Part shown: positions 1-64,000 of the stretch, piece after piece
How the letters are laid out: each line of letters opens with the position of its first letter
Position numbering within the stretch: the first letter of the stretch is position 1
From: Crambe crambe
Taxonomy: Eukaryota > Porifera > Demospongiae > Poecilosclerida > Crambeidae
Assembly (NCBI GenBank): GCA_963924555.1
Contig: OZ004587.1
Coordinates: 5,208,001-5,272,000 of the forward strand
Direction: 5' to 3'
DNA length: 64,000 nt
Program-made: the position numbers and the translations under genes
The notes under the pieces: generated by a model
Seen by the model: only the letters and a program-made list of their open reading frames with translations
Databases searched by the model: none
What the model was told of the DNA's origin: nothing

Positions 1-2
1 AA

Positions 3-82
3 ACTCTTGCAAAAGCAAAAAAAAATTCAGATTAGATAGGGAGCATTGTTGCTCTTTAAACCTAATCTTCATACCAAGAGTA
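3..82 (-). promoter_or_regulatory. SECIS-like element, form II, in the selenoprotein 3' UTR
   Basis: Read on the minus strand: ATGA at 72-69; a perfect 7-bp helix AGATTAG (68-62) with CTAATCT (35-29); then GA at 28-27, completing the non-Watson-Crick quartet. An unpaired AA (57-56) lies 11 nt after ATGA. A mini-stem GAGC (54-51)/GCTC (44-41) closes a six-base loop, as in form II SECIS. Below the quartet, ACTCTTG (82-76) pairs with CAAGAGT (9-3) as helix I, with a long internal loop on the 3' side. It lies downstream of the stop at 149, where a eukaryotic SECIS must be. No folding program was run. Confidence 0.82.
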
Positions 83-148
83 GTGATACTTAGTAGCATG
101 CAAGCTTTAACAAAATTATGACAATAATAAAAGCAGCTGGAATTAAAG

Positions 149-244
149 TTATAGGATGGAGCAGGCGGACTCATAGGCGGTCACTTTCTCAGGTGCATTC
201 CCTTCAGAAATGGATTTAACCTGATCAGCAACCTACAAAATTAA

Positions 245-326
<82 letters not shown>

Positions 327-3280
327 TAAAAGTGAAAACTATTGTGATAGACTCTTGTTATTACATGCCACCATTATTAACAGTCACTTTTTTTGGTAAA
401 TTTGATCATGTGATTTTCAGTGCATTGTCTAACTGACTGCATGTCTAGAAAAAGAGATTTGCTATATTACACTGCACACCTAGTGTGATGTGCTTCTGTT
501 TTTACAGTGCACCAATGTTTCCTCTACTTAGAGGGTATTTAATGGTACACTGTGCCCTGTTTGATGAATAGCCTTTTTTTATTCAGTACAATGATATTGT
601 CGTGATTGTTTACCAGATATTCTGCAGCAGAATCAAAGCTGTATTATAATAGCATGCATGCAGCAATAATTCTAGCAAGCTACGAATTTTATTGCTACAC
701 AAAAGAATTAGTTACCTCTAAAGGTAACTATCGTTAATTCTGATATGATACAAGGTCCATACTTTCACCATTCAAGTCAATGATTGCATGTTATAGGTAA
801 AGGGTCGCAAGAGATAAAAACCACAGTCATACTTTTAGGCAGTTCAAATTAATTTACGGATTTTCCTGCCCTATTTTTGACATTTAAATTTGTATATCCT
901 TTTTGTATACCTTTGTATACCAGAACAATGTTGACCATTATAATTCATAGTATACTGAGATAAACAAGTAGTATTCAAGTTTATGTTGAAGTTTATTTCG
1001 ACCTGCCTTGCCTGAAAGAAAGGTGAAAAAAAATCTGTTAAATAAGCTATTAATTTTTGAACTGCCTTATGACTTTATGTGACATGATAGAGCCATGAAA
1101 TGATTTCGGACGACATTTTAAGGCTATATTAAGTACAGTAAGATTAATGGTAGCTACGTACATACCTTACTAAAGTTTGGAAATCGACAAGTCTCTTGTT
1201 TGGAAAAGATCAGTGTGCCCCCTGCAGTGACCTCAAAGTCCCCGCTCTTCCCGACCACCCCAGTCACCACAGCCGAAGGTACCTTCTTGCGAATGGTCTC
1301 CGCAAGTTGTTCGTACCTCGGCAAGTACCCTCAGGCATTACTGCAAAAAAGGAATTATAGAAAATAAAAAAGATACTGGTAATAATTCACTACGGTATGA
1401 AGAAATAAGAAAGATGGTCAAAATTTAGGTATGAAGAAATAAGAAAGATGGTCAAAATTTAGGTATGAAGAAATAAGAAAGATGGTCAAAATTTAGGTAT
1501 GAAGAAATAAGAAAGATGGTCAAAAATTGTGCCACAAAAAGGAATTTAGGTATAAAGAAATAATATAAATAATGCAATTATACTTTGAATTTGTATAGTA
1601 AAAGAGTAACCCTGTGAGGGTACACTGAACATTTGTACACTAATTGTATGTACTTTGAACTTTCTCCCCATAATGTACTCAGTCAAAATAACAGCCTAAC
1701 AACAAAGTGAACCTATGCTACCTGACCTTTAACCCTCATTACTGCACTCATGAATACAGATAGCCTTTTTACATATTGTTAATTTGTATTTTGGCCTGGA
1801 GCTAAGACCAAAATTAAGTCTTGAAAAGGAACTTTTCCTGGTCACGTGGTCCCCTTTGGACCAGCATACTTCTCCATCTTCGTATCTCCCTCACCCTCAC
1901 CCCAGATATTGTGCACTCCAATCAGGTAATTATAGGTTCTGGCATGTCTAACAACTCTGGTTCAAACTTGTGCAATACCTTTAACCACTGCACTCAAGAA
2001 TATGAACACTAATGTGTTGTTGGAGGTCAAAATATACATGTAGTCATAATTAACAGCCTCAAGGCTTAGTATGTACCTCATGGTTGGTCTAAATAACATT
2101 CCAAACCAGAGAAACATGCTCTCAAGAAACATGAACCCACAATGGCCATCATTATGCTCTCAGGACTTACTCCAACAGAGAGTCACAGGTCTAAAACATG
2201 AACTGTATTCAACCACAATGGAATGAAACCATCATAATGCTCTCAGGACTTACTCCAACAGAGAGTCTCAGGTCTAAAAGGTGAACTGTATTCAACCACA
2301 ATGGCATACAATCATAGACTTTGTGACTCCCTACTAGTATCAATGGTTAATAGGCCATATACTGTAGATTTCAGTTTGGTTGTCAGAAAGGTTAGGGGAA
2401 TAGGTGGATACAGTTTGTCCTATGGTTTACACAACTGCATGGATTGAATAGGACATAAAAGGATTGGGTTTCTTAGGTCCTTGTAAGCCACTACCTATTT
2501 CTCATTCCTTATGGACAACCATCCTGAAATCTACAGTACTCCATGCCTACAAAGGTGGTTATCTAAGTATTCATTATTATAGGTAGCAGAAATTCATATG
2601 GCAAGTCTTGGGGGTATTCCCTTATGAACTTCAGTGAAATGTTTCAAAATTTTAAAGGCTTCTGTGGGATCTTCTTTGGGAGAAGAAACTTTCTTTCTTC
2701 CTATGGTTTTTACACCCTATTTAAATTATGATTAGCCACTGGATGCTACAGTGAAACCTCTGGGGCAGCTGAGAAAGAGAGTGAGTGTGTGTGTGAGAGA
2801 GAGAGAATTAGTCGTCCTTCATGGAGAGGTTGTTTCTATTGTTTGAAGAGGAAAAACCCAACAGTTTGTCCCATGAAGCAATAATAATTATTGTTCTTAT
2901 GATGATGATGAGTCAGATGGCCATTGGGAAAGTCGTTTTATTCAGGTGTTGGCCATCAAAGACCAGAAAGTGGCTTTGACATTGGTTCCTACTATACTAC
3001 TGCCACAAAATGGAGGCTATAGAGGGGGGTGCCAAGATAGTCTCGCGGGCCAGACTCGATTCTTTCCTTTTTCTTGGGAATCGAGTCTGGCCCGCGAGAC
3101 TAGTGCCAAGAATGGCAATGCCAAGTTTATGTACCCAACATTACTTAAGCAGCAGCGTGTAACTAGCTGCATAGTAGTAGCTACTTCATCAGAGATACGT
3201 AGCTATAATGAATAGCTATCTCTCAAGAAGTTATTTAGCTATTCTTACCAATAACTTATCTGGACTTCAACAGCAGACAT
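149..3280 (-). CDS. SELENOW/MIEN1: SelW/MIEN1-type selenoprotein, Sec-containing, 3 exons
   Basis: Exons on the minus strand are 3280-3249, 1340-1166 and 232-149, giving 96 residues. Splice sites are TG|GTAAGA to TTTGCAG|T (phase 2) and AAG|GTATGT to TTTGTAG|GTT (phase 0). Seen: start MSAVEVQISYC, where the Cys codon is split by intron 1, then N-A-TGA-G-Y, so the motif is C11-x-x-U14 if TGA encodes selenocysteine. The Rdx-family core GDFEVTAGGTLIFSK follows, and the protein ends in CSIL, a CaaX prenylation box like that of vertebrate MIEN1. Known for the family: thioredoxin-fold SelW/SelT/Rdx proteins with a CxxU or CxxC redox motif; MIEN1 is prenylated and membrane bound. Inferred: a small redox protein anchored to the inner face of a membrane. 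Length fits the family (about 87-115). A SECIS-like structure lies 67 bases past the stop. The gene is divergently paired with HINFP. An ordinary stop at TGA is the alternative, but exon phases and conserved sequence continue through it. Confidence 0.9.
250..324. repeat. (GA)n microsatellite in selenoprotein intron 2
   Basis: 75 bp of GA dinucleotide. On the transcribed strand it is (CU)n ending about 18 bases before the acceptor of the last selenoprotein exon, so it may act as an extended polypyrimidine tract. Confidence 0.95.
1331..1333 (-). other. In-frame TGA, predicted selenocysteine codon
   Basis: This TGA sits three codons after the split Cys codon, at the place where SelW proteins carry Sec (C-x-x-U). 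The frame stays open for 82 more codons across two exons and keeps Rdx-family residues, so recoding is far more likely than termination. Confidence 0.88.
1394..1526. repeat. 34-bp tandem repeat, about 4 copies
   Basis: Units start at 1394, 1428, 1462 and 1496 and are nearly identical; the last is slightly diverged at its end. It lies in intron 1 of the selenoprotein gene. No coding potential is seen. Confidence 0.93.
2147..2304. repeat. 83-bp tandem duplication
   Basis: The segment beginning at GCTCTCAGGAC recurs at 2156 and 2239 (period 83) with a few substitutions. It is intronic in the selenoprotein gene. Confidence 0.85.
2360..2538. mobile_element. MITE with CTGTAGATTTCAG termini
   Basis: The left end TACTGTAGATTTCAG and the right end CTGAAATCTACAGTA are inverted repeats continuing into GGTTGTC/GACAACC. 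A reverse-complement copy is at 20250-20418, and a decayed right end is near 18433-18463. This shows a mobile family without coding capacity. Confidence 0.75.
3038..3102. mobile_element. 65-bp foldback element with 9-bp target duplication
   Basis: Two perfect 25-bp inverted arms, beginning TAGTCTCGCGGG and ending CCCGCGAGACTA, flank a 15-bp loop. Both sides carry the same 9-mer GTGCCAAGA (3029-3037 and 3103-3111), a clean target-site duplication. Relatives sharing the termini are at 61546-61568 and 63361-63910. Nine-base duplications are typical of Mutator-like transposons; that assignment is inferred. Confidence 0.9.
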
Positions 3281-3507
3281 CGCAAGAGTTATAGGGTTTA
3301 GTCAGTGGTTTTAGTAGACTTGAATCAACAGAGCTTTATGAAATTCGGTGTCTCGATTTCTTTCTGTTTATGACGCAATGATAATGTTGTGCATGCAAGA
3401 ATTAATTAGAAACGCCCACATATCGATATTATGTTGACTCGACGTCATGACGTCACATTCTATTATGCGTCCATTATAGAAGCGCGGGTCGTTTAGAATT
3501 CTTGAAG
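3281..3507. promoter_or_regulatory. Putative bidirectional promoter, selenoprotein / HINFP
   Basis: 227 bp separate the two start codons. At 3441-3455 there is a double CRE/ATF-type motif: GACGTCAT overlapping a perfect TGACGTCA palindrome (3448-3455). No TATA box is evident. Shared control is inferred from the head-to-head layout. Confidence 0.65.
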
Positions 3508-6500
3508 ATGTCAAAGTATGAGCGCCTGCTTGAGCCTCTCTCCTGCTTATGGAAAACGGACTCTGGTGGCCCTGTTTGCGGAGAGCGCTTCCTTGACATG
3601 AAGCTGTTCACAGCTCACGTTAGGAACCAGCATATACCTCAGGATCCTGAGGAAGAAACCGGAGAAGGCAGTCAGGAGATATTGTGTGGATGGAGTGGGT
3701 GTGAGCAGGTGGTAGTAGGGACTTTCAATAAAGATTACATCAGCCATGTCCTCTTCCATCCTTACCACTGTTTTTTGAAGCTCCTTGGCTCGGAATTCCA
3801 GGTGAGTGAGACAAAAATTGGCACTGAGGAGTGGGTGGGAGTTACCATAGCAACCTGAATAATTTCCTTCCTCCATCATTTGCTTGCGTATCTCACATGC
3901 AGGCAAAACTGAAACTTCCGGACTGCCAGTATGAATCTCTCTTCTCAAATGTTGTTCAGCCACTCGAGGTGGAGTCACGATGCCTCTGGGATAATGGACG
4001 TTGCCAGTTGCTATTCGATGACGTCTGGGACTTCTATTCCCATGTCCGGAACCACATCAGGACTGGAGAGGCAGGAAATAGATGCTTATGGGAAGGTGCG
4101 TACAATCATAGGGAAATAGTTTACAGTAGCTAACTTAGAAAGGTTGGAAGTAAGGAATCCTGGTACCATAGGACAGAGATATAGACTTTTAATTATACAG
4201 CCTCTCAACACACACAGGAACACAAAAAAACCACATGCTGAGACAGACACAAATAAACCACATGCTGACAAGACATAAGAGAAAGTGGAATGCACAAATC
4301 AAGGACAATTAATCTACACATACATCATGTTCTGGTCCTTCACAAGAACGAACTTTGTTAGCATTTAGGGATCAGTCCTGATTGGAAAGATATCTTACTT
4401 TGTATAATGTAATAGTGACGGCTCACAGGGTTTGTAATGATTTTTTTAGTGATGCCTGTGATGATGGGTGGATTTGGGGGATTGGTTTGTGCCTTTATAG
4501 GTGTGTCAGATATGGGTATTTACTGCCACCAGCTTTGAGTTTGTCATTGGCCACTTTCCCCCAAACCCCGCCCCGATAACTCCAACCTTATCAATACACA
4601 ACTTTCATTGAGGTATCCCACTACAGTACCCCTTCCTTATGCCTGTCTACTCTCAAAAACTTATCTCCCCTCCCTGCTCCCTCTCTTCTGCCCCAGATTG
4701 TTCCTTTAGTGGACGTGATCGCAACAAAGTATTGGAGCACTCACGAACTCATCTCCAGGAGAAACTGGTAGCATGTCCCACATGTGGCATGAGATTCTCC
4801 AACAATACCAAGTTGAAGGACCACTTGAACCGACAGATAAACCCGTCCAGAGATCCAGAGCTGACATGTAACTTTTGTCACAAGTGTTTCCCCAATGCTA
4901 GACTGCTCAGAGAGCACACCAGGAGACATATCAATAGCATCAAGTGTCCACACTGTGACATGACCTGTCCAGGTGAAAAGAATAGGTTCACTTCATCCCT
5001 TGATTAAAAAACTGCCTCAATTCTTAACCAAATTTTCAAATTTTAAAACCTGCTCATAGAGTGGTGATCAGTTCTCTGCTAGTTGTGAAATTTGTTGGTC
5101 AAGAATTGAGAAAATCATATGATAATGCAAATAGAGATTAGTGTGCGTATGTGTAGCAGGAACTTTTTTTAAAAAATTGGTGTGTGTAAATTTTGTGTTA
5201 AAGATCACGATAATTTCTAAAGCTCAAAGGCTAGGCATTATGTGTGACAGTGCCTAGAAACCAACAGCATCCACACTGTGAAGTTGTCAAAGTGTGTGCC
5301 CTGCAGTGCATAGTCAACTTCTCCCTGTAACTGGTAATGGATACCATCTCTTTCGAGCTACCCAAAGTGCTAATGTTTCTACTACTCATACACACAGTAT
5401 TTATATATAACTACATACATAATGCCATAATGCTCCCTCATCTTTTGTTTTCCCCCATCGTCCATACAGGTCCAGCTCGACTTGTTCAGCATATCCGCTA
5501 TCGCCACGTCTCCAGTAAGTTCCACGAATGTCCCCTCTGCCACAAGACTTACAAGACCACCCAGTCCCTCTCCGCCCACATCAAGGCGCACGGGGAGTAC
5601 CGAATCCCATGCACATGGCCCAATTGTACATTTTTGGCCAAGTCTGAAGCACTTTTGAAGGGTCATAGGAAGGCGGTTCATGACAATATGGAGGGCGAGA
5701 AGCTGTTCTGTTGCCACGTGTGTGATACCAGGTACCCACAAGGCAGGCATCTTACTGCACACCTCAAAAAGATTCATGGATTTGAATTGCCTCCTGGTCA
5801 CTGCCGGTTTAGGTAAAGGAAAATTGTCTAAGCAATGACGTAATATTGTCCCCACCCCTACCAAAGGTCATCATTTATGGATCTATTCAGGCAAAAGAGC
5901 TTTTTCCAGCTCTGCCTCTCTCTCTCTTTCCATCCTGTTTGAAATCCTATCAGTTAGTGATTCAGTCAGGTCATTGGTGAAATTCAGTTCATTATCTCCT
6001 CTATCCTTATTTGAAATCCTGTACATACAGGCAGTACTATAGGAGAAAGGTACCATTTGGAGCAAAATTAAGTATCAGTGATAATCATCGGTATCAGCTT
6101 GCTATCTGAATAGAATTGAAACCAACTTTTTAAAATGGAATTTGGAACCAAGTTCAAATGAATTTGGTTCCCGAGTTGTAACTTGTAAACCAGGCCTCGA
6201 ATGTCCCTTGCATTTTCCACCAGCATTAATAGTGAGGATTGTATACCCTAAATTAGCTAGTTCAAATGGATATTGTTCCTGTAACATAACTTAGGCATGG
6301 GCCTAGTATCAAGAATTAATTCTGAAAAACTTTCTTTGTAGCTGCTAAATTAATACCTTGCATGAAGTCACACAAAAATTGCTAAATTTTGTACCCATAA
6401 AATTAATAGTTAACTGTGTTCTTTGCAGATATGTGCTTGGTAAGGATGGCTTGAAAAGATTACAAACTGTCCGGTTAGATGATGAAAACCTTTACACGCC

Positions 6501-7452
6501 TGAGCTAAACACCTTCACAGCTAGTCCGAACTCAAAATGTAGTGTTACCCAATCCGATCAAGCAGCCGATTCAGATCTAGATTCTGAAGATAACGATATT
6601 CTTACTGATGACAGGACAGAAACAAAAGGAACTAATCAGGATCAGGACATTGAAAAATCAATGCATGGGGCGGCTACGTTTCCAATTACTGCACTTATGG
6701 GCCTGAACAGACCTCCTGAAACTTTCAGCAATACGGGTCTTGCTTCCTACGCCGGCAATTCCAGCCAAACGTCTCCACCAAACGCCATGCATGGTGTTGT
6801 AAATGTCCATGTGGACTCATCAGGACAGTCTCCTATGGGTTTCAGTGCAGTACAGAGTCACTTGGACACTGCAAGTTGTGCAGGAGTAGATGATCATAGC
6901 ATTCTAGCTTCCCTGGCTTCCATTGCAGGTGACACTTCAATCAGCAATACTGGACTCATCCCAAATACATATCTTAGCAACACTTTCTCCTCTATAACCA
7001 GTGGTGATACTACAGCACAAGACATGAACATTACAACCTCTTTTGCTGGAAATACAAGTCTAACTTCTCCTTCATCTTTCACAGCTGTCGGTCAAGCTAC
7101 CGTTTCTTGTACTCAAAGTCCCAATTACACTGGATCTCTCGATAACACGCTCAATAGCTTTGATTTTCCCCATGTGTCTACTTCTATTGTCCAAGGATCC
7201 TTTAGCGATCAAAGCTACACTCCCAATACAGTCAGCTCCTTTGATTCGTCATCGTTCTCGACCTCTTTTCCTAATAATAATTTGGTACCAGCTTCCAACG
7301 TAGCAATGTTCAATCAAGCATCCACTCCAAATCTCTTAACATATCCGTCTGCTTTCCCAGTTGGATTCTCATCTGGAGCTGTCCACCAACCTGATCCATC
7401 CCTCTCAAATTGGAGCACTGTTGACAATACAGATGAATCTGCCCCTCACTAA
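3508..7452 (+). CDS. HINFP: Histone H4 transcription factor HINFP, C2H2 zinc-finger protein, 5 exons
   Basis: Exons: 3508-3801, 3903-4095, 4697-4972, 5470-5812, 6429-7452 (709 residues), all with GT-AG introns whose phases agree (0, 1, 1, 2). About ten C2H2-type fingers fill the first ~365 residues, starting with CLWKTDSGG and CGWSGC. They include CPTCGMRFSNNTKLKDHLNRQ, which matches human HINFP closely and keeps its odd Gln in place of the last zinc-binding His. The fingers end in HGFELPPGHCRFRY, the HINFP signature after the last finger. Known: HINFP binds the site II element of histone H4 promoters with NPAT at the G1/S transition. The last exon is an acidic, then Ser/Thr/Asn-rich tail of about 340 residues, unlike the vertebrate C-terminus (human protein about 517 residues). 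The start is the ATG at 3508; the codons just upstream (TTG AAG) are not a start. Function as a nuclear histone-gene activator is inferred from homology. Confidence 0.95.
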
Positions 7453-7745
7453 TATAAAACCTCAAATTGGAACACCGTCAACAATACAGATGAATCTATC
7501 CCTCAATCCCTGAGACAAATCATTTCATCACAATCCTGAGACAATTCAAATTAAATCATTTCATCATAATCCCCCCAGACAAATTAAATCATTTCATCAC
7601 TCAGCTTAATTATGATCTAACCGTTATTGATTAATTACAAGTTAATTTCTTAAGAACCTGTTTAGGCTAAACTTGTCCGGTTTTTGAGGGCATTGGTAGG
7701 TACACATAGGCATAATTATGTGTACAATTTCGTTCTTTATTGAAC

Positions 7746-8204
7746 GATGTTATCATGTAATGAGATGGTGAAGGAGGACTGAAGAAAAACTGGCACCCCA
7801 AGTGACCCTGCAACCCACCAGCTGAGTATTGAACCTGCAGCAACTGACTTTAGCCGTCATAGCCACAGGACCCAACTGAATGAGCCACCAGGCACCCAGG
7901 AATCAGCTCTCTCCAATGCACCTTATATACTGCATTGGTGGTACTGCAATACCGCAGTCTCACACCAGCGCAAGCCACTTAGTATATATGTGCTGTCAGA
8001 ATCCCGCTAGGAATCGACCGGAAACATCTCTCTGTTAAGAGAGAAGCCATACTAGTAGACCCTCTGAAAATTCACACACGATGGTTCTCTCATCCTAGAC
8101 ATGTTTGGGGTGCCAGTTTTTCTTCAGTCCTCCTTCACCATCTCATTACATGATAACATCTTTAAACATGTCTAGGATGAGAGAGAACCATCGTGTGTGA
8201 ATTT
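7746..8204. mobile_element. Compound foldback element between HINFP and ABHD2
   Basis: Arms of about 55 bp at 7746-7800 and 8107-8160 are reverse complements. A second pair, 8068-8106 and 8163-8204, brackets the right arm of the first. This looks like one foldback element rearranged or nested into another. No open reading frame of interest is present. The stretch between the two genes otherwise shows nothing. Confidence 0.8.
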
Positions 8205-8302
8205 CATTCTTATTATGAAAGGATTGATGGTATAAAAATTGATACAAAAGACAAATAACAGTTACCTAGCTATACATATAAAAGCCAGGAGATTGAAATG
8301 TT

Positions 8303-8308
8303 TTTATT
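8303..8308 (-). promoter_or_regulatory. Candidate poly(A) signal of ABHD2
   Basis: AATAAA on the minus strand, 33 bases past the ABHD2 stop codon. Confidence 0.6.
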
Positions 8309-8341
8309 TTTTAATGATGGTATAGTCTTGTGGGGAAAATA

Positions 8342-11300
8342 TCAGGAACAGCAGCTACCTTTATCAGCCTGGATACATGCATTGGAAAAGTCTAGAACCA
8401 GCCTGTCCAACCAGGTGATCGTGTTAGGGACCACGCCTCCCTCAAAGTACCCCAGATGACCTCCATGATGAGTTTGAACGAAAAGAGATTTCGAGTGATT
8501 CTCTGAAATGAATAATTGCACGTATAGTAATTAATTTCGATAATTATTAGAAATGAAGGGGGAATCACCCCACCCCACCCCACCCCACCCCAAGATTATT
8601 TGAATAGTTGATACACTTGGAACCCATCCTTTTGGAGGTTGTAATCAAGGAAGGGGGGTCTAAAGCCACAAGGGGAGATGTCCCCTTGCCCCCAACTTAA
8701 TGAAACTTTCAAATCCCAACATGATGATGGAGGAGGTAGGTCCAAAGTACTGAGGGGAGATGGCTATCTGTCCTTAAATTAATTAGTGCATCATATGACA
8801 TAAGTACCTGCGTATTCCTTAGCAATGATGTGACTCTCTTCAACAACGCAAGGATCGTCCAACGAGTTCACAAATAGCAGAGGAAGGTCGTCAATTTGGT
8901 TCAACAGCTCCGTACACGATACCCACTGGTACATATCTTCCACATTCTTGAAACCAAGCACCCTTCGAGTGTAGGCCTCGTCCAGTTCGACCATACTCGT
9001 GCTGGACCATATCTTTCTCTCGTCGGGCATCTGAAAGGTCCGTTTGTTGAGGGAGTACCCGTTGCTGTTATGGCCGTTGTGTGTCAGTTCTGTTTCGAAT
9101 CCGTTGCAGAACTTCTCAGGGAGTTCAGCTTCATCTTCATCTGATGAGGTGGCAACTGTTCCATCCTCCATTAACGGAACTTCTCCTGTTAAAAAAGGAG
9201 GGAGGTGGTATAGAGTTAAGTTACACACCTACAGGATTGTAGGTTGCTATGTAAATGCATGCATAACGACGTAAAGTCGTTTACATTTATACACAATTGA
9301 AGTTACAACTGAAAGCTATTAAGGAATCTGTCAACTGATTATAATGTAGTGCTTTAATGTCACTGTAGTCATGCTACATTAAGAAGAACTCCAAACAGGT
9401 GGGGGACTCTCACAGATTAAACCCAGACGTCACCTCTCAGTATCCTGGACCAACCCCCTAAAAGGTGATTGTGAGTCATGACCACATAATTATGGGCATG
9501 CACTGAATGGGGGGAGTCTAATATATCACTCTGTGGACTTCCTCTTTGGAGAAGTTTCCCATAACAAATACCCAGACTTCTATCAAGTGGTGCAGGAGGT
9601 AGTCCAGGCTTCTCCAGGCATCATAAACGGTGGCTAGCTTGTATAACCATCTTGAAAACATTGGGCCTCTTCCTTTTATGGTGATCATGGTCTTGCCGCT
9701 ATGCATACCCCTGGTAGCTAGCCTCTTTTGAAATAAAAATCCTAATCGGGTGATCTGATTAGACGAAATTCATACTTCTACTGCATTCTTAAACTAGACA
9801 CCGCTCCTCTACTATAATGGAGTTCAAAATCATGCTTTTGGAACACAACCAAGTGGTTTTTATAGAAGGGTTGGTCTCTGGATACAGGGCAAGTTTGTAT
9901 GAATTCAGTGCTACGCTATAATGTCGGGTCAACGTTAGTTGTCCCCACGACCTCATGACTTTATTAATCTCACCAGTGCTTTGAGAGAAATCTTGCAAGA
10001 AGGACTTCGGGAGAAGGCAGTCTTTGTGACGGCTGATGATTTTCTTGTGTGATTTTGAGACTTGGAAACTGTAAAACCTTCTCAACCTCTTCCACTCAAA
10101 CATGCGGGGCATATGCCTGCATTACAAAAAAACAACAACAACAACACAGTCATGTGACCTGACATCATAGTGAAACATGGTCATGTGACCTGACACCCAT
10201 AATAATTAAATAGTGAAATATGGGATGCCCATAAACATCATAGTCATGGTCATGTGACCTGATACCCATAAACATCATAGTGAAATATGGCCATGTGACC
10301 GGATACCCATATAATGAAGTCATGTGACCTGACAACATGGTCATGTGACCTGACACTCGCCTGCACTCATTACATCATGTGACCTAGCTTACCCATGCAC
10401 AAACATGCATGCAAATTAGCTAATGAAAATTGGTATATCCACATAGTAAATAATAACAAGGTCACACCCAGACAGTTAATAATCATGAAAATTATCTTCT
10501 GACCCTGAACATGAACTGAAGGTAGCTAGTGACCATTTTTGTAACTGAACCCATCAATGGGTTTTCACCACGTTTACTCAATCAAGCCTGGTATTTCCCT
10601 GATCTCGAGATTATGGTGCATTCATTCTGATGATTATAGAGTGCATATTTATGTATATCCATGCATGATATCTATACATAGAGTGCATCCATGCATGGAT
10701 CCTCCCTACAGCATGGTATCTTATTAATCATATTATCGCACTCCATAGATTCTGAGCTGCACTTGTTAAGTATAAAAGGAGTGAGATTTTTTGCAGAAGA
10801 GATAGTCGAATCCAAATACTTGTGACAGCCTGTTCTCCAGTATACGTACAGTATAGTGCAGTATTATGCGAATATCTTTCACCCTAACATCTGAGGGGGA
10901 CAGTAGCGATAGGTATTCTGCGTAGTTAAGCTGCTAGCATCACTGAACTTACTGCAATAGTTTAGTATAATACTGCATTGTGTTGCAATGAACCTGTTGT
11001 ATTATTTATCTTACTTCGTACTATTGGACATCAGCATATCGGCGAAAGGAAATTTTGCTGACATTCACAATCTCATCATTAACAAGACAAATCTTCACGA
11101 ACCAGCGGAAGTGGAATGTCCCTACCTGCGAGAAATGGCAGCAAAAAGTGTGTGTGTGGCTCTTCTCTTGAGAACAAAGTAAAATGCCTAGCGGGTGAGA
11201 AGGTCGGACTTGAAACTGGAAACTGCACGAGTCATAATGATGGTGAGACGTTGGTAGGATCGTGTCTGTACACTCCCAAGAGTGCTGATATCTTTAAGAG

Positions 11301-14300
11301 TATTTATACAGTTCTGCCCAAAAACGTATTGGAGCTTGATGATGTTGTGTGTGGATGGATAAACAGGTCTGGAGTGTTGTGTAGCCAGTGCATATCGGGT
11401 CTTAGTATATTATAGGGTTGTACCCTTATAATTGGCACTGTGGACTGTCATATTGGGTCATACCCTTGGTACAGTGGACTGTCACATTTGAATGATTGAC
11501 TCACATTAAAGGGTCATACCCTTGGCACAGGGATGACGCACAGATAAACTTCTGACGCCTCTCCTTCTTCTCTCCCAGAAACCTCACCAGGATGCAGCCG
11601 CCGAGACTGAAGCCACACCCAATAAACGTAGTCTGTGGGTACCTCCTACAGGCATCCTTAAAGACCAGGTCCACATCATCAGTACCTCCTATAAAACAAA
11701 GGTCAATGGATTATTATTCACTAAAGTGACAGTCCCTTTAGTAGAAATCACACATTGGCTCACCATAACTCATGGTGGTCATGGTCTGGAAATATATTTG
11801 GTGTAGAGATAGTCTAACCATTATAGAACACATGACATTTCCATTAAAAGCATATTAATTTTGAGAGTCTTAATAGCAAATGCAATAATTACTAAGCAAT
11901 TTCTGTCGCAGTTACACACAAAACGATAGCCCCGTGTAAACACCTTGTCTGGATTGAAATTCAGGAATAGAATCAAGAATTCAACCGACATTCGGATGTG
12001 GATTCAATGTAGATTCAATTCTAATTCACTTTGGACCATTTGCAAGGTCGGAGTTGACTACTCTGGTTCATGTTGCAAGGCCAAGCTTATATTACATTGT
12101 GTTTATTTTCAGTGAAAGCAGTACATTTGGAAGTAGTATCAGATCTAACATCACAAGTGGATTCTGATCTGGATAAGTGGTGCTGTGTATAAATGTAGGC
12201 TCACCCTATGAAAACACCCACTATACAGCCTGTGCTCATGAGCTGTTGCATACAGTCCAACAATGACAATTATAGATGATAATAATGGATTTCTTTTAAG
12301 TGTCCAATAACTGGATATGCTACAGCGACCACCTATTGGCCTAAAAAAAGTGGTCTTCTTATAGGGAGGTGGTCTCCTCTGTATGGAGGAACCTTCAAAT
12401 CGATAGAAATGGTGCTTTTGGAAGGATGGTCTCTGGATACATGCAGGTGGTCTTTTAAGTGAAGTTTCACTGGACTGGAAAAAATTATCACTTTGGACTA
12501 CATTAAATATTAAATTGTGTGACCTTGAGTAACTGAACTTACCATATGTGAATATTCTATGGGCCGTCAATTTCTCAGATTTGAGAGCACCGAGGTGATT
12601 ATGTACGATGACGCGATAGCCAGACTCCAATCCGTATGCCGCAAAGCTCTTGATGTAGTCAGATTCACTGCTGTTGTTGATCCCTATGTGCATAAGACAC
12701 ACAAAGTTAATTACCAGGGAAATTTAAGCAATTTGTGGGGAGAGCATGTATGTTCAGTTTTCCCAAAGTCAACACCAAAAATAAAAACAAATATAATTAA
12801 TTATGACTCAGTCAACTCCCTGGCCTAGAATTTAGTCAGCAAAAATAAAACTTCCACATTAGAATATATAACTCAGTCAACTCCCTGGGTGGGGTGATGT
12901 GAATGTAGTGTTTAATTTAAATCTAGTCAGTAAAAATATAGGTCCATCATTAGAACATGAAACTCAGTCAACTCCCTGCATGGCCTGTGTGTGGGAAGTA
13001 TGTGAATGCAGTGTTTAAATTTAGTCAGTTTTGAACGTGTTCTATACAAAAATGGAAGTAGCAGATATTATTTGAAGTGGCCCCCGATTAGAATTGTGCT
13101 TATTTGGGTACATATCACTGTATAGAAACAGGACACAGGTAAGTGTCCTGGTTAGAGGTATGTTTTGTATTGCAACAGGACGCAGAAATAGTGTCCTAAT
13201 TAGAAGTATGCTTTGTATTGCAACAGGGTGCAGAAGTGTCCTGATTAGAGGTATTGCAACAGGACGCAGAAATATTGCCCTGATAACAGGACACACAACA
13301 AAAGGTGTCCTGATAATAGAGATTCTTGCAGTAAGGACTGCACACTGATAATTTCATGACCAAATCCTACACATTTAAATGTTCCCTACATGACTTCCTA
13401 TGGAGGATTGTAATCCAACATGCAGAGTGACATCCTGCATTGTATTTCTACACGAATATTCACATTTTGACATCACTACAGAATCACTGTCAGGCAGTCA
13501 TAAGCAAAGGCCATCTGCAAAAGCAATGTCTACTTTAGCAGTCTTCTGCTTCAGTTTACAAAATGATATCTTGCCATCTCTCTTGATGTATCACTCCCGG
13601 AATAGTCCCATTCTTAAGTGTCTACTTTAGCAGTTTTCTGCTTCAGAATGAAGACCAAAAACAGTTTACAAAATGACACTCTTGACGTGTCAAGTCCTAG
13701 CTGGAAAAGTCCATTCTGTGATGAAATTGTCCCAAAACTTCTGTCATGTTTCTACTTGTACCACACCAATCAGATTTTTAGAGGGTGAGGTGGGGTAGGG
13801 ATGGGAGGGCAAGACCGGGACACTTAGCCAGCAGCCAGAAAACTTACACACACACACACAAATTCTCTTTTTTTAAATCCACATTGAATGACAAAAGTGG
13901 TCGAGACATTTGCTGCTGACTAATGGAGGAAGTCGTAAGGCTGACAATTACTGCAATGGAGGAAGTTGTAAGGCCGACAATTACTGCAATGGAGGAAGTC
14001 GTAAGGCCAACAATTACTGCAATGGAGGAAGTCGTAAGGCTAACAATTACTGCAATGGAGGAAGTTGTAAGGCCAACAATTATTGCTATGGAGGAAGTCG
14101 TAAGGCTAATAACTACTGCAATGGAGGAAGTTGTAAGGCCAACAATTACTGCAATGGAGGAAGTCGTAAAGCTGACAATTACTGCAATGGAGGAAGTTGT
14201 AAGGCTAACAATTATTGCTATGGAGGAAGTCGTAAGGCTAATAACTACTGCAATGGAGGAAGTTGTAAGGCCGACAATTACTGCAATGGAGGAAGTTGTA

Positions 14301-16951
14301 AGGCTAACAATTACTGCAATGGAGGAAGTTGTAAAGCCAACAATTACTGCAATGGAGGAAGTTGTAAGGCCAACAATTATTGCTATGGAGGAAGTCGTAA
14401 GGCTGCAATGGAGGAAGTTGTAAGGCTGACAATTACTGCAATGGAGGAAGTTGCAATACTGCAATTAAGTTGTAAAGACTAGCTAGTCCATAAAACACTA
14501 ATAAAACAGAGCTCAAAATAACATTCTGACACCTCAAATTTCACTTTCTGATCACAACAGCAGATCTACCATTAGAATGTCCTAACACGATAATAATTAT
14601 TGTATTGAAAAATCATGATTGTGCAAGGTTCTATCTATCTGCCGGTCCACAAGTGTCCACTATTAAACTATAGAGGTTTGCAATAATTTTGAATTTCTGT
14701 CCCTCGATAGAAAGGTTTCCACTCTTCAGAGGTTCAATTTGTACTAGCAATAATTATGGTTCGGTCCCTTGAAAAAATGTTGTGAATCAGGGCCAGATCC
14801 AGAATTTTTAGATAGCTACGTAGGTGAAGGATTGGGCCATGGGAAAGGAGCAAGTTACCGTACTCGCACGTTATTAGGTGTATGCGCTTATATCTCCACA
14901 GGAAGCAAACCACCGCTTAACAGCGAGTATACGCCTAACAGCGAGATGAGTAATTTAATTTGGGTGGGCATTAATTAGAGTAATGCGTGAAGAACCGGCA
15001 GTAAGTGGCAATTCTGTGCAGAAATACACTCAGCAGAGTTGCTAAACCAGTAAGAAAACAAAAATAAGCAGAAATAGAGCTTATAAGCAAAGGGTAGTTA
15101 GTGCAGCAAGAAAACCAGCACCTAACAATGAATGTGCGCTTATTAACGAGATGCGCCTAATAACGCTTGTTGAGTACAGTATTTGGAAGAGTTATGTTGG
15201 CTTCACTTGCAGGCTACTACTTTTTTTGAGCATTTAGTTATTTTCACTTAAAATTAATTATTTTTTAATGTCACAAAGTAATAGCACAAAATTGAATCCA
15301 AGAAGTCCCCAAAACTGATTGATTGGGTGATTGTTAGTATGCACTGAGTTATCTAACGTGTGACCTTGAAAGTGCAAGCCAAAATGGACGTGTCATGTGT
15401 GCATTGACAGTTTCTTTCTTGATCAATGATGGCTGTAGTAGCCACATTAGTTAAGTTAGCTCATTATGTTCCTACCTTAGAGCAGAAACGCAATTAATTG
15501 TCAAGCTATTTAAGAAAAATAGACACATCATGCCATTATTAATAGTGTATCATCTACAGGCTTAGCTTGGGAACAGGAACAAAAGGGGGGGGGGGTTGTA
15601 ACCACCTCAACCCCATCCCTGGATCCAGCCCTGTGAATATACTCACTAAAACAGGTTTCACTGTAGTGGCAACTGTTAACTAATGTTTGAAAATATCGAG
15701 TGGGAAGCCTGACCAACCAGAGCCAGCATGCTATTGAAAAGGAGTCAACAGATGCTCCTGCAAGCTAGAAAAAGAGTCAACAGATGAGTGAAATAAGCTC
15801 CTGCAAGCTACCTGTTGATAGAAAAGGAGTCAACAGATAGGTGAGGCAATGAATGGTGAAAAATAAGTATTCCTACAAGACATGTGACAGAACACAATTT
15901 ACTGTCTCAATGACACTACACTCGTGATCATGTGGGTGTCGGAAGACTAGAAACACTTGAATGAATGTGTGTATAGGATTTCTCTTTAAGTTACTGCTGG
16001 CTATGCACATGATTGAATCACAAAAGCAGTGCAATCAATGTAGGTAAATACATTAGGTAAGGTACATATTTGTCCTGTCCTGAATAGCAAATGTGTCCTG
16101 TAAAATGTAAAGTGTCCTGAATAGTAAATGTCTAAATGTCCTGTAAATGTCCTGTCCTGAATAGTAGTAAATGTCCTGTATAGTGGATCCTACACTTCAA
16201 CCACAATGTGGTCAATGTGGTATGTGGTATATACAATCAGAAGACAGAGAAATGTTGTTTATAAGGGGGATATAGTTACACCAGTGTCTAGCCTATGGGT
16301 CTAGCCTGAATAGAATGTGGCGTAGATCATAGTGGTGTTATCAGAAATGGGTCCAATCAAAGTGGTCTGAATAGAGAGGTGGTCTTATTAGAGAGATCAT
16401 GGATAATGGAACTTGTACATAATAATAGAAAGTGGTCCAAATAGAGAGTGGGCCATTTTTAAGATGCTTTGACTGGGCTGGAGGTTGCCATGGAAAAAAG
16501 TAACGATAAGTAAATGTGTGAAACCATAGCCAAATAAGAGACAATAATTAAATCTGTCAGCATACCAAGAGACGTAAATAGCATTCCTTCAGGCACTATT
16601 AAGTTACTAAGTTGGATGGGCACTTAACAGCTGTATTCACTTCATATTTTTTTTGCTCTTAATTTGCAGGGTTCTGCCCACACTGGTTGACAGTGGCCAT
16701 AATATGGTCCACCACTTGACTATACCAGTAGTCACACACACACACACAAAAAAAAAAGAGAGGACCAGATGGGGGGGAAATGATAACTGTTATTCATTAA
16801 AACCACTATGCATACAGTAGTACAATTATTTTTAAACAAACATCCAATGTCCCACTACAGTGGAACCTTGGTTATCTGCACCTCGTTTATCCAGAACCTC
16901 TGTTTATCCGGGATTTGGAAATGGTTTATTTTCACTTTTTTTCTTTTCTTT

Positions 16952-17045
<94 letters not shown>

Positions 17046-17640
17046 GAGAGTGCTTTGCACAGGCACATGCTTAGCAACTGCACAGCAACCATCAGTAGCA
17101 TCTTAACATTCTAGGCTGTTTAATAGTGTCAGCTATGAATTATAAACAACACAGCATAATCACAACACTGTTAATCCAGCAGCCTGGATAAAAGTTTGGA
17201 GAAACAGAGGTTCCACTGTACTATATATCCAAGTTTAAAACAACTTACGAGGGTTGTTCCACTCTCTGAAGTAACTTTATACCGAGCATTCTGTAATCTT
17301 GAACCTTGAACTTATATACCTTGAACTCTTGAACCTTGAACTTACGTACATACCTTGAATTTATATACCTTGGACTATCTTGAACCTTGAACTTACGTAC
17401 CTGGGACTACGAAAAAGGTGAAAGGTAGATGGCATCCATCTGAAGTGCCACACCCACTATTGTTGCCCTCGCTGATGAAGATTTCAGGTTCATACACGTC
17501 GTAGTGGAGAGTGGACCCATCAGCAGCCACGACGCTGAATCGTTCCCCTTGGACCTCGGGGGCCGACCAACGGCCTTTTGTTCCAAATAAGAAGGTCTGG
17601 GCATGTCCATTTTTACCCCACACTGGAACTGGATGATAGC

Positions 17641-17737
<97 letters not shown>

Positions 17738-20700
17738 AATTAACCAGGCAGGCAGTATGAGAATACAACGCCTAATATGGGACATTAGAATGGAACCTCT
17801 CAATAGTTGGAACCAAAAAATTGTCATGTAAAAAAATCTCTAGATACTAGCTTAAAAAATCTTTATATGAATATGCAGCTAGCTAGCTGAGAGTAGTAAC
17901 AACACTCCTACAATAACATACACATCATTGGTCCTGAGCCCAACTGTCCTCTATTAACTTTAGAGGTTGTCTTAGTGGCTATATAATAATTATTATTTTT
18001 AGAAGCTCTTGTATTGATCTTTTTTCTTTTTTTTTTCACTGCAATCCTGGCCATGTTCCCATTCAGTTAGCCTTTATTTGGCTTATTTCCTATGTAGTGT
18101 TGAAGAATCATCAGGTACCAGGACACTACTACTACTACTACTACTACAGGAAATAGAGGGGGAGTCAATTTCTATTGCTACCATCTTAGGGAAGCAAAAA
18201 TGTGCCAGTCCCTAGGGAAGAGTGGTTCACATAACTGCATGATATTCCGTTTATGGACCAGGTCTCTGGTTGTCCAATGTACAAACTTGCATCCTTGCAG
18301 GTAAGGTTGTATGTAGGTGGATGCAATTTGTCCATTGCAGGTTTGTTGTCAAAAATAGGAAGGTTCATGATCCCATCCATGATCAGCTAGGATATGAATA
18401 GATCAGGTTTCTTAGGACAACATGAAAAACCGGACAACCGTCCTGAAATTCACAGTAACTACTTAACTATAACCATCTGGGCCCTTATTGAATAATAAAT
18501 CCCATTTTGAATAGTCATAACACAGCTAAGCTTTTAAGTGCTACAAAATAATAATCATAAATATTGGGAAATTTCTACTTATAATAATAATTATTACTAT
18601 TTCTTCCATATTTAGTTGGGTGGCTTTTACGTCATGGTAAAATATTTTCCACATATTACTAAACTTATTATAATTATCTTTCTGAGGATCATCGATCACA
18701 AGAAAAATAATATTATAATTATGAGAAAATACGATACACAAAATAATACAAGAATCAATATACAATATCCTTGTGATTGATGGCCAAAAATTAATAGTTG
18801 TCGTAATTTCACAGAAAGAAAGTTTGCATTAGCTTATCTCTTTTGCCAAGCTTTGAGAAACTGCAGGTACGTACGGAAGTAGAAAGAGTTTTTATGACTG
18901 TCACATCCTAACAAGTGGTCCATATCAATTTTGGATTGCCATCGTTAATCAGTGTTTAGAGGGTAACCATGCATATATCCAGCAAATTTCCTCACCTTTG
19001 CCTTGCAAAGCCAGAGGTCTTAAAACCACAATTGATACAAACCTTTTGTTCTACTGAGTTACAGTGTACATAGACCTGGGTGATTTTTTTTTTTTTTGAG
19101 CACAGAGTGCTTGGTTACAGTGAATTGCAAGTTGGTTGTCCAAATGTAAAGCACAAATTGACTGCAATAAAACTTGCATCTATTGAGGAAAAGCCACACA
19201 TCTATTCAGGAACAGCCTCAAGTTTACACAGCTCTTGTAGATTTTGCATCTTACATTGGACAACCAACTTGCAATTCACTGTAGCTCTAGCAGTGGCAAA
19301 AGTGAGGAAACTTGCTTGAAAGGAACTGCTATCATTTTCCAACCATCAAGCAAAGATTATTCTAGTCTCAGACCCAGGCCTGCTTTGGGTCCAGGATAAG
19401 GTGTCTTGAAGATATCATGTTAGTTGGGATAACCCCTAAATGGAATGAGTCATTTTCCAACCGTCAAGGCCAATTAAGGCAGTCCCATTGTCTTGTCAAC
19501 ATGCAGTCACAGTCTGTTCAACTTGGTATACATTTTGTACCGAAATATAAACTGTGTGATTCATTTTCACTCCTGAGTGTTTACCATTTTCTAGTTGAAG
19601 AAAGAAAATTCATTATTATCCAAACTATTGGAGAGTGCCCTTGCATATGCGCATCATGATTATATACTGTTACTCCATAACACTATAGCAATCGGACTAA
19701 CACAGAAAAAATGCCCAGTAAAGAGAGGTAGTCTCTTTTTTTCACTATAATTATCAACCCATACCGTACGATCATTATACAGTTGTTTTTTTTTCTATGC
19801 AATTTACACAATGAGTGTGACAGATTTGATCATTAATCTACACAGCTTCCCAACTCACTCCCCAAAGGCAAAGTAGCAGAATACCATTTTTCACATGCCT
19901 TTGAACCTATTGTAGAGTTGTAGTATTGCAAATTTTATACTAATAAGGGTCAAAGGTCATATGCAAAAACTTGATGCACAATCAAGATTATTTTTTGGAT
20001 GCTCACACAGGAACGAGGTAACAGTTCTGCATGGACTATGTCAAGGGAATTGGGGCATGGAAAAGCCAAAGATATAGCACCTGCTAATCTCAGTGTGGTA
20101 GCAAATATTTCTTGAAATTCTGAGATACGTCATTCTACTATTTTAACCTCCAATTTCAAAGAGTCTGCCCTTCAGAGTTATTAATAGCGAAATTTGAGGG
20201 TAATTAAACCAGAAAATGTGTCAGACCGTTAGCACCACAAGCTCCTATGTACTGTAGATTTCAGGATGGTTGTCCATAAGGAATGAGAAATAGGTAGTGG
20301 CTTACAAAGACCTAAGAAACCCGATCCTTTTATGTCCTATTCAATCCATGCAGTTGTGTAAACCATTGGACAAACTGTATCCACCTATTCCCCCAAACCT
20401 TCCTGACAACCAACCTGCAATGGACAGAGAACATCCCAAAGGTTTAACAGCCTAATCTAGCTAGCCATTGCTAGATCCTCCCATGCCCCCAGGCCCAGGC
20501 CTATAAAAACACTTGGGGAAACCAGAGATTATTGTAATAGTATAGAATATCTCTTGGGAAACCAACCTAGTCTATACCTCGACGGCGCAAAAATATTGAT
20601 ACTTACCCGTTTTTCAGAGTGCTGCAGTTCTCTATCACTCCCTCGATAAACTTTGATTCTTGCTGAAAGTGAAGATTCGGTTTGCTGGTCATGTTAGTCG

Positions 20701-20815
20701 CATCCGACCACCGAAATTGCGATAAGGCCAAGTAGAGAGGGCCCAAGCCCAAGAGAAGGTAGATAAAAGGATAAGTGACCCACAGTTCCAGAAATAGTTC
20801 AACTAGCGCGAGCAT
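8342..20815 (-). CDS. ABHD2: ABHD2-type membrane-bound alpha/beta hydrolase, 7 exons
   Basis: Exons on the minus strand: 20815-20607, 17639-17401, 12683-12543, 11688-11520, 10116-9974, 9185-8808, 8502-8342; 479 residues, all junctions in phase with GT-AG borders. An N-terminal membrane segment spans about residues 8-31. Then come WGKNGHAQT, NHLGALKSEKLTAHRIFTYG, the nucleophile elbow GFSLGG (Ser224), LDDP (catalytic Asp at 410/411) and HHGGHLGYFEGG (His442), all at the human ABHD2 positions. Known: ABHD2 is a single-pass membrane serine hydrolase acting on lipid esters, including 2-arachidonoylglycerol as a progesterone-activated lipase. It is longer than human (425 residues) because of an acidic and Asn-rich insert at about residues 302-365 and a small one in exon 2. 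The start is the first ATG before the membrane segment. Sister ABHD1/3 are possible, but ABHD2 fits best. Confidence 0.95.
10147..10380. repeat. Irregular repeat with seven CATGTGACC cores
   Basis: The motif CATGTGACC, mostly as GTCATGTGACCTGA, recurs at about 10150, 10182, 10249, 10291, 10320, 10342 and 10374, with longer units also sharing CCCATAAACATCATAGTGAAATATGG-like spacers. TCATGTGA is an E-box/M-box core. It is in intron 5' of ABHD2 exon 5. Confidence 0.8.
10771..10777 (+). promoter_or_regulatory. TATA box of the nested plus-strand gene
   Basis: TATAAAA lies 217 bases before the ATG at 10988. Position and orientation fit a promoter of the nested cysteine-rich fragment; no downstream elements are confirmed. 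Confidence 0.45.
10988..11415 (+). pseudogene. Frameshifted cysteine-rich secreted or membrane protein fragment, nested in ABHD2 intron
   Basis: The ATG at 10988 opens a signal-peptide-like start (MNLLYYLSYFVLLDISISA) and runs to a VECP motif near 11118. The reading then continues in the next frame with KKCVCGSSLENKVKC, GLETGNC, LVGSCLY, LPKNVLELDD and WINRSGVLCSQCISG, stopping at 11413-11415. The Cys spacing and the LPxNVxEL / NRxGxLCxxC pattern recall large cysteine-rich extracellular proteins of sponges; that is from memory, not a search. One small indel between VECP and the NGSKKC region breaks the frame. It sits between ABHD2 exons 4 and 5 on the opposite strand. It could also be a live gene with an undetected tiny exon or a sequence error. 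Confidence 0.55.
12801..13030. repeat. Tandem repeat, 3 diverged units with ACTCAGTCAACTCCCTG
   Basis: The phrase ACTCAGTCAACTCCCTG recurs near 12806, 12871 and 12962. Each is followed by a related GTGAATG(T/C)AGTGTTTAA segment in at least two units. It lies in ABHD2 intron 2. Confidence 0.7.
13118..13330. repeat. Minisatellite with GTCCTGATTAGAGGTAT / CAACAGGACGCAGAAAT units
   Basis: Units of roughly 35-45 bp alternate ACAGGAC and GTCCT, giving short inverted repeats. It is noncoding and lies in ABHD2 intron 2. Confidence 0.75.
13922..14455. repeat. 33-bp minisatellite, about 16 units
   Basis: The unit AATGGAGGAAGTCGTAAGGC plus 13 more bases repeats with few changes. As 33 is a multiple of three and the unit lacks stops, all three forward frames and one reverse frame stay open. 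One forward frame reads an 11-residue CNGGSCKANNY repeat. It lies in ABHD2 intron 2, so the open frames are best read as a by-product. Confidence 0.93.
16068..16190. repeat. Short minisatellite with GTCCTGAATAGTAAAT units
   Basis: Repeated GTCCTG(TCCTG)AATAGTAAAT and AATGTCCTGTAA phrases in ABHD2 intron 2. No gene is seen. Confidence 0.75.
16858..17218. mobile_element. pogo/Tigger-like MITE with internal GA array
   Basis: Termini CAGTGGAACCT and AGGTTCCACTG are inverted repeats, flanked by TA on both sides (16856-16857, 17219-17220). Inner phrases TTATCC and GGATAA also pair. The CAGTGGAACC end and TA duplication are typical of Tc1/mariner-pogo MITEs. It carries an 86-bp (GA)n array (16955-17040). 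Confidence 0.8.
16955..17040. repeat. (GA)n microsatellite
   Basis: 86 bp of GA inside the MITE at 16858-17218. The long ER-repeat and SL-repeat open frames here come from this array. Confidence 0.97.
17283..17400. repeat. Minisatellite with CTTGAACCTTGAACTTA units next to ABHD2 exon 2
   Basis: Several units of CTTGAACCTTGAACTTACGTAC / TTGAACTTATATACC abut the exon 2 donor site directly; the last TACGTAC overlaps the donor (GTACGT on the minus strand). Confidence 0.8.
17642..17735. repeat. (GA)n microsatellite forming the polypyrimidine tract of ABHD2 exon 2
   Basis: 94 bp of GA; on the transcribed strand it is (CU)n running straight into the acceptor TCTCTAG|C at 17640/17639. The array therefore is the 3' end of intron 1. 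Confidence 0.95.
19117..19282. mobile_element. Foldback MITE with ACAGTGAATTGCAAG ends
   Basis: The segment 19117-19149 is the reverse complement of 19252-19282 (ACAGTGAATTGCAAGTTGG). It is noncoding and lies in ABHD2 intron 1. Confidence 0.8.
20250..20418. mobile_element. Second copy of the CTGTAGATTTCAG MITE
   Basis: Reverse complement of the element at 2360-2538 over nearly its full length; its right end is diverged. Confidence 0.75.
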
Positions 20816-21064
20816 CACTGCTCACTAACAGTTCTTTTACACCCCATTGTCAAATTAATTTATAGAGACACCGCCCCCTAAGTCTAACCGGCCGGCCGGA
20901 TGTACCTACGTGTACGTGTGGGATGACCCGGACATAATTAGATTGCTGCGCATGCGTACATACGCCAAGGCAGCTAGGATTCAAGAAGCTCTAGTGCTAG
21001 CTTGCTTGATAATTATAATTTCACTCCAGAAAGCAAAGAATCTAATCCAGCTATACTGATGAAG

Positions 21065-22597
21065 TCAAACTGTGAGTGTTAATGCTTTTAACTGCAATTT
21101 GATATCATTTTTTGCTAGTAAAATGAAACCCATTTCCATCTCCACTTTGCAAGTTTCATCCAGAGTGATCTGAAATTCATTGATTATTGTAGCAATGACA
21201 GTCTTCACTTCAATGAGGGCAAAATTCTGTCCGATACAGTTATGATAGCCTGAGGCAAAGGGTATGAAAGCATGAGGATGTCTGCCTTCTGAATTGCTGG
21301 GATTGAAACGAAGAGGGTCATACTCGTTAGGATTCTCCCACGTATCCGGGTGACGGTGAATCAGAAAGGTATTCAGCAAAACAAGCATGCCTTTAGGTAT
21401 CATGTGACCATCAATGTCTCTGTCTTGTGTAGTAGAACGTACGAAATCAGTAGCAGGAGGATAAAGCCTCATGGCTTCTTTTATGCACCAAGTAGTGTAC
21501 TTCAACTTCTTCAAGTCCTCATATTCGAGCCATTCCCTCTCCATTAGCACTTCCCTCACTTCTTCACGGACCTTATCCTGATGTTCAGGATATTTTGCTA
21601 AGCAGTACAGTGTCCAGGAGATCCCACTAGAGGTTGTGTCGTGGCCGGCAAACAAGAAGGTGTCTGTCTCCTCCCTTATCTCCAAATCAGTCAAACCATT
21701 CCCGTCTTCATCACGAGTTGTAAGTAAAACATCCAGCAAATCCAACTTTTTATTGCATTTTCCAGCTCTCTGCTCTGTAATGGCTTCACTCATGGTTCTT
21801 TTCTTTGCAATTTTCAGAGCCTTCTTTCTCTCCCTTATTACTCCTTCAGTGTATTCATGAACCATTTGACAAATCTGTTTAAACTTCCTTCCTTGACATG
21901 TGAAGTTATAGTAGATGAAGTTCAATTTTGTATTACTAAAGATGCTCTGTCGTCGATCAAGCAGTAAAGTCTTCAAAGCTGATACAGAATTGATGTATTG
22001 ATGGCTATCAGAGAGTTGACAGTTACTCTCACTGCTAAATGCACAGCGCATAATGATATCCAAAGTTAATTTGCCTGTATCTTTGAAAGCGAATACTGAT
22101 TCCAAACTGGTTGCTGAGTTTCTCCATTTCTTTATTAAAATTTGTAAGCAGCTATTGAATACAGGGACATAACCACTGAGTATGTCATTATGGAATGCTT
22201 TAGAGAGTAAGTTACGTTTACTCTGCCATTTTGTACCTTCAGCAAGAAATACGCTCTCTCCCACCCAAGGCTTCCAACTCAAATACCATTCAGGTTTCGG
22301 CTCCTTGAGCAGTTTACCAACAGCTTCACAATGAGTGATCCAGATACTTGGATAGGGTCCATTCCAAACCCTTATAACTTTGTGTCTCTTCTCATGGATG
22401 AAGGCTAATAATTTCATCGTTGATGCCTCATCTGGCTTAATCTGGTGGAGATTCCCCTTGGGCCAGTGGGTGGGCATGCCAGGGATGTGCCTCATCGCTC
22501 TCAGTCTCTTGTACACACCCAACAAGGTTTGGGGAATGGAGAACAGGAAGAGGCAAAGGAGCAGGCTCGTTGTGATGATGACACTCAGGACAAACAT
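21065..22597 (-). CDS. Cytochrome P450, CYP4-type, single exon
   Basis: 510 residues in one uninterrupted frame starting at ATG 22597. An N-terminal membrane anchor spans residues 2-22, followed by a basic/proline hinge (MRHIPGMPTHWPKG). The I-helix oxygen-activation motif AGHDTT is at 317-322, ExxR is EAMR (E374, R377), the PERF-like motif is DPLRF, and the heme loop is FASGYHNCIGQNFA with the Cys ligand at 454. Known: CYP4 enzymes are microsomal monooxygenases that hydroxylate fatty acids, often at the omega end. The loop has His452 where most P450s have Arg, though His does occur in some. The length is normal. It ends 250 bp upstream of the ABHD2 start on the same strand. Subfamily and substrate cannot be told from the sequence. 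Confidence 0.95.
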   Translation of the reverse strand: MFVLSVIITTSLLLCLFLFSIPQTLLGVYKRLRAMRHIPGMPTHWPKGNLHQIKPDEASTMKLLAFIHEKRHKVIRVWNGPYPSIWITHCEAVGKLLKEPKPEWYLSWKPWVGESVFLAEGTKWQSKRNLLSKAFHNDILSGYVPVFNSCLQILIKKWRNSATSLESVFAFKDTGKLTLDIIMRCAFSSESNCQLSDSHQYINSVSALKTLLLDRRQSIFSNTKLNFIYYNFTCQGRKFKQICQMVHEYTEGVIRERKKALKIAKKRTMSEAITEQRAGKCNKKLDLLDVLLTTRDEDGNGLTDLEIREETDTFLFAGHDTTSSGISWTLYCLAKYPEHQDKVREEVREVLMEREWLEYEDLKKLKYTTWCIKEAMRLYPPATDFVRSTTQDRDIDGHMIPKGMLVLLNTFLIHRHPDTWENPNEYDPLRFNPSNSEGRHPHAFIPFASGYHNCIGQNFALIEVKTVIATIINEFQITLDETCKVEMEMGFILLAKNDIKLQLKALTLTV

Positions 22598-22926
22598 TTC
22601 AGCAAGTAGCTAGCTAGCTAGCTATAATATTATGGACACTGGACTAATCCTCCAGAAAGAATATTCTTATAGCTGGAGATTTGCTTGAAGTAGCTTCAGT
22701 AGCTAGCTCTATTCTGTAGCTGGTAGATATAGCTGCTATTATAGTTACAGAGATAGTAAAGAACTAAAAGTACATATCTGCATATATATAGCTAACTCTA
22801 TTACGTGCATGCTTATTATAATGTAATGGTAGTGACATCAAGTGAAGGAAGCTCATAATGTAGTGACATCAAGCTCATTGTTAAGGGTTAAATAATACAT
22901 GCATGTACAAAAAGTTAAACCCACAT

Positions 22927-23361
22927 CAGTGGCGTATCTAGCGAGGTGCTCGAGCACCCCCCTCAGCTGCTAGCTAGCTTTTTCAGTAGGCTCGCTTCTA
23001 TAGTTATCTATCCAATTATTTAAAGCTGATCATCTAGCAAGCAGTTTAATATTACACTCACAGAAAGAGCAGCATTGGGTCAGAGTTCAATAATCACATC
23101 GGCGAGGCGCATGCGCCCGGCACGTTTTTACCCTAAATAATGCACATCTCGATCTAAAATTTCTGTGCTTCTTTATTCAGTCTGCACCAGCGTCTTCTCA
23201 CTTCTGATCCTGTACGCTGGTAAAGTAGGGTAGCTAATACTTAGGCCATCATCTGGGTATAATAAAGAGGGTGTGGTTAATCAAAAGTGGGCGTGGTTCG
23301 AAAAAATTTCGCCGCGCATTATGCAAGCACCCTCCTAGCTCAAACTCTAGATACGCCACTG
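22927..23361. mobile_element. MITE with CAGTGGCG termini and 5-bp target duplication
   Basis: Ends CAGTGGCGTATCTAG and CTAGATACGCCACTG are inverted repeats. CACAT flanks both sides (22922-22926, 23362-23366). The same family is at 36007-36337. A 5-bp duplication with CAGTGGC ends suggests a nonautonomous hAT-like element; the superfamily is inferred. Confidence 0.85.
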
Positions 23362-23439
23362 CACATGGAACATAACTAGCTATAGCTAGCTAGCTTGTTA
23401 ATATGGGATTATAACAGCAAACTAAGAGATCCAAGAGTT

Positions 23440-23706
23440 TTAGTCTTTAAATTTCTTTGAGGCAGCATCATACACGTCTGCAGAGATATCTTTGACTTCA
23501 CGGACGCCAGCACCACCTCCAACCATTGCACCAATAAATCCTCCTATGGCTCCGCCCACCAAAGTTCCTACACCTGGTACAACAGAGCCCACCAAAGCAC
23601 CAACTACAGCTCCAGTACCTCCACCCACGCCTGCTCCTTTAATTACTTCAGTCTTCGTCTTTTGAATGTCATCAGTAGCCCTCGTTTCTCCTTGAGGGTT
23701 GCTCAT
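23440..23706 (-). CDS. Small glycine-zipper membrane protein
   Basis: 88 residues. A polar start (MSNPQGETRATDDIQKTKTE) precedes a long glycine-zipper hydrophobic stretch at about residues 24-68 (GxxxG repeats such as GALVGSVVPGVG and GGAIGGFIGAMVGGG). A charged tail ends in KKFKD. Such zippers pack two membrane helices in a hairpin. I recognise no named family and assign no function. The single exon starts at ATG 23706. An inverted, shortened relative of its codons lies in each of the three duplicated blocks downstream (24476, 39138, 45015), suggesting that the gene or part of it was copied with them. Confidence 0.7.
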   Translation of the reverse strand: MSNPQGETRATDDIQKTKTEVIKGAGVGGGTGAVVGALVGSVVPGVGTLVGGAIGGFIGAMVGGGAGVREVKDISADVYDAASKKFKD

Positions 23707-24475
23707 TCTTGAAAGATGGGCTGATGGCTGTATACATGTTGCATTAACATATTAAAGAACTATTATTTTTATCATGACTTTAATTGGACCATCCATGTAG
23801 CTACTGAAAGTCATGCATGCCTTTGTTCTTACAGACTTACCTAGTTTTTATTTTTGTTATTTCTTTCCTGGTGCCTTCCTCCTGAATATCTCTGTACCTT
23901 CTATAGCCAGTTAGTACCTACCCTAGCTATTATGAATCACGAATAGCTAGCTATAATTATAGCTAACACTTGTACCACATATCAATAATGGCAGCTATAC
24001 TAGACTATTGGATATTGTGTAGTTGCAGTGATTCATAGGAACTAATAGAAATACTGTTCTTTTATCATTCATAGCTAGCTACTTCCGTAGCTAAGATGCA
24101 ATTTCTATCAATTTCATTCATTGCCATGTCAGCTAATTCCATTTGGTTACTATGGAAACCTGCTGGGAAAAATAAAGTGAATTTTTATAGCTAGTAGAGT
24201 TTTTGACATCTCCCTGCACATGCAGCATCGTATAATCATTGTAGCTATAGTTTGAAGTTACATGTAGTGAGGATACTGGCTCTTGATATTTCCCTCAGGC
24301 CAGTGGGTGTGGATGCCAGGATGTGCCTTGTCACTCTTAGTAGTACACATCTCACACGGTTAGTAGAATGGATCGATATAATTAAATTTTAGCAGCTATA
24401 AGCTATGTAATAATGACCAAAAAATAAGATAAAAACCTGCATCACGCACTTTGCTAGCTACAGAAGAAATTGTGC

Positions 24476-24530
24476 AATTAAAGGAGGAAGTGTGGGTGGA
24501 GCTTTAGTTGGTGCTGTAAATAGTGGTGGT
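24476..24530 (+). other. Glycine-zipper gene fragment (inverted)
   Basis: AATTAAAGGAGGAAGTGTGG and GTAAATAGTGG bracket codons for a GGSVGGALVGAV stretch, matching the 23440-23706 gene's VIKGAG...GAVVGALVG region in opposite orientation with 9 bases missing. Copies are at 39138-39190 and 45015-45066. Confidence 0.55.
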
Positions 24531-24644
24531 CTTTCTACACAGTAGGTCTCTCCAAAGAGGGAGTATCGGTATGATAACCTCTATGGCATGGACTAATGAC
24601 TCTGTGACATCCATTAGCTACATAGCTATAACAAATGAGTCAGT

Positions 24645-24790
24645 GGCAGATCCAGGATTTTTTAAAGCGTACTTCTAATTGGGTACTGGGTGTCCCACTA
24701 CCACTCCCATAACCACGCCCATTCATTGCAAATGCTGTGCAAGATGTGAATGGCAGCTACTTCTTAAGAAACTCCCTAAATCTGCCACTG
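24645..24790. mobile_element. Short MITE with CAGTGGCAGAT ends
   Basis: Starts CAGTGGCAGATCCAGG and ends CTAAATCTGCCACTG. Related copies are at 39296-39452, 45166-45309 and, interrupted, at 30013-30959. Confidence 0.75.
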
Positions 24791-25684
24791 GTCAGCGAGG
24801 ATGCTTTATCTTAGTCTAAACTTCTTGGAGTTTATCTCTCTGCTATATAGCTATAGAAGAAACAATTCCATCAGTATCTTTTTTTGCCTCGGCACCGGCG
24901 ATGGTGGTACGTTTCACGCGCACGTGCAATGATGCACGATGATGCGTATCGAGCACGTGCATTAATTTAGCTAGATAAAGTACTAAGGACAAACAGACAG
25001 GCTCAGCTCAGGCTCGCAGTTACTACGCGATAACTCTAGTACTGATGATTCTTGGCCGTCTTTGCCAACAAATCAAGCCCATTATCACATGCAGAGAACT
25101 GACTAAAAGACAGCAGTGAACAAAAACAACAGAGATTGCAAGGTACACGAACTAGTGCTTCGTTTGAAGTGTCAAAGAGAGAGCCATGGTGAAGGAGAAT
25201 CTCAGAACTAAGACTTTGAGGCTTCCAAACAATGAGAGAATCCAGTACAAATACTTCAAATAAGCTATGCTGAGAATAACCATTAAACGACAGTTGAACA
25301 GCAAGAATAGTGTGTAAATACTAACATAGATATATCTATGATACTAATCTTACTACAATAATTATAAGCCATGTTGCTCAGTGTGCTTTATTTGGAACTC
25401 TCCACAGAAAAGAAGCTGAGAGAAATATTTTGGCAACATTTTGTAGAAACATTTGACCCCACAACCCCCCACACTTTTCATTAATTATGCCCATGAGTGT
25501 TCAGCCAATCATCCTTGTAGGACTCTGGTTTCAAGCCGGTGATCCTCAGTGTATCTGTATCGTCTCATATATACCACTGTCATGTCGTATTCACTATAAA
25601 GCATTTAAAATTAAAATCAAATAGAGGTTGCACTTAAGTGCCGAGGCATTCCTAGTCTTTTTAAAAGACTAACTTGTTACTTAG

Positions 25685-25870
25685 CTAGTAGATTGGTAGC
25701 TCTGATGATGGTACATAGTTTTCCATAGTAGCTGGTTGATATGTGTGAGTGTAGCCAGAGATGTTAACATTGTGATTTGGAAGCATGCACACATTATTGG
25801 GAGACAACAGCAATTTAATCAGAGTGCATTGATCACACATCGCTGGTGAAAAGGCATGTATACGTATGAG
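25685..25870 (-). other. Conserved ORF segment, possible exon of unknown gene
   Basis: The frame reads CDQCTLIKLLLSPNNVCM and ends NYVPSSELPIY-stop. The same frame is kept at 39548-39735 (with substitutions and a different end) and partly near 45355. The sequence upstream is not kept in frame. It might be a tail exon of the neighbouring membrane-protein gene or only part of the duplicated DNA. No function is assigned. Confidence 0.3.
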
Positions 25871-27091
25871 AATCATGCTTTGTGTGTGTGCTTGCATGCA
25901 TATTGACTCAGCAACATTTCCATAATACACTCATATATGTATAGTTACACGTACTCTCCTAGCATAGCTAGCAATATACATTATACATGATTTAGCTAGG
26001 TAGCTAGGTGGGTGTTGTTAACCTAACAGTTAATTTGAAACTGGTCTGGCAGGTTTTCTCTTCGTAGGGTTGATTCAAGTGTTGCCATTCTCCATTCCAC
26101 AAGATAAAGCTGAAGGTTCATATCCTGCTGTGTGGGATCATTAGCTATTTGAGACCACTCAGTCAAGCTAGTGCTTCATTTCCTATAATACGTATACCCG
26201 AGAGCCCCAACAAATGAGTTTTTTTTAAACTGACAGCAACTTCTCTCTCACTGACTGACTAGGAGGCAAGCTGCGCAGCAGCGCTGCGGCACTAACACAA
26301 AAGCAATTATTCGATGTACATAGTTATAATAACAATGCTAACTAAAACACTTGGGTACATGTATACCAAACACACACATAAAAACTAATCTGTCACAGTT
26401 ACAAACATGCACACAACTGAGAAGTTACGTATGTGCTAACAATCTTGAGAATACAAAAGGTAAACTACGTATTAGCTATAGAAAAGATAAACTGTAGAGT
26501 CTATAAACTACTGTAGCCATTTGGCCTATCTGCACTACATATATAATAGATACAAGAACAGATACAACTAAAAATTGGAACTACAGTTCCCAAAATGAAG
26601 AAGCTCTACATGAATAGAATTAGCTAAACATAACTCAATCAATTGCCACTATAATAATAATTATAGTTCCTTTTATCAGAGAGAGCCACTGCTCTCTCTA
26701 TGTAGGGATGACATGGACAGCCACATATAGACTAATACAAAAGTGAAATTCTAGTTCCCCCCCTTAACAAAAGCTACGTACTGTGAATGATTATCCTAGA
26801 GCCTACTACAAAGTGCAGATCGACCGAGTTTCAGGACCAGGGAGCTTATCGTTTCATGCAGCATTGCTGGATTCTTATTCTTCTTTATTCTTCTTAGACA
26901 ACAAACCACTCATACAGTAAGTAGCTATTTCTGGATAAAGCCACTCCAAATTCTACCAGCAACGATCTTTTCTACTCGTCGATCCTCTAAAAACAAAGAA
27001 AAGGAGACACTATGGAGCATAGCTAGTACTCGACTATTGGAAGCCATATTTTTGATGAGGGAAAAAATATTTCTATGTAATGAAAAAAAAA

Positions 27092-27332
27092 TGTAGGGAT
27101 GACCATTGCTCAAAAAAGTACGGAAACAAAGGTAGGGATGAGGGATGGAAATGAGATCAATCTTTGTTCTGTATATCCAGCCAACAATCCTTACATATAC
27201 GTATGTCCATTACTGCACTATATAATTCGAAGTTACCTGACGTATATGTATAGGGACTGCTGGCTGGATATACAGAATAAAGATTGATCCCATTTCCATT
27301 CCTTACTTTTTTGAGCAATGGTCATCCCTACA
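27092..27332. mobile_element. Foldback element with TGTAGGGATGACC termini
   Basis: Long inverted arms start TGTAGGGATGACCATTGCTC and meet in a centre rich in TATACG. Outer flanks (AAAGAAATG / CATTTC) also pair. Full copies are at 31963-32256 and 46880-47124; half a copy is at about 38900-39066. Confidence 0.85.
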
Positions 27333-28403
27333 TTTTTTTTTCATTTCACAGAAATGCTGTTCCCTCATTATAATGACTAGTGGTCGGTCATATCTGGTCA
27401 GGAGATTTTTCTGTATTAGACTGGTTATTTCGATTGTAGCCTTTTCCCAGGGGAATTCCATTCACCAATAATTGCTAGACTATGTAGGTACAAGCCAAAT
27501 GTATGTATAGCCATAATCAGTCAACTCCATTATATTAATACGTAGGTCATGTAATATGCGTTTCTTTGGGTGGGGTAATATTTAGTTTGAGGGTGGTAGT
27601 ATTGGCCCGACTGCAAGGAGGGGCAATGTAATAGCCCAAGAACTGAAATTGCTCTCCCAGTCATTCAAATATTATGGTTCCCTATGTTTTTTGTGCTATG
27701 TTTGACTGATCAGGTAAGTTGACATTGTATGTAGCTACAATTCAATATAGCATCTGGTATGGGCGCTGTAAATGTCTTTTATTTCCGAAGTGGCATTGAT
27801 TATCAAAAATGCACCAGCTACTATTAAAAATGTTATACTTGGTTGCTCAAAATTAATGTTGCACATTGCCCTAGAAATAGTAACCTGTTTCCTCCTAAGA
27901 GGTTCTATAGGTCTATTTGCTGAGCAAATTTTGGAGAATTTGCAGGATGTTACTTGTGTTCTACACCTATTAAAATTTATTTGCAGACTGTAGTTTTTGA
28001 GACCTGTGTAGTAAAGAGTAGAAAAAAGAGTTTTGAGTTTATGATAATTAGCTAATAGCTAACTATATCAAATCTGTTCCTTTTGGTGAGCAAATTCATA
28101 ATCATAACTAGTCAGCTAGCTACAACTATTTACTCCAAACTCTCTTTTAGGAAAGTTGTAGGTAACTGGTTGGTACCATGAGGTTTAGATATATAACAGT
28201 GGCTGATGAAGCCATATCTAGCTAAGTCACATACATGTAGCATGCACATTACCAGAAACAAGTTTATAGAAGTGATAACCACTACCAACTATTGCCTATG
28301 AGGTGAAAAAAGTGGGGCGGTCATGGCTGTCCCTGCCACCCCACTTCCCATGCCTATGACCAGGTACGTAACCTGGCAACTACATTATTATCTCCATACT
28401 TAC

Positions 28404-31040
28404 CGTTAAAGCTGTTACTCCATCACGAATATTAATTATATAGCCTAAACAATCCTCCGGCACTTGATTTGTTGATACAAGTTGAAAATACTTTATGGAA
28501 ACAAAGACTCCCAAAATACTGCTTGCCACACATCCTAAAAAGATCACTACCATATGAGGAATTATCTTAAAAAAAATTACAAGCAACAAATTACAGGCCA
28601 CTTTAAAAATAGTATAGCTAATAATAATTGTAATGAAAATACTGACAGGTTCTACAGCTTCAATTCTTCCTCAGACATAATCTAACTAGAGGTTGGACTA
28701 CTTCAGTAGCCATTTCCTACTTATTATTATTATAGCTACTGTATTTTTCCCCGTGCTACTTAAGGAACTGACTGGCAAGAGCTGCTGGTACATATTCATG
28801 CTTACCAAAAATATGAAAACATCTTGAGGAGCCTTTTTAAAGCAGGAGGAAACTTTATTTAGAGCAAATACTATGAACCCAAGTATCACAATGGCCAGAG
28901 TGAGTGTCTGGATATTGTCAGAGCCATGAATCTTATAGATTTGAACCCAATCATCAGCACTTGGATTGTATAGATTCACAATGATGAAGGTACAGAGAAT
29001 AGCACATGCTACGCCATTCAGAATCGTGAAGAAAAACTGTAAAAGAATATAAATTTCATTCATGAACATGCCTTGTTATAGTGTTCCTCTACAAAATCAA
29101 GTTTCATTCAAAGGTACAAATAAAACAACACATATACAAAGAACAATGATGCCATACTATCTCTACTACCTACAGGTATACATATCCCTATCCTCTAGAA
29201 GATGTTAGTACATATGTGCTCTTGAAGATGTGCTCTTGAAGATGTTGAAGATGTTACTGTAGCTACCTATTAAAGATGTTATTATGTTACCCAATACTGT
29301 CTCTTCACTCTAATCACCTTCTAAAGAGAGAAGTGTCACTAGAATTTGATTGAATACATTTGATACATATGCATTATAATTATGACTAAGGTGTGAGTGT
29401 GAATTATAATCTGATTAGTCAGGAAAAGAAATGAGCAGGGGGTATTCACATCATTTATTGCTTAGCAACCAGGGGAATTTTCCATTTCTTGTGTGTGCCG
29501 GATAGTAAAACCACAGTTAATTACAAGCCTACTGTAGTAGGATGGTGTTACTACTTGTTGCTGGAACTTTAGGAACAAGTTAGTCTTTTTAAAAGACTAT
29601 AGGAATGCCTTAAACTTTCTGCATTGAATAACATGGCTTAGGTTGCTGTTCAATGCTTTCGAACTGCCGTTTATTCTCATGCATAGTTTGATTAAAGCAT
29701 GTCTACAGGATTCTCTCATTGTTTGGAAGCCTCAAAGTCTTAGTTACCATGGCTCTCTCTTAGGCACTTTAGGAATAATGCTTCATAATTATGTCTAACC
29801 ATAATAACGAAGAGGTACAAGAGAATAAGTACATGCCCTGAAAGTTTATGAAAGTGAAATTCCTTGGGTCAGCACTCTTCAAGTATATAAGTGATTTTGT
29901 CACAGAAAACAGTGGAGCCTCTGATAAAGGACACACTGTATTTGACAGATAAACTTCAATGTCCCACTAAAGAGGACAACCTTCCTATAACGGAAAATCA
30001 ATGTGTCCTAAGCAGTGGCAGAGATTTTCTAAAGGGTACTTCTTATTAGTGGGTGTCCCACTACCACTCCTATAACCACACCCATTTTTATATTTTTCAT
30101 TGCAAATGCTGTCAGGGCTGGATCCAGGGTGGGAGTGAGGGGGTTGCAACCCCCCCCCCCCCCTCCCTCCCCCCTTTTGTTCCCAAGCTAAGCCTGTAGA
30201 TAAAATAATACACTATTATAGTTAATGCAATTAATTTTGACCATGCCTACCGTAGCTACCTATTTTTCTTGTGTTTCTGTTCTAAAGTAGTAGCTATAAT
30301 TAGAGGAACACATAATATTATGAGCTAACTTAACCAATGTGATTACTACAGCCATCATCATCTAAGGCTATGGTCAAGAAAGAAATGGTCTATGTGTATC
30401 CATTTAGGCTCGCACTTTCAAGGTCACTCAGTGCATACTGACTAACTGAGACTTCCTTAAAAATTACACCTATGATCTTGCATGTGTCACTTTAAAGATA
30501 TCTTTCGGAGCAGTGGCTTTCATTTTCAAGGTCACACATTAGATAACTCAGTGCATACTAACTGTGATTTCCTTCATGAACACCTGTGACCTTGCATGTG
30601 TCACTTCAGAGTTTGAGTGTAATAGCTAGCTAGCAATTTTTGAGATGGTTCACGCCTTTGCCTATACTCATGCTGTCATAATATAATGCACACAAATATG
30701 TGCTAGGGAGATTTTTTGGACTTCTTGGATCCAATTTGTACATTATGAAGCAAAAAATTAATGATAAATGCTCAAAAAGTGGCAGCCTGCAAGTGAAGCC
30801 AACATGGATCCTTCTTTCTTGCAGGGCCCAGTGTGTACACTCCTAGTCCTGCAACCCCACCTAGCTATCTAAAAATCCTGCGGCTGTGCTAAATTTTAAG
30901 ATGTGAATTATGATGGGTACTTCTTAAGAAGTAAAAAAAACTCCCTAAATCCGCCACTGCCTAAGGTTCCACCATGCAAATAGACTCACCAAAAGCATTA
31001 CACATAGATTAAAAGTTTTAAAAGTTCTATCACCATCCAT
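28404..31040 (-). CDS. Multi-pass membrane protein of unknown family, paralogue 1
   Basis: Exons 31040-30990, 29036-28806 and 28565-28404 join in phase 0 (TTG|GTGAGT, TTTTACAG|TTT, TTG|GTAAGC, TTTTTTTAAG|ATA, ACG|GTAAGT), giving at least 148 residues. A short N-tail (MDGDRTFK) precedes TM1 at about 15-40, a loop with NPSADDWVQI, TM2 at about 61-80, a Cys/Lys loop, and TM3 at about 95-121 before a conserved STNQVPED...NIRDGVTALT segment. A perfect donor after ACG means at least one more exon. A short candidate (TCT GCA AAT AAA TTT TAA near 27987-27970, conserved in block 3) has a poor acceptor. Alternatively the frame may run 7 codons past the donor to a stop. I do not recognise the family. 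Conservation of all exon borders in three copies supports real genes. Intron 1 carries the MITE at 30013-30959. Confidence 0.7.
30013..30959. mobile_element. CAGTGGCAGA MITE with internal insertion, in intron 1 of paralogue 1
   Basis: Ends CAGTGGCAGAG and CCGCCACTG are flanked by CCTAAG on both sides (30007-30012, 30960-30965). The equivalent intron in block 3 (about 49800) lacks it. Inside, from about 30115, another element begins GGCTGGATCCAGGGTGGGAG, with a poly-C tract at 30150-30172 and sequence matching 15538-15630. Confidence 0.75.
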
Positions 31041-31216
31041 CTCTAAATTGTTTTCCTAAGAAAAGATAAGTACAAGTTAGAATAATTAGAAGTGAGCATA
31101 TACATATAGCTACTAATAAATACGTATAGAATAGGCAGCAATAAGAAGTTCCCCCTTGCATTTCCATTAGTTCTAGCTAGATTATGTACTTTGATTGCAG
31201 CATCATGTACATTATT

Positions 31217-31675
31217 GGGGCGAGCCTGAGTGAGCCCCACACTAGCGAGTTGGCTCTAGAATTCGCATTATATTATATCTCGTACGTCCTAATAATAGTG
31301 GTTTTTCTCTGCGACGATCATCTGGTAACATTACATCACAGTGCAGTAGACGCTCATGCGTATACAAACATGTGCTATAAGCTTAGGAAGCGTAGATCGA
31401 GAAATCTAGAGACAATGCTGGCCCAGAGAAAAGAATTCCTCAAGCGTCGAATAGCAGATGCTAGCTAGCTACTAAAGAAAGGATCAAAATTAGCAAGACC
31501 GCTGAATAGAAAGAAGAAAGTAGGAGATAGAAGGCAAGACATCCTGCTCAAAGCACAGCTACAGAGAAAAGACAGCGCTTGAGGGAGAGTGCAAGTCAGC
31601 AGTTGATGTCACAGACATATATAATGCGAATTCTAGAGCCAACTCGCTAGTGTGGGGCTCGCTCAGGCTCGCCCC
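31217..31675. mobile_element. Element with GGGGCGAGCCTGAG termini
   Basis: Left end GGGGCGAGCCTGAGTGAGCC...GAATTCGCATTAT pairs with right end ATAATGCGAATTC...GGCTCGCCCC over about 60 bases. The middle reads arginine-rich phrases such as RKRRSRNLETMLAQRKE, which recur at 33240 and 56450. This arginine/glutamine-rich repeat style recalls N-termini of Helitron-type helicase proteins, but that is a weak inference. Confidence 0.65.
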
Positions 31676-31962
31676 AATTACAAATGCAATGCATTGTGGG
31701 GCGAGCCTGAGCTGAATGTGATGCATGTTCCCTTTTAGCAAGGGTGAAACAATGAGAATGGCCTCTCTTTCTGAAAACAATCTCTGGTTTGCATTCTCTG
31801 AGACTGGCCAGCTGTCTGTGACATCAACTGCTGACTTGCACTCTCCCTCAAGCGCTGTCTATGATGTGCTGAATGTGATGCATGTGAGAATGGCCTCTCT
31901 TTTTGAAGACAATCTCTGGTCTGAGACTGGCCTCTCTTTTCCTCAGCTGATATATATATATA

Positions 31963-32256
31963 TAAGGGAAAAAGCATTTCGTGAAATGAAAAAAAGATGT
32001 AGGGATGACCACTGCTCAAAAAAGTAAGGAAACAAGAAGGATGGAAATGGGATCAATCTTTGTTCTGTATATCCAGCCAACAATCCCTACATATACACAC
32101 ATTACTACACTATAATCTGAAGTTATCTGACGGGATTGTTGGCTGGATATACAGAACAAAGATTGATCCCATTTCCATCCTTCTTGTTTCCTTACATTTT
32201 TGAGCAGTGGTCATCCCTACATCTTTCTTTCATTTCACGAAATGCTTTTTCCCTTA
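31963..32256. mobile_element. Foldback element, second copy (TAAGGGAAAAAGCATTTC ends)
   Basis: The clearest copy of the TGTAGGGATGACC family: arms of about 120 bp, outer ends TAAGGGAAAAAGCATTTC and GAAATGCTTTTTCCCTTA, a near-palindrome around a short centre at about 32105. Confidence 0.88.
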
Positions 32257-32750
32257 CTTGTTCCTGGTCTTTTTTCCTCTCTTTTATGGTTTTAGCTATG
32301 ATTAGAGTTCATTCTTCTATGTGTATGCAGGGACAGATGAAAGAAGTTCTCCAATAGCATACCAGCCCAATCATTTATCGAGTCAAGGTGTTGTGTTGTT
32401 GAGCCATACTTGGAGGTCGAAGATGCTGAAATAGAGTCTACCGTGGTGAATCTAAATCCCCGAATCGATACAGTAGTCTATCATCAGCTAGAGCTAGCTA
32501 GCTAGCTAGAGACAGCTGAGTAATATTATGATTTCGAATAATTGGATATTCAAATACATGGGCATGCGTATTATAGAAAAGATGGCTTCCTAATTGAATT
32601 AGTCGAGTGCTGTGCTCCATAGTGTCTCCTTTTTCATCGACTCTTTCGAGGATCAACGAGTAGAAAAGATCGTAGTTGGTAGAATTTGGAGTGGATTTGT
32701 CCAGAAATCATGGCTGTAGCTTGAATGGTTCGAGAGATATGGTTGTCTAA

Positions 32751-32751
<1 letters not shown>

Positions 32752-32848
<97 letters not shown>
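32752..32848. repeat. (AAT)n microsatellite
   Basis: 97 bp of AAT; the polyAsn and polyLeu open frames here come from it. Confidence 0.97.
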
Positions 32849-33769
32849 GAGAAGAAGAAGAATATAGCGATTTACCTGCTTGCCGTATTTCTGAAACGGT
32901 AAGCTCCCTGGTCCTGAAACTTGATTTGCACATTGTAGTAGGCTCTAGTAGGCTGGATAATCATTCACAGTAGCTTTTGTTAGGTCTAAGTGGGAGAACT
33001 AGAATTTCACTTTAGTATTAGTCTATAGGCGGCGCGCGCGGCCGTCCGAGTCATCCCTACATATAGAGAGTGCTACCGCACTCTCTGATATAATATCTCG
33101 TACGTCCTAATAATAGTGGTTTTTCTCTGCGACGATCATCTGGTAACATTACATCACAGTGCAGTAGACGCGCATGCGTATGTTTTGACCTTGCAATGAA
33201 CTTTGTGCTATAAGCTAAGAGAGGCTAGCTGAACAGAAAGAACGTCTTAGGAAGCGTAGATCGAGAAATCTAGAGACAATGCTGGCCCAGAGAAAAGAAT
33301 GCCTCAAGCATCGAATGGCAGATGCTAGCTAGCTACTAAAGAATGGATCAATTTAGCAAGACCGCTGAACAGAAAGAAGAAAGTAAGAGATAGAAGGCAA
33401 GGCATCCTGCTCAAAGCACAGCTACAGAGAAAAGACAGCGCTTGAGGGAGAGTGCAAGTCAGCAGTTGATGTCACAGACAGCTGAGGAAAAGAGAGGCCA
33501 GTCTTAGAGAATGCAGACCAGAGATTGTCTTCAGAAAGAGAGGCCATTCTCACATGCATCACATTCAGCACATCACAGACAGCGCTTGAGGGAGAGTGCA
33601 GGTCAGCAGTTGATGTCACAGACAGCTGGCCAGTCTCAGAGAATGCAGACCAGAGATTGTTTTCAGAAAGAGAGGCCATTCTCATTGTTTCACCCTTGCT
33701 AAAGGGGAACATTCAGCTCAGGCTCGCCCCACAATGCATTGCATTTATCTAGTATAGATTTTGGGGCCA

Positions 33770-34330
33770 CATGGCTTGGTTTTGATATGATGCTGCAGTC
33801 ATAGTCCAGCTAAATTTTTGGGCTGATTAGCTGCTTGAAAAGGTAAATTATGCAAGGCATTGAACTGTGCCATCATCAGCTCAGCAGATATTACTTTACG
33901 ACTATGTGATACAAGCCTGTAGGAAGCAAAATTTTAATGGTCAGGCCAGGATGTGGGTGTGGTCAAGTGAAATGGGTGTGGCTACATACTATTCTGCATA
34001 AAATTATGCTGGTGAACATTTTAGGTGTGTTGAACATTATAGGTAGAATTTTGAGCAGTGATTGGCAACTTGCTGATTCCCTTTTGACACAAGATATGAT
34101 ACATCAAGGGTGCATTGAGTCACGAAGTGGCAAGAGGGCATGCAACTGCCATACATATAGACGGCATAGTATAAATATTAGTACATGGTAGGCTCTGTCA
34201 GCATATATGCCCGTTTACTGCAGTAAACTGTAGCTAAATATACTACCAATTTATATATCACCATCTACACTAGTTGTATGCACTCTCACTGCTTTGATTC
34301 CATTTCGACATGCATGACACGATGAATAAC
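33770..34330. repeat. Dispersed repeat, near-identical copy at 56825-57420
   Basis: About 560 bp shared at very high identity, including an 84-codon open frame (MVRPGCGCGQVKWVW...) that differs by one residue between copies. Parts recur inverted at 52440-52610 and in the element at 40541-41072. High identity implies a recent copy; the open frame is likely incidental. Confidence 0.85.
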
Positions 34331-36006
34331 ATGCACACAGCTGTGACATCTAAGTCAGCAAAATAAACGTTTTGCTGATTCCATTTCGACATGCATGACA
34401 TGATGAATAACATGTAGCTACACAGCTGCTGCAGCCAGTCTGGCATTGACTTAGCAACATCTAGGTCAACATTTTTAGCATATTGATACTGAAAGAAAAG
34501 ATGCCTGAAGCTTTTCTGGGAAAGAAATCGAGCCTGAGCCTGAAGCTTCTAGCAGTTAGCTATGTCTTTTGAGTAAACAGAAAAGTCCTGCTCCATCAGA
34601 CCTCGAGAAAGAGTAAATTACTAAATTTGGTCATAAGTAGCTATAAATTGCTTATTAATCATGTATTCTTGGGAAGTTAACAAGTTATTACACTTCACGT
34701 CTGGAAGTATAATAATTATGTTTAGGGGGCTGTAGCCCCCCTGCCCCCTGGTTCCTATGCTACGCCTATGTAATTCTGTATTAAAGTGAAAATTATAGAT
34801 AAAACCGTATACTTGGAGGCACTGCAATTGCCTACATGATATGAAATAATGGTCATAGCTGGTATCTCTGACTCTATTGGCATACACCATCTATATTAAA
34901 TCTGCACTACATCAAGAAAGGTGACAAACAAGTAGTAAAGGAACTAATTATTCTTACCCCCCCCCCCTCCTACCATAGATATTAGACACGGAACAGGATT
35001 GGAAACTGCCTACGTCATGTGACGTCACGCCCATTAAGCTAATACATTTCGCGCATGCTATCCGCGTTGTAACCATAGAAAATTTAGCCCTATTGTCGCA
35101 ATACATTTTCTGAGGAAGAGAGGTACAGACTTTGTGGGACTAGAGCTACGAGTGCAAGTACTTTTCTAGCAATTTTATCCTATAGAAGTTTGGAAGGTAA
35201 AGTTTCTTACTGGAATAGACTGAAATAAAGAGTGTAATAACTGTTTTTGGTGTAGGATATGTTGCTAAAGATTTTATAGGCCTACCAATTTGTGGGACCA
35301 GAACAGGACTCATATAAATTTAGAAGTCAAGCGTTTGGTATCTTTTAGTAGTATAATAGTTTGTCTATCGGATGATATATGTTATATTGATTCATAGCTG
35401 TTAGTTTTTTTTTTGATTGCAGTGTTAAACTATGGGTTAAATAGTTATTATTATTACATTTCTATTATTTATTTGCATTATCATGTTTTATTATCCACTC
35501 CATAAAGCTCTCTGCACAAGAACGGGCATCTATAGATGGCTGGAGAGGAAGACTAAACTCTTCATCTTTCAAAACTTGAGATACTGAATCTCTCATAGAT
35601 TTATAGCTACTATCTAGCTAGATCTAGTCTCATATTAAATTTTATTATTTTTATAAAAGCACAACATGGAAACACTCTAGTCCAGCTAATATTAAGCTAC
35701 TAAACTAATATTCACTCTGATATCTTTTGCAGAACTCATTCTTAACTATTATGTGGTAACTATGCATTCATATCTCGCGCCAAAATTTCCCGGCAAACAC
35801 GGATAGCACGCGCATGGTAGTATTAAGTTTCCAATCCTGTTCCGTGTCTAATATCTATGCTCCTACAATGAGGAAAATATGTAAATACCTTTAAAATAGA
35901 GCAGTGCAGGAATGACTTGAGAAAGGAGATCCAATACTTGTCCAGATAGCAGTTTAGCTTCTTTTTTGAAAAATATGCTGTGGCACCTTCACAAACCACC
36001 TCCACA

Positions 36007-36337
36007 CAGTGGCGGATTTAGAGTGGTTTCTGTGGTTTCTGTGGTTTCCATTTAAACCCCCTAGCCCTTTGCTCCGCGCTAGCGCGCGCGATAGATGGCC
36101 AGTCTATAGCGCGTGCTATTTTAATACCCACCTGTCAGTGCAGTACTGAGCTAGCCTCGTCCCCAGGCTCTCGCGCGCGCACTGAGCATGCTCAGAGTCT
36201 TATCTCTCGCCTTTTCAGTGGTCCAGAAACGGTCAGTTTTAGCTAGCTTACCATCTTCATCACTCATAACCAAAAAGGGTGTGGTTACGGGGAAGTGGGC
36301 GTGGTCATGAATTTTTTTCGCGCGTTATCCGCCACTG
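36007..36337. mobile_element. CAGTGGCGGAT MITE with 5-bp duplication, empty site known
   Basis: Ends CAGTGGCGGATTTAG and ATCCGCCACTG, flanked by CCACA (36002-36006) and CCGCA (36338-36342). The paralogous segment near 53319-53330 reads CCTCCACAGAAAG with no insertion, confirming the insertion point. Confidence 0.88.
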
Positions 36338-36584
36338 CCGCAGAAAGAAGCAGAGAGTATCCGTGCGCTTGCCCGACCACGCTTATGTTCTGACTCCCCA
36401 CCCATAACGTCACATAGTCATTAGGCCATTGGCATAACTATAGTATGATGTGTACAAGAAAAACTGACTCATGCTATAAGCTAATGTAAACAAACAGTGC
36501 AAACAAAATCTGGATCAGTATGCTGAAAGGGATATTTTTCTGGGAGACACCTATAATGTTGAAGCAATGAATACATTCCACCCA

Positions 36585-36703
36585 CACTGTAAAAATGAAA
36601 GTGTGTACTGCACACTAAATTGTCCCAATACACACACTGTTTTGTTTTTGGTGTGTGTATTGGGACAATTTAGTGTGCAGTACACACTTTCATTTTTACA
36701 GTG
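36585..36703. mobile_element. 119-bp near-perfect hairpin MITE with CACTGTAAAAATG ends
   Basis: Arms CACTGTAAAAATGAAAGTGT... and its reverse complement flank a short TTTTGTTTTT loop. A copy is nested in another element at 57690-57800. The same 60-odd residues are read on both strands, as expected for a palindrome, so those frames are not genes. Confidence 0.9.
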
Positions 36704-37619
36704 CACACACATCTCCTTCCCTTCATCATCTCTCCAAAACCACAAATGATGCACATTTCTTTATCAGTTGAAGTAAGTTTGCCAACAGCTGTAGCAGATG
36801 TGGGTTCACCAGTTGCTGCAGCTCTGCTATTGTGGATCCACCAGTTGAAGTAGGTTCACCAGCAGCTGTAGCAGATGAGTTGCCGCAGCTGTCGTGGATC
36901 CACCAATTGCTGTAGCTAATGTGGATCCACCAGTTGCTGTAGTGTAGCTAATGTGGATCCACTGGTTGTATATCTGTTATGGATCCACCAGATGCTGTGG
37001 CAGTTGTGGATGTTTTGCCAAATAAGGTTGTCTGCACAGCCATGGGTTCTTGTTTGCTTCATCAGCATATTAATGTCATGTGACTTACCCCCTCCCCCTA
37101 AAAGTCAAAATGCTGTTTTATTGTCTGGAGACACCCCCTTAGTGCTAGCAAGCGAGGAGGCAGCGGCCTCCTCTGCTTCTATGGTAGCTAGTTATGCCCC
37201 TGATATTACCAGAGAAATCTGCACACACATTACTGTAAAATGATAAATGTGTAAAAACGGGCCTCACTATTCTACAGAACGGAATGGAACGGAATGGAAT
37301 GGTTCCAATGTCATAAAGTTTTGGGGACCCCCATCCCCAAATCTATGTAAATCTATGACCATTGTAGATATAGGGACCCCGTCCCCGTATCTACAGTAGA
37401 TATAGGGATCCCTACATAGATATGGTGATCCCAGCCTGTTGCCTAGCAGAGCAGTGTTTTGTGCATTGGTCAGGCAAATAATCTCACTAGTCAGGCTCTC
37501 CCCATAATAACTGTAACCTGAGCGGCATGAAGAATCTAGTCATGTGTACTAGTAAGTCCAGACCCTTAGGGTCATGTAGCCGAGGAGAGACGGAGCTCAA
37601 TCTCCTGAAAGTATAGCCT

Positions 37620-37789
<170 letters not shown>

Positions 37790-38025
37790 AGTGGAGGTCA
37801 GGCATTTGACATCTTTCACATCCTGATGGTCTCGCTTCAGGGGGAGTCTGGTAGCTACAACTGTATGGTCTACATAGACATCAGTCACGCAGGACGAGAA
37901 ATATCTTTGCTAGATCTTGGGCCTGTTGAATCTGGGGTAAAACACAGTAGCAGCAACCACCAATAATAAATCCTTGGCCTTAGGATGGCTGCTCAAAGTG
38001 TGGTAGCTGAGTCTTATTTATTATA

Positions 38026-38064
<39 letters not shown>

Positions 38065-38899
38065 TAGTTAGTATTCACTATGACACCTGATTGGTCAGTT
38101 GGTGGTCAATATGAGGTCATGAAGCCATATTGTAGCCTATAGCTAAATCATGTGTGCTAACTGATTTCCAAAAGCACTTAACATATTATTGTGCTCTCTG
38201 ATATAAAAGCTGCGAGGGCTGGGGATCTCTACATCTATGCGGGGATCCCCATATCTATGGTAGATTTGGGGACAGGGGGTCCCTAAAACTACAGGGTCCC
38301 CAAAACTTTGACACCGGGACCCTATTTCACGGAATGGAACTTTCACTGCACATGCATATTGTGGGACACGAATGCGCATGCATATATGCAGCGCAGCAGG
38401 CCACGTCCACATTACGGATATTTCTAACATCTATTAAACCTAAGAGGTCACTTAGGTAGAAACTGCACATTTCCAGGTAAAGCCATTATGAACTGAGCAG
38501 CATCTAAAGGGTCACAAATAAAGCATCTCCTCTTTGCTAAAGCTCACAACAAATTTGAAAGTTTTCAAGAAATAATATGATAAAAAGAATTGTATTGATG
38601 AAAGTTAAATATGCATGTCTCTCTTTAGTTTGAATTGGTGACCTACATAAAATATTCCATCTTTAGTGGTAAAATTTCATCTTTAAGGACAGTGGCAGAG
38701 ATATTAAGGGGGCAGGGGGGCTCTAGCCCTCCCCCCCCCCCCACTTTTTGACAGTTGATAATTGAATAATATACATTTATTATTAGTACATAGTGGTATT
38801 TCTGCCCCTGAAGGACTGTTAAAAAATCTGCAATGGAGAAAAAACAACCTAAACAGTCACAGGTAGTAGTTAACCAGTATTTGACTCACCAATAGATAC

Positions 38900-39066
38900 T
38901 TTACTGCACTATAATCTGAAGCTACCCGATGTATATGGAGGGATTGTTGACTGGGTATACAGAATAAAGATTGATCCCATTTCCATCCTTCTTGTTTCCT
39001 TACTTTTTTTGAGCAGTGATCATCCCTACATTTTTTTTCATTTCATGAAATGCTTTTTCCCTTATA
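38900..39066. mobile_element. Half copy of the TGTAGGGATGACC foldback element
   Basis: Only the centre and right arm remain (TTGATCCCATTTCCATCC...GAAATGCTTTTTCCC), ending where block 2 begins. Confidence 0.75.
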
Positions 39067-40540
39067 AATTATGTAATAATGACCAAAAAATAAAATAAAA
39101 ATCTGCATCATGCACTTTGCTAGCTACAGAAGAAATTGTGCAATTAAAGGAGGAGGTGTGGGTGGAGCTTTAGTTGGAATAGTGGTAGTCTTCTACACAG
39201 TAGGTCTCTCCAAAGAGGGAGCATCAGTATGATAACTTCTATGGCATGGACTAATGACTCTGTGGCATCCATCAGCTACATATAACAAATGAGTCAGTGG
39301 CAGATCCAGGATTTTTAAAAGAATACTTCTTAATTGGGTATTTCATATTAGTGGGTGTCCCACTACCACTCCCATAACCACGCCCATTCATTGCAAATGC
39401 TGTGAATTAAGATGGGCAGCTACTTCTTAAGAAACTCCCTAAATCTGCCACTGGTCAACGAGGGTGCTTTGTCTTTAAACTTCTTGGAGTTTATCTCTCT
39501 GCTATATATAGAAGAAGTTTTGGAGGAGCAGTCAAACAGTATCTTTTTTACTTAGCTAGTAGATTGGTAGCTACGCATGATGATGGCATGTAGTTTTCCA
39601 TAGTAGCTGGTTGATATGTGTGAGTGTAGCTAGAGATGTCAACATTGTGATTTGGAAGCATGCACACATCATTGGGGGGCAACAGCAATTTAATCAGAGT
39701 GCATTGACTACATATCACTGGTGAAAAGGCATGTACGTATGTATGAGAATCATGCTTTATGTGTGTGCTTGCATGCATATTGACTCAGCCACAATACATA
39801 GCTACTTTCCATAATACACTCATAATAATCCCACTAATTACACCTACTCTCCTAGCATAGCTAGCAATATACATTATACATGCAGCTAGCTAGGTGGGTG
39901 TTGTTAACCTAGCAATTAATTTGAAACTGGTCTGGCAGGTTTTCCCTTCGATTCAAGTGTTGCCATTCTCCATTCCACAAAGACATATCCTGCTGTGTGG
40001 GATCATTAGCTTTTTGAGACTACTCAGTCAAGCTAGTGCTTCATTTCCTACAATACGTATACCCGAGAGCCCCAACAAATGAACTTCTCTGACTAGGAGG
40101 CAAGCTGCGCAGCAGCGCTGCGGCACTAACACAAAAGCAATTATTCAATGCACACAGTTATAATAACACAATGCTAACTAAAACACTTACATAAGTACAT
40201 GTACCAAACACACACACATAAAAACCATTCTGTCACAGTTACAAATATGCACACAACTGAGAAGTTATGTAGCTATGTGCTAACAATCTTGAGAATACAA
40301 AAGGTAAACTACGCATTAGCTACACTATTGTAGCCATCTCTATCTGCACTACGTACTCTATCTCTATCTGCACTACGTATACAATAAATACAACCACCGA
40401 TACAACAAAAAATTGGAAATACAGTTCCCAAAATGGAGAAACACTACATGAATAGAATTAAACATAACTCAATCAATTGTCACTATAATATTATTATAGT
40501 TCCTTATAATTATATCAGAGAGAGTGGCTCTCTCTATGTA

Positions 40541-41072
40541 GGCATACGTAGGTTCCAACTTTCTGACATGCTTAGATTAATATTATGCTGCGTGCGTAAG
40601 CGCACGTGAAAAATGTTGAAACCACGCCCACTTCTGGTTAACTACACCCTCTTTCTTAAGCAAGATAGCCGAGTGCAAGGGCGTATTGAACCACAAAGCA
40701 GCGAGAGGGCGTGCAACTTCCAATGCTCTGTACGTATATAGACGGCGTAATGAAAAATATTACTATTAATAGCTTAGCACGTGGTAGGCTCCGTCCGCAT
40801 ATGTCCGGATACTGCAGTAAACTGTGGTTAAATAATATAGTAGCAATTTACATTTTGCCATCTATACTAGTTGCATGCCCTCTCGCCGCTTCGCGGCTCG
40901 TACACCCTTGCCGAGTGTCTGTGACTGCTTCCATGGACAATAGGCTTGTAGTTCAGTGTCTGTGGCTTCTGTGGCAGACGATAGGCTTGTAGTAATTTCA
41001 TGTGTGGCACTTTGATGGAGTGAAATTGCGTGGCTGCCACGGAGCTTTCGTGACAGTTGGAACCTATGTGTA
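40541..41072. mobile_element. MITE with GGTTCCAAC / GTTGGAACC ends, TA target
   Basis: Inserted into TCTCTCTATGTAGGGATGAC, which is intact in blocks 1 and 3 (26697, 46490). The flanks read ATGTA and TAGGGATG. It contains an inner inverted repeat (GCAAGGGCGTATTGAACC... against ...CGTACACCCTTGC) related to the 33.77 kb repeat. Confidence 0.78.
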
Positions 41073-42048
41073 TAGGGATGACGCAGACGGTAGCACGCGC
41101 TGCATAGCTATAGACTAATAGCTACAAAAGTGAAATTCTAGTTCCCCCCTCTACAAAAGCTACTGTGAATGATTATCCAAACTACTAGAGCCTACTAGCT
41201 ACAAAGTGCAGATTGACCAAGTTTTAGGACTAGGGAGCTTACCATTTCACACGGCAAGCAGGTAAATCGCTGGATTCTTAATATTCTCTATTGTTATTAT
41301 TCTTCTCAGATAACCAAATCTCACAAGCTACAGCAAGCCACTCCAAATTCTACCAGCAACGATTGTTGATCCTCTAAGAGTCAAAGAAAAATAAGACACT
41401 ACGGAGCATAGTACATTTTGCCGTCTACACTTTACATAGTACATTTTTCCGGCCCTAAAATGTACTGCTTTGTGCCAATGTGGTGGTGAACATTCAATTG
41501 AAAAATGCCATGTACACATCTAAAATTTCAATCTATTATCTTTGTCAACATTAAAGAAATGCCAAACAGACTTGGATGGCAAATTTACTTGGTGTTAATT
41601 TTAAAATGACCATAACTTTGGACCAGAAGAAGGTATGGACTTGATTCAACTTTTATCGTACTCCCTAAAATGAGACCTTTAATTTGATATCCATATTAAG
41701 CACCCTTGACCAAAATTAAGGGGTAGAGAATGCATTTGTTATTGATAATGAGCACCTAGAGGTCACCAAAGGTCAAATCCAAGGTGGCTCCACTTCTGAA
41801 ATTACTCTTAGGATCATGTTATATAAGTATGACAACTTTACATTTGTACGTAAAAATCCATGCATATCTACCTAACTATACCAACTATTGCACAAAGTTT
41901 GGTGAAAAAAGTGGGGCGGCCATGGCTGTCCCTGCCACCCCGCTTCTTATACCTATGAGGTGAAAAAAGTGGGCTGTCCCTGCCACCCCACTTCCTATGC
42001 CTATATGACCAGGTAGCCTGGCAACTACATTATTACCTCCATACTTAC

Positions 42049-42921
42049 CGTGAAAGCTGTTATTCCATCACGAATATTTATTACATAGCCTAAACTATCC
42101 TCCGGCACTCGATTTGTTGATACAAGTTGAAAATACTCTATGGAAACAAAGAGTCCAAAAATACTGCATGCCAAACATCCCAAGAAGACCACTACCATAT
42201 AAGGAATCATCTAAAAAAATTAAAAGCAACAAATTACAGGCCTGTATGGTACGTATAATAATGACTGTATGAAATTCTGACAGGTTCTATTCTTCCTCAG
42301 ACATAATCTAACTAACTAGAGGTTGGACTACTTCAGTGCTCTGGGTAGCCATTTCCTATACATAGCTATAATTATTATACTGTAGTATTTTTTCCGTGCT
42401 ATATAAAGAACTGATTAGCAAGAGCTGGTGCATATTCATGCTTACCAAAATTATATAAACCTCATGAGGCGCATTTTCAAGGAAGGAGCATTTAGAGCAG
42501 GTGGAAAGTTCCTTTAGAGCAGATATTACGTACCCGAGTATCACAATGCCCAGTGTGAGTGTCCTGAACTTATCAGAGTCAAGGATTTCATGGATTTGAA
42601 ACCAATCATCAGCACTCACATTGAATAGATTCACAATGATGAAAGTAATGAGAATAATACATGCTAAACCATCCAGTAACATGAAGACAATCTGTAAAAG
42701 AATATAAATCTCATTCATGAACACATGCCTTAATTGTTATAGTGTTCCTCAACGAAACCAAGTTTCATTCAAAGGTACGTACAAAGACAACAATGATGCC
42801 ATACTATCCCTACTACCTTACAGGTATACATAGATGGACCATGGACCATAGACCATGCAAATAGACTCACCAAACAGATTAAATATTTAAATAGAGAATT
42901 AGAAGTATTATCATTTTCCAT
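42049..42921 (-). CDS. Multi-pass membrane protein of unknown family, paralogue 2
   Basis: Exons 42921-42871, 42691-42446 and 42210-42049, all phase 0, at least 153 residues. Same plan as paralogue 1: N-tail MENDNTSNSLFKYLICL, TM1 starting IVFMLLDGLACIILITF, the SADDW loop, TM2, a Cys loop five residues longer (CSKCSFLENAPHE), TM3 and STNRVPEDSLGYVINIRDGITAFT. Introns are much shorter (179 and 235 bp) than in paralogue 1, which may be closer to the original gene. The exon after the last donor (ACG|GTAAGT) is not found; the DNA beyond 41880 differs from the other blocks. Confidence 0.7.
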
Positions 42922-43282
42922 CTCTAAAATTGTTTTCCTAAAAGATAATTAAATCATTATTATTATAAGTTCAATCAACACAGAATAATTGGAATAATTA
43001 TACATATTATGGTGCATATAGCTACCGATAAATACGTATAGAGCATACAGTCCCTTGCATTTCCATTCTATGATGCAGCATCATTATTATCAATGGTTTG
43101 ATATGATGGCCCAGGGCCAGAGGAAGCGGTCAGGCCAGTCATGGCCATGGCCTGACCACTTTTTCGGGCAAGATTCGGAAAGAATCACCATATACAAAGA
43201 CTAGACAAGTTCGAGGGGGAACCCCCTTAACTCTGAAACTGAAGCAGCTAGACTGTTTATGATAAACCACATCATGCCACAT

Positions 43283-43433
43283 CACTGCAAAAACAAAATT
43301 GTTATTTTAATAAACCTAGCTAATTAATTATTAGGTGAGGTTAATAATTTGAAATCTATCAAATGACACTATATTTTTTGTGAATATAACAAACTGGTTG
43401 TTTCAGCGATGTAACAATTCTGTTTTTGCAGTG
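43283..43433. mobile_element. CACTGCAAAAAC MITE
   Basis: Ends CACTGCAAAAAC and TTTTTGCAGTG with ATTGTTATTTTAA / CAATTCTGT inner pairing; the same family as 60409-60590. Confidence 0.75.
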
Positions 43434-43754
43434 TAGCTACGTACATCCCGGGATAAGTGGGCATTTCTAATTAAAAGTGGGCAGCTGCCTGCTTTTCTAA
43501 TTATCCGTAATTTCAATGATAATTCATAGGCGTAGGAAGATAATTTTGGTTAGGGGGGCAGTAGCTAGGCTACATAGTGCACAAAATGCGCCATCTATAA
43601 GGGGGTGGGGAGCATGTTCCCCTGGGAAATTGCATCTGGTGCAATCTGAGAGGTAAATCTGGGTTCATCACCAATAATTTATTATAAACATTTTCTTTTT
43701 CTTTTTTTTTTTTCTATAATTTTTTTTTTTAATTTTAATAATGGAATTCGATTA

Positions 43755-43900
43755 TACACAGAAGGACAGATGAACAGAACCTAAATGAAATTGGAAAACA
43801 GTTTGTTTCTGTAAATTCTAGATATTTTCCCAACACATGCACAAACCATTTTTTGTTTTCCAATTTCATTTAGGTTCTGTTCATCTGTCCTTCTGATAAA
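43755..43900. mobile_element. Foldback MITE with CAGAAGGACAGATGAAC arms
   Basis: Left arm CAGAAGGACAGATGAACAG...GGAAAACA pairs with right arm TGTTTTCC...CTGTTCATCTGTCCTTCTG. A complete copy at 57475-57862 is split by a nested insertion. Nearby 43940-44350 is a copy of the helical-exon segment seen at 34.7-35.9 and 58.0-58.3 kb. Confidence 0.8.
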
Positions 43901-46879
43901 TTTATAGCTATTAATCATACATTCTTGGGAAGTTAACAAGTTATTACACTTCATGTCTGAAAGTATATGTTTAGGGGGCTGTAGCCCCCCTGCCCCCCTG
44001 GTTCCTACGCCTATGTAATTCTGTATTAACTAAAACGTAAAAATTCAGATAAACTGTATACTTGGAGGCACTGCAATTGCCTACATGATATGAAATAATG
44101 GTCATAGCTGGTATCTCTGACTCTATTGGCATGCACCATCTATATTAAATCTGCACTACATCAAAAAAGGTGACAAACAAGTAGTAAAGGAACTAATTAT
44201 TCTTACCCCCCTTACCAATGAGGGAAACATGTAAATACCTTTAAAATAGAGCAGTGCAGGAATGACTTGAGAAAGGAGATCCAATACTTCCTTGTCCAAA
44301 TAGCAGTTTAGCTATTTATTGAAAAATATGATGTGGCACTTCACAAACCGAAAGAGTATTCATAATGGGCGTAACTGGGATCTAAATAGAGGAGGCAGAG
44401 AGTATCCGCGCGCTTGCGCGCGGAAAATTTTTGCCCAACCACGCTTATGTTCTGACCCCTCCCCCCACCCCATAACGTCTTAGGCCATTGGCATAGATGT
44501 GTCAGGGCCGGAGCCATAGGTCAGGTTTTAAGGTTTCAACTTTTTTCTGGCAGCTATACTAGACTATTGGATATTATGTAGTTGCAGTGATTCATAGGAA
44601 CTAATAGAAATACTGTTCCTTTATCATTCATAGTTAGAGCTAAGATGCAATTTCATTCATTGCCATGTCAGCTAATTCCATTTGGTTACTATGGAAACCT
44701 GCTGGGAAAAACAAAGTGAATTTTCATAGCTAGTAGAGTTTTTGAGATCTCCCTGCACATGAATGCAACATTGTAGCTAGAGTTTGAAGTTACATGTAGC
44801 GAGGATGCTGGCTCTTGAGATTTCCCTCAGGCCAGTGGGTGTGCATGCCAAGATGTGCCTTGTCACTCACATCCCACAAGGTTAGTAAAATGGATCGATA
44901 TAATTAAATTTTAGCGGCTATAAGCTATATGTAATAATGACCAAAAAATAAATAAATAAATAGATTCTGCATCATGCACTTTGCTAGCTAGTGTAACTAG
45001 CAGAAGAAGTTGTGCAATTAAAGGAGGAGGTGTGGGTGGAGCTTTAGTTGGTGCTGTAAATAGTGGTGGTCTTTCTACACAGTAGGTCTCTCCAAAGAGG
45101 GAGCATCAGTATGATAACCTCTATGGCATGGACTAATGACTCTGTGACAACTATCAGCTACAGACAGTGGCAGATATTGGGTACTTCATATTAGTGGGTG
45201 TCCCACTACCACTCCCATAACCACGCCCATTCATTGCAAATGCTGTGCAAGATGGATGTGAATTAAGATTGTAGGTACTTCTTAAGAGACTTCCGAAATC
45301 TGCCACTGGTCAACGAGGGTGCTTTGTCTTGGTGAACTTCTAGCTTGGAGTTTATCATTGGGAGGCAACAGCAATTTAATCAGAGTGCATTGATTACACA
45401 TCGCTGATGAAAGGGCATGTACGTACATATAAGAATCATGCTTTATGTGTGTGCTTGCATGCATATTGACTCAGCCACAATACATAGCTACTTTCCATAA
45501 TACATTCATAATAGTTACACCTACTCTCGTAGCATAGCTAGCAATATACATTATGCATGCAGCTACGTAGCTAGGTGGGTGTTGTTAACCTAACAGTTAA
45601 TTTGAAACTGCATGGTCTGGCAGGTTTTCAGTAAGCCCCCCCCCCCCCCCCCCCCCCCCCCCAGGTGAATTCCTAGATGAAACCCTGTTTATATAACCTG
45701 GCCACTCATTTTTTTGTGGCTCTGGCCCTGGTGTATGGATGTTCATGTAGCTAGTGCCTCACAAAAAAGGCTTGATGCATCTCTGTTCACCTTTTTTTCT
45801 TCTTTTTTTTTTTGTCTTCTTGAACCTAGCTTGCTATTTATGTACCTGCTGGAAAAAAATAATGTCCCTTTGTAGGGTTGATTCAAGTGTTGTCATATTC
45901 TCCATTTCACAAGACAAAGCTGAAGGTTCATATCCTGCTGTGTGGGATCATTAGCTTTTTGAGACCACTCAGTCAAGTTAGTGCTTCATTTCCTATAATA
46001 CGTATACCCGAGAGCCCCAACAAATTTTTAACTGACAGCAACTTCTCTCTCACTGACTGACTAGGAGGCAAGCTGTGCAGCAGCGCTGTGGCACTAACAC
46101 AAAAGCAATTATTCAATGCACACAGTTATAATAACACAATGCTAACTAAAACACTTACATAAGTACATATACCAAACACACACACACATACATAAAAACA
46201 ATTCTGTCATAGTTACAAACATGCACACGACTGAGAAGTTACGTATGTACTAACAATCTTGAGAATACAAAAGGTAAACTACGCATTAGCTATAGAAAAG
46301 ATATACTGTAGAGTCTATACACTATTGTAGCCATCTCTATCTGCACTACGTATACAATAAATACAAAAACAGATAGAACAAAAAATCGGAACTACAATTC
46401 CCAAAATGAAGAAGCACTACATGAATAGAATTAAACATAACTCAATCAATTGCCACTATAATAATTAATCAGAGAGATTAGTGGCTCTCTCTATGTAGGG
46501 ATGACGTGGACGGTGGCACATGCCACATATAGACTAATACATTGTCAAAAGTGAAATTCTAGTTCAAAAGCTACTGTGAGTAGAGCCTACTACAAAGTGC
46601 AGATCGACTGAGTTTCAGGACCAGGGAGCTTATCGTTTCATGCAGCAAGCAGGTAGGTTGCTGGATTCTTATTCTTCTCTATTGCTATTATTCTTCTTAG
46701 ACAACCATATCTCACAAACCACTCATACAGTAAGTAGCTATTTCTGGATAAAGCCACTCCAAATTCTACAAGCAATGATCGTCGATCCTCTAAAGAGTCA
46801 AAGAAAAAGGAGACACTACAAAGCATAGCTGATACTTGACTATTGGAAGCCATTATTTTCGATGAGGGAAAAAACAAAA

Positions 46880-47124
46880 TGTAGGGATGACCATTGCTCA
46901 AAAAAGTAAGGAAACAAGGGTAGGGATGAGGGATGGAATGAGATCAATCTTTGTTCTGTGTATCCAGCCAACAATCCCTATACATATAATGTCCATTACT
47001 GCACTATAATCCGAAGCTACCCGACGTATATGTAGGGACTGCTGGCTGGATATACAGAATCCCATTTCCATCCTTCATTCCTATCCTTGTTTCCTTACTT
47101 TTTTGAGCAATGGTCATCTCTACA
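46880..47124. mobile_element. Foldback element, third copy
   Basis: TGTAGGGATGACCATTGCTC arm and its reverse complement, at the same place as the element at 27092 in block 1, so the insertion predates that duplication. Confidence 0.82.
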
Positions 47125-48418
47125 TTTTTTTAATTTTATTTTTCATTTCACAGAAATGCTTTTCCCTCATTATAATGACTAGTGGTCGGTCATGGGAATT
47201 CCATTCACCAATAATTGCAAAAGTCATAGACTAAGTAGGTACAAGCCAAATGAATGTATAGCCATAATCAGTCAACTCCATTATAATACGTAGGTCATAT
47301 AATATGCGTTTCTTTGGGTTGGGTAATATTTAGTTTGAGGGTGGTAGTATTGGCCCGGGGGCAATACAATAGCCCAAGAACTGAAATTGCTCTCCCAGTC
47401 ATACAAATATTATTACATGTAATGGTTCACTATGATTTTTGTGCTATGCTTGACTGATCAGGTAAGTTGACATTGTATGTAGCTACAATTCAATATAACA
47501 TCTGGTATGGGCGCTATAAATTTCCGAAGTGTGCATTGATTATCAAAAATGCACTACTATTTAAAATGTTGTCTATAGCTACTTTATTTGATACTTGTTT
47601 CAAAATGAGCGCAAAAAATTTCTTTTAAATAAAAGGTTAAGCAGGGATGTCCTGAGACACACCTTCAAAGCTGTGAACACAGGCGCTAGGTGCATGTGCT
47701 ATAAAGTAGCCCCGCCCCTGCACAGGCTTCAATATGGCAGAGAAAGATTAGCTATAGTGTTATGCATGCACTGATTCTGTAGTACAATATAAGCTTAGTT
47801 TAAATAATAGCAAAAAGGCACACCTCTAGCCAGATAGCACTCGAACATGTTAATGATATCAATGTGACAGCCATAGCTGATTAGCTATTATGAACAAACT
47901 GAACAAAAGTCAAATTTTCTTCTCGTATACTACTAAAATGGGTTTTGAATTCTTTTTGTTCTATACCTATTAAAATTCATTTTCAGACTGTAGTTTTTGA
48001 GACCTGTGTAGTAAAGAGTAGAAAAAAGAGTTTTGATAGCTATATCAAATCTGTTCCTTTTGGTGAGCAAATTCATTATCATAACTAGTTAATTAGCTAC
48101 AACTATTATTTACTCCAAACTCTCTTTTAGGAAAGTTGTAGGTAACTGATTGGTACCGTGAAGTTTGGATATATAAGTTTTTATAGTGGCTGATGAAGCC
48201 ATATCTAGCTAAGTCACATAGCATTCACATTACCAGAAACAAGTTTATGGAAGTGATAACCACTACCAACTATTGCATAAAAGTTTGGTAAAAAAAAGTG
48301 GCATACCTATGAGGTGAAAAAAGTGGGGCGGTCATGGCTGTCCCTGCCACCCCACTTCCTATGCCTATGACCAGGTATGTAGCCTGGCAACTACGTACAT
48401 TATTACCTCCATACTTAC

Positions 48419-49888
48419 CGTTAAAGCTGTTACTCCATCACGAATATTTATTATAGAGCTTAAATTATCCTCCGGCACTTGATTTGTTGATACAAGTTGA
48501 AAATACTTTATGGAAACAAAGACTCCCAAAATGCTGCTTGCCAAACATCCCAAAACGATCACTACCATAATAGGAATTACCTAAAAAAATAATAATAATA
48601 AAAATTACAAGCAACAAATTACAGGCCACTTTAAAAATAGTATAGTATAATAATGATTGTAATGAAAATACTGACAGGTTCTACAGCTTCAATTCTTAGT
48701 TAATAATAATAAATTCTTAATAATTCAATTCAATAAATTCAATTCTTAATAATAATAAATTTAGCTAATACTGTAGTATTTTTTACTGTGCTACATAAGG
48801 AACTGACTAGCAAGAGCTGGTACATATTCGTGCTTACCACACATGTAAAAACTGTTGGAGGAGCCTTTTTAAAGCAGGTGGCAATTTTATTTACAGCAAA
48901 TATTATGTACCCAAGTATCACAATGGCCAGAGTGAGTGTCTTGATATTGTCAGAGCCAGGAATCTCACGGATTTGAACCCAATCATCATCAGTTGGATTG
49001 TATAGATTCACAATGATGAAGGTACAGAGAATAGCACATGCTACGCCATTCAGAACCGTGAAGAAAAACTGTAAAAGAATATAAATTTCATTCATGCTTG
49101 TTACAGTGTTCCTCTACAAAATCAAGTTTCATTCAAAGGTACAAAAACAACACATATAAAAGATAACAATGATGCCATACAATCTGCTTTTAAATGCTTT
49201 CGAACTGCCATTTTGAATTGTTATTCTCATGCATAGCTTGATTGAAGTAGCTATGTGTACTGGATTCTCTCATTGTTTGGAAGCCTCAAAGTCTTAGTTA
49301 CGAGATTCTCCTTCACTATGGGTCTCTCTTAGGTACTTTAGGAATAATGTCTAACCATAACAAGGAAGAGGTACAAGAGAATAAGAACACCCTGAAAGTT
49401 TATGAAAGTGAAATTCCTTGGGTCAGCTACGTAGCACTCTTCAAGTATATAAAAGTGATTTTGTTACGAAAAGATGGAGCCTCTGATAAAGGACACTCTA
49501 AATATAAATTCCAAGGTCCCACTAAAGAGGATAACCTCCCAGGGTTCTGCCCAGAATTCTTGAGTGGTGGCCGAAATTAATTTTGCCCATGCCCACTTCA
49601 GAAGACTATGTTCATTTAGGGGTGTCCCTTTGAATGATCAAAACCATCACTGATATGTTATACAAGCCTAAAGTTACTACAGCTAAGTGTAACAAGTGGT
49701 GGCCAAAATAGCCAAGTGGTGGCCAAAATGGCCACTGTTGACCAGTGTGGGCAGAACCCTGCCCTCCTTATATCTTATTAACAGAAAATCAATGTGTCCT
49801 TTATTTGGAGGTTCCACTATGCAAATAGACTCACCACACAGAGTACAAATTTATCTAGAGAAGAATATTCTTTATCACCACCATCCAT
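48419..49888 (-). CDS. Multi-pass membrane protein of unknown family, paralogue 3
   Basis: Exons 49888-49835, 49068-48838 and 48580-48419, all phase 0, at least 149 residues. N-tail MDGGDKEYSSLDKFVLCV, then TM1 (FFFTVLNGVACAILCTF), NPTDDDWVQI loop, TM2, CFKKAPPTVFTCV, TM3 from VIPIMVVIVLG, and STNQVPEDNLSSIINIRDGVTALT. Substitutions relative to paralogues 1 and 2 keep all splice sites, the hydrophobic segments and the DDW and VPED motifs. A short conserved candidate last exon (TCT GAA AAT GAA TTT TAA, about 47987-47970) follows ACTACAG, but its acceptor lacks a pyrimidine tract. Function unknown. Confidence 0.7.
49541..49760. mobile_element. MITE with AGGGTTCTGCCCA ends, intron 1 of paralogue 3
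   Basis: AGGGTTCTGCCCAGAA and GTGGGCAGAACCCT are inverted. Block 1 lacks it at the same place (after GAGGACAACC at about 29970). A one-ended relative is at 16665 (AGGGTTCTGCCCACACTGG). Confidence 0.8.
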
Positions 49889-50791
49889 CTCTAAATTGTT
49901 TTCCTAAAAGATAATTATTATTACAAGTTCAATCAACACAGATATCTACTGTATATACATATAGCCACCAACAAAATTAATACATATAGAGTAGGCAGCA
50001 ATAAGAAGTCTCCATTCTATGATGCATTAGTGCAGGCCCGTAGCAACCGGTCAGGCCAGTCAGGCCATGGCCTGACCACTTTTAAACCTTTGACCCGATG
50101 CCATTAGGGCTCACTCAACTACATTCTCAAATTCTCAAGCACACTGCATGCCCATAATGCTACCGAGCTTTGATATACTCAAAAGACATAACATTAGTGC
50201 TAGAAGCTTCAGGCTCAGGCTCAATTTCTTTCCCAATAATTCAGTGGATTGGTGGAATCTGAGATTTCGATTATTAACACACGTTCCAACCTTGGCTTCT
50301 ATGTTCTATATTGCATTGGTATTAAATATTGTACCAATTCAGATGCAGGAATCTATAACATGCATCTGTCGTGTGTGATGCAGTTAAAGGTGGATGTAGC
50401 AGCTTTGTGTTAAACATAACCATGAAAAGATTGCTTTTCGCAGAGAGTTGGAGTGTAGCTACAACACAAGAGGAAACGTGATCATGTTAATTACCTGTTA
50501 CTAATATATAGTTCCCTGAGGATGTTTGCTGAATATATACATATCTACATATCACTTGAAGGTAGCTAGTAGGCCCAGATAAATAATGCTGGCATCATTT
50601 TTTGAGTATACAGTAGCTATATCTAGAAACATTGAGTAATATTTGAGAATTATAGTTTATAGCTACAGTATCAGTCTGACCAGATGGTAATATGGAATGT
50701 GGATGTGGGATTCAGCATATGACAGACACAATACTCAAGAGCTGCATGATCTTACAAGTTCTATATTAGGTTTCAGTAATAACAATCACTT

Positions 50792-52007
50792 AAGGGGGGT
50801 TGGTACCCACAACTTTGGTGGTTTTCGAAAATATTTCGTCGAACTTCTAGGCTTCATACTGCCTTCATACATGCCCCTAGAACCTTTTTTTAACCACCAA
50901 AATGCAGCTTTTTTAAAGAGCTTTCCAATGGTCTGTTTAAAAAACTCCTAAGTCCAACCATGACCGAGATAGCAAAAATATTTTGGAAAATTGTACAACT
51001 GATATCTCAAAATATATACATTTATAACCCTTCATACTTATTATGTGTTTAATACATGCCAAACACTACACAACGTATGAGGGAAATCAGCTGTGTACAT
51101 ACCACTAAGTGGTGGTCATTCACACTTGAGTAGCTTCCAACCACATGTTGATACAGCTAATTCCCTCATACATTGTGTAGTGTTTGGCATGTATTAAGGG
51201 TGGTCAGACATAGTAACCATGTGGTCACAAAAGAATGTAATTACTAACCATAAATTTCCAGTGTGATACATAGTTTCAATGGGACTATATGAAATGCATC
51301 GTTTCTCTGGAATGAAGTATAGCACTGGGCCTAAAATTTGCATACAGCTATTATCTGAGTAGGTGAACAAATTTACATTTGGATTTATCGATACCTATTC
51401 TAGAACTTCATTTAGCAAGCCATGTAGTCACTATTAATGTTGCCATGGGAATAAATTAAAAGATATCAACAAAAACTCACGTAGATTTGTAAAGGATAGT
51501 AATAAGAAATGGCTGACCAAAAATCAGCCACTGAACTCAAGTATTTGGTGAGAAATAGTTTTTTATACTTTGAGAGTGATGAAGCTTCGTATCTTGGGTA
51601 AGAATTGTCCTTTCTCCTTCATATTTTGTATGTGTGGTAGTGTTATAGTGTGTCTTAGTCATATGGAGTTTCAAGTCCTTAGCATTAGTAGCTTTGGAGA
51701 TTGACTTCCATAGCAACCATGTGTGGGTGGTATGTCTGACCACCCTTAAACACATAATAAGTATGAAGGGTTATAAATGTATATATTTTGAGATATCAAT
51801 TGTACAATTTTCCAAAATATTTTTGCTATCTCGGTCATGGTTGGACTTAGGAGTTTTTTAAACAGACCATTGGAAAGCTCTTTAAAAAAGCTGCATTTTG
51901 GTGGTAAAAAAAAAGATTCTAGGGGCATGTATGAAGGCAGTATGAAGCCTAGAAGTTCGACGAAATATTTTCGAAAACCACCAAAGTTGTGGGTACCAAC
52001 TCCCTTA
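50792..52007. mobile_element. Foldback element with two further inverted repeats inside
   Basis: Outer arms of about 250 bp (GGGTTGGTACCCACAACTTTG at 50797, reverse complement ending 52003). Between them 51051-51195 is a foldback with AATACATGCCAAACACTACAC ends, and 51196-51747 has AAGGGTGGTCAGACATA ends. Several open frames are read through the arms on both strands; they are not taken as genes. Confidence 0.85.
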
Positions 52008-52929
52008 TAGCTATCATACATGATTTGAGGAGTGTTGGTACAGGCATGTTTGTTGAAGAATGAATTGTAGGTTAACTGGACCTAATAGCTAGTTAGCTAT
52101 TAGCTACCTAGATCAATAGTAGCTATTAGTAGTATATTCTAGTCCAGTATTCAATTCCACTGTTCCCAATCCATGGGCCTACTAGCTACCTTCAAGTGAT
52201 ATGTTACTCAGCTAACAGGTGATCAACATGATCATGTCTCCTTGTGCACTGTATTGTTTCCAACCTTCAAGTGATATGTAGATATGTTACTCAGCAAACA
52301 TCCATGGAAGCCAAGGTCGGAACGTGTATTAATAGATTCCAATATATTCCCATCCCTGCCGTTATGTATAGAGCATTGGCCCTCTCGCCATTTTGTAATT
52401 CAATACAGCACCCATGGTGCATGTTATTCATCATGCATGTCATGCATGTCAAAGGGAATCAGCAAGTTTCCAGTCACTGCTCAAAATTCTATCATAAAAT
52501 GTTCACCAGCATAATTTATGCAGCCCTAGTATTATTGTGTAGCCACACCCATTTACTTTACCACACCCACATCCTGGCCTGACCATTAATTTTGCTTCCT
52601 ACGGGCCTGTAGTGTACTATGATTGCTGCAGTAAGTAAATTTCCCTCTTGCCACAATAAATGGTAAGCTCCAACCCTTCTTGAACTTACCACTCCCAGAT
52701 CTATCCTGCAAATGGCCAGCAGGTTTAGCCTTTGGTATTTTTGGGTTGAGCGAATTCTTGCTCATCAGCTTCATCTATGATGGCGAAGCTTCCAGATAGT
52801 TCAGATATTGCACTTGAGCTGCTACTAGCCCCAGTATTCATTCACTCACTAGCTATTATGTGGCGGTGTGCCAGCTGTCTGCTTTTCTAATTATCCGTAA
52901 TTTCAATGATAATTCTGCGTACATCTGTA

Positions 52930-54989
52930 TTAGCTAGTTAGCTAACATGTAAAAACACGTATACTTGGAGGCACTGCAGTTGCCTATTATGAAATAATGA
53001 CTCTATTGGGATACACCATCTATATTAAATCTGCATTACATCAAAAAAGGTGACGAACTAGTAAAGGAACTTATTATTCTTACCCCCTTGCACAATTTTC
53101 CACCTCTGTCATTTGAATCTTGTAATGAGAAAGAGTTCCATTGCCCCCCCACCACCACCACCACCACCAATGAGATTGAAGGAAACATGTAAATGAAGGA
53201 AACATGTAAATACCTTTAATAAAGAGAAGTGCAGGAATGACTTCAGAAAGGAGATCCAATACTTCCTTGTCCAGATAGCTAGCTATTTGTGGAAACATAT
53301 GATGTGGCACTTTCACAAACCTCCACAGAAAGAGTATTCATAGGATTTAAATAATGAGTATTCCGCCTGCTTGCGCGCGGAATTAATTTTGCACGACCAC
53401 GCCCACTTTAATTCTAGCATTCGTCGATATCAGGGACCATAGCTAATGTGGATCCACCGGTTGCTATAGCTAATGTGAATCCACCAGTTGCTATAGCTAA
53501 CCGGTTGCTAGCTAATGTGGATCCATTGGTTGCTATAGCTAATGTGGATTCAGCAGTTGCTATAGCTAAGGCCAATGTGACTAAATACCTTCACTTGCTC
53601 AAATTGGATGAGGGAGGGCCCCCCATTATGCTTTTTAGTACTGCCACTATTTTTCCCTATTCTTCCCAAATATGCCAACACAAAATACATTAACGGTTAT
53701 TATACAAGATTCTACATAGTCTCCAAGGGAATTATCCAAAATTTTCACTAAGCAGTCTTTCTGATGCAGCCAAATTTAATGGTTGCACTGCTAGTGGTGA
53801 TGCTGAATTACAGATGCAACACCTACATCACATTCACATGCATCACTGTAATTAATGTGTAAAAACAACCCACTTTTAGGTTATCTGAGTTGCAATTGGA
53901 ACTCAGATAACCTAAAAGTGGGTTGTTTTTGCAACAGCTACATCACATTCACATGCATCACTGTGAAAATAAAATTAATGTGTAAAAACAACCCACTTTG
54001 AGTTGCAATTTGCATTTGTTTTTACAGTGATGTAGCTTTTAATTAGCACTTAGCAACTAGCCAACTACTATTTGATTCACTGCTGAATCATGGCATGCAG
54101 TAGTGGGTTGTAATGCCAGAAATTATGCCAAATTATGCCCTTTGCCATGATGTACCTATTATGCCAAAATTTATGCCTATATAGCACTAATAGATGGACC
54201 ACCATACAACAATTGCTGTAGAAATCAATCAAGCAGATAATAATAAACGAGTATATGGTGGCCAAATTAGCATGTGGTAGTAGGTTGGCCTAATGTGGAT
54301 CCACTGGTTACTGTAGCTAATGTGGATCCACTGGTTGCTGTAGTTAATGGATCCACCGGTTACTGTGGATCCACCGGTTGCTGTGGATCCACCGGTTGCT
54401 GTGGATCCACCAGATGCTGTACATGGCAGTTGTGGATGCTTTCCCATCTGCACAGCTATGGGTTCTTGTTTGCTTCATCAGCATATTAACATCATGTGAC
54501 TTACCCTCTCCCCCTAAACATCAAAATGATGTTTTATTGTCCAAAAATATGCCCCTAAGTGTTAGCAAGTGAGGAGGCAGCAGCTCTATGGTAGTTTGCC
54601 GAAATCTGCACACACCTCACTGTAAAAAAAATGTGTAAAAACATTTTTAGGTCATTCGAGTTGCAAATTGGAACTCATTTTTACAGCTCACTTCCAGTAT
54701 CTTTTTTACAGTCCATTGCTTCCTTAACCCACATTTCTATTTCAGAATCTTCATCTCCCATGAAAGTTCAAATCCCATTTGCAATTGATATACAAGTTGA
54801 CTCCAAAATGAACCCTTAATGGCCAAATCACTATTGCTCAATAATAATACCGCTAACTTGGCCCTCGTTCTGGGATTATGCGCACGTGCACCAATCATAG
54901 GGTAAGGGATCGTCAAGCGTATAGGTCATTGTGCATGTGTACGTGTACGTGTACGCGCAACGATAACGTAATTAGCGCGGGGTCATGTA
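52930..54989. repeat. Duplicated segment, copy C, partner of 61690-63160
   Basis: Contains helical-exon copy C (53316-53200, minus), 27-bp GCTAATGTGGATCCACCGG minisatellites (53445-53575, 54290-54425), CACTGTAA-type MITE pieces (53846-54030, 54621-54690) and a shared end (CTTGGCCCTCGTTCTGGG...GGGGTCATGTA). The 1.4 kb from about 53567 is repeated at about 61802-63153. Confidence 0.82.
53200..53340 (-). other. Candidate exon, helical segment of unknown gene, copy C
   Basis: Best-preserved copy: the minus frame reads WRFVKVPHHMFPQIASYLDK then EVLDLLSEVIPALLFIK, followed by donor AAAG|GTATTT (phase 1). A downstream ATATAG acceptor (about 53017) would add DGVSQ and a stop. The protein looks like an amphipathic helix pair. 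Family unknown. Confidence 0.45.
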
Positions 54990-55113
54990 TAATCAATCAA
55001 TCAATCAATCAAGCAATGTAAAGCCCAAAGGGCATATGCAAAATAAACGGGGAAAAAAGAATGTCAAGTGACTGAGGGAGGCTACTCAGGTGTAATATAA
55101 AAATGATTTATAA
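54990..55113. mobile_element. 124-bp insertion with (TCAA)n head
   Basis: The paralogous copy at 63150 reads GGGGTCATGTACCCCTCAGCGCGC without it; here GTA flanks the insert on both sides (54987-54989, 55114-55116). It starts TAATCAATCAATCAATC and contains CAAAGCCC-like AGCCCAAAGGGC symmetry. Class unknown. Confidence 0.7.
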
Positions 55114-55319
55114 GTACCCTTCAGCGCGCATGCGATTATTATGCATGTTGTCTATAGAGGGTTATAGTACTCAGTTGTGTCTGTGTACGTGTGTCAGGTC
55201 AAAAATCAAATCTTAATTATAAGATTCTAATTTTTGATATCTTTTTCTGCCAACTTAGAGAAACCAGGAGAATTTTTGAAGCGCTGAAATCGGCCAAGCC
55301 GTTGCGGAATTACTGTTGA

Positions 55320-55505
55320 TTTCACTTCCGTGAATATATCCGTGGGGCGTAGCTCGTGATAGAGAGGTGCCATCTCCACGCTCTTTGCACAAGAGCTAGT
55401 TCAGAACAAGAGTTTCAAGTTGCTGCTAAGAGCGTAGAGATAGCTTCACTCTAGCACCTGCCACGCCCCACGGATATATTCACGGGAGTTCGAAGGGAAG
55501 TGAAA
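55320..55505. mobile_element. Foldback MITE with TTTCACTTCC ends
   Basis: Left arm TTTCACTTCCGTGAATATATC...GGGGCGT pairs with the right arm 55463-55505, which has 12 extra bases after TTTCACTTCC. The following 55506-56240 shows no gene; it is AT-rich sequence without long frames. Confidence 0.78.
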
Positions 55506-56239
55506 AGTATAGTCCTTCACTATTCGATTTAATTATACGGAATTTGAAATAATTCTTAACGTAGTGGGCGAGACTTCTCTATTTAAATGAAAATTGTGTG
55601 TCATCGATGCTTTTGTGTATATCTCTGGATTGGAGCCACCAATTCTCTTCAAATTTGAATGGTGCACACTACAACATATTTGAATCTGATAGACAGAGAA
55701 TGATTATTACCTAAAAATGCCTGATTTTAGCAGCCTGGGTAGATCATTAAAATAGTTCTTTAAAGCCTCTTCACTCATGCTTATACTTATGCCAGCATCA
55801 GCACAGATTGCTCCAAGACACAACAGCAGTAGTTAAAATTGTTGCCCTGCCCACTTTTTCATGATCATTAATTTTCTCAGGTCAATCCGTGAAAAAGTAA
55901 GCTGGTAAGAGCGATTTTGTGCACCTAACTACTCATAGATAGAGGTAAAGAATATGTATGTTTGAGTTTTCATCTATTCACAATTTTGATCATGCAATTA
56001 TGACATTATTTTTGTAAGAAATGTACATAGTGCAAGTATAAAGCTATGAAATCATAAAATATAGTGCTGATATTCAAATTCTACGCTATTTTTTACCCCT
56101 GGGAGCAACTTCTTCTCTAATAGCTTATCAAGAACTCGCGGATCTCCATTCTTGCACACACACTCCCTTGTTCCAGCTGCTTACATAGAAAACTCTGTAC
56201 ACTTATCCGCCCACGCACGACTTCCGGTTTGACATCGCT

Positions 56240-56815
56240 ACTTTGATTGATTGCAGCATCATAATAATTTGCAGCATCATATACGAGCCCCACACTAGCG
56301 AGTTGGCTCTAGAATTCGCATTATATTATATCTCGTATATACGTCATAATAATAGTGGTTTTTCTCTGCGACGATCATCTGGTAACATTACATCACAGTG
56401 CAGTAGACGCGCATGCGTATATAAATATGTGCTATAAGCTAGCTGAACTTAGGAAGCGTAGATCGAGAAATCTAGAGACAATGCTGGCCCAGAGAAAAGA
56501 ATTCCTCAAGCATCGAATAGCAGATGCTAGCTAGCTACTAAAGAATGGATCAAATTAGCAAGACCGCTGAACAGAAAGAAGAAAGTAAGAGATAGAAGGC
56601 AAGGCATCCTGCTCAAAGCACAGCTACAGAGAAAAGACAGCGCTTGAGGGAGAGTGCAAGTCAGCAGTTGATGTCACAGACAGCTGAGGAAAAGAGAGGC
56701 CAGTCTCAGAGAATGCAGACCAGAGATTGTCTTCAGAAAGAGAGGTCATTCTCATTGTTTCACCCTTGCTAAAAGGGAACATGCATCACATTCAGCCCCA
56801 CAATGCATTGCATTT
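56240..56815. repeat. Third copy of the arginine-rich repeat segment
   Basis: Matches 31190-31600 plus 33050-33480: GCCCCACACTAGCGAGTTGG, then phrases for LRKRRSRNLETMLAQRKE and RQRLRESA. Frames are broken by stops. It is followed by the 33.77 kb-type repeat (56825-57420). Confidence 0.75.
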
Positions 56816-57474
56816 GTCTAGTATAGATTTTGGGGCCACACGGCTTGGTTTTGATATGATGCTGCAGTCATAGTCCAGCTAAATTTTTGGGCTGATTAGC
56901 TGCTTGAAAAGGTAAATTATGCAAGGCATTGAACTGTGCCATCATCAGCTCAACAGATATTACTTTACGACTATGTGATTATACAAGCCTGTAGGAAGCA
57001 AAATTTTAATGGTCAGGCCAGGATGTGGGTGTGGTCAAGTGAAATGGGTGTGGCTACATACTATTCTGCATAAAATTATGCTGGTGAACATTTTAGGTGT
57101 GTTGAACATTATAGGTAGAATTTTGAGCAGTGACTGGCAACTTGCTGATTCCCTTTTGACACAAGATATGATACATCAAGGGTGCATTGAGTCACGAAGT
57201 GGCAAGAGGGCATGTAACTGCCATACATATAGACGGCATAGTATAAATACTAGTACATGGTAGGCTCTGTCAGCATATATGCCCGTTTACTGCAGTAAAC
57301 TGTAGCTAAATATACTACCAATTTATATATCACCATCTACACTAGTTGTATGCCCTCTCACTGCTTTGATTCCATTTCGGCATGCATGACACGATGAATA
57401 ACATGCACACAGCTGTGACATCTATTCTTGGGAAGTTAACAAGTTATTTTAATTTTAATAATGGAATTCGATTA

Positions 57475-57862
57475 TACACAGAAGGACAGATGAACAGAAC
57501 CTAAATGAAATTGGAAAACAGTTTGTTTCTGTAAATTCTAGATATTTTCCCAACACATGCACAAACCAATTATAAACATTTTTTATTTTTATTTTTTTTT
57601 TTAATAATGGAATTTGATTATACACAGACAAACAAACAAGTCCAAGTCATGGCACTCATTGGTTTGTGCATGTGTTGGGAAAATATCTAGCCCTAAGTGT
57701 GTACTGCACACTAAATTGTCCCAATACACACACCAAAAACAAAAACAGTGTGTGTATTGGGACAAAATGGTGTGCAGTAAACACTTTCATTTTTACAGTG
57801 TAGAATTTACAGAAACAAACTGTTTTCCAATTTCATTTAGGTTCTGTTCATCTGTCCTTCTG
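57475..57862. mobile_element. CAGAAGGACAGATGAAC foldback MITE carrying a nested hairpin MITE
   Basis: Same element as 43755-43900, split in its right arm by the insert 57690-57800. The insert is a copy of the 36585-36703 hairpin with a rearranged left end, flanked by TA (57688-57689, 57801-57802). The unbroken left arm gives the empty-site sequence ATATCTAGAATTTAC. Confidence 0.88.
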
Positions 57863-58929
57863 ATAAATTTATAGCTATTAATCATACATTCTTGGGAAGT
57901 TAACAAGTTATTACACTTCATGTCTGGAAGTATATGTTTAGGGGGCTGTAGCCCCCCTGCCCCCCTGGTTCCTACACCTATGTAATTCTGTATTAACTAA
58001 AACGTGAAAATCTGTAAAAATTCAGATAAACCGTATACTTGGAGGCACTGCAATTGCCTACATGATATGAAATAATGGTCATAGCTGGTATCTCTGACTC
58101 TATTGGCATGCACCATCTATATTAAATCTGCACTACATCAAAAAAGGTGACAAACAAGTAGTAAAGGAACTAATTATTCTTACCCCCCTTACCAATGAGG
58201 GAAACATGTAAATACCTTTAAAATAGAGCAGTGCAGGAATGACTTGAGAAAGGAGATCCAATACTTCCTTGTCCAAATAGCAGTTTAGCTATTTATTGAA
58301 AAATATGATGTGGCACTTCACAAACTGAAAGAGTATTCAATATGGGCGTAACTGGGATCTAAATAGAGGGCAGAGAGTATCCGCGCGCTTGCGCGCGGAA
58401 AATTTTTGCCCAACCACGCTTATGTTCTGACCCCTCCCCCCACCCCATAACGTCTTAGGCCATTGGCATAGATGTGTCAGGGCCGGAGCCATAGGTCAGG
58501 TTTTAAGGTTTCAACTTTTTTCTCACAAAAATTTGCTTGCCTTTGCTTCAGTAAACTAAACAACAGACAGCTCAAGTTTCAGACTAACCCAACTTCCCCC
58601 CCTCCCCCCAAGGTATTTATAGGCTACTCCCTTTGGTGACCACAGGTTGTAGCCAAAGGGAGTAATTAAGGACCAATTTGGGATAAGCATTTTTGGCTTC
58701 ACGCGGGAGGCCCTCCCACACCCTCCTCCTCACTGTGGCCTACGGCCACATGATCGGTGAGCTTCCTTCCAAGGTGAAATTCATAGATGAAATCCTGCTT
58801 ATAATTAGCTATATTAACCTGACTACTCAATTTTTTGTGGTTCCGGCCCTGCAGTGTGTACAAGAAAAACTGACTCATGCTATTAGCTAATGTAAACAAA
58901 CAGTGCAAACAAAATCTGGATGAGTATAG

Positions 58930-59412
58930 CTATATATTTTTTTTCTGGGAGACACCTAATGTGTGTCCAGTTGAAGTAATGAATACCCACATGTCTCCTT
59001 CATCATCTTCCTCTCCAAAACCATAAATGATGCACACTTCTTTATCAGTTGAAGTAGGTTCACCAACAGCTGTAGCAGATGTGGGTTCACCAGTTGCTGC
59101 AGCTATTGTGGATCCACCAGTTGAAGTAGGTTCACCAGCAGCTGTAGCCGATGAGGGTCCACAAGTTTCCGTGGCTGTCATGGATCCACCAATTGCTGTA
59201 GCTAATGTGGATCCATTAGCTAATGTGGATCCAACAGTTGCTGTAGCTAATGTGGATCCATTAGCTAATGTGGATCCAACAGTTGCTGTAGCTAATATGG
59301 ATCCATAATTGGTTGCTGTAGCTAATGTGGATCCACTGGTTGCTGTTGTGGATCCACTAGATGCTGTGGCAGTTGTGGATGCTTTGTCAAATAAGGTTGT
59401 CTGCACAGCCAT
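58930..59412 (-). other. Gly/Ser/Thr repeat ORF of unknown gene, copy D
   Basis: 160-codon frame: MAVQTTLFDKASTTATASSG, then about ten 9-residue units of GSTLATATG type, GEPTSATAV units, an acidic FGEEDDEGD segment and an end. It is the longest intact copy; relatives are at 36560-37040 (broken), 60869-61195 and 62255-62640. Just downstream on the same strand (58330-58200) lies a copy of the helical exon, here with a stop in its first part. It may be an exon of a secreted or low-complexity protein, or simply a minisatellite that stays open. Confidence 0.45.
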
Positions 59413-59814
59413 GGGTTCTTGTTTGCTTCATCAGCATATTAATGTCATGTGACTTACCCTCTCCACCTAAAAGTCAAAATGCTGTTTTATTGTCCAAAAA
59501 TAGTTTGGAGACATCCCCTTAGTGCTAGCAAGCAAGGAGGCAGCAACCTCCTCTGCTATGGTAGTTACGCCCCTGGTATTACCAGAGAAATCTGCACACA
59601 CATTACGAATATGTAAAAACAACCCATTTTTAGGTCATCTGAGTTGCAAATTGGAACTCAGGTTGTTTTAGCTACACATTTACAGCTCACTTCCAGTGTC
59701 TTTTTACAGTCTATTGCTTCCTTACACCACATTTCTATTTCTGAATACTCGTCTCCCATGGAAGTTTGAATCCCATTTGCAATTGATATACAAGTTGACT
59801 CCACCGGCCCGTAG

Positions 59815-60760
59815 CAACCGGTCAGGCCAGTCAGGCCATGGCCTGACCACTTTTAAACCTTTGACCCGATACCCCTAAATGAGTATTAGGGCTCACTCAA
59901 CTATAATGCAAATTCCCAAGCACACTGCATGCCCATAATGCTTTGATATCTACCTAGCTTTGATATACTGAAAAGACATATAGCTAACATTACTGTTAGT
60001 GCTAGAAACTTCAGGCTCAGGCTCAATTTCTTTCCCAGAAAGTTTCAGGCATCTTTTCTTTCAGTATCAATTATATGACCTAGATGTGGGTGTCTGGATT
60101 CAGTGGATTGGTGGAATGGAATGGAATACTGGAATCTGAGATTTTGATTATTAACACACATTCTTCCATGTTCTATATTGCAAGGGTATTAAATCTGTGA
60201 TTGCTAGCAACAATTGTACCAATTCAGATGCAGGAATCTATAGCTAGTGTGATGCAGTTAAAGGTTGTAGCAGCTTTGTGTTAAACATAACCGTGAAAAA
60301 ATTGCTTTTCGCAGAGGGTTAGAGTACACAACACAAGAGACGTGATCAACATGATCACGTACTATAGTTCCCTTAGGATGTTTGCTGAGTAATGAAAATA
60401 CATATCTACACTGCAAAAACGAAACTGTTATTTTAACGAATTTACTTAGTTAGGTGAGATTAATCATTTGAAATCTGTCAAAATGACAACATATTTTTGG
60501 TGAATATAACAAACTGTTTGGTTGTTTCAACAATGATTAGTCTTGCGTACCACTCATGTTTATTGAAATAGCAATTCTGTTTTTTCAGTGTACATATCAC
60601 TTGAAGGTAGCTAGTAGGCCCGAATAAATAATGCTGGCATTGCATATATATAGAAGCATTGAGCAATATCTGTTTATAGCTACATATAGCTACAGTATCA
60701 GTCTCACCAGATGGTAATATGGAATGTGGATGTGGGATTCAGCATATGACAGATACAATA
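59815..60760. repeat. Dispersed segment paired with 50040-50770
   Basis: Shares GTAGCAACCGGTCAGGCCAG through GATGGTAATATGGAATGTGG with 50035-50760, with indels. The copy at 60409 carries an extra MITE. Confidence 0.82.
60409..60590. mobile_element. 182-bp CACTGCAAAAAC MITE with TA duplication, empty site known
   Basis: Ends CACTGCAAAAACGAAACTG and TTTTTTCAGTG, flanked by TA (60407-60408, 60591-60592). The paralogue at 50538-50560 reads ATACATATCTACATATCACT, with one TA and no insert. This fits a Tc1/mariner-type MITE. Confidence 0.9.
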
Positions 60761-60868
60761 CTCAAGAGCTGCATGATCTTACGTTTCAGTAATGTATAGT
60801 CTTTTCAAACAAACAGGGCAAACAAAATCTGGATCAGTATGCTGAAAGGGATATTTTCTGGGAGACAC

Positions 60869-61195
60869 CTAATGTGTTGAAGCAATGCATACACTCCACC
60901 CAGTGCACATGTCTCCTTCATCATCTAATTCTTCCTCTCCAAAACCACACACTTCTTCATCATTAAGTTGAAGTATAGGTTCGCCAACAGCTGTAGCAGA
61001 TGTGGGTTCACCAATTGCTGCAACTATTGTGGATCCACCAGTTGAAGCAGGTTCACCAACAGCTGTAGCAGATGCAGGTCCACCAGTTGTCGTGGCTGTC
61101 GTGGATCCACCGATTGCTATAGCTAATGTGGATCCACCGGTTGCTGTAGTTAACATGGATCCACCGGTTGCTGTAGCTAATGTAGATCCATGCAC
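60869..61195 (-). other. Gly/Ser/Thr repeat ORF, copy E
   Basis: 108-codon frame with GGSTLATAT-type units, GEPTSATAVGEP and the acidic FGEEELDDEGDM segment shared with copy D. More units continue upstream to 61385 in broken frame. Unknown function. Confidence 0.4.
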
Positions 61196-61375
61196 CAGTT
61201 GCTATAGCTAATGTGGATCCATGCACCGGTTGCTATAGCTAACCGGTTGCTATAGCTAATGTGGATCCGTGCACCGGTTGCTATAGCTAATGTTGATCCA
61301 TGCACCGGTTGCTATAGCTAATATGGATCCACCGGTTGCTATAGCTGATATGGATCCACCGGTTGCTATAGCTAA

Positions 61376-61697
61376 GGCCACTATTAGTAGAATGATTGTT
61401 TCCTGTCTACCGCCCGCGTATTGAAAATGTCACCGCATCAAAAATTATTACTGCCTATAGCGCCTGCCATTGCTCATGCGCGCAGTAGAGCGCGCACATT
61501 TGGCTTCACATGCAGCTCTTTTTGGGAAAGCCCGTGGTGAATGACTAATCTCGTGGGCTGCGAGACTAGTGAATGATGAAGACAGGACCCTTGAGACAAA
61601 CAACGAAGCAGTAATAGAATAATTATAATAACCGCCCGCCCGCAGCACTTGTGGATATTTTCTTGGACAGGAAACTAGGATTCTATAAATAGTGGCC
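61376..61697. mobile_element. PIF/Harbinger-like MITE with TAA duplication
   Basis: Ends GGCCACTATTAGTAGAAT and ATTCTATAAATAGTGGCC, flanked by TAA (61373-61375, 61698-61700). Three-base TAA duplications with GG-starting ends are typical of PIF/Harbinger. It interrupts a GCTAATGTGGATCC minisatellite and itself contains the 23-bp remnant at 61546-61568. Confidence 0.82.
61546..61568. mobile_element. 23-bp remnant of the TAGTCTCGCGGG family
   Basis: TAATCTCGTGGGC...GCGAGACTA keeps little more than two fused ends. It is flanked by GTGAATGAC (61537-61545) and GTGAATGAT (61569-61577), eight of nine bases equal. Confidence 0.72.
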
Positions 61698-63160
61698 TAA
61701 TATGGATCCACCAGTTGCTATAGCTAACCGGTTGCTATAGCTAATGTGGATCCATTGGTTGCTATAGCTAATGTGGATCCACCAGTTGCTATAATATATA
61801 GCTAAGGCCAATGTGACTAAATACCTTCACTTGCTCAAATTGGATGAGGGAGCCCCCCCCCCCCCCCCCCCCCATTATGCTTTTTAGCACTGCCACTATT
61901 TTTGCCCTATTCTGCTCAAATATATATGCCAACACAAAACACGTTAACGGTCATTATATTGCAGCATTATACAAGATTCTACATAGTCTTCAAGGGAATT
62001 ATTTTGTCTCTTTCCAAGTTTCACTAAGCAGTCTTTCTCATGCAGCCAAAATTAATGGTTGCACTGCTAGTGGTGATGCTGAATTACAGATGCAACACCT
62101 ACATCACATTCACATGCATCACTGTAATTAATGTGTAAAAACAACCCACTTTGAGTTGCAATTTGCATTTGTTTTTACAGTGATGTAGCTTTTAATTAGC
62201 ACTTAGCAACTAGCCAACTACTATTTGATTCACTGCTGAATAGAAAGAATAGACCTAGTGTATGGCATGTAGTAATGGGTTGTAATGCCAGAAATTATGC
62301 CAAATTATGCCCTTTGCCATGATGTACCTATAATTATGCCAAAATTTATGCTGGCCTGTGCCTAGCACTAATAGATAGACCACCATACAACAATTGCTGT
62401 AGAAATCAATCAAGCAGATAGCTAATAATAAATGAGTATATGGTGGCCAAATTAGCATGTGGTAGTAGGTTGGCCTAATGTGGATCCACCGGTTGCTGTA
62501 GTTAATATGGATCCACCAGTTGCTGTAGCTAATGTGGATCCACCGGTTGCTGTAGCTAATGTGGATCCACCGGTTGCTGTAGTTAATGGATCCACTGGTT
62601 GCTGTGGATCCACCAGATGCTGTACATAGCAGTTGTGGATACTTTGCCGTCTGCACAGCTATGGGTTCTTGTTTGTTTCATCAGCATATTAACGTCATGT
62701 GACTTACCCTCTCCCCCTAAACATCAAAATGATGTTTTATTATCCAAAAATATGCCCCCTTAGTGTTAGCAAGCGAGGAGGCAGCAGCTCTATGGTAGTT
62801 ATGCCGAAATCTGCACACACCTCACTGTAAAAAAAATGTGTAAAAACATTTTTAGGTCATTCGAGTTGCAAATTGGAACTCAGATAACCCATTTTTACAG
62901 CTTACTTCCAGTGTCTTTTTTACAGTCCATTGCTTCCTTACACCACATTTCAATTGATATACAAGTTGACTCCAAAATGAACCCTTAAGGTGGCCAAATC
63001 ACTATTGCTCAATAATAATACCGCTAACTTGGCCCTCGTTCTGGGATTATGCGCACGAGCACCAATCATAGGGTAAGGGATCGACAAGCATATAGGTCAT
63101 TGTGCATGTGTACGTGTACGCGCAACGATAACGTAATTAGCGTGGGGTCATGTACCCCTC
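61690..63160. repeat. Duplicated segment, copy F, partner of 53.5-54.99 kb
   Basis: Colinear with copy C, with its own 27-bp minisatellite (62475-62630) and a poly-C run (about 61853-61873). It lacks the 124-bp insertion. 63161-63351 shows nothing recognisable. Confidence 0.82.
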
Positions 63161-63360
63161 AGCGCGCATGCGCAGAGGGTTATAGTACTCAGTTGTCAGT
63201 TGTGTCTGTGTACGTGTGTGTATCTGTTACATCCATACCTGGACGAGCAGCGATAGAGATGCTCCAACTTCAGTCTCAACGATGTCTAAACAATGCGCTC
63301 GAGTGTTTAAACTGGCCAGATTTTTTGATAAAGGCCTGGATCCGCAAGCATGTTACCTAC

Positions 63361-63910
63361 TAGTCTCGCGGGCCCGACCTTTTACCAACCGCGAGGGAAG
63401 GAAAGAGTCTGGTCAACATTGTTTCAACTTGCCAAAGATTTGGTGGCGGGCATGCGCAAACGTCACGATACGTCACGACTCTCAAACGGATTTTTTCGCG
63501 CGTGCACTTGTGCAGAGATCTCGTTGGTGATCATATATAATAGGAAAAAGAAAAGGCTGCATGGTCCAGGGTGTGCATCAGCCAAAGGGAGAGGGCCTAG
63601 GGACGAGGCCAGGTACTTGCAGGAGTTGCACTGGAAAAATTTCCGACACTTTCTGACCAGAAAGCTGTTTCCAAGCCTCCTCCCACTCTCTTGAATAGCC
63701 GCCTCCAGTCTATAATCATATTCCTGCTCTGCCATGTGGCGCTAAGAAATCTGGAGCGCAGATTTTTCCTAAATTCGTGATGTATAATAACGTCGTAGTC
63801 GCGCCCCTCCTTCCGAAGATTGCTGACTGTGCACAACAAGATCGTGTATTGGATTTGACCAGACTCTTTCCTTCCCTCGCTGTTGGTAAAGGGTCTGGCC
63901 CGCGAGACTA
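63361..63910. mobile_element. 550-bp element of the TAGTCTCGCGGG family
   Basis: Ends TAGTCTCGCGGGCCCGACC...TTTACCAAC and GTTGGTAAAGGGTCTGGCCCGCGAGACTA pair over about 50 bases, including CGCGAGGGAAGGAAAGAGTC-like inner parts. Flanking 9-mers GTTACCTAC (63352-63360) and GTAATCTAC (63911-63919) match at 7 of 9. The centre has no convincing protein; its open frames on both strands show no family features. Confidence 0.85.
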
Positions 63911-64000
63911 GTAATCTACCGTACCGTGCGCGTGCGAGGCAGCCATAGCATTGCGTAAAGTAAGTTTGACGACCATTTCCTAGTCTGATGGTCGAGACAG

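Follow-up and report, generated by a model that had tools for sequence, protein, structure and literature searches.

SelW2 has been described as a selenoprotein that occurs in bony fishes, in frog and in elephant shark. The same study regards Rdx12 (MIEN1), found in tetrapods, as a distant Cys homologue that its authors derive from a duplication of SelW2, and its accessible text also calls parts of its own tree confused (PMC3316567). Rdx12 is listed as well among the mammalian Cys homologues of fish selenoproteins, as far as the accessible part of that report goes (PMC2397514). From the portions of the invertebrate surveys that are at hand, SelW2 occurs in the flatworms Schmidtea and Schistosoma and in Trichoplax (PMC3828610), a Ciona gene is labelled SelW2, which perhaps means only that it is the second SelW (PMC2874816), and the sponge Amphimedon has one SelW (PMC3473315). 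Human MIEN1, according to the accessible text of two reports, carries a C-terminal CVIL and undergoes geranylgeranylation at the membrane (PMC3527542, PMC6738349). The words 'caax' and 'prenyl' occur nowhere in the main text of PMC3316567, nor does 'prenyl' in PMC3828610, and no discussion of a CaaX box on the Sec form was found in the open-access literature, which was covered mostly as titles and abstracts and leaves subscription journals mostly outside.

A Sec-containing MIEN1-type protein is already known, and it is the pairing of Sec with a CaaX box that is the point worth following. The gene that we describe here, whose predicted protein carries both, lies in a stretch of 64,000 nucleotides from the sponge Crambe crambe (hereafter the window). 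It shares with SelW2 of fishes, frog, elephant shark and invertebrates a Sec in C-x-x-U, a grouping apart from SelW1 and a Cys relative in Rdx12/MIEN1, a likeness drawn from the accessible descriptions of SelW2 and not from its sequences, and it differs in its CaaX box, which those descriptions do not discuss. We presume that fish SelW2 may likewise end in such a box.

Gene anatomy and the candidate SECIS element

The gene occupies window positions 149-3280 on the minus strand, and the model put forward in the initial annotation, which had been made from the DNA letters and their open reading frames, proved exact to the base once minus-strand splicing was applied. Coding exon 1 (3249..3280, 32 nt) begins with an ATG that has an in-frame stop 24 nt 5' of it, at 3304, encodes MSAVEVQISY plus the TG of Cys11, and ends at a GT donor; coding exon 2 (1166..1340, 175 nt) holds the Rdx core, and coding exon 3 (149..232, 84 nt) encodes a MIEN1-like tail followed by the stop codon TAA (151-149). 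Both introns are GT-AG. Intron 1 (1341..3248, GTAAGA...TTGCAG) is in phase 2 and divides the active-site Cys codon as TG|T (3250-3249 / 1340), just as had been claimed, while intron 2 (233..1165, GTATGT...TTGTAG) is in phase 0 and holds a (GA)n run. The junctions themselves are predicted from genomic DNA. Joined, the three exons form a frame of 291 nt with 96 residues and one in-frame TGA, at codon 14 (1331..1333), the protein reading MSAVEVQISYCNAUGYLPRYEQLAETIRKKVPSAVVTGVVGKSGDFEVTAGGTLIFSKQETCRFPNFSKVADQVKSISEGNAPEKVTAYESACSIL. The two features on which the initial annotation had dwelt, i.e. a C-x-x-U motif and a C-terminal CSIL box, are both present in this spliced translation: the redox motif is C11-N-A-U14, whose proposed Sec14 aligns with the second Cys of the MIEN1 CxxC, and the CaaX box (152..163) aligns with CVIL of MIEN1. 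As regards membership of the eukaryotic selenoproteins, the in-frame TGA sits at the catalytic position of the protein. Because their exons are short, a Cys codon is split and a stop is recoded, genes of this kind escape ordinary gene callers.

Intron 1 also contains a near-perfect hairpin (3036-3104) that is repeated in the genome, with at least 73 matches among the 40 of 144 candidates that were scored, many of which pair up as opposite strands or as halves of a single locus. It has a sub-threshold match to mir-5879 on both strands in Rfam, and is probably a small inverted-repeat element.

A SECIS-like stem-loop (27..72, minus strand), which was absent from the initial annotation, begins 76 nt past the stop codon and, by pattern and fold, consists of AUGA, a 9-bp helix, AAA, a mini-hairpin (GAGCA-ACAA-UGCUC) and GA. 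A strict SECIS pattern, fixed only after this candidate had been seen, has one match on both strands of the 64-kb window, which is the 3' hairpin of this very gene, and 6 matches in 6,000,000 nt, on one strand, of sequence simulated with the same dinucleotide make-up. A looser rule is not specific, since it gave 7 matches in the window versus 0, 0, 0, 1, 1, 1, 1, 1, 2 and 3 in ten simulated windows. The Rfam SECIS model returned no match at its gathering score, none at E<=5 in bases 1-3500 and none at E<=10 in bases 1-150. Around the GPx, Sep15-like and SelW1 genes of the same genome (for SelW1, up to 1.6 kb past the stop), SECIS scans turned up no convincing candidate, and the scan is therefore not validated as a detector for this genome; folding two stretches chosen by eye from the 3' flank of SelW1 gave no clear SECIS result either.

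Placement among MIEN1 and SelW proteins

With 65.1 bits against Pfam Rdx PF10262 (cut-off 22.6), the protein belongs where the initial annotation had put it, in the SelW/Rdx family; it also scores 57.1 bits against NCBIfam TIGR02174 (cut-off 34.2), and 74.4 against NF041051, which is below the cut-off of 88. Alignment to SELENOW and MIEN1, which the initial annotation had named as a check, finds human MIEN1 (2ljk) as the best solved relative (E 1e-12, 51.5 bits, residues 2-96), followed by mouse SelW (2npb; E 1e-6, 32.3 bits, residues 3-63) and then by bacterial chains. The alignment with MIEN1 is free of gaps, with 30 of 95 residues identical. In the core, compared over shared columns, the protein is about equally distant from both, with 23 of 61 residues identical to mouse SelW and 20 of 62 to MIEN1. 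It is the tail that is telling, as its last 23 residues align with MIEN1 without gaps and with 8 of 23 identical, a result equalled by none of 20000 shuffles; when the CaaX box is left out, 10 of 20000 shuffles do as well, or 121 of 20000 if the best among 13 offsets may be chosen. The CaaX box therefore most likely belongs to a homologous MIEN1-type tail, as judged from these alignments. Human MIEN1 (Rdx12, C17orf37) shares with the window gene an Rdx core that lacks the SelW insertion, an EK[VI]T tail and a CaaX box ending in Leu, but has Cys in place of Sec and ~20 additional N-terminal residues. SELENOW/SelW1, i.e. the mouse protein and the SelW1 of this genome, has in common with it the Rdx core with C-x-x-U, but contains an additional stretch around GExTPxxTG that the window gene is missing. 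Since the core alone is about equal, the placement in the MIEN1 branch comes from the missing SelW insertion and the MIEN1-like tail.

The whole genome was searched as the 143-Mb assembly of 119 contigs that contains the window. Its own SelW1 (C13:5477381-5477878) has five exons with GT-AG introns and encodes 84 residues with C-G-G-U, where the U is again a TGA, and with neither CaaX box nor tail; it scores 60.9 bits against Pfam Rdx, and 82 bits with mouse SelW versus 32.1 bits with MIEN1. Within a single animal genome there is a tailless SelW1 alongside a MIEN1-type selenoprotein that ends in a CaaX tail. In the Cys codon of C-x-x-U, intron 1 of SelW1 has the same position and the same phase 2 as intron 1 of the window gene, and the split Cys codon therefore looks like an old feature of the family and not like a peculiarity of one gene. 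The Rdx family search of the genome at E<=1 returned four places, which are the window gene, SelW1 and two weak matches (L007 and L008), and the search with the window protein recovered only exons 2 and 3 of its own gene.

Selenocysteine and prenylation machinery and the proposed function

The genome contains a tRNA-Sec match of 71.6 bits (cut-off 47) that has the anticodon UCA and is also called tRNA-Sec by ARAGORN; the same search had matches in 14 of 14 control genomes, above the cut-off in 5. A GPx exon that scores above the cut-off for its family has a TGA at the Sec site, where it reads NVASQUGLA, and a VCGUKLGRYPQIQ stretch, at 18.6 bits below the Sep15_SelM cut-off of 26, is found ~500 bases ahead of a 35.5-bit match. 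Going by the motifs of their families, the TGA codons of the GPx and Sep15-like genes are probably Sec sites. For prenylation, prenyltransferase-beta is matched at three places, in 9 match rows, and ICMT with 117.7 bits. Three AhpC-like exons with two in-frame TGA each, reading U-x-x-U (L059 at C16:6623247, L061 at C14:7129231 and L064 at C20:2648804), of which two are above the family cut-off, are candidate SelL-like selenoproteins. Among 30 of the 121 Peptidase_C1 places in the genome, 21 loci, a few of which overlap, have an active-site motif of the Cys type and 9 have no motif, and no silicatein-like one was seen among these 30.

How the protein might work can be sketched from these parts. 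The UGA at codon 14 would be decoded as Sec by means of the putative 3'UTR SECIS element and tRNA-Sec, and Sec14 would provide a thioredoxin-like C-x-x-U centre with a presumed redox role. Owing to the Leu at the X position of CSIL, the tail is expected to be geranylgeranylated by GGTase-I, in line with what is reported for human MIEN1 and its CVIL, and it would then be trimmed and methylated, as is general for CaaX proteins, so that the lipid would hold the redox centre at the cytosolic face of a membrane. The UGA lies 165 nt ahead of the exon 2/3 junction, and failed Sec insertion should therefore expose the mRNA to nonsense-mediated decay, through which expression of the gene would come to depend on selenium. 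As a naturally occurring Sec version of a membrane protein associated with cancer in humans, it could be used for asking what the change from Sec to Cys did.

Alternative explanations and genomic surroundings

In our view the window gene very probably encodes a functional selenoprotein from the MIEN1/SelW2 branch of the Rdx family. Counted in favour of this are the gene model, the SECIS-like fold, the Rdx score, the higher score with MIEN1 than with SelW, the MIEN1-like tail, tRNA-Sec, the TGA in the GPx exon, the separate SelW1, the prenyltransferase-beta and ICMT matches, and the published accounts of Sec SelW2 and prenylated MIEN1; counted against it are the lack of an Rfam SECIS match, the unspecific looser SECIS rule, scans that gave no convincing element near the GPx, Sep15-like and SelW1 genes, a core about equally distant from SelW and MIEN1, and a bacteria-rooted tree that does not join the gene to MIEN1. 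A DNA search found three damaged, incomplete copies of exons 2 and 3 elsewhere in the genome, one on C10 ~20 kb away and two on C6, and these raise the question of whether the window gene might itself be a decaying copy, in which the TGA is a plain stop. This is the least credible of the readings, and hardly to be believed, because the frame and splice sites of the gene are intact, its TGA coincides exactly with the place of Sec and it is followed by a SECIS-like element, whereas the partial copies have indels in both exons and their resemblance to the gene ends shortly past the stop codon, before the hairpin. No exon 1 was found in any of the three. By their sequences they look like decayed duplicates within larger repeated segments: decayed pieces of the gene are seen in repeated segments of ~4.5 kb (L010, L011 and L012), and the C10 copy is 97% identical to the copy at C6:4643001.

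Scarcely better founded is the view that the gene is simply a SelW1 (SELENOW) orthologue which acquired its CaaX-like ending independently. Its core is slightly more identical to mouse SelW, and C-N-A-U-G-Y resembles SelW, but the genome has a separate SelW1, complete with the GExTPxxTG stretch and devoid of a CaaX box, the alignment with MIEN1 is gap-free and the tail is similar upstream of the box too. Trees, for which 200 bootstraps were run, argue in the same direction, since unrooted four-protein trees set the window gene and MIEN1 against SelW1 and mouse SelW, with 97% for the core and 100% with tails. Rather than combining traits taken from SelW and from MIEN1, the gene most likely represents the MIEN1 branch in its Sec form, which has been published under the name SelW2. 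Rooting with four bacterial outgroup chains, in a set of eight short sequences, again groups SelW1 with mouse SelW at 97%, but lets the window gene branch ahead of MIEN1 and the SelW pair, at 66% only. Such a branching order, like the first intron common to the window gene and SelW1, would suit a scenario in which the animal SelW family as a whole started out with Sec plus CaaX and SelW1 lost its tail later. We find that scenario unlikely, although clearly less so than the two preceding ones, as 66% among eight short sequences is weak support, distant outgroups can pull the root, and algae are known to have proteins of the SelW1 type that lack CaaX.

The initial annotation had suggested that a lineage keeping both traits may show the ancestral state of the Rdx family. 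For an undivided SELENOW/MIEN1 ancestor this finds no support, because the genome has its own SelW1 and the unrooted trees split the two; what stands is that the combination of Sec and CaaX may be the original condition in the MIEN1 branch. Going one step further, we give about even chances to the idea that the MIEN1 branch united a redox centre based on Sec with a geranylgeranyl tail from early in animal evolution, and that mammals kept the anchor but exchanged Sec for Cys. Whether Sec and a lipid anchor were paired early in the family is a question that wider sampling makes testable. Outside animals, phage records gave no match at E<=1, and of the stretches that fit a peptide pattern, 7 in viral contigs and 199 in prokaryote genome contigs, none encodes a relative at E<=1e-3, in single-protein scans whose reach is limited to close relatives.

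The surroundings of the gene deserve a few words. A probable zinc-finger gene (3508-5816, plus strand) stands head to head with it, with 227 nt between the two ATGs; its open frame at 5331-5816 (plus strand) has a C2H2 match, and it may resemble HINFP. Further along, on the minus strand, there are three open frames of ~125 codons (28698-29075, 42356-42736 and 48739-49113), alike by eye and with hydrophobic stretches, which have no Pfam match at E 0.001, and an open frame of 514 codons (21065-22609) with a cytochrome P450 match of 346 bits.
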